Source: an uncultured Dehalococcoidia bacterium (GTDB taxonomy: Bacteria; Chloroflexota; Dehalococcoidia; Lucifugimonadales; UBA3495). Taken from it: a stretch of DNA of 64,000 nt. The stretch is from assembly GCA_951812535.1 (NCBI GenBank), contig CATOSK010000003.1:97001-161000 (forward strand), written 5' to 3'. Position 1 is the stretch's first letter. Every line of letters starts with the position of its first letter. The notes beneath the pieces are model-generated. The model was not told the origin of the DNA, ran no database searches, and saw only the letters and a program-made list of their open reading frames with translations. Shown here piece by piece: positions 1-64,000 of the stretch. The position numbers were made by a program, and so were the translations under genes.

Positions 1-2
1 TG

Positions 3-716
3 CTATATGACTTCGAGTCAGGGGAGCTTCTCGCCCTCATCGAGGCTGGCCGGCTCGGACAGATCCGCACCGGCGCCGCCTCCGGACTCGCCACCAGGTA
101 CATGGCCCGCCAGGACGCTTCCACCGTCGCGGTCTTCGGTTCCGGGTTCCAGGCCCGCACCCAGTTGGAAGCCGTCTGCGCCGCCCGCGACATCAAGCAG
201 GCCCGGGTGTACAGCCGCCGCGAGGAGCGCCGGGAGGAATTCGCCCGGCGCATGAGTGAGCAGCTCAACCTCAACGTTGAAGCCGTGGCAAGCCCCTCCG
301 ACTGCGTGGCGGGTGCCGACGTCATCGTCACCATAACCTCCGCCCGCGACCCGGTATTTGCCGGGTCCGAACTCGCCCCGGGAGCCCACGTCAACGCCGC
401 CGGAGGCAACCACTGGCAGCGCCGCGAGGTGGACGAGGACACTGTGACCCGCTCCAGCGTTATCGTCGTTGACAACCTGGACCAGGCCCGGGTGGAGTGT
501 GGAGACCTCCTGTGGCTGGAGGCCCGGGGCAGCTTCCGCTGGGACATGGCCCACGAGCTTCAGGACGTGGTGGCTGGCCGCGTGGACGGGCGCCCTTCCC
601 CCGACTCCGTCACCCTCTTCGAGTCCATGGGCGTCGCCCTCGAGGACATTGCCGCCGCCCAGCTGGTCTACCGTAAAGCCAGGGAACAGGGCATCGGCCA
701 GGAACTTCCCTTCTGA
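3..716 (+). CDS. Ornithine cyclodeaminase/mu-crystallin family protein (5'-truncated by window edge)
   Basis: The reading frame is open from the first bases of the window, so the true start lies upstream and about 237 residues of the usual 310-330 are visible. A Rossmann nucleotide-binding loop, VAVFGSGFQA, lies near visible residues 42-51. It is followed by YSRREERREEFA and by the AGADVIVTITSARDPVF and GAHVNAAGGN segments typical of the ornithine cyclodeaminase/mu-crystallin family. Members are NAD(P)-dependent and act on imino or amino acids (ornithine cyclodeaminase, alanine dehydrogenase, ketimine reductase). The N-terminal substrate-binding half is mostly missing, so the substrate cannot be assigned. 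A GC-rich hairpin follows the stop codon. Confidence 0.88.
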   Translation, partial: LYDFESGELLALIEAGRLGQIRTGAASGLATRYMARQDASTVAVFGSGFQARTQLEAVCAARDIKQARVYSRREERREEFARRMSEQLNLNVEAVASPSDCVAGADVIVTITSARDPVFAGSELAPGAHVNAAGGNHWQRREVDEDTVTRSSVIVVDNLDQARVECGDLLWLEARGSFRWDMAHELQDVVAGRVDGRPSPDSVTLFESMGVALEDIAAAQLVYRKAREQGIGQELPF

Positions 717-750
717 CCCTGCCCCCTTCGCAAGTGGTGGGACAAGAAAG

Positions 751-776
751 AAGGCCCCCGCATCAACGGGGGCCTT
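751..776 (+). terminator. Hairpin terminator after the ornithine cyclodeaminase homologue
   Basis: A 10-bp perfect inverted repeat (751-760 pairs with 767-776) with a 6-nt loop lies 34 bp after the stop codon. No strong T-run follows, so it may act as a rho-independent terminator of reduced efficiency or as an mRNA 3' stabiliser. Confidence 0.6.
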
Positions 777-800
777 CGCTGTTGGTAATGTCAGATCGGG

Positions 801-968
801 TTAGATGACCCGGCCAACGAACCGGTGCTTTTCAGCCTCGCACAGTTCCCGGGACAGCCGTTCCTGTTCGGTCATTCCGGGACCTGCCAGCAAGTCATAA
901 ACGTGGACGATCTGGTGTCCCAGCTTGGGCAGAACTCCCTTTTCTTCGGTTTGTACGCGTGTAGCCAA
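801..968 (-). CDS. Possible small hypothetical protein
   Basis: A minus-strand open frame of about 55 codons runs from a TTG at 968 to a TAA at 801. An in-frame stop lies just upstream at 981-983. The predicted peptide is charged (it contains MTEQERLSREL) and its codon choice resembles neighbouring genes, but no family is recognised and the start lacks a convincing Shine-Dalgarno sequence. The AT-rich block upstream (about 985-1170) could hold its promoter. It could equally be a chance frame. Confidence 0.25.
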   Translation of the reverse strand: MATRVQTEEKGVLPKLGHQIVHVYDLLAGPGMTEQERLSRELCEAEKHRFVGRVI

Positions 969-1258
969 CGTAGGTTTCTGTCAACCCCCTGATAATATAT
1001 TGGTGTCGTCGCTCCCTCGTTTACCGCGCTCCCCGGATGGACGTCTACACCCGGTTATGTCGATAATGTAACTGAGGCAACATCACTGTATCCAATATAC
1101 TACTGCCTTAATATCGTGTCAAGGGATATTAGCAAGCTCTTAATATAAATAAAGCAAATATAACATCCGCCTCGTCGGCCGTGGGGGGAGGGGAAAGGGG
1201 TCTCTTCAGGAAAAGGGGGTTTGCAGGCCAACTGTCCCGCAGCCTGTTGGGGAAAGGG
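969..1258. other. AT-rich intergenic stretch
   Basis: No gene is visible here. Positions about 990-1170 are markedly AT-rich for this window, with several TATA-like hexamers, and separate the plus-strand gene from the minus-strand housekeeping block. It is a plausible promoter region for the small minus-strand frame, but no specific operator is identified. Confidence 0.4.
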
Positions 1259-2644
1259 CTACAAGCCCAGCTTGCCGGGGTTCATGATGTTCGCCGGGTC
1301 CAACGCCCGCTTGATGGATTGAATGACGTCCTGGGATGTGCCCCGCTCGCGGGCCAGCAGGTGGTTCAGCTTCACGCCCGTCCCGTGGCAATACTCCATG
1401 ATGCCGCCCATGTCCTGGGCCAGTTCCAGCACCCTCGCCACGCCCTCGCCCAGCCGGTCCCGGTAGCCCGCGTCGTTGCTCCGGGAAGGGACCACCATCA
1501 TCGAAAAAAGCTCCGGACGGCTCCACAGCGCGTACTCCACCACCCTCGCCCCATGCTCCGCCAGGATCGTCTCGCTCCTGCGGCGGTATTCCAGCACCTG
1601 GGAAATCGGCAGCGCCAGGTGCAGGTAGTCGAAGCTGCGCCCCCTCTGCCGGTTCCACCGCACCTCCCGGGGTTTATCCAGGGCGGTCCGCTTGAAGTTC
1701 TCCGCCGATTCGTGCCTGTACTCCCAGTAGTCCAGCGTCGGCTCCGGGCCAATGTCCTTGCCGCCAAACTCCTTGCAGACCTGCATCGTCCGCAGGTGGT
1801 TGGCCGCCACGCCCTCCCTGAACCCCTCGAAAAGCAGGTACAGCTTCACCTGCCCGTCCTCTTCCGTCAGGTCCAGGAGCGTTGGGCGGATTCCCAGGGC
1901 CATCATCTCCCCCACCGCCCCGAAGCCATCGTCGAAGCTGTCGAAGCCTGCGGCAGCGAACACCTCCGCCTCCGGCTTGCGGAAGACCTTGACCGTGGCC
2001 TTGGTGATGATCCCGAAAACGCCCTCCGAGCCAATGAACAACCGGTTCAGGTCCGGCCCCGTCGAGTTCTTGGGAACGGCCCGGGTGGAGATGACCTGCC
2101 CGGTGGGCGTAACCACCTCCAGGGCGGCCACCTGCTCCCCCATCGGACCGAAGGCGGACGCCCGGTATCCCACCCCGTTGGTCGATATGGTCCCCGCCAC
2201 CGTCGCTATCGGAACGCTGTAAGGGTCATGCCCTGGCATCAGCCCATGCTCCGCCAGCGCGTCGTACAGGTCCTCCAGGACCACCCCGGCTTCCACCCTC
2301 GCCGTCATATCCTGCGGGCTGATTGAAAGGATGCGGTTCAGGCGCTTCACGTCCACCACCATCCCGCCCTCCACCGGCAGGACTCCGCCCATCACCCCCG
2401 TTCCTCCTCCGTATGGGATAACGGGGATGCGCCACTCGTTGGCGAGACCCACTACCTCCGAAACTTCCCGCACCGACCCGGGCCGCACCACCACCTCGGC
2501 TAGCTTCTCGAACGCCGACTCTGCGCCGAAGGCACGCCAGGGGCTCAGCGCATCGGCGGAGTAGCGGTCCAGGTCGTAGGATTCAATCAGGACGTTGTCG
2601 GCCCCGACCACTCGGGTCAGGACTTCGATCTTTGACGAGTCCAT
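1259..2644 (-). CDS. FAD-binding oxidase, GlcD / alkyl-DHAP-synthase-like
   Basis: 461 aa. The vanillyl-alcohol-oxidase-type FAD-binding domain spans residues ~50-225, with VVVRPGSVREV and the pyrophosphate loop YGGGTGVMGG (~78-87). The GlcD-type FAD-linked oxidase C-terminal domain follows and ends in the typical ALDPANIMNPGKLG. Family members oxidise 2-hydroxy acids (glycolate, D-lactate) or act as alkyl-DHAP-synthase-like enzymes; the substrate is not readable. I chose the ATG at 2644 because the longer frame runs into cysS in an implausible composition. A GTG a few codons upstream is an alternative. It lies 112 bp downstream of cysS on the same strand and may be its distal operon partner. 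Confidence 0.87.
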   Translation of the reverse strand: MDSSKIEVLTRVVGADNVLIESYDLDRYSADALSPWRAFGAESAFEKLAEVVVRPGSVREVSEVVGLANEWRIPVIPYGGGTGVMGGVLPVEGGMVVDVKRLNRILSISPQDMTARVEAGVVLEDLYDALAEHGLMPGHDPYSVPIATVAGTISTNGVGYRASAFGPMGEQVAALEVVTPTGQVISTRAVPKNSTGPDLNRLFIGSEGVFGIITKATVKVFRKPEAEVFAAAGFDSFDDGFGAVGEMMALGIRPTLLDLTEEDGQVKLYLLFEGFREGVAANHLRTMQVCKEFGGKDIGPEPTLDYWEYRHESAENFKRTALDKPREVRWNRQRGRSFDYLHLALPISQVLEYRRRSETILAEHGARVVEYALWSRPELFSMMVVPSRSNDAGYRDRLGEGVARVLELAQDMGGIMEYCHGTGVKLNHLLARERGTSQDVIQSIKRALDPANIMNPGKLGL

Positions 2645-2756
2645 CCTGGCGTAGCTGCTCACAAACCCGGCGGGAGGCAGAAGCAGGATAGACGGGAAAT
2701 CGCAGGCAAGGCTCGGCCGCTCGCCGCTCTGGTGGAAATGGCCGGCGGCAACGCGG

Positions 2757-4133
<1,377 letters not shown>

Positions 4134-4200
4134 GCTCTGGCTGACAGTCGGGAAACTCGCTGGCTGGACTGGATGCCCGTTGGGTTTATCACCGGGGCGT

Positions 4201-4695
4201 TCATTCCCCGGGGAGGCGCCTGACGGCTGCCACGGCGGACGCCGCGATGCCTTCTTCCCTTCCGGTGAACCCCATGTAATCGGTGGTGGTCGCCTTGATG
4301 CTGACCTGTTCCGGCCCTACCCGAAGCGCCGCGCTCACCTTGTTCCTCATCTCGGGAACGTGCCCGCCCAGCCTCGGTTTTTGCGCGAGTATTGTAGCAT
4401 CAACGTTTTGAATGAGCCAACCGGATGCCCGCAGCATTTCCCCCACCTTCTCCAGCAGCACCAGGCTCGAAATGTCCTTGTACTGCGGATCGCTGGAAGG
4501 AAAATGCTCCCCTTTGTCCCCCAGGTTCGCGGCGCCCAACAGCGCATCCATCACCGCGTGCACCAGCACATCCCCGTCGCTGTGACCCTCCAGGCCCCGG
4601 TCGTGAGGGACGTCCACTCCGCCCAGGACCAGCCGTCTGCCCGCTGCCAGCCCGTGGGCGTCGAATCCCATCCCCACCCGGAAATCCACCATCAT
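4201..4695 (-). CDS. ispF: 2-C-methyl-D-erythritol 2,4-cyclodiphosphate synthase
   Basis: 164 aa, the usual size. It cyclises CDP-methylerythritol 2-phosphate in the non-mevalonate isoprenoid (MEP) pathway. Metal-binding residues sit in GMGFDAHGL (D12 and H14) and in the GHSDGDVLVHAVMDALLGA block. The C-terminal signature is KATTTDYMGFTGREEGIAA, in which DYM replaces the more common EKL. The start codon overlaps the ispD stop as ATGA, indicating translational coupling. Confidence 0.96.
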   Translation of the reverse strand: MMVDFRVGMGFDAHGLAAGRRLVLGGVDVPHDRGLEGHSDGDVLVHAVMDALLGAANLGDKGEHFPSSDPQYKDISSLVLLEKVGEMLRASGWLIQNVDATILAQKPRLGGHVPEMRNKVSAALRVGPEQVSIKATTTDYMGFTGREEGIAASAVAAVRRLPGE

Positions 4696-5444
4696 CCCCG
4701 CGCCCTCCCCTGCCCCTTCAGCAGCGCTGACATCACATCCAGATCCTCCGGGGTCGTCACCTTGATGTTCCTGTAAGAGCCCGGAAACATCTGCACCGGA
4801 TGGCCCATCATCTCCACCATCGCAGCGTCATCCGTCACGTCTTGTCGGCAACGGGCATGAGCTTCCAGCAGGAGGGAATATCGGAAAATCTGCGGGGTCT
4901 GCGCCGCCCACAGGGTGTCCCGCGGCAGCGTTTCAGCCACCAGGTTACCATCGCCGGCCACCTTGATCGTATCCTTCACCGGAACGCCGGCCACCGCTGC
5001 GCCCGTTTCCCGCGCTGCCTGCAACCCCCGCTCCAGCAGGTCGTGACTCACCCCGGGCCGCGCCCCGTCATGCACCATCACCCAGTCGCATGGCTCCAGG
5101 GCCCTCAGGCCGTTCAGCACCGAGTCCTGCCGCCTGGCTCCCCCCTCGCACGCGGTGCTCACCTTCGCGAAGCCGTGACGGCCGAGGACATTCCGCGCCG
5201 CTCCCAGGTCCCCCCGCGCCAGCACAAGGACAATCTCATCCACCAGAGGACAGGAATCGAACGGCTCCAGTGTCACAGCGATCAGCGGACGCCCCATCAA
5301 CTCGGCGAAGGTCTTGTTGACCCCTTCCATGCGGGTGCTCATCCCCGCCGCAACCACAACCACACCCACCCGTTCCCCCCGCTTCAAGTCGGGGCCTGGT
5401 TGACCGCTGCCGAGCGGTGCGTCTGAGTTCACTGGATTGGCCAT
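4692..5444 (-). CDS. ispD: 2-C-methyl-D-erythritol 4-phosphate cytidylyltransferase
   Basis: 250 aa. It transfers CMP to methylerythritol 4-phosphate, the third step of the MEP pathway. The nucleotide-binding signature VVVVAAGMSTRMEGVNKTF lies at residues ~28-46. The MVHDGARPGVS segment and the AAQTPQIFRYSLL segment are both typical, as is TDDAAMVEMMG. The N-terminus has a roughly 25-residue extension before the core, so a later start is possible. It sits 28 bp after the yacL-like gene and overlaps ispF by 4 nt, consistent with one operon. Confidence 0.95.
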   Translation of the reverse strand: MANPVNSDAPLGSGQPGPDLKRGERVGVVVVAAGMSTRMEGVNKTFAELMGRPLIAVTLEPFDSCPLVDEIVLVLARGDLGAARNVLGRHGFAKVSTACEGGARRQDSVLNGLRALEPCDWVMVHDGARPGVSHDLLERGLQAARETGAAVAGVPVKDTIKVAGDGNLVAETLPRDTLWAAQTPQIFRYSLLLEAHARCRQDVTDDAAMVEMMGHPVQMFPGSYRNIKVTTPEDLDVMSALLKGQGRARG

Positions 5445-5472
5445 TGCCCGGCGGGCTCGGCGTGCCGGCGCC

Positions 5473-6525
5473 CTACCTGGGCTGGGCGAAGATTATCCGT
5501 CCTGCCGCTGTCTGCAGGACCCGGGTCACCACCACGTCATGGGCGGCCCCGATAAACCGGCGTCCCCCTTCCACAACTACCATCGTTCCATCGTCCAGGT
5601 AAGCCACTCCCTGCCCGGGTTCCTTCCCATCCTGCACAATGTTGACCCGCAGGTTCTCCCCCGGCAGGACAATCGACTTCAGCGCGTTGGCCAGCTCGTT
5701 GACGTTCAGGACCTGGACTTCCTGCAGCTCGGCTACCCGGTTCAGGTTGTAGTCGGTGGTCAGTATCGGAACGTTCATGGAACGGGCCAGGTGGACCAGC
5801 TCGGAATCAACCTCCGCACTGTGCTGCACTCCCACGTCCAGCACTTCCAGGGTAATGTTCGGCTCCTGCCGCAGCTTGCCCAGCACTTCCAGCCCCCGCC
5901 GGCCCCGGTTCCTCCGCAATGGATCACTCGAGTCGGCGATATGGCGCAACTCGTCCAGAATGAACCGAGGCACCACCAGGGCGCCTTCCACGAACCCGGT
6001 TACTGTGAGGTCCGCGATCCGCCCGTCGATTATGGCGCTGGTGTCCACCAGGATGGCTTTGTTCTTGGGCGGCTTCACCACCCCGTTGGGAGAAGGCCGT
6101 GAGTCCAGGGGGGGAAACACCGCCTGCATTTCCTGCGCCCGTTGGACACCCATCGAAATTCCGGCAAGACCCAGGACAAAGGTGACTGCCAGCGGCAATC
6201 CCAATCCTGGCCAACCGTCCAGGGTATAAAGTGGAATCGATAATAGCGAGGCGACGACCAGACCAACCAGGAGACCAATGGTGCCTGCAACCAGGGTGGG
6301 ACCGGGAATGCCGTTGATGTACTCGACCGCCTTCTTCAATGGCTTGAGGACGAGGTATGGGGTGACAAGCGCTCCCAGCGGCACCCCTGTCAGGGCCAGC
6401 GCGAGCCCCCAGGGCAGCAGCCTGTCCTGACCCGTCGACACCTCCGAGACGATCCTGCCCAGCCTCCAGCCCAGCACACCGAACCCTCCGGCGCCCATCA
6501 GCCTGAGGGTCCACACTTCTAACAC
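5473..6525 (-). CDS. yacL: YacL-like membrane protein with PIN and TRAM domains
   Basis: 350 aa. Four hydrophobic segments occupy residues ~5-125. A PIN-type nuclease domain follows (AILVDTSAIIDGRIADL, acidic D161 and D168; TTDYNLN, D258) and then a C-terminal TRAM RNA-binding domain (~285-350). PIN/TRAM proteins of this architecture are found beside ispD in Firmicutes, Thermus and Chloroflexi and are presumed membrane-bound RNases, though the target is unknown. The start is GTG at 6525, supported by AGGAGGTGA placed 6 nt upstream. It is the first gene of the minus-strand yacL-ispD-ispF-cysS block, so the promoter should lie in 6530-6640. Confidence 0.92.
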   Translation of the reverse strand: MLEVWTLRLMGAGGFGVLGWRLGRIVSEVSTGQDRLLPWGLALALTGVPLGALVTPYLVLKPLKKAVEYINGIPGPTLVAGTIGLLVGLVVASLLSIPLYTLDGWPGLGLPLAVTFVLGLAGISMGVQRAQEMQAVFPPLDSRPSPNGVVKPPKNKAILVDTSAIIDGRIADLTVTGFVEGALVVPRFILDELRHIADSSDPLRRNRGRRGLEVLGKLRQEPNITLEVLDVGVQHSAEVDSELVHLARSMNVPILTTDYNLNRVAELQEVQVLNVNELANALKSIVLPGENLRVNIVQDGKEPGQGVAYLDDGTMVVVEGGRRFIGAAHDVVVTRVLQTAAGRIIFAQPR

Positions 6526-7252
6526 GGTCTCACCTCCTCGAACTTCAAAGGTCTACTTACTGTCGGCCCGGAGCCTAAACGACAAACAAAACGTGGCCCG
6601 GTGCCGCGTGATTGAAACCCGGTATCATGGCGTGGTGGAGTGACCCTTTTTCTCGGGCCTAAGGATGGGTGGATTGCGGTGAGAATAACATAAAACCCAG
6701 GGTAGCGGAAGGCGCACACCACCGTGGGGCAGGGCTATCGCCTTTGAAAGAAACCACCATGCAGGTGCCGCAGCTTGGTGCCTATATGCGCTGTTTCCAA
6801 CTATTGCAATGAGCAAGTTCTTGGCTATCCATCCCTCACTTTCTCCGGTGCGCGGCTGTATCGTGAACGTCAATGGGTCTTTCAGAACCCACATGCAACC
6901 GTCCTGCCTGCTGACACTGCCCCCCTTGCCAACCCCGCTGCCGCCTCTCTACTATGGATACCTGGAGCGGCCCAGGGGCCTTGGACAAGTTTCCTCAATC
7001 GGCCCCGAATGCCGCGATTATCAATAGATGCTGTTCGGCCAACCCTCTTCCCTGGCGTTGCCCCGCCCTCCCCTCGTCAATGCGACAAAATGCATCAGAA
7101 TGCGACAGAAATTTTTCCTCTCGCCCGGGTTAAGCCGGGACACCGGGCGCCGCAGCTCAAATTGTGGCCCGATTGAATCGCTGGTAAACTGCCATCATCA
7201 AACGGGCGCCTTACCCCGGCAGCAACCAAAAATTACGGCCCTGGAATCAGAG
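6526..7252. other. Long intergenic region with degenerate leader repeat and phased decamers
   Basis: No convincing gene is visible. A degenerate copy of the dispersed leader repeat lies at about 6970-7020, recognisable by GGACAAGTT and CCTCAA. Three 10-bp-phased copies of a TGYNNCARAA motif lie at 7081-7110 and run into a T-rich stretch. The part next to 6526 should contain the yacL promoter. Confidence 0.5.
7081..7110 (+). repeat. Phased decamer array (three units)
   Basis: TGCGACAAAA, TGCATCAGAA and TGCGACAGAA follow one another with no gap, giving a 10-bp period. They match the TGYNNCARAA consensus. A T-rich stretch follows. Confidence 0.75.
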
Positions 7253-7515
7253 CCGCCCAGCGAGCTTTAGACAAGTTGCCTTAATCGTGCGAGCGAAAGC
7301 GGCGACCCTAAAGAAGAAACCGCCCAGCGAGCTTTAGACAAGTTGCCTTAATCGTGCGAGCGAAAGCGGCGACCCTAGAGAAGAAACCGCCCAGCGAGCC
7401 TTAGACAAGTTGCCTTAATCGTGCGAGCGAAAGCGGCGACCCTAAAGAAGAAACCGCCCAGCGAGCTTTAGACAAGTTGCCTCAATTCTGCGAGCGAAAG
7501 CGGCGATAGTTAAAA
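7253..7515 (+). repeat. Four tandem copies of the 67-bp leader repeat
   Basis: Units start at 7253, 7320, 7387 and 7454, an exact 67-bp period, and are nearly identical. Each unit begins CCGCCCAGCGAGC, contains GACAAGTTGCCT, and ends with GCGAGCGAAAGCGGCGA. The last unit runs directly into the ribosome-binding site of the NIPSNAP gene. Short complementarities exist inside each unit (GTTGCC with GGCGAC; GCCGC with GCGGC), so an RNA structure is conceivable. Related copies lie at 8723, 18130 and 19366-19752. Confidence 0.9.
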
Positions 7516-7525
7516 AGGAGGAAGC
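7513..7525 (+). promoter_or_regulatory. Strong ribosome-binding site fused to the last leader repeat
   Basis: AAAAAGGAGGAAGC immediately precedes the ATG at 7526. The tandem leader repeat therefore ends in a near-perfect Shine-Dalgarno sequence, which ties the repeat to expression of this gene. Confidence 0.75.
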
Positions 7526-8149
7526 ATGATTTACGAACTCAGGACCTACACCCTGAAGCCCGGAGCCGTACCCGAGTTTGAAGAACGCTTCGAAAAGCGT
7601 TTGCCTTTCCGCTCCAAGCACTCCGACCTCGGCTTTTTTGGACACACCGAATTCGGGCCCTTGAACCAGGTCGTCCACATCTGGCCCTACGAAGACCTCA
7701 AGCACCGCCAGGCCGTCCGCGACGCCATGGCCCAGGATGAAGACCTCAACCGGATGCGCGGCTCCGACCTCATCGTAGGCCAGGAAACCGAGATCTACAT
7801 CCCGGCCCCCTTCATGCGCCCCATGAGCGACCGGGCCCTCGGCAACATCTACGAAATGCGCAGCTACACCTTCCTGCCCGGCGCCATGCCCGCCCTCGTC
7901 GAGGCTTGGGGCAAGGCCGTCCCCCAGCGCGAGGAGTATTCCCCGCTGGCCGCCGGCATGTTCACCGAGCTTGGCGGACTCAACAAGTGGGTCCACATCT
8001 GGCCCTACGAGAACCTCAACGAGCGCGACCGCATCCGCGCCCAGACCCGCGCCGACGGCGTGTGGCCCCCGGGCGGCGCTTACCGCGACTCCATGATCAA
8101 GCAGGAAAACAAGATGATCGCCCCCGCCTCCTTCTCCCCCATGCACTAG
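7526..8149 (+). CDS. NIPSNAP family protein, two domains
   Basis: 207 aa with two tandem NIPSNAP ferredoxin-like (dimeric alpha/beta barrel) domains. Domain one starts MIYELRTYTLKPGA and domain two IYEMRSYTFLPGA (~110). Each carries the family signature VHIWPYE. No signal peptide or membrane segment is present, so it is probably cytoplasmic. Bacterial NIPSNAPs often sit in catabolic clusters, but their biochemical role is not established. The start is fixed by an excellent Shine-Dalgarno. A strong hairpin terminator follows, so it is probably monocistronic. Confidence 0.93.
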   Translation: MIYELRTYTLKPGAVPEFEERFEKRLPFRSKHSDLGFFGHTEFGPLNQVVHIWPYEDLKHRQAVRDAMAQDEDLNRMRGSDLIVGQETEIYIPAPFMRPMSDRALGNIYEMRSYTFLPGAMPALVEAWGKAVPQREEYSPLAAGMFTELGGLNKWVHIWPYENLNERDRIRAQTRADGVWPPGGAYRDSMIKQENKMIAPASFSPMH

Positions 8150-8181
8150 CCCATCGGAGGCAACGCCGCAACCAAACGAAA

Positions 8182-8207
8182 AACGCCCCGGGCCAACCCG
8201 GGGCGTT
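8182..8207 (+). terminator. Hairpin terminator after the NIPSNAP gene
   Basis: An 11-bp perfect GC-rich stem (8182-8192 with 8197-8207) with a 4-nt loop is followed by a modest T-containing tail. It lies between convergent genes and may serve both strands. Confidence 0.8.
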
Positions 8208-8255
8208 CAACTTTCGTCGGTCGGTGAGCGTCGGAAGGTAAACTTCCGCCCGCCG

Positions 8256-8594
8256 CTATTCTTCCAGGTGGACCGTCGCCGTCACCCGCGGAGCGTCCCC
8301 AACCACCCGCGTCGTATGCCCGCTTCCGGTGATGTCTTCCGCCAGGTTAACGTCCCCGGGCCCGAGCCTCTGGACCGTCCCGTCCCGGAACCCGATCTCC
8401 GCCCCACCGGACAGCGTGATGATGTACTGCCGCCGCGGTGCGTTGTGCCAGTCGCTGAACCGGCCCGGCTCCGCCGCCCGGAACACGACTCCCCTGGCCT
8501 CGTGGAGATCGGTAAGTTGGGGAGAGGACTCCAGGGGAAGCTCCTCCATGTGGGAAAGTCCGTCATCGCCGGTGTACAATCGGTAAAACGCCAT
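8256..8594 (-). CDS. Small cupin-fold protein
   Basis: 112 aa, single cupin-type beta-barrel. SDWHNAPRRQYIITLSGGAEI resembles cupin motif 1 and GPGDVNLAEDITGSGHTTRV resembles motif 2. The start is supported by GGAGGTGTTTCG before the ATG at 8594. Similar small cupins accompany catabolic gene sets and may bind a metal or small ligand. The canonical HxH(x)3-4E set of motif 1 is incomplete, so metal binding is uncertain. It is convergent with the NIPSNAP gene and divergent from the RidA gene. Confidence 0.8.
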   Translation of the reverse strand: MAFYRLYTGDDGLSHMEELPLESSPQLTDLHEARGVVFRAAEPGRFSDWHNAPRRQYIITLSGGAEIGFRDGTVQRLGPGDVNLAEDITGSGHTTRVVGDAPRVTATVHLEE

Positions 8595-8722
8595 CGAAAC
8601 ACCTCCTGATCATCTCGTTCTTATCCGTGGCTTGACCCGTCCCGGGTCGGCCGGGCTTGATTGTAACCGCTGCCCCCGGACGATTCAACGGACTCAAACC
8701 CAACTCCGCCTTCCCAACGGAG

Positions 8723-8793
8723 CCGCCCAGCCCTCATCGACAAGTTACCTAATTCGGGGGCGAAAGCGGCGACCCTTAGAAAAAGGAGTCAAC
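8723..8793 (+). repeat. Single leader-repeat copy before the RidA gene
   Basis: One copy of the dispersed element begins CCGCCCAGC, contains CGACAAGTTACCTAA and ends GGCGAAAGCGGCGACCC. It continues into AAAAAGGAGTCAAC, the ribosome-binding site of the gene at 8794. It has the same orientation and same placement relative to a start codon as the tandem copies before 7526, although the centre of the element differs. Confidence 0.85.
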
Positions 8794-9183
8794 ATGCCCG
8801 GCAAAAGGAAGTCCATCCACGTCGAAGGAGTCGCCCACGGAGCCCCCATTCCCATGGGAGCCGTAGTCGGCAACATGCTCTTCTCCAGCGCCATCGGCGG
8901 CATCAACCCCGCCACTGGAGAAACCCCGCCCACTCTCGAGGAGCAGTGTGTCCTCGCCTTCGCCAATATGAAAACCCTCGTGGAAAATGCCGGCGGAACC
9001 CTCGACGATGTCGCCTCCGTCCACGTCTACATGAAGGACCTCAGCCGCCGAGATGCTGTCAACGTCCCCTGGCTGGAGATGTTCCCCGACGAGGATGCCC
9101 GGCCCGCCCGCCACGCCATCGAGTACGATGGATTCCCGCCCGGAGTCGAAGTTCAGCTCGAAATCACCGCCGTCCTCGGATAA
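8794..9183 (+). CDS. RidA/YjgF/UK114 family protein
   Basis: 129 aa, the usual size of Rid proteins, which form trimers and hydrolyse reactive enamine/imine intermediates or catalyse related deaminations. The signature region DEDARPARHAIEYDGFPPGV carries the arginine expected at the active site, and the NMLFSSAIGGINPATGE segment is also typical. The start is the ATG at 8794, supported by GGAGTCAAC. The longer upstream frame runs through the leader repeat and is not coding. The FMN-reductase gene starts 14 bp downstream, so the two are probably co-transcribed. Confidence 0.93.
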   Translation: MPGKRKSIHVEGVAHGAPIPMGAVVGNMLFSSAIGGINPATGETPPTLEEQCVLAFANMKTLVENAGGTLDDVASVHVYMKDLSRRDAVNVPWLEMFPDEDARPARHAIEYDGFPPGVEVQLEITAVLG

Positions 9184-9197
9184 AGGAGCACGCAGCG

Positions 9198-9773
9198 ATG
9201 CCAACCCTGCTCGGAATCCACGGCGCGGTAACTCCCCCGGGACGGCTTCATCAGGCCCTGCAGCTCGCCCTCGACAGCATCGGACCGGACAATCCCGGTG
9301 TTGCCGCCTACCTCCTGCACCTGGGGGACTTCTCAGTCTCCTTCGCCGATGGCCGTGCTCCCAAGGACTTCCCCGACGACACCGGAAAGTTGGTGGATCA
9401 AGTATCCTCGGCGGACATGTTCCTTATCGCCACCCCCATCTTCCGCGCCTCCTACACCGGAGCCCTCAAGAACCTCCTCGACCATCTGCCCCTTGAAGCT
9501 CTCCACGGGAAGGTCTGCGGCCTCATCGGAATGGGTGGCTCCGACCACCACTACCTCGCCGTGGACACCCAGCTCCGCCCCGTCCTCGGCTGGTTCGGCG
9601 CCGTGACCACACCCACCACTGTCTACCTCCAGTCCCGCGACTTTCAGGATGGCCGACTATCCAACCCCCAGGCCGTCGCCGGCCTCGAATCCCTCGCCCA
9701 AGCCGTAGTCGCCACCCACCGCGCCCTGGCCGGCAACCCCCACATCCTCAGCCCCCGCCCCCTGGCCAGCTAA
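9198..9773 (+). CDS. NADPH-dependent FMN reductase-like flavoprotein
   Basis: 191 aa with a flavodoxin-like fold. The segment ATPIFRASYTGALKNLLDHLP matches the flavin-contacting signature of the SsuE/chromate-reductase type, and the middle of the protein has VCGLIGMGGSDHH. It probably reduces FMN with NAD(P)H, perhaps for a two-component monooxygenase, but no such partner is adjacent. It lies 14 bp after ridA and ends before a strong hairpin. A GGAG precedes the ATG at 9198. Confidence 0.87.
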   Translation: MPTLLGIHGAVTPPGRLHQALQLALDSIGPDNPGVAAYLLHLGDFSVSFADGRAPKDFPDDTGKLVDQVSSADMFLIATPIFRASYTGALKNLLDHLPLEALHGKVCGLIGMGGSDHHYLAVDTQLRPVLGWFGAVTTPTTVYLQSRDFQDGRLSNPQAVAGLESLAQAVVATHRALAGNPHILSPRPLAS

Positions 9774-9799
9774 AATCCTTCGTCCCGTCCCCAACTGAA

Positions 9800-9828
9800 A
9801 GGGCCCGTGACGGAGCGTCACGGGCCCT
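9800..9828 (+). terminator. Bidirectional hairpin terminator
   Basis: A 12-bp perfect stem (9800-9811 with 9817-9828) and a 5-nt loop lie between convergent genes. It probably terminates both the RidA/FMN-reductase transcript and the minus-strand FAH/GMC transcript. Confidence 0.85.
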
Positions 9829-9858
9829 GAGTCCTCACGCCGCCATTCTCCAGGCGGC

Positions 9859-10878
9859 CTAACGCATCTTCAGCTCATACTTGTAGCCGGACGCGGCCCC
9901 CCGCTCCGGCAGCGCCGGCTGCTCCTTCGCCGGATAGCGGTAATTCGGATCGCCTGCCGGCTTCTCCCCGATAGTCGCCCGCAATACCCCCAAAGCCTCC
10001 ACGTCCATCTCCACCACGTCTCCCGGCTGCAGGAACCGCGCCTGCGGGACTCCCTTGCGGATGGCTTCCCCAATCGACCCACCGCCTACCGTCCCGCACC
10101 CCAGCACATCCCCCGGGGCAATGCGGCTGTCATGGGAGGCCCGTTCAATCAGAGACCCCCAGGTGTGGTAGGACACGCTGGCGTCGCTATCCTTGACCCA
10201 GTAGTCCCCGTTGACCCGGCAGGAACACTTGACGTTCAACCGCCCGTCTTTCAGCAGATGCGCCACCTCGTCCGTCGTCACGATCCACGGCCCCAGCGTG
10301 GAAGCCGAGTCCTTCCCCTTGGCCGGTCCCAGGCCCACGGCGCTCTCATCCCGCTGCAAGTCCCGGCAGCTCCAGTCGTTGAATATGCAGAACCCCGCAA
10401 TGTACTCCATCGCGTCTGCCTCGGATACGTTGCTCCCCTCCTTCCCCACGATGCAGGCCAGCTCCAACTCGTAGTCCAGCATCTGCGCCGCCGATGGATA
10501 GGGCACAGTGTCATCCGGCCCGTACACGCACAGCGGGTTGGAAAAATAGAAGATCGGCATCCGGTACCACGCTTCCTCTCGCTCCCGCGTTCCCTGCTGC
10601 GTCGCGTGCTCCTCGAAAATCATGAAGTCCCGGATCGTCGGCGGACGCAGCAAGGGCGACCGCAGCCGCACATCGGACAACGCCACACTCGGCCCTCCTC
10701 CGCTCCGGGACAAGGCCTCTCCCACCCTCTGCACCGCCGCCGAGTCCGACTCCAGCAACGCTTGAACGTCCCGCAAGGTGTGGTCCGCGCCGACTAGCGC
10801 CGTCACGTCCACCACCCGGTCGTCCTGCAGCACACCGCAGCGCGGCCCGCTTCCTGCGTCGTAAGTAACCAACTTCAT
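9859..10878 (-). CDS. Fumarylacetoacetate hydrolase family protein
   Basis: 339 aa. The family (FAH; 2-keto-3-deoxy-arabinonate dehydratase, acylpyruvate hydrolase and related C-C hydrolases or dehydratases) binds Mg2+ through acidic residues. The DYELELACIVGKEGSNV and FNDWSCRDLQ segments supply these. Late segments GDVLGCGTVGGGS and QPGDVVEMDVEALG are also typical. The start ATG has GAGGAGG upstream. The GMC oxidoreductase gene lies 52 bp upstream on the same strand, so they probably form an operon together with the gene at 12534. The substrate is unknown. Confidence 0.9.
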   Translation of the reverse strand: MKLVTYDAGSGPRCGVLQDDRVVDVTALVGADHTLRDVQALLESDSAAVQRVGEALSRSGGGPSVALSDVRLRSPLLRPPTIRDFMIFEEHATQQGTREREEAWYRMPIFYFSNPLCVYGPDDTVPYPSAAQMLDYELELACIVGKEGSNVSEADAMEYIAGFCIFNDWSCRDLQRDESAVGLGPAKGKDSASTLGPWIVTTDEVAHLLKDGRLNVKCSCRVNGDYWVKDSDASVSYHTWGSLIERASHDSRIAPGDVLGCGTVGGGSIGEAIRKGVPQARFLQPGDVVEMDVEALGVLRATIGEKPAGDPNYRYPAKEQPALPERGAASGYKYELKMR

Positions 10879-10930
10879 CTCGCAACTCCTCCTCGGAAAA
10901 CCTTCTCGCCGCCGCCCCGGGAAGCCTGGT

Positions 10931-12469
10931 CTAACTTCCCGCTACCCACTCCGCCACCCGCTCCGCAATCATAATCGTCGTCGCGTTGGTATTGGCCCGG
11001 ACGCAGTCCGGCAGCACCGACACGTCGCAGACCCTCAGGTTTTCCAGACCGTGCACCCGGCAGTATTGGTCCACCACCGCCATCGGGTCCGACTCCGGCC
11101 CCATCTTGCACGTCCCTGAGATGTGCTGCGTCGTCGTTACGTTCTGCCTCAGCCACCGATCAAGTGCCTCATCCGACTCCAGCTCTTCCGCCGTCGGACT
11201 GATGCACTCTTCCACAAACTCCTTGTAGGAGTCGTGTTCCAGCAGGTCCAGGCAAATCCGCACCCCCTCACGCAGACGCTCCCGATCCCGTTCTTCCTCC
11301 AGGTAGCGGTAGTCCAGGAAAGGCTGTTCCGTCGGATCGGTCGACGCCAGCTTCAGTTCCCCCGCCCCATCGGCCAACTCGATGATGCAGGTAAACCGGA
11401 TTCCCTCGCCTTCCAGCGGGTCTCCTCCCATCGGAGAAGAGAAGGAAGACTGCAATATCTGCATGTCATTCCGGTCCGCGGAACCTTCCGCCGTGTACCG
11501 AAGGGCCAGCTGAGTTCGCGGAGCCTCCGGGTCCAGCGGGAAGTCTTCCTTGACCCGTATCGGAATCCGCACATTGGGATGGTCCCGCAGGTTCTGCCCA
11601 ACCCCCGGCAGTTCGTGCTGCACCGGAATCCCCATTTCGCCCAGGTGTCCCTGCGGCCCTACACCGGACAGGAGCAGCAACTGCGGCGATCCGATCGCCC
11701 CGCCGCTGGAAATCACCGAGTCTGCCTCGACCGTGAAGACCTCGTCCCCGCTCTGTACCTCCACGCCCGTAGCCCGCTTGCCTTCAAACAAGATCCGGCG
11801 GACGGTAACGCTGGAGCGCACCGTCAGGTTCAGCCGGTGACGCACCGGGTTCAGGTAGGTTAGCGACGTGCTCATCCGCACCCCGTTGGGGTTGTTCATC
11901 GGGATGGGCCCCACGCCCCACGACTCCGGATGGTTCATGTCCGGGTCTTCCGGGTACCCCGCTCCCCGGCAAGCCTCGAAAAAGGCCACCTGCGCCGGCA
12001 GCCACGTCTCCCGCTTGTGCCGCCGCACCGGAATCGGCCCGTCGGAGCCGTGGAAGTCATCGTGGATGTCCGTGTCGGTCTCCAGCTTCCGAAAGTAGGG
12101 CAGCGTCTTGATGAAGGACCACTCATCGTTCCCCCACGACGCCCAGTTGTCGTAGTCCTCGGGGACGCCTCGCAGCAGCACCTGCCCGTTGATCGCGCTG
12201 GACCCACCGACCACCCGGCCCCGGGGAACCGGCATCGTGTTGCCCTGCTCCGCCGTGGCGTAGCCGTTGAACGACCAGTTGTGCGGCGCGTTCACCGCCG
12301 ACGCCACCTGGTTGTATCCATACTTCAGATCGTCGGGATAGCTCTCAAAATCCGGGTAGTCCGGCCCCGCTTCCAGCAGCAATACGGAACGGTTGGGGTC
12401 TTCCGACAAACGCGCCGCCAGGACGCATCCCGCCGATCCGGCGCCGCAAATCACAACGTCATACTTCAC
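10931..12469 (-). CDS. GMC-family FAD-dependent oxidoreductase (choline-dehydrogenase-like)
   Basis: 512 aa. The N-terminal FAD dinucleotide fold is VVICGAGSAGCVLAARLSE, followed by the GMC signature region GRVVGGSSAINGQVLLRG (~85-102). The C-terminal part has the catalytic histidine region TTQHISGTCKMG and the final NTNATTIMIAERVAEW. Members oxidise alcohols (choline, polyethylene glycol, aryl alcohols, sugars) to aldehydes or lactones; the substrate is not readable. The start is GTG at 12469 with GGAGGAATATC upstream. It is flanked on the same strand by FAH and an ICL/PEP-mutase homologue. Confidence 0.93.
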   Translation of the reverse strand: MKYDVVICGAGSAGCVLAARLSEDPNRSVLLLEAGPDYPDFESYPDDLKYGYNQVASAVNAPHNWSFNGYATAEQGNTMPVPRGRVVGGSSAINGQVLLRGVPEDYDNWASWGNDEWSFIKTLPYFRKLETDTDIHDDFHGSDGPIPVRRHKRETWLPAQVAFFEACRGAGYPEDPDMNHPESWGVGPIPMNNPNGVRMSTSLTYLNPVRHRLNLTVRSSVTVRRILFEGKRATGVEVQSGDEVFTVEADSVISSGGAIGSPQLLLLSGVGPQGHLGEMGIPVQHELPGVGQNLRDHPNVRIPIRVKEDFPLDPEAPRTQLALRYTAEGSADRNDMQILQSSFSSPMGGDPLEGEGIRFTCIIELADGAGELKLASTDPTEQPFLDYRYLEEERDRERLREGVRICLDLLEHDSYKEFVEECISPTAEELESDEALDRWLRQNVTTTQHISGTCKMGPESDPMAVVDQYCRVHGLENLRVCDVSVLPDCVRANTNATTIMIAERVAEWVAGS

Positions 12470-12533
12470 GATATTCCTCCAGGGATAGTTTTACTCGGAT
12501 GGTCGTAATCGGACAGTTGTAGTCCGGGACCAG

Positions 12534-13397
12534 CTAGTCCCTCACGAACTCGTCCTGCAGCTGCATGAACTCGTCCGTCCGGTTCACCTGCCTCAGCAAT
12601 TCGGGAGAGGCCTGCACCTCCGCCAGGTCTTCCAGGGCCCCGCCGTCGCGCAGGTGCTGCAGGCCATCATGGATCGCCTTCACCGCCGCCGCAAAGGTCG
12701 GGTTTCCCAGCATCAGGATGCGGTACCCGTTGTCCGCCATGAACTTCGGATCGTTCCGCGCCTCGGCCGGCGGCCCCAGGATGGTCAGCGGCAAGGACGT
12801 CGCTTCGTGGGCCGCCGCCATCTGCTCCGTTGTCCTTACTCCGGTCAGCATCACTGCCTCAGCACCCGTCTCGGAGTACGCCCGCAGCCTCTCTTGTGCC
12901 TCCTCGACGGAACACACCCCGAAAGCCGCCGACCGGGCTACAATTACCGTCGTCGGGTCCAGCCGGGCCGCTACTGCCGCTCTTAGCTTGCCCATCTGCT
13001 CCTCCGTGGACACCAGGCCCGGGTCCGACACGTTGAAACGTTTCGGCACCACGTTGTCCTCTAATTCGATGGCGGACACCCCGGCCGCTTCCAGCTCCCG
13101 CACAGTCCGGTGGACGTTTACCGCGTTGCCGAAACCGTCCTCAGCGTCCACCATCAGGCTCACGTCGGCGATCCGGGTGATGCGGCGGCAGTGGTCTACA
13201 ACGTCTGACATATTCGACAGGACAATGTCCGGCACCCCCAGGTTCGCCACCTTCCCCACCGACCCCGAAAGGACGCACACTTCATAACCCAGCATATGGG
13301 CAATCCGCGCCGACAGCGGGTCGAATATGTTGGCAGCCAGCGTGCAGGTATCCGTGCCAATCACCCGCCGGAACCGTTCTCTCGCTTCAGACATCAT
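12534..13397 (-). CDS. Isocitrate lyase/PEP mutase superfamily protein, oxaloacetate-decarboxylase-like
   Basis: 287 aa TIM-barrel. Metal-binding acids lie in VDAEDGFGNAVNV (D84, E86, D87) and ELEDNVVPKR (~111-120). The pattern GNAVNVHRTVRELEAAGV is closest to the oxaloacetate decarboxylase subgroup of the ICL/PEP mutase superfamily rather than to methylisocitrate lyase, whose catalytic KKCGH loop I cannot see. VARSAA replaces the more usual ARTDA, so the exact reaction (decarboxylase or C-C lyase on a 2-oxo acid) is uncertain. GGAGGAAAGA precedes the ATG. It is the upstream gene of the minus-strand trio with GMC and FAH. Confidence 0.85.
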   Translation of the reverse strand: MMSEARERFRRVIGTDTCTLAANIFDPLSARIAHMLGYEVCVLSGSVGKVANLGVPDIVLSNMSDVVDHCRRITRIADVSLMVDAEDGFGNAVNVHRTVRELEAAGVSAIELEDNVVPKRFNVSDPGLVSTEEQMGKLRAAVAARLDPTTVIVARSAAFGVCSVEEAQERLRAYSETGAEAVMLTGVRTTEQMAAAHEATSLPLTILGPPAEARNDPKFMADNGYRILMLGNPTFAAAVKAIHDGLQHLRDGGALEDLAEVQASPELLRQVNRTDEFMQLQDEFVRD

Positions 13398-13666
13398 TCT
13401 TTCCTCCCTGACCGCTGGCCGGTCAGGTCAACTTATTCGGAACCCGACACCCCATCCCGTCATCCCCGCGTGGGCAGGGACCCAGACCCCCGTAACCCTT
13501 CCCCTCAAACAAGTGTCAGGAATCCCCCCAAGTGTCAGGAATCCCCCCCTCGGCCCCCGCTTGGGACCGCCACCCCCACACAGGTGGGGGCGGGGGCGGG
13601 AATCCACCCTCGTCGTCCCCATCCCGTCGCCGGTTTGCGGTCTACTGGCACATTTATGCACAGCCC
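13398..13666. repeat. Intergenic remnant of a dispersed GC-rich palindromic repeat
   Basis: No gene is visible. Positions 13511-13548 hold two perfect tandem copies of a 19-bp unit containing AGTGTCAGGAATCCCC. Around 13575-13630 the sequence (GGTGGGGGCGGGGGCGGGAA then CGTCGTCCCCAT) resembles the interior of the TIR element at 32727 and 45433 in reverse orientation. A shorter piece (CCGTCATCCCCGCG) lies at about 13457. Confidence 0.55.
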
Positions 13667-14656
13667 CTACTCGTTGGGTATCCACATCACCGACGAAATC
13701 TCACTGAACTCCCGCCACAGCTTGCTCCACGAGTCTCCCCCGTCGTCGCTCCGGTACAGGTACCCGTACCGGCTCCCTGAGAACAGAAGCTGGGGATCGA
13801 GGGGGTTGGCGTTCACCACCCACATCGCCGTGTTCGGCTCCACCGGCAGCGGCAGACTCTGCCAGGTTTTTCCGGTGTCCCTGGAGCGCATTACCGTCCC
13901 CGTCCGTCCCGGGGTCGTGTCTCCCAGGGTCAGGAAGATGGTCTGCGGACTCCCCGGCTGCACCTGTATCCCCCTCGGGTAGTGCATGGGGAAGTTTTCC
14001 CGCGCTCCCACGGCCGCCCAGCTTCCGCCCCCATCCGTGCTGGTCCAGACATCGTTGTTCACCACCACCACTACCGTCTTGGGTGGCCCCGGCGCCACCG
14101 CCACGTTGTGAACGTCCAGGTTGGGAATGGCCCCATTGATGCCCTGCCACGTCTCGCCGCCGTCGGTGCTGTGCCGCACACCGTCCACCTCCAGGCCCAC
14201 CCATATCTCGTCGTGGTCGTCCGGGTCGATGGCGATCCCGGTCACCCTTGGAGTTCCCACTGCCGGGCACTCCTCCGCCACCTCCGCTGGCCGCTGCTCC
14301 CACGTCTTCCCGCCGTCGGTGGACCGGAATATCGCCGCCGGGATGGGCGTGCCCGTGCCCGCGTACATGATGCTCGGGTCCGAGGGGTTGATCGCCACCT
14401 GCCACACGCACAGTCCGTTCATCACCGAGTCCACGAATTGCCAGTTCTGCCCCGCGTCCTCGCTCCGGTACAGCCCCTTCTCCGTCCCGGTGAACACCAC
14501 GTTGGGATTACCGGGATGGTTCACAATGCACCGCACCAGCGCGTCCGAGTGCAGTCCGGCCCCGATCCCGACCCGTCCCCACGTCTCCCCACTGTCCCCG
14601 CTTCGGATGATTCCCTGTCCGACGGTCCCTACCAGGATGCTGATATTATCCGCCAT
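13667..14656 (-). CDS. Asp-box (BNR) beta-propeller protein
   Basis: 329 aa. Seven Asp-box motifs of the form S-x-D-x-G-x-T-W occur at regular spacing (SGDSGETW, SEDAGQNW, STDGGKTW, STDGGETW, STDGGGSW, SRDTGKTW, SDDGGDSW), indicating a sortilin/VPS10-like or sialidase-like propeller. No signal peptide or catalytic sialidase residues are obvious, so it is probably a cytoplasmic or non-classically exported binding protein rather than a glycosidase. GGAGGATGTAAGCAA precedes the ATG. It stands alone between intergenic repeat regions. Confidence 0.88.
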   Translation of the reverse strand: MADNISILVGTVGQGIIRSGDSGETWGRVGIGAGLHSDALVRCIVNHPGNPNVVFTGTEKGLYRSEDAGQNWQFVDSVMNGLCVWQVAINPSDPSIMYAGTGTPIPAAIFRSTDGGKTWEQRPAEVAEECPAVGTPRVTGIAIDPDDHDEIWVGLEVDGVRHSTDGGETWQGINGAIPNLDVHNVAVAPGPPKTVVVVVNNDVWTSTDGGGSWAAVGARENFPMHYPRGIQVQPGSPQTIFLTLGDTTPGRTGTVMRSRDTGKTWQSLPLPVEPNTAMWVVNANPLDPQLLFSGSRYGYLYRSDDGGDSWSKLWREFSEISSVMWIPNE

Positions 14657-15285
14657 TTGCTTACATCCTCCGATTTAACGGGGTCGGAAAGTGCTCGCCC
14701 CCGCCTGAAATTGGCCCCATTTTGGCAGACACCCACTCCCAATGGCAACCGCGGCCTTCCAGCACCAAAGCACAATCGCAAAGTGCCGGATTGGAGTTTC
14801 CTTCAACCCATTTCCCGTCTTTCCCGCGAGCGCGGGAATCCCCCGCCCCAACCCCGCAATCTCGGCCTCGCCCCGGGTTACTGACACTTGCCTGTTTCCA
14901 ACCCCTCCGTTCGCCAGCTATCATTGAATCCATGCTTAGGTCTCAACCCGCCCTTTCCCCTCAGAAAGCACCAAAATGCACCAGAAAATGTTATTCTCCC
15001 GCCGTCATCGCCCGCACTGTCCGATCTTTTTTGTCCCGCGACAAAGTGGGACAGAACTTGGGAGAAGCACGACAAATCCCTGGAAGAACCGGATATCAAT
15101 GGTGCAAGACGCACCAGCCCGGCCCCCTGCTTCACCCTCAAATGTAGCCAAATGTCGCACTTTACAGCGGTTTCTTAAAACTCCCCTTCCGGGCTGAGGC
15201 AATGGTCCAGCCTGTCCCCCCATGTGATATGTTAGGGTAATTGAACCGCCGCCCTAGGCAAATCCAGCCCCGATGGAGACCATCC
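14657..15285. other. Long intergenic region with phased decamers and a palindromic repeat
   Basis: No supported gene is visible. A REP-like palindrome (TTCCCGCGAGCGCGGGAAT) lies at about 14820-14838. Two decamers of the TGYNNCARAA family lie at 14967-14986 (plus) and two at about 15134-15153 (plus). A reverse-strand pair with GTCCCGCGAC and AGTGGGAC lies at about 15033-15053. The region just before 15286 should contain the MmgE/PrpD promoter. Confidence 0.5.
14967..15153. repeat. Dispersed phased decamers
   Basis: Two adjacent units lie at 14967-14986 (AGCACCAAAA, TGCACCAGAA) and two at about 15134-15153 (TGTAGCCAAA, TGTCGCACTT) on the plus strand. A reverse-strand pair lies at about 15033-15053. 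All share the 10-bp phase within a pair and the TGYNNCA core. Confidence 0.6.
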
Positions 15286-16629
15286 ATGAACGCATCCCAA
15301 GCCCTCTCTCGGTTCATCGTCAACGCCACCTACGACCAGCTCCCCGCCGATGCCGTGGCAGCGGCCAAGGTCGCCATCCTTGACGGCATAGCCAACATGG
15401 TCGCCGGCTCCACCCAGGAACTCGCCGACATCATCGGCCAGTACACTCGAGCCTTGGGGGGCTCCCCGGACTGCAGCGTAATTGGCTGGGGATTCAGTAC
15501 CAACGCTCCCGCGGCTGCCTTCGCCAACGGCGTCTTCGGCCACTGCTTGGACTACGAGATTCAGGGCTTCCCTCCCACCCACGGCACCTCCTCCTGCCTC
15601 CCCTCCGCGCTTGCCTTGGGAGAGATTCGCCACGCCTCGGGAAAGACCATCATCGAAGCCTACGCCCTCGGCTGGGACATCCAGGGCCGGATGCGCGCCG
15701 CCTCGGCCCCGGCCTCCAATCCTGCCTTCCATCCGCCCGGCATGGTCGGCCCCCTCGGCGGGGCTGCCGCCAGCGCCAAGGTCCTCGGTTTGGACGTCCC
15801 CCAAACTCAGATGGCCCTCGGAATCGCCTCCTCCCGCACCGGCGGCCTCACCGCCAACACCGGCACAATGGTTAAGTCCACCCACCCCGGCAACGCTTCC
15901 CGAATGGGTGTTGAGGCCGCCATCCTCGCCGGCATGGGATACACCGCCAGCGAAGAGGTCTTCGAGTCTCCCGTCGGGTACGCCGCCGCCCTCTTTGGCG
16001 GCAACGTGGACTGGGACATCCTGACCGGAGGCTTCGGCGAACCCTGGCGTTTGGTGGATCCCGGCTACGACGTCAAGCGGTTCCCGGCCCAGGTCTACAT
16101 GCAGAACCCCATCGAAGCCGTCCTCAACCTCCGCAGTGAGCACAATCTGGACGCCTCCATGGTCGACCGCCTGGTCATCCACCGCCGCGGCCGCGGCCAC
16201 TCCGGCCCCATCCCCGCCAGCGGCCTGGACGGCAAGTTCAGCGTAGAGTACTGCGCCGCCGCTGCACTGCTCGATGGCCGGGTGGTCATCGACACCTTCA
16301 CCGACGAGCGCCGCTTCGCTGAAGACATGGAGGAGGCCCTCCGCAAGGTGCAAGTAGATCCCGACGCAGACGACAGCGGCGGTGTGCGCGTCACTGCCCA
16401 CCTCAAGGACGGCCGGACTGCCACTGCCGAATGCCGCACCTTCAAGGGCTCCGCCGGCAACCCCATGACTCGCGAGGAACGCATGGACAAGGTCTGGGAC
16501 TGCATCGGCCGTGCCCTCTCCCAGTCCGACGCCCAGCGCGTCATCGACCTGTGCGAAGACCTCGAAAACGTCTCGGACATCACCGAACTTATGGCAATCC
16601 TCGGCCAGGCGTCTCCCGCCCGCGCCTGA
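15286..16629 (+). CDS. MmgE/PrpD family protein
   Basis: 447 aa, full length for the family, whose characterised members are 2-methylcitrate dehydratase and cis-aconitate decarboxylase. The all-alpha N-terminal domain contains ILDGIANMVAGS and the conserved FGHCLDYEIQGFPPTHGTSS. The mid-region GGLTANTGTMVKSTHPGNAS has the family KS(x)HPG-type active-site loop. The exact substrate is unknown; many MmgE/PrpD paralogues occur in SAR202-type genomes. The ATG at 15286 is preferred over an upstream in-frame start, though the Shine-Dalgarno (GGAG) is distant. An alpha/beta hydrolase follows 19 bp downstream, probably in the same operon. Confidence 0.92.
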   Translation: MNASQALSRFIVNATYDQLPADAVAAAKVAILDGIANMVAGSTQELADIIGQYTRALGGSPDCSVIGWGFSTNAPAAAFANGVFGHCLDYEIQGFPPTHGTSSCLPSALALGEIRHASGKTIIEAYALGWDIQGRMRAASAPASNPAFHPPGMVGPLGGAAASAKVLGLDVPQTQMALGIASSRTGGLTANTGTMVKSTHPGNASRMGVEAAILAGMGYTASEEVFESPVGYAAALFGGNVDWDILTGGFGEPWRLVDPGYDVKRFPAQVYMQNPIEAVLNLRSEHNLDASMVDRLVIHRRGRGHSGPIPASGLDGKFSVEYCAAAALLDGRVVIDTFTDERRFAEDMEEALRKVQVDPDADDSGGVRVTAHLKDGRTATAECRTFKGSAGNPMTREERMDKVWDCIGRALSQSDAQRVIDLCEDLENVSDITELMAILGQASPARA

Positions 16630-16648
16630 TTTCTGGCAAACTCGTCGG

Positions 16649-17497
16649 ATGCAGCCTTCCCACCGCTACGTCGCCGCCAATGGCCTCAACCATCACTACC
16701 TGGACTGGGGCAACCCTGCGGCCCCAGTCCTGTTGCTGCTCCACGGCACGGGCCACTGCGCTCAGGTTTGGAACTACACCGCCCGCGACCTCTCTTCCCG
16801 GTTCCACGTCATGGCCTTTGACCAGCGCGGCCACGGTGAATCGGATAAACCCGCGGAAGGCCTCACTTTCCAGGCCCTTGCCCGCGACCTGCTGGAAATC
16901 ATCCGGGAACTCGGCTTGGGTCTCGTCGACGTTGTGGGACACTCCTCCGGTGGACTTGCGACCCTCATCGCCGATTCCTGGGAACCCGGAACCATCCGTC
17001 GGGCGGTTCTTGCCGAGGTGGTAATTAAGCGCACCGAGGGGACATCCGGCCCGGACTTGTTTGAGGTGGCTGCCAGAACCCGTGGCAAGCGAACCGCCTG
17101 GGATTCCCGGGACACCCTCTTTGATTCCTACCGCCAGCGCAACGCCTACCTCCCCTGGCACGAGAACGTGTTCACGGACTTCATCAACGGCCTCGTCCGC
17201 GACCGGGCTGACGGCAAAGTGGAATTGAAATGCCCGCCGGAAGTTGAAGCCCGGTTCTACGAGGACCGGGCTTCCCTGAACATGCTTTCGTACCTTGGGG
17301 GATGCTCCGCCAGATACCTGCTGTTGTTGGGCAGCTACTCCGGGCCCCAGGCCCAGACCACCGAGTCTGCCGGTGTACGCCGGTTCCTGGAGTCGGTGCC
17401 GTCCGCCCTGGTCAAGCCCCTCGGCGTCGGCACCCACTTCCTCCCCATGGAGTACCCCGACCTGGTCCTCCGTGAGATTAACGCATTCCTTGACTAG
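16649..17497 (+). CDS. Alpha/beta hydrolase
   Basis: 282 aa. The oxyanion region LLLHGTGH lies at residues ~29-36, and DQRGHGESD at ~58-66 is the usual strand-loop. The nucleophile elbow GHSSGG places the catalytic serine at S99. A C-terminal histidine sits in GVGTHFLP (~264). The likely activity is esterase, lactonase or C-C hydrolase. It follows MmgE/PrpD by 19 bp. Its stop overlaps the stop of the convergent minus-strand gene within the tetranucleotide CTAG. Confidence 0.92.
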   Translation: MQPSHRYVAANGLNHHYLDWGNPAAPVLLLLHGTGHCAQVWNYTARDLSSRFHVMAFDQRGHGESDKPAEGLTFQALARDLLEIIRELGLGLVDVVGHSSGGLATLIADSWEPGTIRRAVLAEVVIKRTEGTSGPDLFEVAARTRGKRTAWDSRDTLFDSYRQRNAYLPWHENVFTDFINGLVRDRADGKVELKCPPEVEARFYEDRASLNMLSYLGGCSARYLLLLGSYSGPQAQTTESAGVRRFLESVPSALVKPLGVGTHFLPMEYPDLVLREINAFLD

Positions 17498-18048
17498 ACC
17501 GGCAGCTTCGGCTCTCCTCCCTCCGGCGTGTCTATCTGGAAGGCGTTGGCGTTGAACGCCAGCGTGGTGTAGTACCCCATCAGCGTGGTCAATTCCGTCA
17601 CGCCCAGCGGCCCCAGCAGGTCCACCGCCGCCTGCCAGGTGGAGTCCTCCACTCGGTGGTTCTGGAACACCTCGGTCACGTAGTTCACCACCGTCTGCTC
17701 GTCCGGCTGGAGCTGCGGCAGCGGCTTCCCGTCCCGCAGAGCCTCGACGAACTCCGCGCTGATTCCCTGCTCCCGCGACCGGCCTGCGTGGGCGTGCCAG
17801 ATGTACTGGCAGTCCATCGTGCGCGCCGTCAGGATCATGGTCAGCTCCTGTAGCTTCTTCGGCAGCGATGACTCGTCCCGCAGGTAATTGACCAGCGCAT
17901 TGGCGCGCTTCCGCATCTCCGGGCTGTGTATCATCACCGAGCCCGGGCCGCCAGTGACCGTCCCTCCCGTTGCTGCGGTCTCATGATCGAAAGCTTCCCG
18001 CAGGTTCTCGGGCACCTGGTCTCTCGTAACGGTAGGTGTGCGCGGCAT
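17494..18048 (-). CDS. Carboxymuconolactone decarboxylase family protein
   Basis: 184 aa, all-alpha CMD/AhpD fold. The central segment RTMDCQYIWHAHAGRSREQG matches the CMD type that carries a QYxWHxH signature instead of the redox CxxC of AhpD, so a peroxidase role is unlikely. The start is the ATG at 18048, which has GAGGAGGGG upstream; the longer frame passes through non-coding sequence. It is convergent with the alpha/beta hydrolase, with stops interlocked at CTAG. The substrate is unknown. Confidence 0.9.
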   Translation of the reverse strand: MPRTPTVTRDQVPENLREAFDHETAATGGTVTGGPGSVMIHSPEMRKRANALVNYLRDESSLPKKLQELTMILTARTMDCQYIWHAHAGRSREQGISAEFVEALRDGKPLPQLQPDEQTVVNYVTEVFQNHRVEDSTWQAAVDLLGPLGVTELTTLMGYYTTLAFNANAFQIDTPEGGEPKLPV

Positions 18049-18129
18049 GTGGCCCCTCCTCAACTGGCTGGATTTGGATGGATTGGGAATTGTCCCTTGA
18101 TCGTCGAACCACCGGGCTCTCCCATAGCG

Positions 18130-18196
18130 CCGCTCAGCCGCCTCGGACAAGTTGCCCCATTTGGCGGCGAAGGCGGCAGCCCTCAGAACAAGGCAA
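18130..18196 (+). repeat. Leader-repeat copy in the 17494/18327 divergent region
   Basis: This diverged copy begins CCGCTCAGC, contains GGACAAGTTGCC and ends GGCGAAGGCGGCAGCCC. It lies on the plus strand about 130 bp before the phosphotriesterase-like gene. The complementarity GTTGCC/GGCGAC of other copies appears here as GTTGCC/GGCAGC, which still pairs through G-U. This is a possible compensatory change. Confidence 0.7.
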
Positions 18197-18326
18197 GCCC
18201 GGCTTGGCAGCATCATAGCCCGCTCCTCTTGGAGTGACAAGGCGCGGTGGCAGTATCAATGTCTCATGTTCCATACTAGAATAGCCTACCGGGAATCCCA
18301 GCCGCCCCAGCGCTTTGGAGAAAAGA

Positions 18327-19280
18327 ATGGCAACCGTCAACACCGTCACCGGACCCGTCGATACTGCCGATTTCGGGTTCACCCTCAGCCACGAGCACGT
18401 TGGCACCAATGCCGCCGGCCTTCGCCACACCTACCCCCAGTTCATCGACCGCGAAGGGATCAAGGAGCAGTCCACGGCGGCCATGAAGGCCGTCTACGAA
18501 GACGGGGTTCGCACCATCATTGATGTTAGTACCTTCGACCTCGGCCGGGATGTCAACCTTATTCGTGAGGTAGCCGAAGGCAGCGGAATGCAGGTCGTCG
18601 TCGCCACCGGCAATCATCTGGCCGTCCCCCGTCCCTTCGGTGAGGTCTCCCCGGATGCCATCGCGCCCCTGTACATCAAGGAGATCGAGGAAGGCATCGA
18701 GGGGACCGGCATCAAGGCAGGGATAATCAAGGTCGCCAGCGACCGGGGCGGCATCACCCCGCAGCAGGAAATCGTCCTACGCGCCGCCGCCCGCACCCAG
18801 AAGGCCTCCGGTGTCCCCATATCGACCCACACCTGGTCTCCCGAGAGGATCGGGGATGCCCAGGTCGCCATCCTGGAAGAAGAGGGCGTCGACCTGGATC
18901 GGGTCTACATCGGTCACAGCAACGACGACACCAACCTTGAATATCTCCTCGGCCTTCTCAACAAGGGAGTATGGCTGGGCCTCGACCGCTATCCCGGCGG
19001 GCTAGTTCCGGGAACGCCCAACTGGGAGCAGCGCACCCAGGTTGCCTGGCAGCTCATAGAGGCGGGGTTCGCCCACCGGATCATGCTCTCCCACGATTAC
19101 TCCGTACCCAAGGCCCGCTACGGAGCGGAAGTGCAGGAGGCCCGCCGGTGGGCCAACCCCGACGGGTACAACTTCATCCCCCGCCACGTTCTTCCCCGTT
19201 TGAAGGAACTCGGAGCCACCGACGCCAACATCCACCAGCTAACCGTGGAGAACCCCCGGCGGTTCTTCGAAGGCGAATGA
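18327..19280 (+). CDS. Phosphotriesterase-family protein (lactonase-like)
   Basis: 317 aa amidohydrolase-superfamily TIM barrel. All metal ligands of the PTE family are visible: H22 and H24 in LSHEHVG, K135 in GIIKVASD (the carbamylated lysine), H168 in STHTWS, H197 in IGHSND, and D257 in LSHDYS. Natural substrates of such proteins are usually lactones; phosphotriesterase activity is typically promiscuous. GGAG lies 6 nt before the ATG at 18327. It is divergent from the CMD-family gene and preceded by a leader-repeat copy. Confidence 0.94.
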   Translation: MATVNTVTGPVDTADFGFTLSHEHVGTNAAGLRHTYPQFIDREGIKEQSTAAMKAVYEDGVRTIIDVSTFDLGRDVNLIREVAEGSGMQVVVATGNHLAVPRPFGEVSPDAIAPLYIKEIEEGIEGTGIKAGIIKVASDRGGITPQQEIVLRAAARTQKASGVPISTHTWSPERIGDAQVAILEEEGVDLDRVYIGHSNDDTNLEYLLGLLNKGVWLGLDRYPGGLVPGTPNWEQRTQVAWQLIEAGFAHRIMLSHDYSVPKARYGAEVQEARRWANPDGYNFIPRHVLPRLKELGATDANIHQLTVENPRRFFEGE

Positions 19281-19314
19281 GTCCATTCTTCGGGTCACCC
19301 GTGTGCCCCCAGGA

Positions 19315-19785
19315 CGGAGCCATTGGGAACCCCCGACCACCGGCCGGAGCGAAACCCGCCGGGAGCTGCCCAGCGAGCTTTAGACAAGTTACCTCAACAG
19401 AGCCAGAGAAAGCGGCGACCTTTGGAGGAAACCACCGCCCAACCTTGCGGCGGGTTGAGCGATTCCCCCAAGGCGGAACCATTGGGAGCACCCGGCCACT
19501 GGCCGGAGAGAGACCCGCCCGGAGCCGGCCAGAGAGCTTTAGACAAGTTGCCTCAACAGGGCGAGCGAAAGCGGCGACCTTTGGAGGAAACCACCGCCCA
19601 ACCTTGCGGCGGGTTGAGCGATTCCCCCAAGGCGGAGCCATTGGGAGCCCCCGGCCACTGGCCGGAGCGAGACCCGCCCGGAGCCGGCCAGCGAGCTTTA
19701 GACAAGTTGCCTCAACAGGGCGATCGAAAGCGGCGACCTTTGGAGGAAACCACCGCCCAACCTTGCGGCGGGTTGAGCGATTCGG
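19315..19785 (+). repeat. Three tandem ~159-bp repeats ending at the MFS start codon
   Basis: Units start at 19315, 19474 and 19633, an exact 159-bp period; the third is cut short at the GTG at 19786. Each unit has a left part (CGGAGCCATTGGGA, then CCGGCCGGAG), the dispersed leader core (GACAAGTT, GCGGCGACC), a TTTGGAGGAAACC segment, and a hairpin (CCGCC/GGCGG around a short loop). No open frame here looks like a protein. Confidence 0.9.
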
Positions 19786-21270
19786 GTGAACCCCCGCTAC
19801 AAATGGTATGCCTTCGCCGCTATGGCGGTCGGGACTTTCGCTTCAGTGGTCGACCACGGCAGCGTGACCGTCGCTTTGCCGTCCATCGCCGCCCACTTCC
19901 ATTCCGACATTCCCACCGTACAGTGGCTAGTCATCGGATTCGCCATGACCATCATTGCCCTGCTCCTTCCCATGGGACGGCTGGCAGACTTGGTCGGGTC
20001 GAAGAGAGTCTACGTGGCCGGGTCGCTGGTTCTGGTGGCGGGATCCATCTCCGCCGGGCTGTCCTCGGACCTGATGGTGCTGATTCTCTCCCGCATTGTC
20101 CAGGGGACCGGTGCGGCCATGACTCAAGGGACCGGAATGGCCATCGTGATAGCTGCCTTTCCGCCGTCCGAGCGGGGAAAGGCCATCGGGTTGATCATGA
20201 CCATGGTGGGAACCGGGGCCATTGCCGGACCGGCTACCGGCGGGATTCTGGTGGATGCCCTAGGATGGCGGGCGGTGTTCTTCGGGACCGTTCCCCTGGT
20301 GCTTATCAGCGTTGCAATGGCCCTCGCTATCATCCGCGACAACCCGCGGATGACGGGTTCCCCCAGAACCCGTTCTGGCCGGTTCGACTGGTTCGGTGCG
20401 GGAATCTCGTCCGCGGCCCTGATGGCTTTGTTGCTGGGGATAACCCACGCCCACAAGACCGGGTGGACGTCGTGGCCCATCCTCGCGGCCGGGGCAGCAT
20501 TCCTGTTCCTCTCCGGCCTCTTCGTCTGGTGGGAGCTGAAATACCCGTATCCGATGCTCCAGTTGCGGCTGTTTCGCCGGCGCAACTTCTCCCAGGGCGT
20601 GACCTCCAACTTCCTCATGTTTCTGGGGAGTTCGGCGGTCCTGTTTATGACGCCCTTCTACCTGCAGAACGTCTTGGGGTACCGCCCGTCGCTGGCCGGG
20701 CTGGTGGTGGTCCCCGGGGCCTTCTGCATGGCCCTGATCGGACCTTTGAGCGGTCACCTCTCCGACCGGTTCGGATGGCGCAAGTTCACTGTGGGTGGGA
20801 CCGTGCTTTCCATCACCGGGGTGTCCATCCTGTCCAACCTGTCGGAGGATTCCAGCCTGTTCCTCGTAGTTCCCGCCCTTATGCTCCAGAGCAGCGGCAT
20901 GGGGATGTTCTACAGCCCCAACACCAGCTCCATCCTTAGCGCCGTCCGGCGGAATAACCACGGAGTCGTCTCCGGGTTCTTGAACCTCATCCGCAACGCC
21001 GGCAATGTCGTCAGCGTCGCCATCGCCACCGCTATCGTGGCGTCCACCATGGGAGCCATGGGATACGAGCCCAGTCTCGATGCCATCCGGACCGCCGCCG
21101 GATCCGGCGTGGAGTCCGCCTTCACGCTAGGGCTCAAGTACGCCTACCTGACCATGGTTGCCTTCCTGGTCTGCTCGGTCCTCGTCTCCACGCTCCGCCT
21201 GAGGCCGGGGATCGATGCACCTCCCATACCAGGGGCTCCCATCGAACGGGAAGTGCAGACGGAAGGTTGA
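19786..21270 (+). CDS. MFS transporter, DHA2 (EmrB/QacA-like) drug-exporter type
   Basis: 494 aa with about 14 hydrophobic segments, as expected for DHA2 proton-antiport exporters. The loop 2-3 motif GRLADLVGSKRVYVAGS and the motif-C-like segment IAGPATGGILVDALGWRAVF are both present. The start is GTG at 19786, forced by an in-frame stop at 19774-19776. There is no Shine-Dalgarno at normal spacing; the nearest GGAGGAA lies about 36 nt upstream inside the tandem repeat. This unusual leader suggests regulated or leader-coupled translation. Export substrate is unknown. Confidence 0.9.
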   Translation: MNPRYKWYAFAAMAVGTFASVVDHGSVTVALPSIAAHFHSDIPTVQWLVIGFAMTIIALLLPMGRLADLVGSKRVYVAGSLVLVAGSISAGLSSDLMVLILSRIVQGTGAAMTQGTGMAIVIAAFPPSERGKAIGLIMTMVGTGAIAGPATGGILVDALGWRAVFFGTVPLVLISVAMALAIIRDNPRMTGSPRTRSGRFDWFGAGISSAALMALLLGITHAHKTGWTSWPILAAGAAFLFLSGLFVWWELKYPYPMLQLRLFRRRNFSQGVTSNFLMFLGSSAVLFMTPFYLQNVLGYRPSLAGLVVVPGAFCMALIGPLSGHLSDRFGWRKFTVGGTVLSITGVSILSNLSEDSSLFLVVPALMLQSSGMGMFYSPNTSSILSAVRRNNHGVVSGFLNLIRNAGNVVSVAIATAIVASTMGAMGYEPSLDAIRTAAGSGVESAFTLGLKYAYLTMVAFLVCSVLVSTLRLRPGIDAPPIPGAPIEREVQTEG

Positions 21271-21385
21271 TCGGTGCAGATGCCATACTGCTTGATGGAC
21301 AACCGGCTCTCTTCGTGCCAACATTGGGCTGAATAAACTCCTTTAGCGGGACCGCAATTGCTGAGACATCTCCGAGGAGGGACAT

Positions 21386-23398
21386 ATGGCGATAGTTTCG
21401 TTGGAAATCAGCAACCGGCAACCCCTGGCCCAGGAGGAATCCTTCGGAGAAGTGGGCACATACGTCCAGATTGACGGCACTGCCCATTTCGCTGTGGACC
21501 CGCTCCATGCGGCCAACGACCTCATCACCGACCTAGAGCTGGCGGCCCGGGACGAGGCGGGACTCGTCCGGTTCTCCGCCGACTTCCGCATTCTCCAGCC
21601 GGAAGACCCTTCCCGTGGCAGCCACCGGGTCTTCTTTGACATTTTGAACCGGGGAAAGGGCACGGCGCTGCGCAACTTCAACGACGCTCCCGACCTGGCC
21701 CCGGACCAACCGCTGGATGTGGGAAACGGTTTCCTGATGAGACAGGGTTACACCGTCGTCTGGTGCGGCTGGCAGCACGACGCGCCCGATGCTCCTGGCA
21801 TTATGCGGCTCAACGCGCCGGGGGCGTTGGAGCCTGACGGTTCGCCGGTTTCCGGGAAGCTTGTGGTGACCTTCCAGCCCAACGCGCTGATCCACGAACA
21901 GTTCCTTTCCGACCGGAACCACCGGCCCTACTTCGCCGCCGACCTCAACGACCCCGACGCATGCCTTACCGTCCAGGAGCACGAGGATGCTCCCGAGACG
22001 GTCATCCCCCGGGAAAAGTGGTCCTTCGGCCGGATGGTGGATGGACAATTGACGCCGGATCCCGCCTACGCCTGCATGGCCGACGGGTTCGAGGCCGGCA
22101 GGGTTTACCAGGTCATCTACCGCACCGTCGGAGCCCCCGTCGTCGGGCTTGGCCTGGCGGCTACCCGCGACCTCGCCTCCTTCTTGAAGCATGGTTCCAC
22201 GGCGGACGGCAACCCTTGCGCCGGTGACATCCGGCACGTATACACCTTCGGGTCGTCCCAGAGTGGCCGCTTCCTCCGCGACCTGCTGCACCTGGGGATG
22301 AACATTGACGAGTCCGGCCGCACCGCTTTCGACGGCCTTATACCTCACGTCGCTGGAGGCAAGAAGGGTGAGTTCAACCAGAGGTTCGCCCAGCCGTCCA
22401 GCCAGGCCAGCCGCAGCCCCAACAACGTGTTTCCCTTCAGCGACGTCTCCCAGACCGACCCGGAAACGGGAAACACGGACGGCGTTCTGGCCCGGCTTGA
22501 CGCCGCAGGGTGGGTGCCGAAGATTATGTACACCTACACGTCGTCGGAATACTGGGGAGGCGGAGGGTCCCTGGTTCACATCGACCTGACCGGCAGGGAG
22601 GATCTGGAAATTCCCGAGAATGTCCGGGTGTACGTCTTCGGCAGTGCCCAGCATCCCCTGGGGACGCCCAACCTGCGGGACTTCGACCCCGTCAACGGTA
22701 ACCGGGGGCAGCAACCCTTCAACTGCACCGACTACCGGCCGCTCCTCCGGGCCGCCCTGGTGAACCTGGACCGCTGGGTGACCTCCGAAGCGGTGCCCCC
22801 GACCAGCAGTTACCCCCGACTTGACGACGGAACCGCTGTCGGGCCAGGCGAGGTTGCCTCCGCCTTCGCCCGCATCCCCGGCGTCAACTTTCCTAACCCC
22901 CTGCGGCGTTTCCGCCGGCTGGACTTCGGGTTTGAAAATGGCGTGGCCAGCAAGATTCCTGCCGAGTTCGGCTCCCCCTTTCCCAACCTTGTCAGCGCCG
23001 TCGACGCCGACGGAAACGAGGTCACCGGGATCCGTATGCCCACCACCCGGGTCCCCCTTGCCACGCATACCGGCTGGAACCTCCGCCACTCCGACATCGG
23101 AGGAGAGGGCCAGATTCTATCCGCGGGCGGGGCCACCGGCGGAACTCTCATCGGGTCTTCCATCCCCTTCCCCACCACTCGGGCCCAGCGCGAGTCCACC
23201 GGAGACCCACGCCTGTCCATCCAGGAACGTTACCCGTCCCGGGACGATTATGTCACCCGCGTCGGCGCGGCAGCCCGGAAAATGGTAGACCAGGGTTACA
23301 TCCTCGAAGAGGACATAGGCCGGATAGCCAAGTACGCTGCGGCCCACTACGACGAACTGGCAGCCCACACGCTCGAACCTCAGCCTGCGGACAACTGA
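21386..23398 (+). CDS. Large alpha/beta-hydrolase-domain protein (Abhydrolase_10 type)
   Basis: 670 aa. The N-terminal ~250 residues form a beta-rich domain. The hydrolase nucleophile region YTFGSSQSGRFLRDLLH lies at ~288-304. The central IPHVAGGKKGEFNQRF and YTYTSSEYWGGGGSL segments are typical of this poorly characterised family. No signal peptide is seen. The start is set by GAGGAGGGACAT before the ATG. It lies 116 bp after the MFS gene and 78 bp before the ThDP enzyme. Ester or lactone hydrolysis is inferred from the fold only. Confidence 0.85.
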   Translation: MAIVSLEISNRQPLAQEESFGEVGTYVQIDGTAHFAVDPLHAANDLITDLELAARDEAGLVRFSADFRILQPEDPSRGSHRVFFDILNRGKGTALRNFNDAPDLAPDQPLDVGNGFLMRQGYTVVWCGWQHDAPDAPGIMRLNAPGALEPDGSPVSGKLVVTFQPNALIHEQFLSDRNHRPYFAADLNDPDACLTVQEHEDAPETVIPREKWSFGRMVDGQLTPDPAYACMADGFEAGRVYQVIYRTVGAPVVGLGLAATRDLASFLKHGSTADGNPCAGDIRHVYTFGSSQSGRFLRDLLHLGMNIDESGRTAFDGLIPHVAGGKKGEFNQRFAQPSSQASRSPNNVFPFSDVSQTDPETGNTDGVLARLDAAGWVPKIMYTYTSSEYWGGGGSLVHIDLTGREDLEIPENVRVYVFGSAQHPLGTPNLRDFDPVNGNRGQQPFNCTDYRPLLRAALVNLDRWVTSEAVPPTSSYPRLDDGTAVGPGEVASAFARIPGVNFPNPLRRFRRLDFGFENGVASKIPAEFGSPFPNLVSAVDADGNEVTGIRMPTTRVPLATHTGWNLRHSDIGGEGQILSAGGATGGTLIGSSIPFPTTRAQRESTGDPRLSIQERYPSRDDYVTRVGAAARKMVDQGYILEEDIGRIAKYAAAHYDELAAHTLEPQPADN

Positions 23399-23476
23399 AC
23401 CCGACGGGCGAGTTAGCAGGGGGCCCGCGACTCTTCGAACTAATTCAGCTAACGCAACCTGGAGACGGGGGAAACA

Positions 23477-25177
23477 ATGGCAACAATTAACCACGATGGA
23501 GGCGAAGCCATCCTCGAGGCCTTCCGCAATCTGGGAGTGGACTACATCATCTCCTCCCCCGGCTCCGAATGGGCTCCGGTCTGGGAAGCCCTCGCCCGCC
23601 AGCGGATCAACGAGACCCCAGGCCCGCAGTACATCAACTGCTGGCACGAGACGCTGGCCGTAGACATGGCTATCGGTTACACCCGGGCCACCGGAAAAAT
23701 GCAGGCGGTCCTGCTCCACGCCGGAGTGGGCCTTCTTCAGGGAAGCATGGGCGTCCACGGAGCCACGCTCGGTGAAGTCCCCGTCCTCGTCTGCTCCGGG
23801 GAGGCGAACAGCTACGGGGAAAACCCCGACCTGGACCCCCAGGGACAGTGGTACCGCAACCTCAGCGTTGTCGGTGGCCCCAACCGGTTCGCCGATGAAT
23901 TCGCCAAGTGGAGCGGCCAGGCCACCAGCCCCTACACCCTCTACGAACAGCTGGTGCGGGCCGGCGAACTGGCCCAGCGCGTGCCCATGGGGCCCGCCTT
24001 CCTGGACATCCCCATCGAGACCATGATCCACCCGTGGACCCCGCCGGAAAAACTCCGGCCTGTTCCGTCGGCGCCCCTGACCAGGCCCACCCAGGAATCG
24101 GTGGATGAGCTGGCCTCGCTGATCGAGCGCAGTAGTTTTCCCTTGATCATCACCGATTGCGCCGGCCGTGAACCGGAGGGTTTCCACAGCCTCTTCCGGC
24201 TGGCGGAACTGTTCGCCATCCCCGTCGTGGAGAGCGCCGCCACCTACTCCAACTTCCCCAAGAGCCACCCGCTCCACCTGGGATTCGACCCATCCCCCTA
24301 CCTGGACCGGGCTGACCTGGTACTGCTGGCCGGCAGCCGGTCTCCCTGGTATCCGCCCAACGCCGGCCCGAAACACGCCACGGTGGTCGCCATGGGTGAA
24401 ACTCCCATCAAGGCCCAGATGGCCTACCAGAACCTCCTGGCGGATCGGTACCTGGAGGGAGACCTCACTCTGATCCTTGGACTGCTCGCCGACGCCCTGG
24501 CACCGGCCTCCGTGCGGAAGTCTGCCGAAATCAGCAAGCGCCTGTCGGAGTGCCGGTCGGAACATGAACAAATGGCAGCCCACCGCCGTGAGTTGGAAAC
24601 TGCGGTCCAGTCCGGCATGCCCATCGATCCGGTGGCCCTCTGCGCCGCTATCAGCGATGTCATGCCGGAAGACACCGTCTACATCGAAGAGGTTACCTCT
24701 CACCGGGGAGTCATATCCAACCACGTGCGCTGGGACTCACCCCACCGCTACTTCCACCCCAACGGCGGACTCGGCCAGGGATTGGGACTCGCCCTGGGAG
24801 TCAAGCTGGCCAAGCCGGGCCAGCCGGTAGTCGCCCTCATGGGCGACGGCGGCTTCCTCTACAACCCGGTCACCCAGAGCTTCGGGGTTTCCCGCGAAGC
24901 CGGCCTGCCCTTCCTCACCGTGATTTTCAACAACGGCAACTACGAGGCCATGCGTCGCAACCACCTCCACTACTACCCCGACGGAGACGCCGCCCGCTCG
25001 GGAGTCTTCCACGGCGTTCACATTCCCGGCCCGGACTACGCCAGGCTCGTAGAACCCTTCGGCGGATACGGGGAACGGGTGGAGGACCCGGCAGACCTCG
25101 AATCGGCTCTCCGTAATGGTCTCAACGCGGTCCAGAAAGGACAGATGGCTTTGGTTGATGTCGCGCTGAGCCGCTAG
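23477..25177 (+). CDS. Thiamine-diphosphate-dependent enzyme (acetolactate-synthase-like)
   Basis: 566 aa with the three-domain layout of the POX/ALS family. The N-terminal pyrimidine-binding domain carries the catalytic glutamate in NCWHETLAVDMAIGY (E58). A central Rossmann-like domain follows. The C-terminal ThDP-binding motif MGDGGFLYN...NNGNY spans ~455-485. The reaction could be carboligation or decarboxylation of a 2-oxo acid; true acetolactate synthase is not supported by any regulatory subunit nearby. A GGGGGAAACA precedes the ATG. Its stop interlocks with that of the convergent NAT gene at CTAG. Confidence 0.9.
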   Translation: MATINHDGGEAILEAFRNLGVDYIISSPGSEWAPVWEALARQRINETPGPQYINCWHETLAVDMAIGYTRATGKMQAVLLHAGVGLLQGSMGVHGATLGEVPVLVCSGEANSYGENPDLDPQGQWYRNLSVVGGPNRFADEFAKWSGQATSPYTLYEQLVRAGELAQRVPMGPAFLDIPIETMIHPWTPPEKLRPVPSAPLTRPTQESVDELASLIERSSFPLIITDCAGREPEGFHSLFRLAELFAIPVVESAATYSNFPKSHPLHLGFDPSPYLDRADLVLLAGSRSPWYPPNAGPKHATVVAMGETPIKAQMAYQNLLADRYLEGDLTLILGLLADALAPASVRKSAEISKRLSECRSEHEQMAAHRRELETAVQSGMPIDPVALCAAISDVMPEDTVYIEEVTSHRGVISNHVRWDSPHRYFHPNGGLGQGLGLALGVKLAKPGQPVVALMGDGGFLYNPVTQSFGVSREAGLPFLTVIFNNGNYEAMRRNHLHYYPDGDAARSGVFHGVHIPGPDYARLVEPFGGYGERVEDPADLESALRNGLNAVQKGQMALVDVALSR

Positions 25178-25983
25178 GGAGAAGCATCTTCGGGCAGGAG
25201 CGACGCCACCTCTTCCGAGATCCCGAAATCCTCCACCAGCGCCGCAGTGACTTCTTCTTGGGAAATCGGGCTGCGCTCTACGGTCCCATCCGCCAGTGTC
25301 CTCATCCGTTCGCCAAACGCGATGGTGTCCACCCCATTGTCCCGGTTCTGCCGGATGTACAGGGCGTTGTTGAAGTTGCTCCTCAGACGGGTGCGTTCAT
25401 GGTATTCGTTGAACCGCGCCAGCGGAACGCCGATTTCCTCGATTCGGCAGGCCAGTCCCTCCGGGCGGTGAGCCGGATGCCATAGCACATGCCAGAGGCC
25501 GCCCCTCCCTTCCATTGAGACTCGCTCCGAAGGATGCCCCGCATGAGGCAGCGCGGCCTCCAGGAAAGGGACGGGCCGCCGGGTCAGCATAGACCCATCC
25601 ACCAAGTAGCGTGAACCTTCGACGGCGGCAGCCACCGACCCGTGGGTCGGACCAAACGCATCCGGGGACGAGAGCATGGTGGCCGCCACCCTCTCCACCG
25701 TGAACCCGATGGCGTCTAGCAGGTCGTGGATGGCGTGGCTGTTGGACCAGCACGTGCCCCCGGAGCCGTGGGCCAGCCATTGCCGGAAGAAGTGGTCCGA
25801 TGTGTGCCCGGGAATGGGCCCCTCGGCAGTCCCCGAGTAAAACAGGCGTTTCTGGATGTTGTCGAAGGGAACACTCATCGACCATTGGTAGTAGAGCGAG
25901 CACAAACCAGCCCAATCAGGCGGCGGGACCTCCCCGCATCCCAGCTTCTCGAGGATCGAGTCTACAAGTTTTGGGTCCAGCAT
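25174..25983 (-). CDS. Arylamine N-acetyltransferase family protein
   Basis: 269 aa. The NAT catalytic triad is visible: C78 in GGTCWSNSHAIHDLL, H114 in GPTHGSV, and D129 in LVDGSM. The family transfers acetyl (or propionyl/malonyl) groups from CoA thioesters to arylamines or amino-group intermediates. The N-terminus LCSLYYQWSMSVPFDNIQKRL matches the family pattern of a helical N-terminal domain. The stop codon overlaps that of the ThDP-enzyme gene by 4 nt, tail to tail. Confidence 0.92.
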   Translation of the reverse strand: MLDPKLVDSILEKLGCGEVPPPDWAGLCSLYYQWSMSVPFDNIQKRLFYSGTAEGPIPGHTSDHFFRQWLAHGSGGTCWSNSHAIHDLLDAIGFTVERVAATMLSSPDAFGPTHGSVAAAVEGSRYLVDGSMLTRRPVPFLEAALPHAGHPSERVSMEGRGGLWHVLWHPAHRPEGLACRIEEIGVPLARFNEYHERTRLRSNFNNALYIRQNRDNGVDTIAFGERMRTLADGTVERSPISQEEVTAALVEDFGISEEVASLLPEDASP

Positions 25984-26016
25984 ATTCTCCCTTCCGGCGC
26001 CATCTTCATGCCGGGG

Positions 26017-27111
26017 TCAGGGCGCTCCCGGCAGGGACTCACAGGCAATCCCGTTGTTGTCCCTGTCCAGCCTGTGACCGTCGCTCTCCGGTCCGCCGGC
26101 GGCCACGAAAAATGTCTGGGACTCCTGCCAGGTTTCAAAGTCCCCGCAGTCCCGGTCTGGCCCGTCTGGATGGTATCTTGGGCTGTCCGTGGCGAAAGTT
26201 GCCGCCGGGGCCGCAGTGGGTTCCCGGTCTGGTTGGTTGCTTATGACTAGGTCTCCGGACCGATCTGCGTTTATCGCCACCGGCGCGGAACAGGTGGAAG
26301 CCATTTCCCGCAGCGCCTCCAGCTCTTCAGGCGTTACCGAGAGGTTCCATCTCATCTTTATGCCGGCCCAGTTATCGGCGTAGTCGCACCAGTGGCTTTC
26401 GTTTTCCGGGCGCCACTCCTCCGGGCCCTTCCTCCCCTTGGAACGGTTGGCTGATGCTGTCACCGCCAGCAGGTGCTCCGGGTGGGACAGGTCGTTGGCG
26501 TAGGCCTTTTTCCGGTCCCTGCTCCAGTCCCAGGCCCCGGAACGGTGGGCGTTGGCCAAGGGCACTACGTGGTCAACGTCAAGTTCACCTGGATCGCCAA
26601 CGGTTATACCCGTGTACGGGTCCTCCCAAGAACCCGAATCGACCCTGCATCGCTTGTCCGATTTGAACCTGACCGGCGCTGCCGATTCTGCGATCAAGGT
26701 CTCCTGCCGGGCGTCCTGGCAGTCGCCGTCTTCGTCCATCCAGTGCGGCCAGTCATCCCGGTCATACGCCGGAAGATCGGCTGGTACTTCGCTTACGGCC
26801 AATTCAAATGACCTATCCCATGGTTGCGGAGCAGATGTTCCCCCCGTATCACCAACGCTTGAGGTTGAATTGGGAACGATGGCATGCGGAGCCATCGTAG
26901 GGGACTCCTGCTCGACCGGGGTTTCCGTTGTGGCAAGCCGTTCCCGCGGGTCCAGTTCTGGCGGGGACAGATCCAGACCGCAACCCGACCAGAGCAGTGC
27001 CAACACTCCCATAATAGTGCTGGCCAAGATGAGCGATTTCGCCGGGGATGTTTCCCTGACCTGTGAACTCGGAAGAGTTACACTCTCCCCTGCCCTCTTT
27101 CCCTCCCTCAA
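26017..27111 (-). CDS. Secreted lipoprotein with HNH (DUF1524-type) nuclease and excalibur domains
   Basis: 364 aa. A signal segment (~25-43) ends in the lipobox-like LLWSGC, putting the lipidated cysteine at C44. A Thr/Pro/Ser-rich linker follows. The HNH-type nuclease core DVDHVVPLANAHRSGAWDW (H181) continues to HPEHLLAVTASANRSKG. A C-terminal excalibur calcium-binding domain (~319-361) carries DRDCGDFETW and HRLDRDNNGIACE. Such proteins are predicted to be extracellular, membrane-anchored nucleases for DNA degradation or uptake. The start is TTG at 27111, supported by GGGAGGGTGG. The DUF502 gene lies 36 bp upstream. Confidence 0.85.
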   Translation of the reverse strand: MREGKRAGESVTLPSSQVRETSPAKSLILASTIMGVLALLWSGCGLDLSPPELDPRERLATTETPVEQESPTMAPHAIVPNSTSSVGDTGGTSAPQPWDRSFELAVSEVPADLPAYDRDDWPHWMDEDGDCQDARQETLIAESAAPVRFKSDKRCRVDSGSWEDPYTGITVGDPGELDVDHVVPLANAHRSGAWDWSRDRKKAYANDLSHPEHLLAVTASANRSKGRKGPEEWRPENESHWCDYADNWAGIKMRWNLSVTPEELEALREMASTCSAPVAINADRSGDLVISNQPDREPTAAPAATFATDSPRYHPDGPDRDCGDFETWQESQTFFVAAGGPESDGHRLDRDNNGIACESLPGAP

Positions 27112-27147
27112 ACCACCCTCCCGGGTTAGGATCCTCTCCTTGGGCCG

Positions 27148-27867
27148 TCATTCAATGGACGTGAACTCCCCGGCATACTCGTTGGGGACTGGGTCACGGG
27201 GGAGGCGGCCGAAGGCCAGGGTCTTGGGAAGTACGATGCCACCGGAAAACACCATCTTCATCGCCGCTTCCACGCTGACGCTGGTCTCGAACAGGTCGTC
27301 CTCCATAACGAACGCCATGTTTCCCGACGTTGGATTCGGCACCGTGGGTATGTAGACCACGGCCATAGTCTCCCCGGTTCGCGAAGACATCGCCCGTCCC
27401 GTTACGAAACCCATGGCGATCATCCCCTCCCGTGGCCACTCAAGGAATACGACCCGGCTGAAACGGTGCTGAGAGCCCATCGTGGATGCCGCCTGCTGGG
27501 TGACGCCGTAAACCGTGCCGACCACTGGCAGACCGTTGAGGAGGGTGCCCTTGAAATCCATCAGCATCCGGCCCGGACGCGTGCTCACCAGCAGTCCAAC
27601 CAGGTAAAACACCACTACCAACCCTATGATCCCGATACCGGGAACGTCCCAGGGCTTTCCCTCCACGAAGTCCAGGGGGCGAATGAAACTGTCCGTCTTC
27701 TCGATTACGAATGCAAGGACAAGTATTGTCACCATGAGTGGCACCAGTTCCATCAGTCCGCTCACGGTTTTTCCCTGGACGTGTCCTTCAATCCTGCGGA
27801 AAAACCCTGCCCTCCGCGGGTCCCTCGAGTTGGTCTGGGGCAGGGGTTCCGAGGCGCTGTCGGCCAT
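27148..27867 (-). CDS. DUF502 family membrane protein
   Basis: 239 aa. Two membrane segments (~37-60 and ~78-95) are followed by a mostly soluble C-terminal domain. LMELVPLMVTILVLAFVIEK and the GIIGLVVVFYLVGLL segment match DUF502, as does the IPTVPNPTSGNM motif near the C-terminal part. The function of the family is unknown. The start ATG has GAGGTGAAG upstream. It precedes the HNH lipoprotein gene by 36 bp on the same strand, so a shared transcript is likely. Confidence 0.9.
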   Translation of the reverse strand: MADSASEPLPQTNSRDPRRAGFFRRIEGHVQGKTVSGLMELVPLMVTILVLAFVIEKTDSFIRPLDFVEGKPWDVPGIGIIGLVVVFYLVGLLVSTRPGRMLMDFKGTLLNGLPVVGTVYGVTQQAASTMGSQHRFSRVVFLEWPREGMIAMGFVTGRAMSSRTGETMAVVYIPTVPNPTSGNMAFVMEDDLFETSVSVEAAMKMVFSGGIVLPKTLAFGRLPRDPVPNEYAGEFTSIE

Positions 27868-28075
27868 TCTTCACCTCACGAGATAGAGACGAAATTGCGC
27901 TAGATCACCCCAAGCGGCGCGACTATCACAGCCGCGTTTCCCTATCCCCAACCAATGATACAACAGGGGCGACGGGTAATGGACAATGACAATGCACGAA
28001 GAACGGTGAAACCGGGAGATAGCGGGCGGCCCGGGCCCAACCGGTCCGGGATCTCGCGCTTAGACGAAGCGAACC

Positions 28076-29125
28076 CTACAGCATAGCTTCGTTCAATCTG
28101 ACACCAAACCCCGGGGCATCATTCGCAACGATGTAACCGTTCTCAGGGGAGGGTTCGTTGAACCACAGTACATCCCGGGGCTCGCGGATATGGTCGGAAT
28201 GGAACTCGGCCAGATCTGCCCAATCGCTGGATGCGATGAGGTGCAGGCCCCATACTTCCCCGCCGCGATGCGGGGATACCGGAACATTGGCTTTTCTCCC
28301 CATCTCAACTATTCGCAGCCCGGCGGTGATTCCACCGCACCAGGTGATGTCCGGTTGCCACAACCCCAAGGCTCCATTCGCAGCGACCTCAGCGAACCCA
28401 AAATGGGTGGACTCGTGCTCACCCCCGGCTATCAATGTCGGCGCGACTCGGGACCGCAACTCGGCCTGGCCGGGCAGATCATCCGGCGTTAGCACGTCCT
28501 CGTACCAGTAAAGGTTGAACTCGGACAGCCGCCGGTGCATGTTCAGCGTCACGTCCTGGTCCCAGGACATATACGTGTCGATCATCAATCGGACCTCGGC
28601 CCCGAAGAGTTCCCGCGCCCGGTTAGCCGCAGTCCAAGCAGATTTGTAGCCGGACTCTTGCCCCGACCAGCGGTGGGGGAATTTGTGCGCCAGGAACCCC
28701 AGGTCGGAGTAAGACTCAGAATCGGGACCGGTCGCATACGCCAGAACCCTTTCTTTCTTGAGTCCCCCCAGAATTTCATAGACCGGGACGTTTTGCGCCT
28801 TCCCCAGCAGATCGTACAGGGCGAGATCAACGCCGCTCAGCGCCATAATCGCCAGCCCTTTCCGGCCGTAGGGCAGGGACTCCTGGTAGAGATAGTCCCA
28901 GATGGCAGCGATATCCTCGACACTTTCCACCTCTCGTCCCAGCAGCAGCTCCCGGAAGTGCCGGTTCACCACCTCCACGCCAGCGACCCCGCCGCCGCCA
29001 TACCCCAGGCCGGCCGCCCCCAAATCTGTGGAAACGCGGACTACGATCTGCCAGAAATGGGTCCGCCACGACGGTACCACGTGCTGGTACCTGGGGTAGA
29101 CCGCTTGAACGTCGGTGATCTTCAT
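28076..29125 (-). CDS. Enolase-superfamily dehydratase (mandelate racemase / rhamnonate-dehydratase-like)
   Basis: 349 aa. The capping domain is followed by the TIM barrel with Mg2+ ligands D183 (MIDTYMSWD), E209 (YWYEDVL) and E236 (AGGEHES). A catalytic histidine candidate is H286 in SPHRGGEVWG, as in L-rhamnonate dehydratase relatives. It likely abstracts an alpha proton from an acid sugar or similar carboxylate and eliminates water. Enolase-superfamily expansion is a known feature of SAR202 genomes. It lies 30 bp downstream of the amidohydrolase gene on the same strand. Confidence 0.9.
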   Translation of the reverse strand: MKITDVQAVYPRYQHVVPSWRTHFWQIVVRVSTDLGAAGLGYGGGGVAGVEVVNRHFRELLLGREVESVEDIAAIWDYLYQESLPYGRKGLAIMALSGVDLALYDLLGKAQNVPVYEILGGLKKERVLAYATGPDSESYSDLGFLAHKFPHRWSGQESGYKSAWTAANRARELFGAEVRLMIDTYMSWDQDVTLNMHRRLSEFNLYWYEDVLTPDDLPGQAELRSRVAPTLIAGGEHESTHFGFAEVAANGALGLWQPDITWCGGITAGLRIVEMGRKANVPVSPHRGGEVWGLHLIASSDWADLAEFHSDHIREPRDVLWFNEPSPENGYIVANDAPGFGVRLNEAML

Positions 29126-29155
29126 GGCCTGTCAGGAAACCCCCATCCTTCCCCG

Positions 29156-30574
29156 TCAGTTGACCGAGCCGCCCAGCGGCGGGCGTGGAGGACCGCTTTC
29201 CAGGAACTTGCCGTACCCGGGCTGTTGCTCGAGGGCGCCCTGGTTCAGCAACACCTGCCCCCGCAGGAACGTCATCCAGGGGCGCCCCTTGACCTCCCAA
29301 CCCTCGAAAAGGGTGTATCCGGCATTACTCAAGTGGTCCCGCGCCGTGATTATCCGGTCGCCGTTGGGATCGATTATCAGCAGGTCTGCGTCCGAACCTA
29401 CCTGGATAACGCCCTTACGGGGGAACAGCCCGAAGATGCGGGCCGGGTTTTCCGACATGACGCGGGCCAGCCACCAGATGGGCAGGCCGCGCTTTATCAC
29501 CCCCTCGCTGTACATCAGGGGAACAATCGTCTCCACGCCCGGGGAACCGAACGGGACCGAAGCCCCGTTGGAGTCCACGAAGATGTTATCCCAACCAGGC
29601 TGCTTGAGCTCCTGGGGATAGGGGGCGTGATCGCTCGCGACTATGGAGATAGACCCTTGACCCAGGCCCCGCCACAGGGAGTCCCGGTCCGGTCCGTCCT
29701 CTGGTCGGAGCGGCGGACCGATCTTGGCCAGAGGGCCGTACTCCGCCATATGTGCGTCGGACAACAAGAGGTACTGGGGACAGGTTTCGGTCCAGATGGG
29801 TTGTCCCAGGCTTTGGGCCTGCTGGATCCGCCGCAGCCCAAGCTGGGTGCTAAGGTGCACGACGTAGGCGGGACATCGGGTGGCTCCGCTCATCTTCACG
29901 GCACGGTTGATGGCCTCTTCCTCGGCCCAGTCCGGGCAGGCTGACGGAAAGTCCGTCGGATGAGTATGCCCGTCGGCAATCAGCTTGTTCTCCAGGTACT
30001 CGATGATGTTGCCGCTTTCGCAGTGGAGTTGCAGCACTCCCTCGCCCCGTGAGACCAGATCCATCGCCTGGCAGATATAGTCATCGTCGCACATCCGGCC
30101 CGGACGCTTCTTGTAGGTCATGAACATTTTGTACGACTTGACGCCCAGGTCTATTGCCTCGGGCATCCCGGACAGAATGGATGGCCGATTCTGCAGAATG
30201 AAGTGGAAGGCGAAATCGGTCAGGGCGTTCTGCTCGACTTGCTCCCTGGTCCGGTGGATTGCTTGGGGAAGGGTCTCGTCCCCTTCCAGGTTATACGTGC
30301 CGAACGGGACCAGGGTCGTTAGTCCGGCGTGGGCAGCGGCCAGGGAACCGAGAGCATAGTTGTCGTGGCCGTCGAGGTGCACATGGCTGTCGATAAGGCC
30401 GGGCAGGATCAGCTTTCCCGAAGCGTCCACGTAGCTGTCGGCCGGGGGAAGCAGCGAATCCGGCCCGATGGCCACTATCTTCTCTCCCGCGATGGCTATA
30501 GAGCCCTCGTAAACCTGGGAGGAAGTTACGATCTGTCCACCTACAATGACCGTGTCGACGTGGGACTCAGGCAT
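29156..30574 (-). CDS. Hydantoinase/dihydropyrimidinase-like amidohydrolase
   Basis: 472 aa. Binuclear metal-site residues are visible: H64 and H66 (DSHVHLD), the lysine K149 for carbamylation (KSYKMFMTY), H184 (LHCES), H240 (VVHLST) and D315 (ASDHAPY). The NPARIFGLFPRKGVIQVGSD segment near the C-terminus is typical of cyclic-amide hydrolases (dihydropyrimidinase, allantoinase, hydantoinase). The ring substrate is not determined. It lies directly upstream of the enolase-superfamily gene. Confidence 0.93.
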   Translation of the reverse strand: MPESHVDTVIVGGQIVTSSQVYEGSIAIAGEKIVAIGPDSLLPPADSYVDASGKLILPGLIDSHVHLDGHDNYALGSLAAAHAGLTTLVPFGTYNLEGDETLPQAIHRTREQVEQNALTDFAFHFILQNRPSILSGMPEAIDLGVKSYKMFMTYKKRPGRMCDDDYICQAMDLVSRGEGVLQLHCESGNIIEYLENKLIADGHTHPTDFPSACPDWAEEEAINRAVKMSGATRCPAYVVHLSTQLGLRRIQQAQSLGQPIWTETCPQYLLLSDAHMAEYGPLAKIGPPLRPEDGPDRDSLWRGLGQGSISIVASDHAPYPQELKQPGWDNIFVDSNGASVPFGSPGVETIVPLMYSEGVIKRGLPIWWLARVMSENPARIFGLFPRKGVIQVGSDADLLIIDPNGDRIITARDHLSNAGYTLFEGWEVKGRPWMTFLRGQVLLNQGALEQQPGYGKFLESGPPRPPLGGSVN

Positions 30575-30691
30575 GGCTGCCTCCGGGCTGGCCGCCTTGG
30601 GGCCGACGAATTGTTGGGAATAATGTAACTCAAATCATACCGTGCGCCCGGTAACGGGACAAGGCGACTGGCGCAGGCACCACAGAATCGC

Positions 30692-31720
30692 CTAAAAGCG
30701 GGCCACCAGTCCGCCAAATGCCTCCTGCCAACCACGTGCCAGAGCGACCTCCCCGTCCCTGTGCTGGTACCCGTCCGAGTCGGGTCCAGTGTAATGGTCC
30801 CGGTACCATGCCACCGTGGCAGCCACCCATTCCTCCACCGGGGTCGCCGCCAGCCCGATGTCCCGTTCCGCCCGGACCCGCCAGTGGATATTCGACGCCG
30901 GACGGGTCAGCGGGGCCATGTACTGCCCCAGCCCGGGAGTCCTGCTGATTACTTCCCTGGGAACATACACCAGTTCGGGAACCTGCCCCGCCGCGGTCCA
31001 GATGAGGTTCACCCACCGCTCCGGCGTCATAATCTCGGGCATACTTACGAAATAAGTCCCTGAAACAGTCTCAGGACGGTCCAGCGTCCGCACGAAGTTG
31101 GCTGCCGCGTCCGCGCTGAACAGAGTCCGGAACGCCCCCCGCATTTCGTCGGCAACGATGACCGGCCCACCATCAAGTGCCCGCTGAACCCACCACCACA
31201 TGCGTCCCGTCGGATCCCCTGGGCCCATGACAGCGGGAATGCGGATAATGGTCCAGGGAACGCCTTCGCCGTTTTCGACAAGCCATTTCTCGCAGTGGCG
31301 CTTGCCGACGGCGTAGGGGTCCACACCTTCCGGGTATGAGTAGTCGATGGTGCTCCAGTCCACTACCGACTCGTCGTAAGGGCAATACCGGGTGAAGTCC
31401 ACCATCCCTTCCAGGTACACCGAGCTGGTGCTGATCAGGAGATACCGGCCCACGTTACCCTGGAAGGTCTGGACGGCGGATCGGACATCCTCCCAGCAGT
31501 ATGCCTGGGTGTCAACGACCGCGTCGAATTTCAACCCGGTCAGCTTGTCCCGGAAGTCCCCAGGGTCGTTGCGGTCGCCGGAGATGTGACTAATCCGGTC
31601 CCACCACTCGGGACGGGTGGTCCCCCTGGAAAATACGGTCACCCTTTCTCCCCGGCCGAGGAGCAGTTCGACCATGATTTTACCCATGTAGCCAGTGCCG
31701 CCAATTACCAGAATGTCCAA
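30692..31720 (-). CDS. NAD-dependent epimerase/dehydratase family protein
   Basis: 342 aa extended SDR. It opens with the Rossmann motif ILVIGGTGYMGKIMVELLL. The YxxxK pair is DPYAVGKRHCEKW (~170-182), after the STSSVYLEG segment. The start is TTG at 31720: an exact AAGGAGGTCAT lies 7 nt upstream, so the long upstream extension of the frame is not translated. This subgroup often acts on nucleotide sugars or as a binding protein related to chloroplast stem-loop-binding proteins. The substrate is unknown. Confidence 0.88.
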   Translation of the reverse strand: MDILVIGGTGYMGKIMVELLLGRGERVTVFSRGTTRPEWWDRISHISGDRNDPGDFRDKLTGLKFDAVVDTQAYCWEDVRSAVQTFQGNVGRYLLISTSSVYLEGMVDFTRYCPYDESVVDWSTIDYSYPEGVDPYAVGKRHCEKWLVENGEGVPWTIIRIPAVMGPGDPTGRMWWWVQRALDGGPVIVADEMRGAFRTLFSADAAANFVRTLDRPETVSGTYFVSMPEIMTPERWVNLIWTAAGQVPELVYVPREVISRTPGLGQYMAPLTRPASNIHWRVRAERDIGLAATPVEEWVAATVAWYRDHYTGPDSDGYQHRDGEVALARGWQEAFGGLVARF

Positions 31721-31865
31721 GGGGATGACCTCCTTGATCGCGCTTGTGGACTGCAAGGGTAAGTGAAGGCACGGCGGTTGACCAAACCCTATCGCTAGCG
31801 GCCGGATAGCCCCAATGGCCCTGTCCCGGGGAGCCGCCTCTGGAAAAGACCCCGGGTGTCCCGGC

Positions 31866-32642
31866 CTAGCGGGCCGTCCAACCCCCGTCAACGATTAGCA
31901 AATGTCCGGTGGTGGCTGCCGCCGAGGGACTGGCGAGGTAGACTGCTGCCCCCACCAGTTCTTCAGGACTCATCCGGCGTCCCAGCGGCATATTGACGGC
32001 CAGGTCGGCCTGCAATTCGTCCGCGTCCCGGGTGTCCGCTTCCAGCAGGCCCGGCGTCTCCGTCGGCCCAGGGCCTATGGCGTTGACTGTGATTCCATGG
32101 CGAAGCCACTCCAGCGCCAGCACCTGGGTCAGGCTGACCACGCCGCCCTTGCTGGAGCAGTAAGCGGCCCGGTTCTCACCGGCAACGACGGCAAGCTGCG
32201 ATGCGACGTTGACTATGCGGCCTCCTCCTTGCGGAATCATAACGCCAGCAGCCGCCTGGGAACAGAAAAAGGTTCCCTTGAGATTGGTGTCTATGACAGC
32301 GTCCCAATCCTCCTCGGTCACTTCCAGGGCAGGACTGCGGCGGCGTATCCCCGCGTTGTTGACTAATATGTCCAGCCCGCCCAGGTCCGCCGTTACCCGG
32401 CCCATGGTGGAGCGTATCTGTTCCAGGTCAAGGACATTCAGATCGTAGGCCATGGAGCGGCGTCTCTGTGCCTCAATCCGCTTCTTTACCTCATTCAATC
32501 CGGCCCGGTTCGAAGGAATATCCGACACGGCGACATCCGCTCCAGCTTCGGCCAATCCGGATGCCAAGGCCGCGCCAATACCCCGGGCGGACCCGGTGAC
32601 GAGGGCAACCTTTCCTTCCAGACTCAGGCCCGCGTAGCCCAT
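31866..32642 (-). CDS. Short-chain dehydrogenase/reductase
   Basis: 258 aa classical SDR. The cofactor motif VTGSARGIGAAL lies at ~16-27, NNAG at ~91, and the catalytic S-Y-K as VASQLAV and AAYCSSKGG. It is an NAD(P)-dependent alcohol/ketone oxidoreductase of unknown substrate, similar to FabG-like and gluconate-dehydrogenase-like proteins. The start is ATG at 32642 with GGAG 8 nt upstream, preferred over a TTG 15 nt upstream. A 22-bp tandem repeat array begins only 16 bp beyond the ATG, so its leader has been rebuilt by a mobile element. Confidence 0.92.
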   Translation of the reverse strand: MGYAGLSLEGKVALVTGSARGIGAALASGLAEAGADVAVSDIPSNRAGLNEVKKRIEAQRRRSMAYDLNVLDLEQIRSTMGRVTADLGGLDILVNNAGIRRRSPALEVTEEDWDAVIDTNLKGTFFCSQAAAGVMIPQGGGRIVNVASQLAVVAGENRAAYCSSKGGVVSLTQVLALEWLRHGITVNAIGPGPTETPGLLEADTRDADELQADLAVNMPLGRRMSPEELVGAAVYLASPSAAATTGHLLIVDGGWTAR

Positions 32643-32657
32643 GACTTTATTCTCCAA

Positions 32658-32745
32658 CGATTAAGTAACTATCTCAAAACGATTAAGTAACTATCTCAAA
32701 ACGATTAAGTAACTATCTCAAAACGATTAAGTAACTATCTCAAAA
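32658..32745. repeat. Four tandem 22-bp repeats derived from a transposon end
   Basis: Four perfect copies of a 22-bp unit (CGATTAAGTAACTATCTCAA plus AA) start at 32658, 32680, 32702 and 32724. The last copy is the left terminal inverted repeat of the element at 32727-32877. The array lies immediately upstream of the SDR ribosome-binding site. Confidence 0.92.
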
Positions 32746-32877
32746 CGTACATTTCGGAGGCCGAAAAGCGCGAAATGGGGATGACGGGGGCCTGGATTCC
32801 CGCCCCCGCCTGCGCGGGGGCAAGCTCTGCGCGGGAATAACGGGAGGAGGGCGAAGAGCTTTGGGATAGTTTCTAAG
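32727..32877. mobile_element. MITE-like element, copy 1 (151 bp)
   Basis: It is bounded by imperfect inverted repeats: left AAGTAACTATCTCAAAACG, right end reading inward TAGAAACTATCCCAAAGC. The interior has a GC-rich palindrome (CGCCCCCGCCTGCGCGGGGG) and no open frame. A second copy with the same layout lies at 45433-45573. The right end overlaps the stop codon of the penicillin-acylase gene. Confidence 0.75.
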
Positions 32878-35212
32878 TGGGCTGCAAGCGCTGGGCGGTT
32901 TCGGCGCGGTCGGTTATCCGGTCCCAGTCGTACAACATGGGGACCATGTCCACCTCCTGCCAAGGCTCGCTCTGGTCGGCATAGTGGGAACTTCCTGGAT
33001 GACCCGAGCACCCGAGAGGTATCGCCCACAAGCAGTTGTTCCAGTCAGAGAGGTCGTAGGCATAACGGGCGACGGATAATCCAGCCACCGTGGCGAAGTC
33101 GGCCGGAGCGTATGCCCCGGCCAGTGGGGTTTCGCCGTCGCCGGACATGGCTATGGGCGGAGGGTTGAGCAGAGAGGAGCAATCAGGAAACGCGGACGAT
33201 AAGGGGTGGACGGGCCTTGCTTGATGCACCCTTCCCCATCGCCACTCCGAACGGTCATTCCCCAGCCTGTCCAAAAGCAAGACCACTGCTTCCTCGAGGG
33301 ACTGGCCAACTAGGTCCGTCCAGGTACAGCCCGGCGGCAGCAGGTCCGCGTTTCCCTGCTCCATGGCAGTGGTCATCAGGCTCTTGAACCTCGTCAGGAA
33401 TACTCCGGCGCCCCGGCCAGCTGGATTCAGCGCCAGGTCCGCGAGGGCCTCCCCCAGGTTGTAGATGAGCAGCTTTTCCAACAGGCGGTCCCGGGCTGCG
33501 CTGTAAACTGTGGGAGCCGCGGCGTTGGCGTCCATGTTCCGGTCCCATTCCAGCAAAAGTTCCTTCGCCCACGCCGATCCTTCATCCTCATAATTGACAT
33601 CCCTCAGCAGGTCCAGCAGCGCTTCGGCGGGGATGGAGCGACACTGCCGGTGTATCTCGACCATATCGGCGGCGGTGGGCCGCTCCATGGAATTGATTGC
33701 GCGGGAGACCAATTCGACCCGGTAACCGGGAGAGAAATCAACTCCGATGTGATAAGGATAGCTGTCGTCGACCGGCTTGTTGTTCGCAGTGGCGATGTAC
33801 CCAGTGTCCGGATTGCTGGAGCGGGGCATCTCGTCGAATGGAATCCGTCCTTGCCACTCATGGTGGCCGGTCCATCCGGGCACGGGCAGCCAGCCGTTGA
33901 GCCTGTTGCGGAGCGGTATTTCACCCCTGACCAGGTATCCGATGTTTCCCGAGACGTCGGCGAAGACCAAATTGTTGCATGGGTCCACCCATTTCCGCAT
34001 AGACTCGGTCAGTTCGTCGGCGTTGCGGGCAACAAGCATCCCGCGGAGAGTATTTGGCCAGGTGGATGGGCCATCAGTGGCGGTGTATCGGAGAGCCAGC
34101 CCTGTCCCGGCGACAGGGTCGCCGGAGATGATGGGGCCGTGATGAGTGTTCCACGACGTTAAGGGAACATCCTCTGCGCCACGGACCCGAATGGTCTCGT
34201 GGCGGACCTCCGCCCGGCGCCATTCCCCTTGCCAAAGATAGTACTCGGGCGTATCCGGGTGGAAGCGTTCAATATACAGGTCCTGGTAGTCGGCCCAGGT
34301 ATGTGTGACGCACCATGCCACCCACGGGTTGTGTCCAAAATGCGGAAAGCCGGGTAAGCCTGGGAAGGACAGTCCGACCACGTCAAAGTCTGGACAGGCA
34401 AGGTGGTTCTGATAGTAGACGTTTGGGGTGTTGAGAGCTCGGTGGGAGTCGCCGGCCAGGATGGGCTTTCCCGAGGCGGTGCGGCCACCGGCGATGACCC
34501 AGCTATTGCTGCCCAAATCGGACTCGTGCAGCTCATTGGCGGCGGCGGCCGCTGCTGTGAGCTCTTCCAAGCCCCGCTGCAAGTTGCCTTGGTGACGAGC
34601 CCCGGGCGGCAGGATCAGGAGTTGGCCAGGCTCGTATCCGGGAAAGACCCGCGCCGTCTTCTCTGGCCCCAAAGCCTTGACTAGGCGGGCCCGCAGCACT
34701 TTGGACTCGAAGATGCCCATCGGCAGGTGGCGCACTTTGTAGACCACTAGGCCGTCCCAAGGCTGCCAGGGCTCGGGGGCCACGCCGGTAATCTGGAACT
34801 CTATGGGCAGCGGATCAGCAGAATCTATATAAGCATTCACCCCGGCGGCGTAGGCGTCGAACATGGCCCGGGTCTCCTGGGAGGACACCCAATAGTCATC
34901 CCTGGCGCTGCGTTCCAGCAGACAGCGGCGCATCAACTTGTCCTGTTCCACACCTTCCTGCCCAACAACTTCTGCCCATCGCCCCAAGCCCCGGCGTCGG
35001 TCCTGCTCCATCTGCCAGAAGCGGTCCTGGGAAGTGGCGAACCCCTGGGCGAAGAAGGCGTCGGACTCATTCTCTGCACGAATGTGGGGGATGCCCCAAG
35101 CGTCGCGATGGATGAGCACAGGGGCGTTCAGGCCGGGCAGGGCCATATTCCCGCTTACGTCGGGGCAGGCCCGGCGAAGATCGTCATAGGTCAGTCCTGT
35201 GATGGTACTCAA
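32873..35212 (-). CDS. Penicillin acylase family Ntn-hydrolase
   Basis: 779 aa precursor with alpha subunit, linker and beta subunit. The autoproteolytic site is DLGSNSWVIAGG, making S235 the new N-terminal nucleophile of the beta chain. The conserved PILAGDSHRALNTPNVYYQ follows. Members hydrolyse amides of penicillins, N-acyl homoserine lactones or aculeacin-type lipopeptides. No clear signal peptide is visible, which is unusual for this largely periplasmic family. The start is TTG at 35212. The stop codon at 32873-32875 lies inside the terminal repeat of the MITE, so the native C-terminus may have been altered. Confidence 0.9.
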   Translation of the reverse strand: MSTITGLTYDDLRRACPDVSGNMALPGLNAPVLIHRDAWGIPHIRAENESDAFFAQGFATSQDRFWQMEQDRRRGLGRWAEVVGQEGVEQDKLMRRCLLERSARDDYWVSSQETRAMFDAYAAGVNAYIDSADPLPIEFQITGVAPEPWQPWDGLVVYKVRHLPMGIFESKVLRARLVKALGPEKTARVFPGYEPGQLLILPPGARHQGNLQRGLEELTAAAAAANELHESDLGSNSWVIAGGRTASGKPILAGDSHRALNTPNVYYQNHLACPDFDVVGLSFPGLPGFPHFGHNPWVAWCVTHTWADYQDLYIERFHPDTPEYYLWQGEWRRAEVRHETIRVRGAEDVPLTSWNTHHGPIISGDPVAGTGLALRYTATDGPSTWPNTLRGMLVARNADELTESMRKWVDPCNNLVFADVSGNIGYLVRGEIPLRNRLNGWLPVPGWTGHHEWQGRIPFDEMPRSSNPDTGYIATANNKPVDDSYPYHIGVDFSPGYRVELVSRAINSMERPTAADMVEIHRQCRSIPAEALLDLLRDVNYEDEGSAWAKELLLEWDRNMDANAAAPTVYSAARDRLLEKLLIYNLGEALADLALNPAGRGAGVFLTRFKSLMTTAMEQGNADLLPPGCTWTDLVGQSLEEAVVLLLDRLGNDRSEWRWGRVHQARPVHPLSSAFPDCSSLLNPPPIAMSGDGETPLAGAYAPADFATVAGLSVARYAYDLSDWNNCLWAIPLGCSGHPGSSHYADQSEPWQEVDMVPMLYDWDRITDRAETAQRLQPT

Positions 35213-35250
35213 TGGTCAGCCTCAGACGGGGCTGGGCCCGTATGGTGGAG

Positions 35251-36426
35251 TCAGAAAGCCCCCCGGACCTCCAGTCCAAGGAGGGCCTGTCCCGCGCTTT
35301 CGTAATGTGCGTAGCTGGCCTGCACGTGCTGAGTGATGACGTGCATGTCCTGGAACCGGCGCTGGATTGGGTTTGAGGCGAAAATCGCACCGGCACCGCA
35401 CAGGTTGTAAGCAATGTCGACCACCTGGGCCGACATCCGGAGAGCATGGGTGGCCGCCACTCGGAGCTGGAGACGTTGCTCCACGGGTATCGTGCCGTCC
35501 CTGGAGGCCGACTCCCACACGGTGTTTACAGACTCCTGGAGGAAGCACTGGGCGGACCGGTGAATGGCGTGCGCCTCTCCAACCTGGCGCTGGGCCGGCT
35601 GCTGTTCCCTCAGGACGGTGCTGGAGCGGCCCGGGGCGCGGGTGGAGGCGGCCTCGATGGCAATTTCCAGGCTCCTGCGGGCCACGCCCAAGGCGACGGT
35701 GGCGAACCCCGATCCGAAAAGAAGCGTCCTGGGAATGGCGTAGAGCGGGCCCGGTTCGCTATGTTGACCCTCGAACTGATAGGTGCGGTGCTCGGGAATG
35801 AACATATCGTCCACCTGGAAGCTGAAGCTGCCGGTACCCCGCAGGCCGAAAACCTGCCACAGGTCCACAAACTTGACATCTTCTTTGGGCATGAGCAACA
35901 TTCGGGAACCGGCCCGGTTGCGGGCGGCGTCCAGGATCTGGCCGGGCTGACCGATGGGAGCGAGGGCCGCGATCCAGGTGGCATGGTCGCTGCCGCTGCT
36001 GAAGTTCCAGTGGCCGCTTAACCGGTAGCCGCCTTTCACCGGAACCGCGATGGATGCGGCCGTCGGCGGTCCGTTGGTAACCACGGCCCGGGGGTTGGTC
36101 CAGATCTCTCGGGCGGTGGACCGGTCCATCATAACGGCGCTGGTGGAGAAGACATTGTTCTGGTTGAGGCACCACGCAACGCTGGCGTCAGCTGGGGCAA
36201 ATGCCTGGAGGATGCGCAGAAAGTCAGGGTGGGCCATTTCAGCCCCGCCCAGGGACTTGGGAAGCAGCAACCGGAAGAATCCTCCGTCGGCCAGCGCGTT
36301 GGCCAGCTCGCCCGGCATCTGCCGGTCCCGGTCAATCCGGTCGGCGGCTTCCGCCGTTTGTTCCGCCAGAGGACGGGCGTTCTCCAGGTAATCATCAATG
36401 CCGGGGATGACTGCGTTTTGTTGCAT
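35251..36426 (-). CDS. Acyl-CoA dehydrogenase-type flavoprotein (HsaA/monooxygenase-like)
   Basis: 391 aa. Acyl-CoA dehydrogenase fold with the C-terminal domain of the group D flavin monooxygenases (HsaA, HpaB-like C2, DszC). Characteristic are GGFFRLLLPKSLGGAEM near the N-terminus, the middle GHWNFSSGSDHATW, and the late GAGAIFASNPIQRRFQDMH. The usual acyl-CoA dehydrogenase catalytic glutamate is not obvious, which fits a monooxygenase or desulfurase. An NAD(P)H:flavin reductase partner is not adjacent, though one lies at 9198. The start is the ATG at 36426. Confidence 0.85.
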   Translation of the reverse strand: MQQNAVIPGIDDYLENARPLAEQTAEAADRIDRDRQMPGELANALADGGFFRLLLPKSLGGAEMAHPDFLRILQAFAPADASVAWCLNQNNVFSTSAVMMDRSTAREIWTNPRAVVTNGPPTAASIAVPVKGGYRLSGHWNFSSGSDHATWIAALAPIGQPGQILDAARNRAGSRMLLMPKEDVKFVDLWQVFGLRGTGSFSFQVDDMFIPEHRTYQFEGQHSEPGPLYAIPRTLLFGSGFATVALGVARRSLEIAIEAASTRAPGRSSTVLREQQPAQRQVGEAHAIHRSAQCFLQESVNTVWESASRDGTIPVEQRLQLRVAATHALRMSAQVVDIAYNLCGAGAIFASNPIQRRFQDMHVITQHVQASYAHYESAGQALLGLEVRGAF

Positions 36427-36950
36427 CAAGTGGTTTCTCTCGTGGCGTCTGGGCTCACCTGTCCGGGCGGTCTGGACCGATCCCGACTAAATTACATGGT
36501 GGGCGACGCCGGTGTCAAAACGAAATGTGCTGTCCTACCCCATATTGGCCGTCAGGAAGGCCTCCTAAACCGGACAACCCCCCAGGGCAAGTACACCGGA
36601 AACCCAACGAGGGGTTACAGGCGAGGTGTTGCTCCCATCATGCAAACGTCACCACCAACATGAAACTCAGAATGCAACCACCCTTGCTCCGAACAAGGCC
36701 AGACGAGGACTAAGATGAAGACCACCCGGACCTATAGAGCGCAACGGGCTACGTCGGCCGGACCCAGGACTTGTTGAGCACGTGACAGAATTACTCCGCC
36801 GATGTCCATGGCCAGGCTCTTCCCTGTGGGCACCACATCGCGGAGGATCTGACCGGTCGCGCCCGCGGGTGGCTCAAAGAATCCCTGTCCAAGTACACCC
36901 TGGCAAGCATGAAGCCGGACCGGGCACAATCTGGAGAGGAGAGTGACACC
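36427..36950. other. Intergenic region with a possible gene remnant
   Basis: The stretch separates divergent genes. Positions 36480-36720 show no coding or repeat structure I can support. Positions 36732-36929 hold a minus-strand frame described separately. The plus-strand promoter for the MmgE/PrpD gene at 36951 must lie in the last ~100 bp. Confidence 0.4.
36732..36929 (-). pseudogene. Possible 3' remnant of an unidentified gene
   Basis: A 65-codon minus-strand frame has a composition and codon choice like real genes of the window, with segments GFFEPPAGATGQILRDV and SLAMDIGGVILSRAQQVLG. It has no plausible start or upstream coding sequence and no recognised family. It may be the tail of a gene lost by deletion, or a chance frame. 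Confidence 0.25.
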
Positions 36951-38306
36951 ATGTCAGCTGACTATCTGGACCAATTGGCTGAGTTCGTGGCAACTACCCG
37001 CGCGGAAGACCTGCCCCACACAACCATTTCAGCGGCGAAGGATGTGGTTCTGGACACCGTTGGAGCTATTGCCTCCGGAAGTCGCCTTCCGGAGAACGCT
37101 AACCTTGTCCGCCTAACGGCAGCTATGGGCGGCCCCGGGAAATCCTCGGCGATAGGACACTCTCAGCGGGTACCGGCGATGTGGGCAACCATGGTCAACG
37201 GGACCGCAGGCGTCGCACAGGAAATGGACGAGGGAACCAGGTTGGGCGGAGGACACCCTTCCATCCATGTCACGCCCGCATCGCTGGCGGTGGCTGAGGA
37301 AAGCGGATCCAGCGGAGCGGACACCCTGGCGGCGATTGTAGCAGCATACGAGGTGACCTCGCGGATCGGGACAGCTACCAATGTCCGCTCAGAGGTGCAT
37401 TCGCACGGCACCTGGGGAACCATTGGTGCGGCGGCGGCAACGGCCCGCCTCCTGGGATACGGCGCGGGGGACATCAGGCTGGCGATGAACCTGGCGGCCT
37501 CGATGAGCCCGGCCAACACCTGGACGCCCTGCCTGGAGGGCGCGACCGTGCGCAACCTGTACCCTGGCCGGTCCGGGTTCCAGGGGATACTGGCCGCCCA
37601 TCTGGCCCGCTGCGGATTCACCGGAGTCGAGGACGGGCCGTCGGACATTTACGGCTCAATCTTGGGAAAGGGATTCGACGCGGAATCAACAGTAGTCGGA
37701 CTGAGCAGGGAAGGGCCAATGCGCATCCAACAGAACTATTTCAAGTTCCACGCGTGCTGCCTGTATAACCATCCCGTGCTTGATGCGGTGCAACATGCGA
37801 TGGCTGAGCATTCTTTCCGGGCGGGCCAAGTGGAAACCGTTGAGGCGGTTACGCCACCCATCGTGCGGATCATGGCGGACCCGGAACCGAACAATATGCT
37901 GGCGGCCAAGTTTTCCATTCCCTACGCCGTAGCGTCCCTTATCGCCCACGGCAACACCGGGGTCACGGCCTTTTATCCTGAGGAGGTAGGCAACGAGGAA
38001 ACTAGGGCTCTAGCGAGGAGGGTCAAGGTGACGGCGGACGAGCGGATGAGTCTGCGACGCTATGACTATCCGTCAGCAGCGGTAACCATCAGGTTAAAGA
38101 ACGGCAGCACACTGGAGACTTCAGTGGTTAGCCAGCACGGGGATTTCTCTAACCCGGTTCCTCGTGAGGATCTTCTGAATAAGTTTCGGGTTCTGGCCGG
38201 GAGCACCTGGGACGCGGAACGGATCGAGCGCATCATTGCCACGGTGGACCGGTTGGACACCCTGGGCTCCATTTCGGAGTTGACGGGGCTGCTGACTGCC
38301 CAGTAA
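36951..38306 (+). CDS. MmgE/PrpD family protein
   Basis: 451 aa, second MmgE/PrpD paralogue of the window and clearly divergent from the one at 15286. The N-terminal VVLDTVGAIASGSRLPE segment, the GTAGVAQEMDEGTRLGGGHPS segment (family active-site region), and IRLKNGSTLET near the C-terminus support the call. It may dehydrate or isomerise a tricarboxylate-like or other hydroxy acid. The ATG at 36951 has GGAGAGGAGAG upstream. It opens a plus-strand run with MaoC and four CoA-transferases, suggesting a joint catabolic role. Confidence 0.9.
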   Translation: MSADYLDQLAEFVATTRAEDLPHTTISAAKDVVLDTVGAIASGSRLPENANLVRLTAAMGGPGKSSAIGHSQRVPAMWATMVNGTAGVAQEMDEGTRLGGGHPSIHVTPASLAVAEESGSSGADTLAAIVAAYEVTSRIGTATNVRSEVHSHGTWGTIGAAAATARLLGYGAGDIRLAMNLAASMSPANTWTPCLEGATVRNLYPGRSGFQGILAAHLARCGFTGVEDGPSDIYGSILGKGFDAESTVVGLSREGPMRIQQNYFKFHACCLYNHPVLDAVQHAMAEHSFRAGQVETVEAVTPPIVRIMADPEPNNMLAAKFSIPYAVASLIAHGNTGVTAFYPEEVGNEETRALARRVKVTADERMSLRRYDYPSAAVTIRLKNGSTLETSVVSQHGDFSNPVPREDLLNKFRVLAGSTWDAERIERIIATVDRLDTLGSISELTGLLTAQ

Positions 38307-38445
38307 ACCAGTCCCCCTATTGAACTGATCGGGTTTCTGAGACACTTCCCCTTGCCCCTACCAGGGTTGGGCCACCTTTGAGCAATCTCCAACGTTCCTA
38401 TAGAATCGAAGTATTCCAACCAGAAACGCCAGCGGAGCGGGACCC

Positions 38446-39516
38446 ATGCCTAACAGCTTGATAACCCCGGAAGTTGCCGCCCTAATAGGACGAGAGTCCG
38501 ACCCGGAGCGCAACCGATTTCCCATCAGCGCCGAGATGGCCTACGACGTGGCCGACAGCATTGAAGACTACAATCCCCTTTACGTCGATCCCGACCACGC
38601 GGCCAACAGCCGGTTCGGGGAATTGTTGTGCCCGCCTTTGGCTGCCTGGAAGGATATCGCCCCGCCCATCGGCTATTTCGGGGCGGGCCAGGAGTGGCAC
38701 TTCGAGGTGCCCCTCCCGTTCAACAGCTACGGCCTGAATGGGGGCAGCGACTGGCAGTTCTTGGCTCCCGCCTATGTGGGGTCTTGGATCACGCGCCAGT
38801 TCCGCATCATGGAGATATTCGAGAAGGAGGGGAGGTCCGGGCCCCTGGTCTTCATCGTCCGCCAAGAAACCCAGACCGACCAGCACGGTACCGTCCTCAG
38901 TCTGGCCAAGCGCGTCAGCATCCACCGGGCCCTTCCCACCGGAGCAGAATCCAGCCAATCCTCTGGCGATGCCGAGGACCTGACCACGGTGCCCGTCGCT
39001 CCCCCTGACCCCGAGGTGATCCTTCGCAAGCCTTCTCCGGAAAAGCGGGAACAGCAGTACTTCGAGGATGTGGAAACCGGGATGGATCTGCCGGTGGTGG
39101 TCAAAGGACCCATGACCACCACCCACCTCATCCGTTGGGCCGCCGCGAACGGTAACTACGCCCGCATCCATTGGGACCTTCCCTTCGCACAGCTGCACCA
39201 AAGGTTGCCTAACATCGTCGTCAACGGGTCGCTGAAGAACCAGTATCTCGGTCAGCTGTTGCTGGATTTCGCCGGCGAGGAGGGCTGGTTCCGGCGGTTT
39301 TATGTGGAGCACCGGGGCATGGACTTTCCCGGGGACACCCTGACCGCCCTCGGGGTGGTCACCGGAAAACGCGAAGTGAACGGCTTCGGCCTGGTGGACT
39401 GCCGAGTTGGGTTGCGGAATGACCGTGGACACCAGACTGCCTCAGGGACCGGGACTGTGGTATTACCCCGGCGCAGCCAGCAATTGCCCCTGGTGTGGCC
39501 GGAAGAACCTTGGTAG
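38446..39516 (+). CDS. Double-hotdog MaoC-type dehydratase/hydratase
   Basis: 356 aa. The N-terminal FAS1/MaoC-N-like hotdog domain (~20-150) is followed by a second hotdog (~205-345). DYNPLYVDPDHAANSRFGELLCPP resembles the hydratase-2 motif in N-terminal position; NGNYARIHWDLPFAQ lies where the second catalytic region is expected. Such proteins hydrate or dehydrate acyl-CoA thioesters, for example in mesaconyl-CoA or polyketide-like pathways. A GGAGCGGGA precedes the ATG. Its stop overlaps the GTG start of the next CoA-transferase by one base, so the two are translationally coupled. Confidence 0.87.
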   Translation: MPNSLITPEVAALIGRESDPERNRFPISAEMAYDVADSIEDYNPLYVDPDHAANSRFGELLCPPLAAWKDIAPPIGYFGAGQEWHFEVPLPFNSYGLNGGSDWQFLAPAYVGSWITRQFRIMEIFEKEGRSGPLVFIVRQETQTDQHGTVLSLAKRVSIHRALPTGAESSQSSGDAEDLTTVPVAPPDPEVILRKPSPEKREQQYFEDVETGMDLPVVVKGPMTTTHLIRWAAANGNYARIHWDLPFAQLHQRLPNIVVNGSLKNQYLGQLLLDFAGEEGWFRRFYVEHRGMDFPGDTLTALGVVTGKREVNGFGLVDCRVGLRNDRGHQTASGTGTVVLPRRSQQLPLVWPEEPW

Positions 39517-40751
39517 TGCCCGGGATGCTGGACGGGATCCGGGTCCTTGAACTGGGAGAAGGGACTTCGGCGCCTTTCTGCTCCCGGTTGCTGGCCGATT
39601 ACGGCGCGGATGTCATCAAACTGGAGCACCCCGGCGGCGACCCTGCGCGCCGGTCCGGGCCCTTCGTGGGCGACGACCCGCACATGGAGAAAAGCATCCC
39701 ATTCCTGTACCTCAACACTAACAAACGCAGCGTAACCCTGGACCCCGCCACGGGGTCGGGGCGCTCGCTCCTGGACAGGCTCCTCCAAACCGCCGACGTT
39801 GTCGTCGAGAACATTTCCCGCCCGTCCTCCAAGAGCCAGCCGGGATTCCCCGGAGAGAGGCACCCCTTCAAACGATCCCTCCCAGCGAACTTCTTTCCGG
39901 ACATTTCGGAGTCCTATGATCTCCTGGTCGTGACATCCATTACCCCCTTTGGCCAGACCGGGCCCCGCCGCGACCTGGCCGCCACCGATATCGTCAATCT
40001 GGCATTCAGCGGGTTGCTGTACCACTCCGGGGATTCCGACCGGGAACCCCTCCGTAACGCCCTGGATCAATCCCTCTACGTGGCCGGGATCAACGGCGCC
40101 GTCGCCACTGCAGCGGCATTGTTCCAGAGGTGGACTACCGGCCGGAGCAGCCGCGTGGACGTTTCAGTGGTAGAATGCCTGGCCTCCCACCTGGTCCAAG
40201 CCGTCCCTTATTACAACTTCATGGGGGCCATCAAAGGACGCCGACCGGTGCGCGGGTCCGGGTTCGAGGAGCTGATGCCCGCCCGGGACGGGTATGTAAT
40301 CCCCTCGGTCCAGGGGTCCCAACCCTGGTCTACAGTGGCGGAGCTCATCGGAGTGCCCGCGCTGGGCGACGAACGGTTCGCTACCGGGGCGGGGCGCATC
40401 GAGTTCGGGGAGGAGCTCAATGTGCTGCTGCTAGAGGGCTTGGCTCAGTGGGACCGGAAGTCCCTTTTCAGGGCTTCCGGAGAACGGCGCCTGGTCTTCG
40501 GGATGGCCCAGGATGCCGAAGACCTTTGCCAGTGCCCCCACCTGTGGGAACGGGGCTTTTTCACCGCCGTTGACCATCCCGTCGCGGGAACAGCCGATTA
40601 CCCCGGGCTAGGGCCCCGGCCGTCCAGCATACCCTACCAGGTCCGGCGCGCCGCGCCTCTTCTGGGACAGCACAACACCGAGATATACCAAGAGGAACTG
40701 GGACTTACTTCCGGGGAATTGGCCCAGCTCAAGGCGGCCGGGGCTGTATGA
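39516..40751 (+). CDS. Class III (CaiB/BaiF) CoA-transferase, copy 1
   Basis: About 411 aa. The N-terminal LDGIRVLELGEGTSAPFCSRLLADYGADVIKLE is the usual opening, followed by NTNKRSVTLDP. The family transfers CoA between a thioester donor and an acid acceptor through an aspartyl-CoA intermediate. The start is inferred as GTG at 39516, overlapping the MaoC stop (TAGTG), with GGAAG upstream; an ATG at 39525 is an alternative. It overlaps the next gene by ATGA. The segment around residues 105-135 differs from the other copies, so a different substrate pocket is likely. Confidence 0.9.
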   Translation: MPGMLDGIRVLELGEGTSAPFCSRLLADYGADVIKLEHPGGDPARRSGPFVGDDPHMEKSIPFLYLNTNKRSVTLDPATGSGRSLLDRLLQTADVVVENISRPSSKSQPGFPGERHPFKRSLPANFFPDISESYDLLVVTSITPFGQTGPRRDLAATDIVNLAFSGLLYHSGDSDREPLRNALDQSLYVAGINGAVATAAALFQRWTTGRSSRVDVSVVECLASHLVQAVPYYNFMGAIKGRRPVRGSGFEELMPARDGYVIPSVQGSQPWSTVAELIGVPALGDERFATGAGRIEFGEELNVLLLEGLAQWDRKSLFRASGERRLVFGMAQDAEDLCQCPHLWERGFFTAVDHPVAGTADYPGLGPRPSSIPYQVRRAAPLLGQHNTEIYQEELGLTSGELAQLKAAGAV

Positions 40752-42160
40752 GCAGCAACCCTCTGGAAGGTATCCGCGTCGTCGACTTGAGCCGGGTCTT
40801 CGCCATGCCCTACTGCGGGGCCTATTTGGCGGACATGGGGGCCGAGGTCATCAAGGTCGAGACACACGACAGCCAATTTGTGGACACCACCCGCACCCTC
40901 AACGGCCCCTACCCGGGAAACGTTCCCAGGGCCGACTACTGGGAACGGGGCGGTACATTCCACACCTTGAATCGGGGCAAGCTGAGCCTGACGCTGGATC
41001 TCCGGTCTGGGCGCGCCTTGCGCCTACTCCGGGAGCTGGTGTCCATATCCGACGTGCTGCTGGAAAACTTCACCCCCCACGTCACCCGCCGCTTCGGTCT
41101 GGATTACAGCACCCTACGGCAGGACCGGCCGGACCTAATAATGGTGTCCAACACCGGGTACGGTCACAGCGGACCCTGGAGCGATTTCGGGGCCATGGCC
41201 ACGGCCCTGGAGCCCACTCACGGCACCGGGGCATTCACAGGCTACCTCGACGTCGACTCTCAGGGCCGTTCCCTCCCCGGCACTATCCCTAACAAGATCG
41301 CCAACTCCTACACAGACTTCCTAGCAAGCTGGAGCGCCCAGCTGGCGGTCCTCGCCTCCCTCCTCCACCGTGTCCGCACCGGCCAAGGCACCTGGATAGA
41401 CCTGGCCATGTACCAGAACGGCGTCTCCTTCATGGGCGAGGGCCTGCTCGACTTCGCCTTCAACGGCCGTCGCGTCCGCCGCATCGGCAACCGCCATCCC
41501 GCCTTCTCCCCCCACGGGTGCTATCCCTGCCTGGGAACCGACCAGTGGGTTGTCCTGGCCGTCCGCGACGACACTGAGTGGCAGAGGTTCTGCGCGGTTA
41601 TCGGCCAGGTAGAACTCGGAAGGGACTTGCGGTTTTGCGATCCCATCGTGCGGCACCACCATGCAGATGATCTGGATGCTATTATCGCGGAGTGGACCCG
41701 TCAGCGGACTCCGCTGGAAGCGATGGACACGCTGCAGCGGGCGGGGGTTCCCGCAGGCCCTGTCCTCAACGCCCGGGGGCTGCTGCAGGACCCACATCTG
41801 CGGGAGCGGGGCTACTTTGAGAAAGCCCACCACACCCCCGAGTCCGGCTTGGGGACCAGGGAATACGTCAGCCGGGGCTGGCGTCTCTCCAATGCCGATG
41901 TGTCAATCCGGGGCCCCGCCCCCACCCTGGGCGCCGACAACCGCCGCCTCCTCTCCGGCCTCCTCGGCCTTTCCGAAACCACCATCGCCGAACTGGAAGA
42001 TGAGGATACCATCGGATCAACCCTCCTCGGGGCAAGCGAACCCGCCTCCGTTCCTCTCCACCGCCAGGTTGAGTTGGGCTGGACGGTGGACTATGATTCC
42101 GACTACCAGCAGCACCTGCCATATAACGGCGCTGCTGACGAAATGGGGGAGGGGCCCTGA
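40748..42160 (+). CDS. Class III (CaiB/BaiF) CoA-transferase, copy 2
   Basis: 470 aa, longer than the usual ~400. It opens LEGIRVVDLSRVFAMPYCGAYLADMGAEVIKVE and contains NRGKLSLTLDL and LLENFTPHVTRRFGLDY. The extra length is a C-terminal tail rich in acidic residues (~420-470). It shares a 4-nt ATGA overlap with copy 1, so the two could be subunits of one enzyme or successive tools of one pathway. Confidence 0.92.
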   Translation: MSSNPLEGIRVVDLSRVFAMPYCGAYLADMGAEVIKVETHDSQFVDTTRTLNGPYPGNVPRADYWERGGTFHTLNRGKLSLTLDLRSGRALRLLRELVSISDVLLENFTPHVTRRFGLDYSTLRQDRPDLIMVSNTGYGHSGPWSDFGAMATALEPTHGTGAFTGYLDVDSQGRSLPGTIPNKIANSYTDFLASWSAQLAVLASLLHRVRTGQGTWIDLAMYQNGVSFMGEGLLDFAFNGRRVRRIGNRHPAFSPHGCYPCLGTDQWVVLAVRDDTEWQRFCAVIGQVELGRDLRFCDPIVRHHHADDLDAIIAEWTRQRTPLEAMDTLQRAGVPAGPVLNARGLLQDPHLRERGYFEKAHHTPESGLGTREYVSRGWRLSNADVSIRGPAPTLGADNRRLLSGLLGLSETTIAELEDEDTIGSTLLGASEPASVPLHRQVELGWTVDYDSDYQQHLPYNGAADEMGEGP

Positions 42161-42301
42161 CGCCGCTGCTCTATCGTCCCCAGAGGGTATCCCAAGACGA
42201 CCTCACGGGGTCCCACCGCCGCTGTACGGAGAAAAACGCGGGACCGCAACCGTCCCACCGGCCTTGGCACACGACAATCCATAACAAACGGGAGTAACCC
42301 G

Positions 42302-43561
42302 ATGGCTGACAAAAAGATACTCGACGGCGTCCGCGTGCTCACCCTCGAGCAGGTCCACGCCCTTCCCTGGGGGACCGGATTCCTGGCCGACTACGGAGCC
42401 GAGGTCATCCGCGTAGAGAGCGCCGACCACCTCCAGGACCGCAAGGCCGGCCCTTTCCCCGGCGGCAAGGCCGGCGATGAATGGTGGAACGAAGGCGGCA
42501 GCCTCGTCTACTACGGCACCCGCAACAAGCGCAGCCTCTGCCTCGACGTCACCGCCCCCCAGGGAAAGGAAGCCTTCCTCAAGCTAGTCGCCAAATCCGA
42601 CATCGTCACCGACAACTTCCGCCCCGGGACCATGGCCCGCTTCGGCTTCGACCACGAGAGCCTCTCCGAAATCAACCCCCGGATCATCACCCTAAGCAGC
42701 ACCGCCTACGGCTACACCGGCCCCTGGCGCCGCGCCGGCTCCCGGGCCCGCACCGTCGACGCCGCCTGCGGCCTGTCCTTCCTCACCGGCTACGAGGGAG
42801 GGCCCTCCATGCGGGCCAGCAACAATTACATGGACCATTCCGTAGGCAACAACGTCGCCTTCGCTCTCCTGCTGGCCCTATACCAGCGGAACAAGACCGG
42901 CATCGGCATGCGCATCGACCTGACCATGCAGGAGACCGGCGTTTCCGCCATCGGCCCGGCTGTCCTAGAGGCCCAGGCGGGAATCACGCGCGATCGGCTG
43001 GGATGCGGCCACTGGTGGAAGGCCCCCCACAACGTCTACCCCGCCGCCGACATCGACCGATGGATTGTCATCGTGGTTTCCTCCGACGCCGAATGGGACG
43101 CCCTGCGCGGTGCCATGGACAACCCCACCTGGGCTGCGGATGACAAGTTCGCCACCGTGCTCACCCGTTGGGAAAACCGCCACGAGCTTGACCGCCACGT
43201 CGCAGAATGGACCTCCCAGCACGACGACATCGAGCTGGCGAAAACCCTCCAGGAGCGCGGCATCAGCGCCGGCGCCTGCCTCACCGCCGAGGACCTGGCG
43301 GCCGACCCCCACCTCCGGGAACGAGACTACCTGTGGGAATACGCCAACCCCCAGGCTCCCGCCGTCGGCCCCCGGGTCTTTGCGGGCCGGCCTTTCCGCG
43401 ACCCCAACCTCCCCGTCAGCCTCCACCGGGTCGCGGCCCTGGGCGAGGACAACGGGTACGTCCTCGGAGACATCGCGGGCCTGTCCCAGGCCGAGATAGA
43501 CCAGTTGTACGACGACGGGGTAATCTTCTCCCAACCCAAAGAAAGCGAGCGCGCCCCCTGA
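42302..43561 (+). CDS. Class III (CaiB/BaiF) CoA-transferase, copy 3
   Basis: 419 aa. It opens LDGVRVLTLEQVHALPWGTGFLADYGAEVIRVE, then NKRSLCLDVTAPQGKEAFL. The mid-region NNYMDHSVGNNVAFALLLAL lies where the catalytic aspartate of the family is expected. GGGAGTAACCCG precedes the ATG. The 140-bp gap before it contains no recognised gene; transcription probably continues from copy 2. Confidence 0.92.
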   Translation: MADKKILDGVRVLTLEQVHALPWGTGFLADYGAEVIRVESADHLQDRKAGPFPGGKAGDEWWNEGGSLVYYGTRNKRSLCLDVTAPQGKEAFLKLVAKSDIVTDNFRPGTMARFGFDHESLSEINPRIITLSSTAYGYTGPWRRAGSRARTVDAACGLSFLTGYEGGPSMRASNNYMDHSVGNNVAFALLLALYQRNKTGIGMRIDLTMQETGVSAIGPAVLEAQAGITRDRLGCGHWWKAPHNVYPAADIDRWIVIVVSSDAEWDALRGAMDNPTWAADDKFATVLTRWENRHELDRHVAEWTSQHDDIELAKTLQERGISAGACLTAEDLAADPHLRERDYLWEYANPQAPAVGPRVFAGRPFRDPNLPVSLHRVAALGEDNGYVLGDIAGLSQAEIDQLYDDGVIFSQPKESERAP

Positions 43562-43601
43562 CCCCTTTAATCAAGGGTTTTTGGGGATGCATCCCCCAAC
43601 G
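43561..43601 (+). terminator. Possible terminator after CoA-transferase copy 3
   Basis: A short stem (CCCTT/AAGGG at 43563-43577) is followed by TTTTT and then by the palindrome GGGGATGCATCCCC. Stem strength is modest, so read-through to copy 4 is possible. Confidence 0.4.
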
Positions 43602-43699
43602 TCTCTCCGGGCCCATCAGGCCCCAATCCGTCGTTCAAGCCGGAAGCCGCACCATTCCAACCCAATAACTCGACACCACGTCCAACGCCGGAGGATTCA

Positions 43700-44908
43700 A
43701 TGTCCGGGATACTTTCAGACATCCGGGTCCTGGAGCTTACGCACCAGCCGTCCGGTTCTTTTTGCGCCAAGCTGCTGGCCGACCAGGGCGCCGATGCCAT
43801 CAAAGTTGAGCCCCCCGGCTGGGGAGACCAAGCCCGTCACGAGCCTCCCTTCATCGGCGACGAACCCCACTCCGACCGCTCGACCGCCTTCCTCGCTTTC
43901 AACACCAATAAGCGCGGCATCACCCTGGATGTGGAACAGACGGCGGGGCGAGACCTTTTCCTTCGGTTGGCTTCGACGGCCGACGTAGTGATCGAGAGCT
44001 TTCCTACCGGAAGGCTGGACGAATTCGGCCTTGGGTATGACACCCTGTCCCAAGCCAACGCAGGAACGGTGCTGGTCTCCATTTCCTATTTCGGCCAGAG
44101 GGGCCCTTACGCCGAGTACCAAGGGGACGACCTGGTGGCGCAGGCGATGGGAGGATACCTGTACGCCGTCACAGGGTCCTCCAGCCAGCCGCCCATGGGA
44201 ACAGCCCTCCAGCAGATGGAAATCACCGCCGCCCGCAACGGGGCCATCGCCATCATGGCGGCTTTATTCCAAAGAGAGCAGTCGGGAATTGGCACCCACA
44301 TCGACGTTTCCACCATGGAAGCCGCGGTTTCCACGCCCTCCGGGTTGATTCATCCCTTCACCTACACCGGCCGCAGTCCCCACCGGGGCGGCAGCGATGG
44401 CAATGTAATGGACGGGATGCACCTTCCCACGCTCGACGGGGAAGTGACGCTGACCACCGCCGGCACAGGCGGCCGCCCGATGGAAGCGTGGGCCGAGTTT
44501 TTAGAGGAACCCGGACTGCTTGATCCAAGGTTCTCCACCCGCCAGGGCCGAATGGAACACTGGCAGGACCTCCACGCCCTGGTAGCGCCGAAGCTGGCCG
44601 AGTGGAACAACCTGGACTTGATGCGGGAGACCATGACCCGCGGTCTCGTCGTCGGCCTCGTCCAGAGCCCGCAGCAGGTGGTCGAGTCCCCCCACCTGGA
44701 GGAACGCGGTTACTTCGTGGACCTCGACCACCCGGAAGTTGGCACCCTCAAGTATCCCGGCCCCGGCTTCTTCCTCGACGGCCGCAACGATATGCAGACG
44801 GCCCGGGCGGCTCCCCGGCTGGGGGAGCACAATGTCGAAGTCCTGAGTGGAGAGCTGGGGTTGTCCCTGCGGGAGATGGGCCTCCTGCGGGCGGCCCGGG
44901 TTATTTAG
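43700..44908 (+). CDS. Class III (CaiB/BaiF) CoA-transferase, copy 4
   Basis: 402 aa, typical length. It opens LSDIRVLELTHQPSGSFCAKLLADQGADAIKVE, with NTNKRGITLDVEQTAGRDLF and YFGQRGPYAEYQGDDLVAQAM, the region of the expected catalytic aspartate. GGAGG lies 6 nt before the ATG. Only 3 bp after its stop codon a mobile element begins, so the native downstream sequence has been displaced. Confidence 0.93.
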   Translation: MSGILSDIRVLELTHQPSGSFCAKLLADQGADAIKVEPPGWGDQARHEPPFIGDEPHSDRSTAFLAFNTNKRGITLDVEQTAGRDLFLRLASTADVVIESFPTGRLDEFGLGYDTLSQANAGTVLVSISYFGQRGPYAEYQGDDLVAQAMGGYLYAVTGSSSQPPMGTALQQMEITAARNGAIAIMAALFQREQSGIGTHIDVSTMEAAVSTPSGLIHPFTYTGRSPHRGGSDGNVMDGMHLPTLDGEVTLTTAGTGGRPMEAWAEFLEEPGLLDPRFSTRQGRMEHWQDLHALVAPKLAEWNNLDLMRETMTRGLVVGLVQSPQQVVESPHLEERGYFVDLDHPEVGTLKYPGPGFFLDGRNDMQTARAAPRLGEHNVEVLSGELGLSLREMGLLRAARVI

Positions 44909-44911
44909 TAA

Positions 44912-45432
44912 GGGAGTTATACACTTGTGTACCCACAAACTGGTCGATAAAGGGATGGCTGGTGCCCCCCGATGGCAACATCGGCCCCTGAAGGTTCGAT
45001 TCCTGCCCTTCGCTGGAACGTGGGTGCACTGGTATATAACTCCCAAACGGATGGGAAATTCAAGGGGGCACATGGAGTATAGATTAGATTTCAACGAAGG
45101 GTTCCGAGGTGAATCTGATACGTCGGGTAGTGTCTATAGCGGTAGACTGCCCGACATAGGTTGGGTGTGGAAATTAACCGAATACCATGTTACTCGGAAT
45201 GACGAGGACGATACTCCGAATGTCGAAAGTAAGGTCGTTCTGGCATCCAGTCAGTCGGTTTTTCACGACATTGCCGAAGCTATGGAAAACGCGCGGCAGG
45301 TTCTCCGCATATTGGAACCCGACCCTGGGCGATACTGCCCTATTAACAGTGCCTTGAAAAAGCTGGCAGCATTTGGGCCGTAACTTGGGAGTCGGAACTC
45401 AAGGAGTGTGGGTACACAAGTATATAATTCCC
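44912..45432. mobile_element. 521-bp TIR element with internal third terminal repeat and a small cargo frame
   Basis: The ends are near-identical inverted repeats of about 25 bp: left GGGAGTTATACACTTGTGTA (44912 on), right the complement of GGGAATTATATACTTGTGTA (ending 45432). A third, inverted copy of the right end lies at 45019-45044. A smaller 133-bp element (44912-45044) is therefore nested at the left. The interior of the small element has a 6-bp stem with a GCAA loop (CCGATGGCAACATCGG). The rest encodes the 103-aa frame at 45072. Base composition is more AT-rich than the flanks. Confidence 0.75.
45072..45383 (+). CDS. Hypothetical protein carried inside the TIR element
   Basis: 103 aa, no recognised family and no membrane segment. 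It is acidic, with segments DIGWVWKLTEYHVTRNDEDD and FHDIAEAMENARQVLRILE, the latter probably helical. Its codon use is more AT-rich than that of neighbouring genes, consistent with acquisition together with the flanking inverted repeats. The AAGGGGG before the ATG is closer than optimal. It is not a recognisable transposase, so it would be cargo. Confidence 0.5.
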   Translation: MEYRLDFNEGFRGESDTSGSVYSGRLPDIGWVWKLTEYHVTRNDEDDTPNVESKVVLASSQSVFHDIAEAMENARQVLRILEPDPGRYCPINSALKKLAAFGP

Positions 45433-45573
45433 GTTAGTAACTATCTCAAAACGTACATTTCGGAGCGCGCAGTGGGGATGACGGGGCCTGGGTTCCCGCC
45501 CCCGCGTAGGCGGGGGCAGGCTCTGCGCGGGAAGGACGGGAGGAGGGCGAACGGTTCTCAGATAGCTTCTTAG
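45433..45573. mobile_element. MITE-like element, copy 2 (about 141 bp)
   Basis: The left end TTAGTAACTATCTCAAAACG and the right end, read inward CTAAGAAGCTATCTGAGAAC, are inverted repeats. The interior parallels copy 1 at 32727 (GTACATTTCGGAG, GGGGATGACGGG, CTCTGCGCGGGA, GGGAGGAGGGCGAA) with small indels. It abuts the 521-bp element with almost no gap. No open frame is present. Confidence 0.75.
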
Positions 45574-45612
45574 CGCACGGGGTCATCCAGGACGCCCGAT
45601 GGCGCGTCCTGG

Positions 45613-46401
45613 TCACTCCTCGGCCACGATGTAGTTGCGCAGCAGCCCAATGCCGTCCACGGCCACCGACACCGTGTCCCCGGGGAACATGTCCCCGTCG
45701 GCACCCTGTGTGCCCAGCATGAGGACGTCGCCAGGATGGAGCGTCGTGTAGCGGCTCATCTCCTGGATCCACGTCGCCGTGTCCCAGATCTGGTTCCGGG
45801 AACGAAAGTCCTCCCAGACCTGGCCATTGTGGCGGACCACGATGTGGAAGCCGGTGGGGTCCGCGTCCGTCACGATGTATGGGCCCATCGGCTTGAAGGT
45901 GTCACAGTTCTTGCCCCGGAACATGGTGCGGTCGTTGCCCTGCCAAACCCGCTGGCTGATGTCGTTGCCGATGGTATACCCGAAAACACAGTCCAAAGCT
46001 TCGTCCCGGGATACATTCCGGGCCCGCTTCCCCATCACCACCGCCAGTTGCCCTTCGGGCTGCACCGCTCCCGAGCAGTCCTTGGGAACCACGATGTTAT
46101 CCTCCGGGCCGATGATGGCGTGAACGGAGCGGAAGTTGGGTTCGGGGATGGCCGGGTAGTTGGGCCGAGCGCCGCGCCGGGCCGCCATACCTTCCACGTG
46201 GCCCCGATAGTTGGGACCTGCTGCGTAGAGCATCGGGGGGATGATCGGGGCGAGAATCCTCACCTGTTCCAGGGAATACCGGTTCCCCGTGTAGCTGTGA
46301 TCCCCAAGGGGATGCCCCGAGACCTCGGCCACGTGGACCTCATCGTCCTCGAGGGTCCCGAAGCTGATTGAACCGTTGTGCTCGAACCGGCACCATTTCA
46401 T
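45613..46401 (-). CDS. Fumarylacetoacetate hydrolase family protein
   Basis: 262 aa, shorter than the paralogue at 9859 and closer to the 2-hydroxyhepta-2,4-diene-1,7-dioate isomerase/acylpyruvase type. AAGPNYRGHVEGM opens the catalytic domain. Metal ligands are expected in QPEGQLAVVMGKRARNV and in GNDISQRVWQ. RGKNCDTFKPMGPYIVT and HPGDVLMLGTQGADG are typical. The ATG at 46401 is preferred; the longer frame upstream overlaps the methyltransferase gene in a non-coding frame. Confidence 0.91.
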   Translation of the reverse strand: MKWCRFEHNGSISFGTLEDDEVHVAEVSGHPLGDHSYTGNRYSLEQVRILAPIIPPMLYAAGPNYRGHVEGMAARRGARPNYPAIPEPNFRSVHAIIGPEDNIVVPKDCSGAVQPEGQLAVVMGKRARNVSRDEALDCVFGYTIGNDISQRVWQGNDRTMFRGKNCDTFKPMGPYIVTDADPTGFHIVVRHNGQVWEDFRSRNQIWDTATWIQEMSRYTTLHPGDVLMLGTQGADGDMFPGDTVSVAVDGIGLLRNYIVAEE

Positions 46402-46484
46402 CGCGGCCTCCTGCCTCGCCTTTGGGGACCTTCCAAGGTTGAGACTTGCCTTTCCGCCGGCGGTTTCTCCAATAGCGGTGTCTC

Positions 46485-47057
46485 CTAGAGGGCTTTCCGC
46501 GCCACGACCCGGGCCAGGGATTGGTCTCCGTACCAGCCTTCCCAGTAGTGCAGGATCTCCAGCGGGTCGCAGACCCTCTTGAGTTCTCCGAGATCCGCCA
46601 GGAAGCGCCGGGAGGGACGCTCGTTTCGTTCCAGGTTGGGCACGGTGAAGACCTCGGCTGCCAGGATGCCTCCCCTCGCCAACCGGTCCTGGATGCCGGG
46701 AAACAGGTCGGGCTGCCAGTAGTGAAAGCAGGTGACCAGGCTGAACTGGCCAGGGGGCAGCGGGTCCGTGTCCAGGTCGACTTCGGCGGTTTTCAGGACA
46801 TGTCCATCGGACTCCACAGCTTCCCGGGCCAGCGCCAGGCCCACCGGGGAGATATCCACCGCCGTGACGTCGAATCCGCGCAACGCCAGCCATCGGGAGA
46901 CGCGCCCCGCCCCGGCGGCGATGTCCAATGCGGGACCCCCTTGCGGGAGCCACGGCTCCATGTCGGCCACCCACTCCGGCACCCAGCCGGAAGACGATCC
47001 GGTGTAGTCGCCGGAGGCATATCGTTGATCCCAGCGGGTCCGGTCGTCGGCAGGCAT
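46485..47057 (-). CDS. Class I SAM-dependent methyltransferase
   Basis: 190 aa. Motif I is ALDIAAGAGRVSRWLA (~43-58), followed by VTAVDISPVGLALA (~64-77). The size and the HYWQPDLFPGIQDRLARGG segment resemble the TehB/thiopurine-methyltransferase-like small-molecule group. The substrate is unknown. It lies 83 bp upstream of the FAH gene on the same strand and may be co-transcribed with it. Confidence 0.85.
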   Translation of the reverse strand: MPADDRTRWDQRYASGDYTGSSSGWVPEWVADMEPWLPQGGPALDIAAGAGRVSRWLALRGFDVTAVDISPVGLALAREAVESDGHVLKTAEVDLDTDPLPPGQFSLVTCFHYWQPDLFPGIQDRLARGGILAAEVFTVPNLERNERPSRRFLADLGELKRVCDPLEILHYWEGWYGDQSLARVVARKAL

Positions 47058-47269
47058 AGCGCCTCCCAGGTTGAGCGGCTAAGTTAGTGTGGCGGCGTCA
47101 GGACCCCGCCCAGGGCAATCGCATTTGGGTTCTCGAAGACCCATTGACGCTCACGATCCAGCCGCCCCCCTGATGAAGTGGGGATGGAAAGTCGAGAGGT
47201 TACCCAAGTCAATAGTTGACAATACGGTATATGGGTATCGGACTGCGGCACCTGCATGGTGGTAATCTT

Positions 47270-47629
47270 TCAAATGCGACAGCCTTGGGACTCCGCCCAG
47301 AAGGTGTCCACCGCCGCGTCGGGAAGCAGGAACTCGAAGCCGTTGCGCTCGGCGTACTGGCGGTCGAGGTCGGTGTCCCCGATGTGGTAGTAGACGTCGG
47401 CATCGAACTCGGATTTGACCTGATCGAGCTGGTGTTTCAACACCGTAAATTCGACGAGGATTTCAGCATTGCTCCAGATGCGCTGCTGGTTCCGAACGAT
47501 GCGGTCGGAGCAACTGCCGATGATAAATCCCTGGCGCCGGGCGTTCCGCACCATATCCAAGGTGACGCAGCCGGGCGGGTCGCCCACTTCCAGGGTGCCG
47601 TCGATGTCGAAACTGATGAGCTTTGCCAA
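47270..47629 (-). CDS. Small HAD-superfamily hydrolase
   Basis: 119 aa. Motif I is SFDIDGTLE (nucleophile D8 and acid D10), and the late YHIGDTDLDRQYAERNGFEFL is motif IV. No cap domain is present, and the protein is shorter than most HAD phosphatases. It could be a minimal phosphatase or a decayed one; motif II/III positions (SCSD and K/R) are only loosely matched. It follows the thiolase-like gene by 72 bp on the same strand. Confidence 0.75.
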   Translation of the reverse strand: MAKLISFDIDGTLEVGDPPGCVTLDMVRNARRQGFIIGSCSDRIVRNQQRIWSNAEILVEFTVLKHQLDQVKSEFDADVYYHIGDTDLDRQYAERNGFEFLLPDAAVDTFWAESQGCRI

Positions 47630-47701
47630 GAAGGACCCTCCGTTGAACTGGTCGTTGCCGGGGCGGCTGGATCGGTTGGCTGGGATGTTTCGATTGGGTG
47701 T

Positions 47702-49018
47702 CTAGCTGGGTTCCTTCCCGAGCATTATCCAGCCGCCGCTCGAAGGCGTCGTGAAGGCGCACAGGGCCGTTTCGCAGCGAACCTGCACCTGCCTCTCTCC
47801 CGCGGTCCCCCGAAGCTGCTGGATGCTGTCGGTGTACATGGAGGTGCGGGTGCGGCCATTCCCCAGGTTGCCCCCGCTGGAGCTGAAGGGATGGGGACCT
47901 TCGACGCGAATGTCTCCAGCATAAAAGGGGAAGGCGTCGCCGCGCTTGACCCCGTGCCACTGGAAGGCTTCCAGGAAGAACTGGGTCATGGTGGCGTAGC
48001 CGTCATAGGGATTGAAGATGTCCACGTCCGCCGGACCCAGGCCCGCACCCTCGTACATCCGAGCGGCGGCACGGTCGGTCCACATCTCGATTTCGTCCAG
48101 GTCCGGCTGGGTAGTGCGGTTCCGGAAGTTGTGCTGGGAGTGGTTGAGGACGTAAACGGGAGACTGCTTCATGTCCCGAGCCCGTTCCGCCGTGGTGAAG
48201 AGATAGGCAGCCGAGGCGTTTACGGGGCGGTCGCAGTCCCAGATGCGCAACGGGTTGAGGATGTACCGGGAGGTCTCGTACTCCTCGCGGTTGATCATCT
48301 CCACGCCGTGGTTGTAGTTGAAGCCCCAGGGAGTCATCAGGCCGTTGCGGTGCTGGTTCATGACGAAAGGAGCAAGGTCGTCGTGATGGCCGCCGTACTT
48401 AAGGCAGTACTGGTTGTGGGGAAAGATATTGATGAAGTCGTTGCCACCGTGGTTTCCCCAGGGCACGGTCCACTGCCGAGCGCCCCGCGCGTAATCGTCC
48501 GCGTTCTCCCCGCCGCGCCGGTAGCGGCCTTCCAGGTTTCCGGTGGGATAAATGACGAGGCAGGTGTTGCACAGCCCGTCCCCCACCGCCTGCGACGCCC
48601 AACCGACCATCTCGCCGATGGTGGGCACGTTGTCGGGGGCATACCGAATGTTGGGGAAGCCCATCTGCTGGATAAGCCACTGGGCATTGATGAGGGTCAG
48701 GCCCCATTCGGAGTCGTAGGGCGGGTCGAAATAGGGGCGGGGGGCCCACTGGGAGGAGGAACCGCCACTGGCTCCGGCGATGTGGCTCTGGCACACAATG
48801 ATCCCATCCACGTCGTCAATGGTGACGCCGGCCTCGTCCATGGCCTTCTGGCAGGCGAGGATGGTGAATGCGCCCAGGGTACGATCCATGTCTACGCCGT
48901 CCCAACGGCGGTCCACGGGAGAGTGTCCGACACCGGCCACCGCGACCTTGCCGCGGTGTTCCCAAACTCCCAGGCCGTCTCGGTCACGGCGCCAGCGGTA
49001 GTCGCTCTGACTGGTCAT
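47702..49018 (-). CDS. Thiolase-like protein (SCP-x/Ltp2-type)
   Basis: 438 aa. The thiolase fold is seen in KVAVAGVGHSPVDRR, CQKAMDEAGVTIDDVDGI, the C-terminal GLGPADVDIFNPYDGYATMTQFFLEAF and SSGGNLGNGRTRTSMY. A classic N-terminal catalytic cysteine is not evident where thiolases have it, which matches the non-thiolytic SCP-x/Ltp2 group. Ltp2 acts with a DUF35 partner as a retro-aldolase in steroid side-chain degradation. The DUF35 gene lies just upstream (49088), so a two-subunit aldolase is the best inference; the substrate is unknown. Confidence 0.88.
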   Translation of the reverse strand: MTSQSDYRWRRDRDGLGVWEHRGKVAVAGVGHSPVDRRWDGVDMDRTLGAFTILACQKAMDEAGVTIDDVDGIIVCQSHIAGASGGSSSQWAPRPYFDPPYDSEWGLTLINAQWLIQQMGFPNIRYAPDNVPTIGEMVGWASQAVGDGLCNTCLVIYPTGNLEGRYRRGGENADDYARGARQWTVPWGNHGGNDFINIFPHNQYCLKYGGHHDDLAPFVMNQHRNGLMTPWGFNYNHGVEMINREEYETSRYILNPLRIWDCDRPVNASAAYLFTTAERARDMKQSPVYVLNHSQHNFRNRTTQPDLDEIEMWTDRAAARMYEGAGLGPADVDIFNPYDGYATMTQFFLEAFQWHGVKRGDAFPFYAGDIRVEGPHPFSSSGGNLGNGRTRTSMYTDSIQQLRGTAGERQVQVRCETALCAFTTPSSGGWIMLGKEPS

Positions 49019-49087
49019 GGCATGTCCTCAAAAATCTATTTGTGAAAGGGGAGAAAACAGGAAGCGCAGAATACGACCGGACGGGAA

Positions 49088-49498
49088 CTACCCAATAACC
49101 CGCCATTCGTGGATCAACTGGCCGGGCGCAACTTCCTCGAAGGTAACTTCCACGGCAGCACCGACGGGAACCTGGTAAGGCGGGGTTCCGGGGAGGTTAG
49201 AGTAGAAGTTAACCGACGTATCTTCGTCGAGGGTGACCATCGCCAAGTTATAGGGCTGATCCGGCATACGGCGATTCAACCGCCCGTCTTCGATGACGAT
49301 GTAGGTGGCGACGTGACCCTTCCCCTCAACCTCTTTCCACCCGAGCTGTTCCGCCGAGCCACAGACCTGGCAACTGGCTTGAGGCGGATACTGGAGCTTG
49401 TTGCAGGCAGTACAGTTCTGGAGAACCAGGCGGCGTTCATTGACCGCGTCCCAGAAGGGTTTGCTGAGGTCGTCGGCGACAGGGATAACCTTGGGCAT
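49088..49498 (-). CDS. DUF35 OB-fold protein with zinc ribbon (thiolase partner)
   Basis: 136 aa. A rubredoxin-like zinc ribbon with C29, C32, C43 and C46 (NCTACNKLQYPP, ASCQVCGS) is followed by an OB-fold that contains GKGHVATYIVI. DUF35 proteins bind acyl-CoA and pair with SCP-x/Ltp2-type thiolases; here the partner starts 69 bp downstream on the same strand. The gene reaches almost to the tRNA region on its upstream side. Confidence 0.92.
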   Translation of the reverse strand: MPKVIPVADDLSKPFWDAVNERRLVLQNCTACNKLQYPPQASCQVCGSAEQLGWKEVEGKGHVATYIVIEDGRLNRRMPDQPYNLAMVTLDEDTSVNFYSNLPGTPPYQVPVGAAVEVTFEEVAPGQLIHEWRVIG

Positions 49499-49593
49499 CG
49501 TCTTGCTCCACGAAAGGGTTCACGCTGCGGGGTACGGGGAACATGCGACGACGCTGAACCCCGAGACCCATCGCAGAATAGAACAGGTTCCAA

Positions 49594-49621
49594 GGGCTGT
49601 CAACGCCGGGCTGTCAACGCC
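49594..49621 (+). repeat. 14-bp tandem duplication at the tRNA 5' end
   Basis: GGGCTGTCAACGCC occurs at 49594-49607 and again, without a gap, at 49608-49621. The second copy includes the acceptor 5' strand of the tRNA. This could be replication slippage or the scar of an integration/excision event at the tRNA. Confidence 0.85.
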
Positions 49622-49687
49622 GCTCGGCGGCAGAGCGGGCGCTTCATTAGCGCCAGGTCACTGGTTCGAGCCCAGTCGTTGCCACCA
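49613..49687 (+). tRNA. tRNA with CAT anticodon (elongator Met or Ile-CAT)
   Basis: A cloverleaf can be drawn by hand. Acceptor 49613-49619 pairs with 49677-49683 with one mismatch at 2:71. The D-stem is GCTC/GAGC with a 7-nt loop. The anticodon stem GGCGC/GCGCC encloses loop TTCATTA (anticodon CAT at 49645-49647). The T-stem ACTGG/CCAGT encloses TTCGAGC. The discriminator is A, and CCA is encoded. The anticodon stem lacks the three G-C pairs of initiators and the first pair is G-C, so it is not initiator-like. A lysidine-modified tRNA-Ile is the alternative. Confidence 0.85.
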
Positions 49688-50194
49688 ACCGGAAGATATC
49701 AACAGCCTACGCGTTGAGCTTCTCCTGGCCCAGTAGCCAGTCCCTCGTGCCGCATGGCGAAAGCGCACCGTGGACGGAGGTCATTCACTTCACACTAAGC
49801 TTGCCTGGGCCAGGTTGCCTCATCAGGTATCCTGGCTGTCCGAAGTCTTCGGCCATACACCGTCCGGCAATCTTGCCATACTGCCTCAGGAAGGCCGGCC
49901 GCATCACTCCTCGACATGATATTCCAACAGCGTCGTTCACCTGGCGCTCACCACCCGATTGCCGACATGAGCTCCATGCTAGCCGCTGACCGATTGTCCC
50001 TGCCGACGATGGAGCGCCACAACGCTTGGGCGCGCCAGGATGAGCAGGGCCGGGGAAACGAAGGCTATGATATCATTGTGCCCTGCAACATGTTCCATAT
50101 CTCGCGTGGAGGGATAGGCATAAAGTCCGACTCCTGCGGGGTAGAAGAGGACTTCGCCTTCACCAAAGGGGCATAGTTGAAGGGGTGACCCGAA

Positions 50195-50776
50195 ATGACT
50201 GGGAAACTGGGATTGGCCGTTTTATTGGTGCCCACCGCCATCATAGTAGTAGTCGCCTTGGGTTTGCTGGTCGCCCGGTCAAGTGGAGCGGGCCAACCCA
50301 AAGTAGGCTTGACGGCTGAGGCGGCGCTGGAATCGCCGTCCGGCGACTCCATGGGAACCGTTAGATTCCGGCAAGCCGCCACTGGAGTGTTGGTAATGGC
50401 CGACGTGAAGGGGCTGACCCCGGGCGGCCACGCATTCATTATCCACGAGGCCGGCGCATGTACTCCCGACTTTAGCGCCGCCGGTGACCACTTCAACCCC
50501 GCTGATGTGCAACATGGCTTAGTCCATCCGGCCTGGAAAGGTGACGAATCGGGAGGGGGACACGGCGGCGACCTGCCCAACATCTACGCCGCTGCCGACG
50601 GCTCGGCACGCGCCGATTTCTTTGCCGTTGGCGTCACACTGGACATGGGCCCACGCCATTCATTGTTCGACGCTGACAACTCCGCCATCATTGTGCACGA
50701 AAAGCCGGATTCCTATGGAGAAGGAGAGTCGGACACAGGCAACCGGGTAGCCTGCGGGGTCATTAGGCCCAGATAG
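50195..50776 (+). CDS. Membrane-anchored Cu/Zn superoxide dismutase-like protein with a replaced copper ligand
   Basis: 193 aa. An N-terminal hydrophobic segment (~6-27) anchors or exports the protein. The SOD domain retains H84, H99 and H168 as copper ligands, H99, H107, H123 and D126 as zinc ligands, the disulfide pair C89/C187, and the active-site arginine R184. In the first ligand motif, normally GFHxHE, the sequence reads HAFIIHE, so the first copper histidine is Ile82. Related natural variants such as B. subtilis YojM also lack copper ligands and show little dismutase activity. A GAAGGGGTGA precedes the ATG. Confidence 0.88.
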   Translation: MTGKLGLAVLLVPTAIIVVVALGLLVARSSGAGQPKVGLTAEAALESPSGDSMGTVRFRQAATGVLVMADVKGLTPGGHAFIIHEAGACTPDFSAAGDHFNPADVQHGLVHPAWKGDESGGGHGGDLPNIYAAADGSARADFFAVGVTLDMGPRHSLFDADNSAIIVHEKPDSYGEGESDTGNRVACGVIRPR

Positions 50777-50901
50777 GAATGGTGCGCCTGCGGAGGGATT
50801 AGCTAGTCCATAAGGCCTTCGCAACATACCGACGACGGGAGGAGGGGGAAAGGACCGAGTCAGACTTTACGCGATTGCCCTGGACCAATCCCGGTCCGCT
50901 A

Positions 50902-52919
<2,018 letters not shown>

Positions 52920-52926
52920 AACCAGA

Positions 52927-52952
52927 ACGCCCCCCGGAACTTCGGGGGGCGT
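52927..52952 (+). terminator. Hairpin after thiC
   Basis: A 10-bp perfect stem (52927-52936 with 52943-52952) lies 7 bp beyond the thiC stop. It lacks a T-run and may act in tandem with the stronger terminator downstream. Confidence 0.6.
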
Positions 52953-52970
52953 AACCTCAAGGCAAAGCAA

Positions 52971-53000
52971 AGAGCGTCCCGAAATCGGGACGCTCTTTTA
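52971..53000 (+). terminator. Strong intrinsic terminator downstream of thiC
   Basis: A 12-bp perfect stem (52971-52982 with 52985-52996) with a 2-nt apical gap is followed by TTTT. It separates thiC from the convergent gene at 53021. Confidence 0.85.
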
Positions 53001-53020
53001 CGTCAGGGTGTTGGGACGGT

Positions 53021-53491
53021 CTACATGCCGACGCGGATCAGGTCCTTTTCAATGGCCTCGGTCCGCAGGTCGCCTTCCTCTCCCAAGTGGGTCTTGATGT
53101 CGGCGATGGCCAGCTCGATCATGTCAGCGTCCAGCGCATCAGCCGCATTGGGGTGGCCGGCGTCGGCCAGGTACTCCGCGGCCTTTTCCCGGATCTGGTC
53201 CAGGGACCACTCGACCTGTCCCTCGATGTCCCGGATTTCGTCAGGGAACTCGACGTGGGAGCCGCCAGCGCCCAGCTTGTCGTAGCCGCCCTTGTGCCAG
53301 TGGCCCCGGGGGCCGTGGGGGTCGAAGCGGATGATCTCCTCCTTGTTGACGTCAACGCCGAAGGTGGGCCCTCCCATCTTGCTCTTCAAGCAGCGCAGAG
53401 GCCACAGGTAAAGGGAAACTTCCTCGGTCTTGGAAAGCCGACGCACCAGGACGTGGCCCAGGTACGACTCTCCATCGATCATGGTTGCCAT
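53021..53491 (-). CDS. Hypothetical protein
   Basis: 156 aa, no family recognised. The protein is soluble and acidic. Its first half has ESYLGHVLVRRLSKTEEVSLY and a Gly/His-rich DPHGPRGHWHKGGYDKLGAG. The second half is helical, with SLDQIREKAAEYL and MIELAIADIKTHLGEEGDL. GAGGAGGATTTGAT before the ATG at 53491 strongly supports the start. It stands alone between thiC and the PAC2 gene. Confidence 0.75.
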   Translation of the reverse strand: MATMIDGESYLGHVLVRRLSKTEEVSLYLWPLRCLKSKMGGPTFGVDVNKEEIIRFDPHGPRGHWHKGGYDKLGAGGSHVEFPDEIRDIEGQVEWSLDQIREKAAEYLADAGHPNAADALDADMIELAIADIKTHLGEEGDLRTEAIEKDLIRVGM

Positions 53492-53605
53492 ATCAAATCC
53501 TCCTCGGTTCCGATAAGTGAAGCGATCGCGCGGCCCAATCTTAACACAACGCCGTTGCCATCGCATTCGGTGTATAGCCGGGACCCGGTGAACGGCAAAA
53601 AAGAA

Positions 53606-53627
53606 AGCCCCGGCGCCGGCCGGGGCT
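53606..53627 (-). terminator. Intrinsic terminator of the PAC2 gene
   Basis: A 9-bp perfect stem (53606-53614 with 53619-53627) lies downstream of the minus-strand PAC2 gene. On that strand it is followed by TTTCTTTTTT, a proper uridine tract. Confidence 0.85.
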
Positions 53628-53651
53628 AACGGAGCTGGGCGGAACGGACTC

Positions 53652-54554
53652 TTATTCCTCGGCATCCATGCGTTGCCCAAGTTCATCGAGGAAGCTCTCG
53701 ATTTCCGGAGAAAGGTCCACCGTCTCGGCCTTTTCCGCCGGCTTGCTTTCGTCCGCGTCTTCCTGGGCATCGTAATAGGCTTCCATCTGCTGGATGAGCT
53801 GTTTCAGCTCGGAGTTTTTCTCCACCGCCGAGTTCAGCTCCCGGTACTGCCGCTGTCCGCGCCGGACCGGAGCCAGGTCCGACGGGATGTTGGCGTACAC
53901 CGAGGACAGCACCTCGATCATGCGGGAGGTGCCGGTGTAGTCCTCTTCCAGCTGGAGGTACTGGGGAAGATGCACCATGAAGTTGATGGACTCGACCCCC
54001 ATCTTGTCGATGCCTTCCGAAACCAGGTTCATGATGGTGGTCGGCCCCTGGTAGGTGCTGCGGCGCATCTTGAAGTTGGGCACTTCCTTGATCTGCGGCA
54101 CGTCACCCAGGGAGCCCGTCACCAGCAGCGGCCGGGTGTGGGGAACAGCGTCGTACATCGCTCCCACACGGCAGTAACGGCCGACATCGAAATGCCTTAT
54201 CACCGCCAGGATGGAGTCGGTGTACTCCTCACTGTTGGCGTGGGGTTCCATCAAGTGGAGGAACAGGTAATCCGGCCCATCTTCCGAATGGCTGTACCGG
54301 ATGAAACTGTTGGGGACCGTCACTTCCCGCTGGCCGTTGACGAGGCGCATGTTGGGACGGTAACGGGTGAAGTCGAAGAACTTTCCCGGGCGTTCCAGCC
54401 TCCCCAATTCCTCGGAACCCAGGAAACGTTCCAGCCTCCCCAGTGTAAGAGTCCCTACGCTGCCGACGTCCACCCAGGGGCGCACCATGGCGAAGACGTG
54501 GGGATTCTTAAGGTCGGGGACCGGTTCATCTAACTGAAAAACACCAATATTCAT
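53652..54554 (-). CDS. PAC2 family protein
   Basis: 300 aa. The PAC2 (proteasome assembly chaperone 2-like) fold is indicated by NPHVFAMVRPWVDVGSVGTLTLGRLERFL at the N-terminus and by the middle LLVTGSLGD and GPTTIMNLVSEGIDKMGV. The C-terminus (~240-300) is a charged, probably coiled-coil tail (QMEAYYDAQEDADESKPAEK) as seen in actinobacterial and Chloroflexi homologues. The function is unknown in most bacteria. Start ATG at 54554 has no strong Shine-Dalgarno. It is divergent from the MFS gene at 54732. Confidence 0.87.
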   Translation of the reverse strand: MNIGVFQLDEPVPDLKNPHVFAMVRPWVDVGSVGTLTLGRLERFLGSEELGRLERPGKFFDFTRYRPNMRLVNGQREVTVPNSFIRYSHSEDGPDYLFLHLMEPHANSEEYTDSILAVIRHFDVGRYCRVGAMYDAVPHTRPLLVTGSLGDVPQIKEVPNFKMRRSTYQGPTTIMNLVSEGIDKMGVESINFMVHLPQYLQLEEDYTGTSRMIEVLSSVYANIPSDLAPVRRGQRQYRELNSAVEKNSELKQLIQQMEAYYDAQEDADESKPAEKAETVDLSPEIESFLDELGQRMDAEE

Positions 54555-54731
54555 AATTGCATTTTGTCAGAATACACTTTCAGTTTCAAGTGCAGGCCGG
54601 CGCAGTCAGGCTTCGCCCGCGCCGCGCGGATGGCCGCCGTTACGGGGCACGGCTCGCACCGTCTCGGAATCCCGCTGTGTTAGACTCCCCTTCAACCGTG
54701 TCCCGTCCCTCCCTATGGTTTCGATTTTCGT

Positions 54732-56000
54732 ATGGATAGTTCCGAAACCCCACCACGAAACACAAGGCCGCGCCGCTCGATCCCCGGTCTATCCGGCTAC
54801 GGGCGCCTGGTGGAACCCATGCGTTCGCCCACTATGCGGATGCTGTGGGCCTCCACCTTCATCAACCAGATGGGCCAGGGAATGCAGCAGGTCATTCTAG
54901 GGTGGCTGGTCTTCGACTTAACCGGGTCCAGCGGGATGGTGGGCGCCATCTTTGCCGCCCGCTCCGCGCCCAACCTGGTGGTGGGTCTGGCGGCGGGGCC
55001 CCTGACCGACCGTTTCGACCGCCGCCGGGTCATGCAGTTGTCCATCTGGGGAATGATGCTGGCCTGCCTGGCCCTGGCGGTCCTGTTGCTGGCCGATGGG
55101 CTGCAGGTCTGGCATCTCCTTGCCCTAACGTTCGGGCTGGGGGCGTTGCAGGCCTTTGCCATGACCGCGCGCCAGGTCTATGTGTTCGACCTGGCCGGAG
55201 CTTCAGGAGCGGTGGGCGGGATCGCGGCCATAAACCTGGCGCAGCGGCTGTCCCAGATCGTGGGGGCGCTGGCGGCCGGAAGCCTGATTGCGTGGCAGGG
55301 GGCCGAAGCCGGGTTCCTGTTCATGGCCGTCACCTACGGGGTGGGAGGGGCCAGCATCTTCCTGCTCAGGCAGCAAGGCGTGTCGGCTCCGGAAGAGCGG
55401 GAGACCATCGTGGAAAACATCCGGAACTACATCCGGGCGCTCCGCAGCAACCGGGTCATGGTGAGCCTGATGATTTCCACAGCGGCGGCGGAGGTGCTTG
55501 GGTTCTCCCACCAGGCCATCCTGCCGGTCCTCGCCAAGGATGTCCTGCACGTTGGGGCCTTCGGGTTGGGCGTGCTGACCTCCTTCCGGGCGGTCGGCGC
55601 CACGCTGGGGGTAATGGCGCTGGCCGTCGCCGGCCAGGTCCGGCGTCCGGGGGCGCTCCTGCTGGGGACGCTGGTGGTGTTCGGCCTGGGACAGGTGCTG
55701 CTGGGACAATCGGTCGCCTTCTGGATGGCGCTGGTCTGCGTGGTGCTGGTCAATTTCGCCGCCGCCATAACCGACGTCCTGCACCAGAGCCTGTTGCAAC
55801 TGAGCGTGTCCAACGAGCAAAGGGGGCGGGCGATGGGCTCGTGGATAGTCGGAATCGGTTCGGCCCCAGTCGGACAATTGGAACTGGGCTACCTGGCAGA
55901 GCTGACCAGCAGCCGGATCGCCCTCCTGGTGAACGGCATCGGCCTGGCGGCGTTGTCGCTGGTCATGGCGGTGTTCCTGCCCCGCCTCCGCCGTCTGTAA
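54732..56000 (+). CDS. MFS transporter (MFS_3/EntS-like exporter)
   Basis: 422 aa with about 12 hydrophobic segments after a charged N-terminal ~35 residues. The loop 2-3 motif is AGPLTDRFDRRRVMQLS, and GLGALQAFAMTARQVYVFDLAG matches the MFS_3 group, which contains enterobactin exporters and related putative exporters. The late segment LLQLSVSNEQRGRAMGSW is also typical. Export substrate is unknown. No Shine-Dalgarno precedes the ATG, so the start carries some doubt. Confidence 0.9.
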   Translation: MDSSETPPRNTRPRRSIPGLSGYGRLVEPMRSPTMRMLWASTFINQMGQGMQQVILGWLVFDLTGSSGMVGAIFAARSAPNLVVGLAAGPLTDRFDRRRVMQLSIWGMMLACLALAVLLLADGLQVWHLLALTFGLGALQAFAMTARQVYVFDLAGASGAVGGIAAINLAQRLSQIVGALAAGSLIAWQGAEAGFLFMAVTYGVGGASIFLLRQQGVSAPEERETIVENIRNYIRALRSNRVMVSLMISTAAAEVLGFSHQAILPVLAKDVLHVGAFGLGVLTSFRAVGATLGVMALAVAGQVRRPGALLLGTLVVFGLGQVLLGQSVAFWMALVCVVLVNFAAAITDVLHQSLLQLSVSNEQRGRAMGSWIVGIGSAPVGQLELGYLAELTSSRIALLVNGIGLAALSLVMAVFLPRLRRL

Positions 56001-56002
56001 AG

Positions 56003-56028
56003 AAAAGGACCGCAAACGCGGCCCCTTG
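56003..56028. terminator. Weak bidirectional hairpin
   Basis: CCGC/GCGG with flanking partly paired bases forms a short stem between convergent genes. On the minus strand it is followed by a T-rich tail (CCTTTTCTTT), so it probably ends transcription of the membrane-protein gene at 56055. Confidence 0.45.
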
Positions 56029-56054
56029 ATCCACGGGAATATGGTCTGCCCGAA

Positions 56055-56495
56055 CTAGCGGCCCAAATTCCGCAGGTAATGGTACATCCCGACTGATGCT
56101 GCGACTACGATGCCGCCGATCGGAGCGCCCCAGTGGAGCCAACTGTCGACGGTGTAGCCACGCCCCAAGTAGGTGGGAGTGACTTCATACCCCCAAATCA
56201 ATCCCAGATACGCTCCAACCACTCCTCCGGCCAAGCTCGCTGCCAATATCGCTGCAACCCGATACCAACGAAACCCGAAGATCATCCAGCCGCAATAAGT
56301 TCCCAGCCCAGCCCCCAGACCAATTCCCACGATGTAGATGTTGCGATGGACTTCGGGGGGCCAGGGGAACTGGATCATGGCGTTGAACACTGTGGCGGCC
56401 CATCCGCCGCAGATGCCCAGCATAACACCTACGCAGAATCCGGCTATGGTCCTGCCCAGGGGGATTACCCAGGGCCACAGTCCACCCTCAACCAT
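56055..56495 (-). CDS. Hypothetical four-helix membrane protein
   Basis: 146 aa with four predicted membrane segments (~10-32, ~52-72, ~80-102, ~122-138), glycine-rich throughout (GLGAGLGTYCGW, LAGGVVGAYLGLIWGYE). No conserved family is recognised. GGAG lies about 12 nt before the ATG. It is convergent with the MFS gene; whether the two are functionally related is unknown. Confidence 0.65.
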   Translation of the reverse strand: MVEGGLWPWVIPLGRTIAGFCVGVMLGICGGWAATVFNAMIQFPWPPEVHRNIYIVGIGLGAGLGTYCGWMIFGFRWYRVAAILAASLAGGVVGAYLGLIWGYEVTPTYLGRGYTVDSWLHWGAPIGGIVVAASVGMYHYLRNLGR

Positions 56496-57285
56496 GGCTG
56501 TATCGCATCTCCTGCTTGTGAATAGGGAACCGACAGTAACGAAGCCTGGGATTGGCCGGGATTACTCCCCGAAATGTTACCGTTTGCCTAGTATCATTAT
56601 ACGCCGGTTGGCGGGGAAGAGAATAGATTTGGGGCAAGAGGGCAATCGCATTTCGGCGGGGGCTTCATCGCGGCCCGGTCCCGGGCAGGTCCAGGGGACG
56701 GGACGCAAGGGCCGAGCGGGGCAACTCCGAATTTTCTTATTTGTGAGACATCCGGGGCATTTGAGCACGAATCGGGCAGGAGCCACGTCCCATCCTGCCT
56801 TTTTGCGGGTCCATTTGGGACAGGAGTTGGGCCACGATTGGGACACTTTGTGACAAACTGGGACATTTTGAGACATTTTGGGACACCGGCCCGGACTTTT
56901 CCCACGGACGGGCCGCCTCGATGCAGGGAACACTGAGGCAATCCCGTTCTGCCCTGTTTTGCCACATTCTGCCCCATTTCCTTCGGCGTTGGCCGACGGG
57001 CAGGGAGGAAGTTGATCCCGCATGGATCCATGGTAGGGGGCGGGCGGCGGGGTTGGCAAGCGGCGGGTGTCAGTGAGGAAGGACGATTGCAAAGTTGCAC
57101 TTGGGGGCCGGTAGTTGCCGGGATGGCTAACTTCCGGTTGCAAATCGGGGGAGCCAATGCCACAATAGCCCCCGCTGCATCATTCTCCGATGTATCGGGC
57201 CGTGGATAGGCGGCATCCGCCTTCCTGCGGCGAAGTCATCGCAACATCCTCTTTCCAACTTACGATATTCGAGAAATCAACCGCC
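56496..57285. other. Long intergenic region with a 10-bp-phased repeat
   Basis: No supported gene in 790 bp. Positions 56817-56886 hold the densest phased-decamer array of the window, with GACA at 56842, 56852, 56862, 56872 and 56882 (described separately). Elsewhere the stretch is GC-rich and featureless. The promoter for the CoA-transferase at 57286 should lie near its end. Confidence 0.5.
56817..56886 (-). repeat. Phased decamer array
   Basis: Read on the minus strand, five consecutive decamers follow the pattern TGTCnCAnnn, spaced exactly 10 bp apart, with one further copy at a shifted position near 56817. GACA on the plus strand recurs at 56842, 56852, 56862, 56872 and 56882. Similar but shorter arrays lie at 7081-7110 and 14967-15153. 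Confidence 0.85.
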
Positions 57286-58488
57286 ATGCCAGGTCTCCTT
57301 GAAGGGGTGCGGGTCGTTGACCTGACCCAGAATTTCTCTGGCCCCTACTGCACCAAGCTGTTCGCGACGCTGGGCGCGGAGGTGGTCAAGGTGGAGCGCC
57401 CGGTCACCGGCGATCCCATGCGGAGCTTTGGCCCCTTCGCCACCGGGACGCCCGACATCGAGGCCGGGGCCTGGTTCCTCTATCTCAACACCTCCAAGCA
57501 GAGCCTCACCCTCGACCTCAAATCGTCCGTTGGACGGCAAATCGTCCTGGATATGGTCAGGGATTCCCAAGTCCTGGTGGAGAACTTCGCCCCGGGGACG
57601 ATGGAGCGGCTGGGCCTGGGTTACGAGAGGCTGCGGGAAGTCAATCCTGCACTGGTAATGACATCCATCTCCAACTACGGGCAGACCGGCCCGTACCGGG
57701 ACTGGAAGGCCACCGAGCTGACGCTGTACGCCGCCGGCGGCCTGATGAACATCACGGGAGAGCCGGAGCAGGAACCTCTCAAGGAAGGCGCCCCGCTGGC
57801 CCAACTAGGCGCGGGACAGAACGCCTTCGTCGCATCGGTGACCGGCCTGATGCACGCAGAAGAGACGGGCGCCGGCCAGCACATCGACCTATCCATCGCC
57901 GAATACGCCACCAATGTACTCGAAAATGCTCTCATGCAATACAGCTACTCCGGCGTGGAATACTCCCGGGTGGGCAACCGGGGATACGGCCGCGCCGCCT
58001 GGGGAATCTACCCCTGCCAGGACGGGTTCGTCGGTATCATCGCCGGACCAGACCAGAACTGGCCGGAAGTTTCCAGGATCATGGAGGAAGAAGCCCTGGC
58101 CGATCCCCGCTACGCTTCCCGCCAGGGACGCCTGCTGTACGCGGACGAGGTGGATGCGCTGATGCTCCCCTGGCTGCTGGACAACGACAAGGTGGACATC
58201 TTCAAGGCCGGACAGGAACACGGCCTGGGGTTCTCCTTCGTTTCGACGATGCAGGACTTGCTGGACATGGAGCAACTGCAGGCCCGGGACTATTTCGAAG
58301 AACTGGACCACCCGGTGGCCGGAACTTTGCGTTACCCAGGAGCCCCCATCAGTCCCCAATCCCCGGAGCCGGCCTGGGTTTACCGGCGAGCTCCCCTACT
58401 GGGCGAGGACAACCAGGCTATCATCGTGGACCGGCTGGGGCACCCCCAGGAAGAATTCAACTCGATGCAGTCCAAAGGAGTGGTCTAG
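57286..58488 (+). CDS. Class III (CaiB/BaiF) CoA-transferase, copy 5
   Basis: 400 aa. It opens LEGVRVVDLTQNFSGPYCTKLFATLGAEVVKVE, with NTSKQSLTLDLKSSVGRQI and SISNYGQTGPYRDWKATELTLYAAGGL around the expected catalytic acid. The ATG at 57286 fits the family start; the upstream in-frame extension is not supported. The next gene starts on the base after the stop codon, so the two are translationally coupled and may form one enzyme. Confidence 0.92.
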   Translation: MPGLLEGVRVVDLTQNFSGPYCTKLFATLGAEVVKVERPVTGDPMRSFGPFATGTPDIEAGAWFLYLNTSKQSLTLDLKSSVGRQIVLDMVRDSQVLVENFAPGTMERLGLGYERLREVNPALVMTSISNYGQTGPYRDWKATELTLYAAGGLMNITGEPEQEPLKEGAPLAQLGAGQNAFVASVTGLMHAEETGAGQHIDLSIAEYATNVLENALMQYSYSGVEYSRVGNRGYGRAAWGIYPCQDGFVGIIAGPDQNWPEVSRIMEEEALADPRYASRQGRLLYADEVDALMLPWLLDNDKVDIFKAGQEHGLGFSFVSTMQDLLDMEQLQARDYFEELDHPVAGTLRYPGAPISPQSPEPAWVYRRAPLLGEDNQAIIVDRLGHPQEEFNSMQSKGVV

Positions 58489-59763
58489 GTGGCCGACGTC
58501 CAGCCGCTTCGCAATTACCGCATCCTCGACCTGTCCCGCATCTGGGCCGGTCCCTACTGCACCAAGCTGCTGGCGGACATGGGGGCCGAGGTCGTCAAGA
58601 TGGAGTCGATGCGCGTTTACGACTCCCACCGGGGCCCGGTTAGTCCCGCTCCGGGGATAGCGTCCTACCCGGATTCCGAAGCTGGCGGAGAGCCCTGGAA
58701 CCGCAACGGGTGGTTCAACTGCCTGCACATGAGCAAGTACGGGATCACCCTGGAATTGACCACCAAGGAAGGGCGCCGGGTTTTCGAGGACCTGGTTTCC
58801 ATCAGCGACGTTGTGATGGAGAACTTCCGGCAGGGCAGCCTGGAACGGTTGGGATACACCTACCAGACTTTGCGGGAGATCCGGCCGGACATCATCTACG
58901 CATCGATGCCGGCTTTCGGCAACAGCGGCCCCTGGAAGGGCTACGTTGCCTACGGCATCGGGCAGGAGCAGCTTTCCGGCATGGCCCACATGACGGGCTA
59001 TCGGGATGACGGGCCGATGAAGTCGGGAATCAACCACGGCGACCCCATAACCGGGTCCCACGCGGCAGGGGTCATCCTGGCCGCCCTGCGCTACCGGAGG
59101 CGCACCGGCCGGGGGATGTTCGTGGACGTTTCCCAGCAGGAATCGGCGGTGTCCCTCATCGGCGGGGACGTCCTGGCCTACCAGATGACCGGCACAGAGC
59201 CGGAGCGGCGGGGCAACCGGTCCCCTTATTTCGCTCCCCACAACGCATACCCCTGCGCGGGAGAAGACCGGTGGGTGACCATCGCGGCTGCCAGCGAGGA
59301 AGAATGGCGGCGGCTGGCGGCCGTCATGGAGAGAGAAGACCTGGCCGCCGACGAACGTTTCGCGTCGAATGATGCCCGGTTGAAGCACGAGGACGACCTG
59401 GACCGCACCATCGCGGAGTGGACGTCCCAGCGGGACGCTTACGAGATTACCCACCTGCTCCAGGCCGCCGGTGTCCCGGCCGGTCCAGTGCTGCGCGGCC
59501 CCGACCTTTTTGAAGACCCCCACTACCGAGAGCGGCGCACCTTCAACGAGGTAGACCATCCCCAGGTCGGCCCCAAATGGTACCAGGGATTCGCCTGGCG
59601 GATGTCCGAGACGCCGGGCCAGGTCCACTGGCCGTCTCCCACTCTGGGCCAGCACAACCGGCAGGTCTACGGTGAACTGCTGGGGCTCACTCCCGCCGAA
59701 ATCGACCGGCTGGAACAGGACGGAGTAATTGGGACGAAGCCGACGGGATCGCGGATTATCTAG
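58489..59763 (+). CDS. Class III (CaiB/BaiF) CoA-transferase, copy 6
   Basis: 424 aa, GTG start directly abutting the stop of copy 5 (TAG GTG). It opens LRNYRILDLSRIWAGPYCTKLLADMGAEVVKME. The central segment NHGDPITGSHAAGVILAALRYRRRTGRG is family-typical. It has the longer insert after residue ~40 (PVSPAPGIASYPDSEAGG) seen also in copy 2, suggesting the same subgroup. A small toxin-antitoxin-like pair follows. Confidence 0.92.
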   Translation: MADVQPLRNYRILDLSRIWAGPYCTKLLADMGAEVVKMESMRVYDSHRGPVSPAPGIASYPDSEAGGEPWNRNGWFNCLHMSKYGITLELTTKEGRRVFEDLVSISDVVMENFRQGSLERLGYTYQTLREIRPDIIYASMPAFGNSGPWKGYVAYGIGQEQLSGMAHMTGYRDDGPMKSGINHGDPITGSHAAGVILAALRYRRRTGRGMFVDVSQQESAVSLIGGDVLAYQMTGTEPERRGNRSPYFAPHNAYPCAGEDRWVTIAAASEEEWRRLAAVMEREDLAADERFASNDARLKHEDDLDRTIAEWTSQRDAYEITHLLQAAGVPAGPVLRGPDLFEDPHYRERRTFNEVDHPQVGPKWYQGFAWRMSETPGQVHWPSPTLGQHNRQVYGELLGLTPAEIDRLEQDGVIGTKPTGSRII

Positions 59764-59793
59764 GCGGCCTGCTGCCGGGCAATCGGCATCGAA

Positions 59794-60030
59794 GTGAACC
59801 ACCATGCCTTCGAGACAACCCCATATTACGGGCGGGCAAGGACCAACCACCCGGAGGTGAAGGAAGAGTGGGTTCAGTTAGTAATACGCAACCCGGCTCA
59901 CACCGAAACGCAAGACGATGGGCGATTGAGACTGTGGGGGCATGTTGAGGAAGCCGGGACCTGGCTCCGTGTTATCCTTGAGGACAGACGGGTCCACAAT
60001 GCTTTTCTGGACCGGAATGCGCTGAGGTGA
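59794..60030 (+). CDS. Small DUF2283-partner protein (putative toxin-like)
   Basis: 78 aa with GTG start. The pattern HPEVKEEWVQLVIRNP, then DDGRLRLWGHVEEAGTWLRVI and VHNAFLDR, matches a small protein family repeatedly encoded directly before DUF2283 genes in cyanobacteria and Chloroflexi and suspected to be a toxin-antitoxin partner. No experimental function is known to me. The next gene starts 11 bp downstream. Confidence 0.7.
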   Translation: MNHHAFETTPYYGRARTNHPEVKEEWVQLVIRNPAHTETQDDGRLRLWGHVEEAGTWLRVILEDRRVHNAFLDRNALR

Positions 60031-60041
60031 TGGGGTAGACC

Positions 60042-60257
60042 ATGAAAACCCAGCTGGACATTTTCTACTGCAAGGAGACAGATACGCTGGACATCGGCAG
60101 CGGACGCCCGGCTGGGTACGGCGAAGATATTTCGGAGGACCTCATCGTCAACTCGAATGCCCAAGGGGAAGTGGTGGGTTTCACGCTGGAACACGCCGCC
60201 GAGTTACTCCTCCCCTTGCTGAAGCGCTACGAGTCTCATTCCAGGCAGCCTCAATAG
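60042..60257 (+). CDS. DUF2283 family protein (putative antitoxin-like)
   Basis: 71 aa. The pattern LDIFYCKETDTLDIGSG, EDISEDLIVNSNAQGEVVGFTLEHA is the DUF2283 signature. Such proteins are small, acidic and usually encoded right after the partner at 59794, in the order expected for a toxin-antitoxin-like pair. The role is inferred only from this arrangement. Confidence 0.78.
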   Translation: MKTQLDIFYCKETDTLDIGSGRPAGYGEDISEDLIVNSNAQGEVVGFTLEHAAELLLPLLKRYESHSRQPQ

Positions 60258-60348
60258 CCAATCGTTAGCCAATCGTTTCCAAACCCCGCGGACCCGGGCC
60301 AAACTGCACCAAGACCACCAATCAACAACCGACCACGGAGGTATTACC

Positions 60349-61113
60349 TTGCCCGAACCCGAAGCTTTGTACGAGATAAAGGACGGAATCGCCTACATCA
60401 CCCTGAACCGGCCGGAGAAGCTGAACGCCATCGACCCGCCGATGCGCCAGATTCTCTGGGACTCCTTCCAGGACGTGAAGAACAACCCGGAAGTGCGGTG
60501 CGCCATTGTCACCGGCAACGGCCGGGCCTTCTCCACGGGCCACGACCTCGTAGCCATGGCCAACGCCCGCGCCAACGAGGGGCCGAGCACCGGCGATCTT
60601 TATGTCGTGCAGGCCAACATCTGGAAGCCGATCATTTCCGCCATCAACGGCATCTGCCTGGCCCAGGGATGCGGGCTGGCGCTGGGGAGCGACATCCGTG
60701 TCGCGTCCACACAGGCCCAGTTCGGCTGGCCCCAGGTCAAGCGGGGCATTTCATCGGTGAGCGGGCCGGCCCTGCTGGCCCAGGTGCTGCCCCGCAACAT
60801 CGCCTTCGAAATTCTTTTCACCGGGGACTTCATTGATGCCGACCGCGCCCATGAATTGATGCTGGTCAACCACATCACGGACCCGGAAAACGTGGTTCCC
60901 ATGGCCGAGGAGATAGCCAGGAAAATCGTGGCCAACGCTCCGCTGTCCCTGGCGGCAATCAAGGAAACGTCGATCCTCGGGGCGGCTATGGACCTGGAGC
61001 GGAGGGTTGTCTTCGCCCAGATGAAGCGGGACATCGTGCTGCACACCGAGGACGCCGAGGAAGGCGTCCGGGCGTTTGCAGAAAAACGCGCCCCGGTCTG
61101 GAAGGGCCGTTAA
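60349..61113 (+). CDS. Enoyl-CoA hydratase/isomerase family protein
   Basis: 254 aa crotonase-fold protein. ITLNRPEKLNAIDPPM opens the fold, GRAFSTGHDLVAMA is oxyanion-hole region one, and GICLAQGCGLALGSDIRVAS region two. The position of the second hydratase glutamate reads GWPQVKRGISS, without an obvious Glu, so hydration by the classic two-glutamate mechanism is doubtful and isomerase or lyase activity is possible. The start is TTG at 60349, supported by GGAGGT 8 nt upstream. Confidence 0.88.
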   Translation: MPEPEALYEIKDGIAYITLNRPEKLNAIDPPMRQILWDSFQDVKNNPEVRCAIVTGNGRAFSTGHDLVAMANARANEGPSTGDLYVVQANIWKPIISAINGICLAQGCGLALGSDIRVASTQAQFGWPQVKRGISSVSGPALLAQVLPRNIAFEILFTGDFIDADRAHELMLVNHITDPENVVPMAEEIARKIVANAPLSLAAIKETSILGAAMDLERRVVFAQMKRDIVLHTEDAEEGVRAFAEKRAPVWKGR

Positions 61114-61230
61114 GGGCCGTTAAGCTCCGTCATCATCCCGGGAAGAAAAGGGGCACGGTTTCGTCGTGCCCCTTTTGCTTGTCCCCGCTTTTTATCCGGC
61201 GTGGGGATGACTCGCAACCGGCGGCTTCGG

Positions 61231-62353
61231 CTACAACCCGAGGGCTTCGGCCAGCCGGCGGCGATGGAATTTCGGGTCGCCGAGGTAGTGGTAGAGGGTC
61301 CGGGAGGGCCGCAGTGTGGAGAGTAAGTCCGTATTCCGTCATGCTGCCGACTCCGGCGTGTACCTCGTGGGCGAAATTGCAGGCCTGGTAGTAACCCTCG
61401 CTGCCGACCGCCTTGGCCAGGTGAATGCTGTCCGCACAGTCCCGCCCGGTATCCAGCTTCCACAAAGCCTCGTAGGCGGTCCAGCGTGCCGCGTCCAACT
61501 GGTTGACGAGGTTGATGACGTGGTCCTGGACACGCTGGAAGCGGCCGATGGGCGTGCCGAACTGGATGCGGGTGCGGCTGTACTCCACCGATAGCTCGTA
61601 AACCGCCTGGCAGCCGCCAACCTGGAACGCCGACAGCACCGGAATCGCCCTGGCCATCGCTCGTTCCAGGCTATCCCAGCCGCCGGCCCATGAACCGCCC
61701 AGGACGGACTCCGGGCCGATTTCCACATTGTCGAACAGGATTTCGGATGTATTCCAGTTGAACCCGGGCAACTGCCGGGAATGGACTCCCGCGGAATCGG
61801 CCGGCACCAGCACGAGGCCCACCTCGTTGTCCGCTTCCGATCTGACCGCCGCAAGATAATGAGAGGCGTCGCCGCCGTCAAAGACGTAGGCCTTGGTTCC
61901 TTCCAGGATGCAGTTGTCGCCGGACTGCCGCGCCGTCATCCTGACGTCCCCAGCGTACCAGCCATAGTCGGCCTCGGTGATCGCCGGAACCAGGCGGACT
62001 TCTCCAGATGCGATCCTGGGAAGCCAGTCCCGCTTCTGTTGCTCCGTCCCGCCTTCCCTGATTGCGAGGGCTGCCAGCACGCCGGAGCTCAGGTGAGGAC
62101 CGGGAACCGGGCCGCGCCCCAGTTCCTCGAAAAGGACACCAGCATCAGTGAACGAACCATCCTCTCCCCCGTACTCCTGGGGGATCAGGATACCCAGCCA
62201 CCCGGTGCCGGCCAGGCGTTGCCAGATCTCCAGCGGGGTGGTTTCATCCGGGGATGCGATTTGAAGCAGGGTTTCCTTGGGGCATTCCTGCTGGACGAAA
62301 CGGCGGGCGGCCGCTTTCAGCATTTCCTGTTCAGGAGTCAGTGCAAGATCCAT
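61231..62353 (-). pseudogene. Acyl-CoA dehydrogenase with a C-terminal frameshift
   Basis: Up to about residue 347 this is an intact acyl-CoA dehydrogenase (WLGILIPQEYGGEDGSF, SRTRIQFGTPIGRFQRVQDH, HEVHAGVGSMTEYGLTLH). The usual C-terminal motif, RTLYHYLGDPKFHRRRLAEALGL, occurs in the -1 frame and ends at a TAG at 61231. The original frame instead continues with a non-family tail to 61133. A single extra base near 61312 explains both. It may be an inactivating mutation, a sequencing error, or a rare functional variant. It pairs with the intact homologue at 62399. Confidence 0.85.
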
Positions 62354-62398
62354 GTCACTCCAGTGGCAACGGCATTTTGACGGACCCGGCCGGGTTGG

Positions 62399-63631
62399 TC
62401 AGGACAGCGCACCGGCCCGTTCCCTGACTTCGCGCCCGATCCCGATGCGGCGGGCCATGATTACCTTCTGGATATCGGTGGTGCCGCCGGGGTGGATGGC
62501 GACGATGCCCGCCCGGGCGTGGGCTTCCATGTGCCCTTCCACGGCGCCCAACTCATCATCGAAGGTCAGGCCGGACGGCCCAAGGATGTCCAGCATCGCA
62601 CCCGCCATCCGCAGACCCGCGGTCTTCCGCAGGTAGGAGGCCTGGGGGCCTTCGTAGGTTATGTCGGCCCCGCTGTGCCGCATCCAGTAGTTGCGGAGGT
62701 TCAGCAGCCGGACAATCTCCGCCTCGATGTAGACGTCGATAAGACGGTCCCGCACGTCCGGGTCCTTGGTCATCGGCTCACCCCGGCGGGTGCTGGTGCG
62801 GCAGTGTTCGAACAGCCGGTCCACCAGCCAGTTCCTTGCGATCCGCCCTCCGGTGCCGTGCTCCAGCTCCAGGTGGGTCGTGGCGACTTTCCAGCCCTGG
62901 TTTTCTCCCCCAATGAGGTTGAAGGCCGGGACGCGCACGTTGTCGAAGAACACCGTGTTCTTGATCCCGGAGCCCGCCCCGGACTCTCCCCCCGAGATGA
63001 GCAGGTCCATGGGCTGCACGGTGATGCCGGGCAGGTCGGCGGGGATCATGAACCAGCCGAGGTTTTCGTGGCGCCCGGCCTCCGGGTCCGTCACGGTGAT
63101 GGTCCACATGTAATCGCATCCCAGGCCGCTGCCCACGAATATCTTCTGGCCGTTGATCACGTACTCGTCACCGTCCAGGATGGCCTGGGTCTTGACGTTG
63201 GCCAAGTCGGACCCGGCCTCGGGTTCGGAGAGCAGCTGCCAGGTCCGCACCGCGCCGGTGAAGATCTGGGGGAGGAAAAATTCCTTCTGCTCCTGGGTGC
63301 CCCAAACCATGATCGACGCGCCGCCCAGCCGGCCGCCGGAATCGTAGTACGGGGGGATGGTCAACCCGTAAGCGTCGATCTCTTCCTCGATGACCACCGA
63401 GTGGTCCACGTCCAGCCCACCCCCGCCGAACTCCGCCGGAGCGGTGGGCCAGAGCCAGCCCCTGGCCCCCAGCTTGCGGCCCAGGTCACGCCGCATTTGA
63501 TACTGCTCCCAGGTCAGGTCGGCCGGGTCGGCGGGGTGAACAATGTCCTGGGGAACGTTCCGCTCCAGCCACTCCCTGACTTCCCGCCGGAACTGTTCCT
63601 GCTCGGGGGTGTAGCGTGGTTCAAAGTCCAT
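62399..63631 (-). CDS. Acyl-CoA dehydrogenase
   Basis: 410 aa, full length. N-terminal helical domain (TPEQEQFRREVREWLERNVP), middle domain with WQLLSEPEAGSDLANVKTQA, and C-terminal domain with HLELEHGTGGRIARNWLV and GPSGLTFDDELG. GGTTDIQKVIMARRIGIG is the usual end. GGAGGAATC precedes the ATG. With the frameshifted gene 45 bp downstream it resembles the paired FadE-type heteromeric (alpha2-beta2) dehydrogenases used on bulky CoA esters such as steroid side chains. Confidence 0.93.
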   Translation of the reverse strand: MDFEPRYTPEQEQFRREVREWLERNVPQDIVHPADPADLTWEQYQMRRDLGRKLGARGWLWPTAPAEFGGGGLDVDHSVVIEEEIDAYGLTIPPYYDSGGRLGGASIMVWGTQEQKEFFLPQIFTGAVRTWQLLSEPEAGSDLANVKTQAILDGDEYVINGQKIFVGSGLGCDYMWTITVTDPEAGRHENLGWFMIPADLPGITVQPMDLLISGGESGAGSGIKNTVFFDNVRVPAFNLIGGENQGWKVATTHLELEHGTGGRIARNWLVDRLFEHCRTSTRRGEPMTKDPDVRDRLIDVYIEAEIVRLLNLRNYWMRHSGADITYEGPQASYLRKTAGLRMAGAMLDILGPSGLTFDDELGAVEGHMEAHARAGIVAIHPGGTTDIQKVIMARRIGIGREVRERAGALS

Positions 63632-63643
63632 GATTCCTCCGGG

Positions 63644-63868
63644 TTAGCCGGTGTTTGGGAGATGGCACTCGTAGACCAATACGAGTGAAGGATTCGGCAC
63701 TAGACCGAACTCGGTTGGGTCTTCGTCTTCCAAGTACAGCTCCACGGCTTCGTGCAAATTGGCGGGGATTCTCTCGAAAGTGAACCCGTCCGTGACCGCA
63801 GCGATCTCCCGACATGAGGCCACGTACCAGCTTTCGCTTTTGGTGATGTCAACGGTGATAGCTGTCAT
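63644..63868 (-). CDS. HicB-like small protein
   Basis: About 74 aa. ITVDITKSESWYVASCREIAAVTDGFT, then ANLHEAVELYLEDEDP, matches the HicB/DUF1902-like domain, found in type II antitoxins. No HicA gene is visible nearby, and upstream lies only ~110 bp to the window edge, so the partner could lie outside. The start is ATG at 63868 with GAGGG close by; an ATG 18 nt upstream is also possible. It lies 12 bp upstream of the acyl-CoA dehydrogenase gene on the same strand. Confidence 0.65.
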   Translation of the reverse strand: MTAITVDITKSESWYVASCREIAAVTDGFTFERIPANLHEAVELYLEDEDPTEFGLVPNPSLVLVYECHLPNTG

Positions 63869-64000
63869 CAAACCCTCGTCAGGCATTCCCCGTCTCCCAT
63901 GCGGAGCGACCTTCGACAGTCCACAAACACTGCTTCACCACCTATTCAAGCCCATCTTTACTGCGACCGCAGCGCTCTGCCCGGAAGTGCCCCGGTGTGG

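Follow-up and report, generated by a model that had tools for sequence, protein, structure and literature searches.

A TGTCNCA array phased at 10 bp in a Dehalococcoidia genome is probably an orphan leader copy of a small helix-turn-helix gene family and a predicted binding site of its protein

An array of five TGTCNCA units in the genome of an uncultured Dehalococcoidia bacterium is probably an orphan leader copy, made up of a promoter-like block (P1) and a 10-bp operator array, of a family of small TerS-like helix-turn-helix (HTH) genes, and also the binding array of the genome's own S-R-R HTH protein (C4:126246-126524), as judged from sequence comparison. The array lies on the minus strand at positions 56839-56885 of the window, the whole 64,000-nucleotide stretch of DNA that was analysed, and consists of the exact units TGTCCCA AAA TGTCTCA AAA TGTCCCA GTT TGTCACA AAG TGTCCCA, spaced by exactly 10 bp. 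The first-pass annotation had placed phased units over the span 56817-56886; the five exact units bear this out, and the remaining 56817-56838 (minus strand) holds only two degenerate units that continue the array at a spacing of 11-12 bp. Scanning both strands of the window revealed no second run of five TGTCNCA units. The two-unit pattern TGTCNCANNNTGTCNCA gave 41 exact matches in the 3.59-Mb genome versus 1 for a reversed-pattern control, and the three-unit pattern gave 16 versus 0. As to related genomes, the TGTCNCA motif itself is absent or rare in the family (0-2 matches of the two-unit pattern in each of 49 same-family genomes), which speaks against an element shared among relatives, whereas the same architecture is present with other units, which speaks for one.

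Reading the stretches around the pattern matches showed at least 31 copies of an element, 3 of them in the window, with the order P1, spacer, 10-bp array, usually a second promoter-like site (P2), and an unrelated gene. The common layout was present in 19 of the 25 two-unit loci read; the class A 3' box described below was missing from the other 6 (L054, L058, L059, L061, L063, and L066), of which L063 lies within a gene. P1 has the consensus CTGACA-N8-TTGNCAMCC...TANCNT and opens the layout in most of the 19 loci. The P1 pattern CTGACANNNNNNNNTTGNCAMC was counted 14 times in the genome (0 in the control), and an array follows every one of the 14. The class A array (TGTCNCA units) comes approximately 110-200 bp after P1, and on its 3' side are a 14-bp imperfect palindrome (TTTTGAG/CACGAAA), the box AAATGTCCCACAA, and an A/T tract. 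P2 is next at most loci, and in most copies the unrelated gene starts approximately 270-420 bp beyond the array. Class B elements share this P1, and examples of their units are TGCGACA and TGCAACA. A clear P1 or P2 is missing in a few copies of this genome, and both sites are termed promoter-like by consensus only, the sigma-70-like score coming from a matrix made for this analysis. Among class A elements that otherwise align, the 14-bp palindrome (TTTTGAGCACGAAA) keeps its place but is found in either orientation.

The element at 57073-56729 (minus strand) begins with a P1 block at 57030-57073 (CTGACA-N8-TTGCCA-N18-TACCAT), recognized by CTGACANNNNNNNNTTGNCAMC matches and sigma-70-like score. 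It continues with a first, class-B-like 10-bp array (AAATGGGGCA GAATGTGGCA AAACAGGGCA GAA, 56947-56979), the class A array, which is delimited by pattern counts and column conservation, an imperfect palindrome (TTCGTG/CTCAAA, 56759-56772) identified by comparison of the class A copies, and the conserved 3' box ATGTCTCACAA with its A/T tract (56729-56753), identified by comparison of copies. Beyond these, promoter scoring found a P2 site with a perfect TATAAT and a weak -35 (approximately 56596-56623), and an ORF of 146 aa (56055-56495) encodes an apparent membrane protein without a Pfam family. The array had been described as having no adjacent gene or promoter, which does not hold, because P1 lies 145-190 bp upstream and P1, P2, and the ORF are all on the strand of the array. 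The shorter arrays at 7081 and 14967, which had been named as its kin, are real and belong to the same type of element, approximately 40-125 bp 3' of their P1. The first element (6911-7108, plus strand) has a P1 block at 6911-6955, the class B array AATGCGACAAAATGCATCAGAATGCGACAG (7079-7108) with an A/T tract behind it, and a downstream gene of the NIPSNAP family (7526-8149, plus strand); the second (14881-14990, plus strand) has a P1 block at 14881-14924, the class B array AAAGCACCAAAATGCACCAGAAAATG (14965-14990), and a downstream gene of the MmgE/PrpD family (15286-16629, plus strand). The window also contains 67-bp and 159-bp tandem repeats with GAGCTTTAGACAAGTTGCCT (7253-7506 and 19306-19783), pieces related to which sit inside the P1-array spacer of two loci (L259 and L270), and 4.2 repeats of the 22-bp unit AACGATTAAGTAACTATCTCAA with 100% identity (32656-32747).

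Within the elements, only P1 and the array with its 3' box are conserved: array columns averaged 0.95 bit over 19 elements versus approximately 0.05 bit in spacers and flanks, and the spacers are random. Elements lie on the same strand as the next downstream gene in 30 of 31 cases (binomial p ~3e-8). The downstream genes are diverse by protein sequence and have no common function, so that a classical regulon is not obvious. The strand bias bears directly on the first-pass idea that the array is a platform for a nucleoid or partition protein. Such a protein would be served by multiple dispersed arrays per genome, but orientation and position independent of flanking genes, as in parS-like sites, were not seen; the strand is set by the downstream gene, the array classes correspond to individual HTH paralogs, and the motif is missing from most related genomes. 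The probability of this reading is practically nil. As for a recombination target, which the first-pass annotation had also put forward, the elements are dispersed and vary in presence between species, but neither a recombinase nor a target duplication was found. IS21- or Tn7-like transposon ends, suggested by the TGTC arrays, were also considered and set aside since the arrays had no recognisable transposase next to them.

One class A copy (L055/L297, C4:126246) continues in frame into a small HTH protein (MSHQLKNRQLSRRKLEV..GISRRTIHRWL), and where the array element in the window has its 3' box, this intact gene copy (L297) has an in-frame ATG ahead of its HTH domain. In two Dehalococcoidia/Chloroflexota contigs (L079 and L119), a related HTH gene has the array at its start codon. 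HTH genes number 29 in 15 of 50 same-family genomes, and across the order 86 HTH matches were obtained in 28 of 197 genomes. P1 commonly precedes the HTH genes of family f1, and many HTH genes carry a 3-unit 10-bp array with a motif of their own, which in family f1 is located in the N-terminal linker directly before LSPRQ and in other families consists of a ribosome-binding site and three ATG-containing units. With families f19 and f38 (L414-L418, L383, L389, and L375), the ribosome-binding site and the three ATG-containing 10-nt units result in ATGs in all three frames. Using 16/25 identity, 41 of 81 HTH genes from related genomes had a lag-10 array located at the HTH domain or shortly before it, against 0-8 genes at lags 7-9 and 11-15, and 26 of the 81 genes had no clear lag-10 array. 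The units of the HTH genes comprise TGTCCCA, TGCAACA, TGGAACA, TGCGACA, TGGCNCA, TGTCCGG, TGAGCGG, TGGGAGA, and TGGTGCC. In the genome studied here the two array classes fit the two array-bearing HTH genes, TGTCCCA going with SRRTIHRW and TGCGACA with HRATLHRW.

The bases of the units and the recognition helix of the cognate protein vary together. HTH domains were aligned, units were phased on TG, and pairs were dereplicated at <65% identity (n = 23 pairs; stricter dereplication leaves 13-16); shuffles served as the reference for the mutual information of each of the 113 protein columns with each variable base, and the remaining protein columns as a control for shared ancestry. X1, X2, and X3 denote the three residues preceding the conserved T of the recognition helix. 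The top column for bases 3, 4, 6, and 7 was always a recognition-helix residue: X2 for base 6 (z = 12.3, next column 5.1) and base 7 (z = 7.4, next column 3.4), and X3 for base 4 (z = 7.2, next column 3.5) and base 3 (z = 4.7, next column 3.8), the last being the weakest and close to its runner-up. This covariation persisted at 65, 50, and 45% dereplication and when the own genome was left out. At bases 6-7, an arginine at X2 goes with CA in 12 of 13 pairs and a glutamate with GG or GA in 6 of 6; at base 4, R or K at X3 goes with C (8/8), S with G (5/6), and T with A (4/4). Because the array and the recognition helix are tens of codons apart, coding overlap does not explain the covariation. 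The code assigns TGTCNCA to an S/T-R-R/K helix, which is the helix encoded at C4:126246, and TGCGACA to the H-R-A helix at C5:33663. When the recognition helix changes, the bases of the site thus change with it, as expected of an operator array, and in statistical terms it is this helix that specifies the unit bases. The array at 56839-56885 is therefore very probably the binding site of the S-R-R protein C4:126246, and the earlier proposal of a binding platform on a single face of the DNA gains support. The same covariation weighs against arrays that are merely phased A-tracts, i.e. curved DNA upstream of P2 with no dedicated protein: there are indeed short A runs with a 10-bp period (AAATGNNNNN) and A/T tracts behind the arrays, but curvature requires neither the conservation of the five variable bases within each class nor their covariation with the HTH helix, which makes this account exceedingly improbable. 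A structured RNA, suggested by P1 preceding the array, was set aside once the array was seen to track the HTH helix and to lie within coding sequence in other genomes.

The HTH protein matched terminase small subunit families of PHROG (phrog_2538, 6.5e-8; phrog_3218, 7e-6), its match to Pfam HTH_Tnp_1_2 was below the cut-off, and PDB TerS chains were matched only at E 0.3-0.6; its AlphaFold model was poor (pLDDT 49) and hence unsuited to a fold search. The PHROG matches suit a phage- or GTA-like pac cassette, in which the HTH protein would serve as small terminase and the arrays, dispersed over the chromosome, as sites where packaging starts. The TerS proteins of SPP1 and SF6 are HTH proteins with a promoter and direct repeats at the start of their own gene, the SPP1 pac direct repeats spanning the promoters and the start of the small terminase gene, and binding of pac DNA by the SF6 domain was not sequence-specific (PMC4737164). 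The genes described here likewise have direct repeats at their own promoter or start, but they differ from the phage systems in the exact 10-bp units with a recognition-helix code, in being chromosomal and multi-copy, and in their partner, ORF2. Neither a large terminase nor a capsid gene was seen beside the HTH genes, ORF2 belongs to no known family, the orientation of the elements follows the downstream genes, and no relative of the HTH protein was found in viral contigs with the L079 protein as query. A pac cassette is very unlikely, and because the TerS similarity is weak to moderate and no large terminase lies beside the genes, we did not class them as a TerS/pac system. TGTCCCA arrays in other phyla are mostly in unrelated contexts, with 1 scanned locus outside the order having a similar helix nearby (L125). 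At this locus, from Phaeodactylibacter, the HTH motif GISRKTLYRWL is found approximately 150-220 bp before a TGTCCCA array (L125:1650-1676, plus strand), in agreement with the Chloroflexota code. Two viral contigs (L189:865-936, minus strand; L215:10237-10308, plus strand) have 10-bp TGTCCCA arrays within phage ORFs resembling replisome organisers (peptide ..KNVPEMSQNVPDMSRTCPTMSQNVPK..), which could be replication-origin iterons within a gene, and an Oscillospiraceae ORF that is membrane dipeptidase-like by eye seems to hold an in-frame TGTCCCA array insert (L148:3128-3201, minus strand).

Classical autoregulated HTH repressors have an operator at their own promoter or start codon and further operators elsewhere. 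The family studied here resembles them in both respects and differs in having at least three direct 10-bp units in place of a palindrome, an operator that travels with its promoter as a unit, and a specificity diversified among paralogs. Xis and BldC are oligomerising small DNA-binding factors that act on phased sites, and RdfS is also an oligomerising DNA-binding factor (PMC11963761). Small HTH proteins and oligomeric binding of phased sites, predicted here, are common ground with these factors; the differences are another HTH family, arrays at the gene's own 5' end together with dispersed orphans, and no integrase. With one unit per helical turn, several monomers would share one DNA face, and the HTH protein may bind the arrays cooperatively. 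We infer that the array exerts transcriptional control: bound protein would repress or road-block transcription from P1, and the HTH gene, with an array that covers or precedes its start codon or sits in its N-terminal coding part, would be autoregulated. In orphan copies, the array may gate read-through into, or the activity of, P2 and the downstream gene.

Elements are numerous in several other genomes, TGACANNNNCCCCTTGCC being counted 51 times in the single-contig genome G049, 15 times each in G003 and G048, and 13 times in G016 (controls, 0). Arrays fit an HTH gene of the same genome or genus for most copies read in G049 and for several in genus g3 genomes and G020; for the G049 class AAATGTCCGA, no cognate HTH gene was detected. 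ORF2 is often next after HTH genes (e.g. in G117, G141, G049, and at G000:C5:34083) and is a neighbour in more than 20 loci, with at least 21 copies in G049 and in G020. It encodes a helical protein of approximately 110-130 aa, found in G049, G020, G016, and other genomes. Searches of Pfam, NCBIfam, and PHROG gave no family match for ORF2, its model (pLDDT 73.5) had no structural match at E<1, and neither ORF2 nor the HTH protein matched transposase catalytic families. G049 has three copies of a 545-bp P1-array-ORF2 unit with 93-96% identity and sharp edges, in which no inverted ends or target duplication were visible by eye, and two neighbouring genes of genus g3 are separated by 572 bp in G012, where the element lies between them, and by 212 bp in G010, where it does not. 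From these sharp-edged, near-identical copies and this presence and absence, mobility of the element is likely, and the dispersed copies would have arisen because the P1-array-(HTH)-(ORF2) unit is or was mobile. REP/BIME sequences with RAYT and MITE-like repeats also combine many short intergenic copies with few gene-bearing ones (PMC2817692). The elements described here share this distribution, but contain a promoter-like block and a phased operator array and follow the strand of the downstream gene; palindromic ends were not present and no transposase was recognised.

The same evidence of movement, together with truncated ORF2 copies and subfamilies such as L060/L072 and L259/L270, would also be expected if the P1-array pieces were decayed remains of a mobile or duplicating HTH-ORF2 family that have no present function at orphan sites. 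Against this, the arrays and P1 of the own genome stay conserved while the spacers do not, the orientation is biased, and an HTH relic was recognised behind one orphan array only (L051). We consider decay unlikely and favour the orphan leader copy with its binding array. Such elements were not described in the open-licence papers covered by our literature search. They could, as a tentative proposal that we hold to be possible, represent an undescribed class of small mobile element in Chloroflexota, composed of P1, a self-recognising 10-bp operator array, a TerS-like HTH gene with a modular code, and ORF2, that, as it spreads, places promoter-operator units in front of host genes and so brings these under the control of diversified HTH paralogs.

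An unexplained intergenic repeat has thus become one half of a named protein-DNA pair, and the code that links the two can be tested: the final two bases of the unit are predicted by one recognition-helix residue (R or E), the fourth base by another. The tens of HTH-site pairs form a natural series for how HTH proteins read phased direct repeats, and a protein family without known function, ORF2, has been brought to light. If the copies are functional, promoter-operator modules would be spreading through the genome alongside diversifying regulators, in an uncultured group with little regulatory biology.
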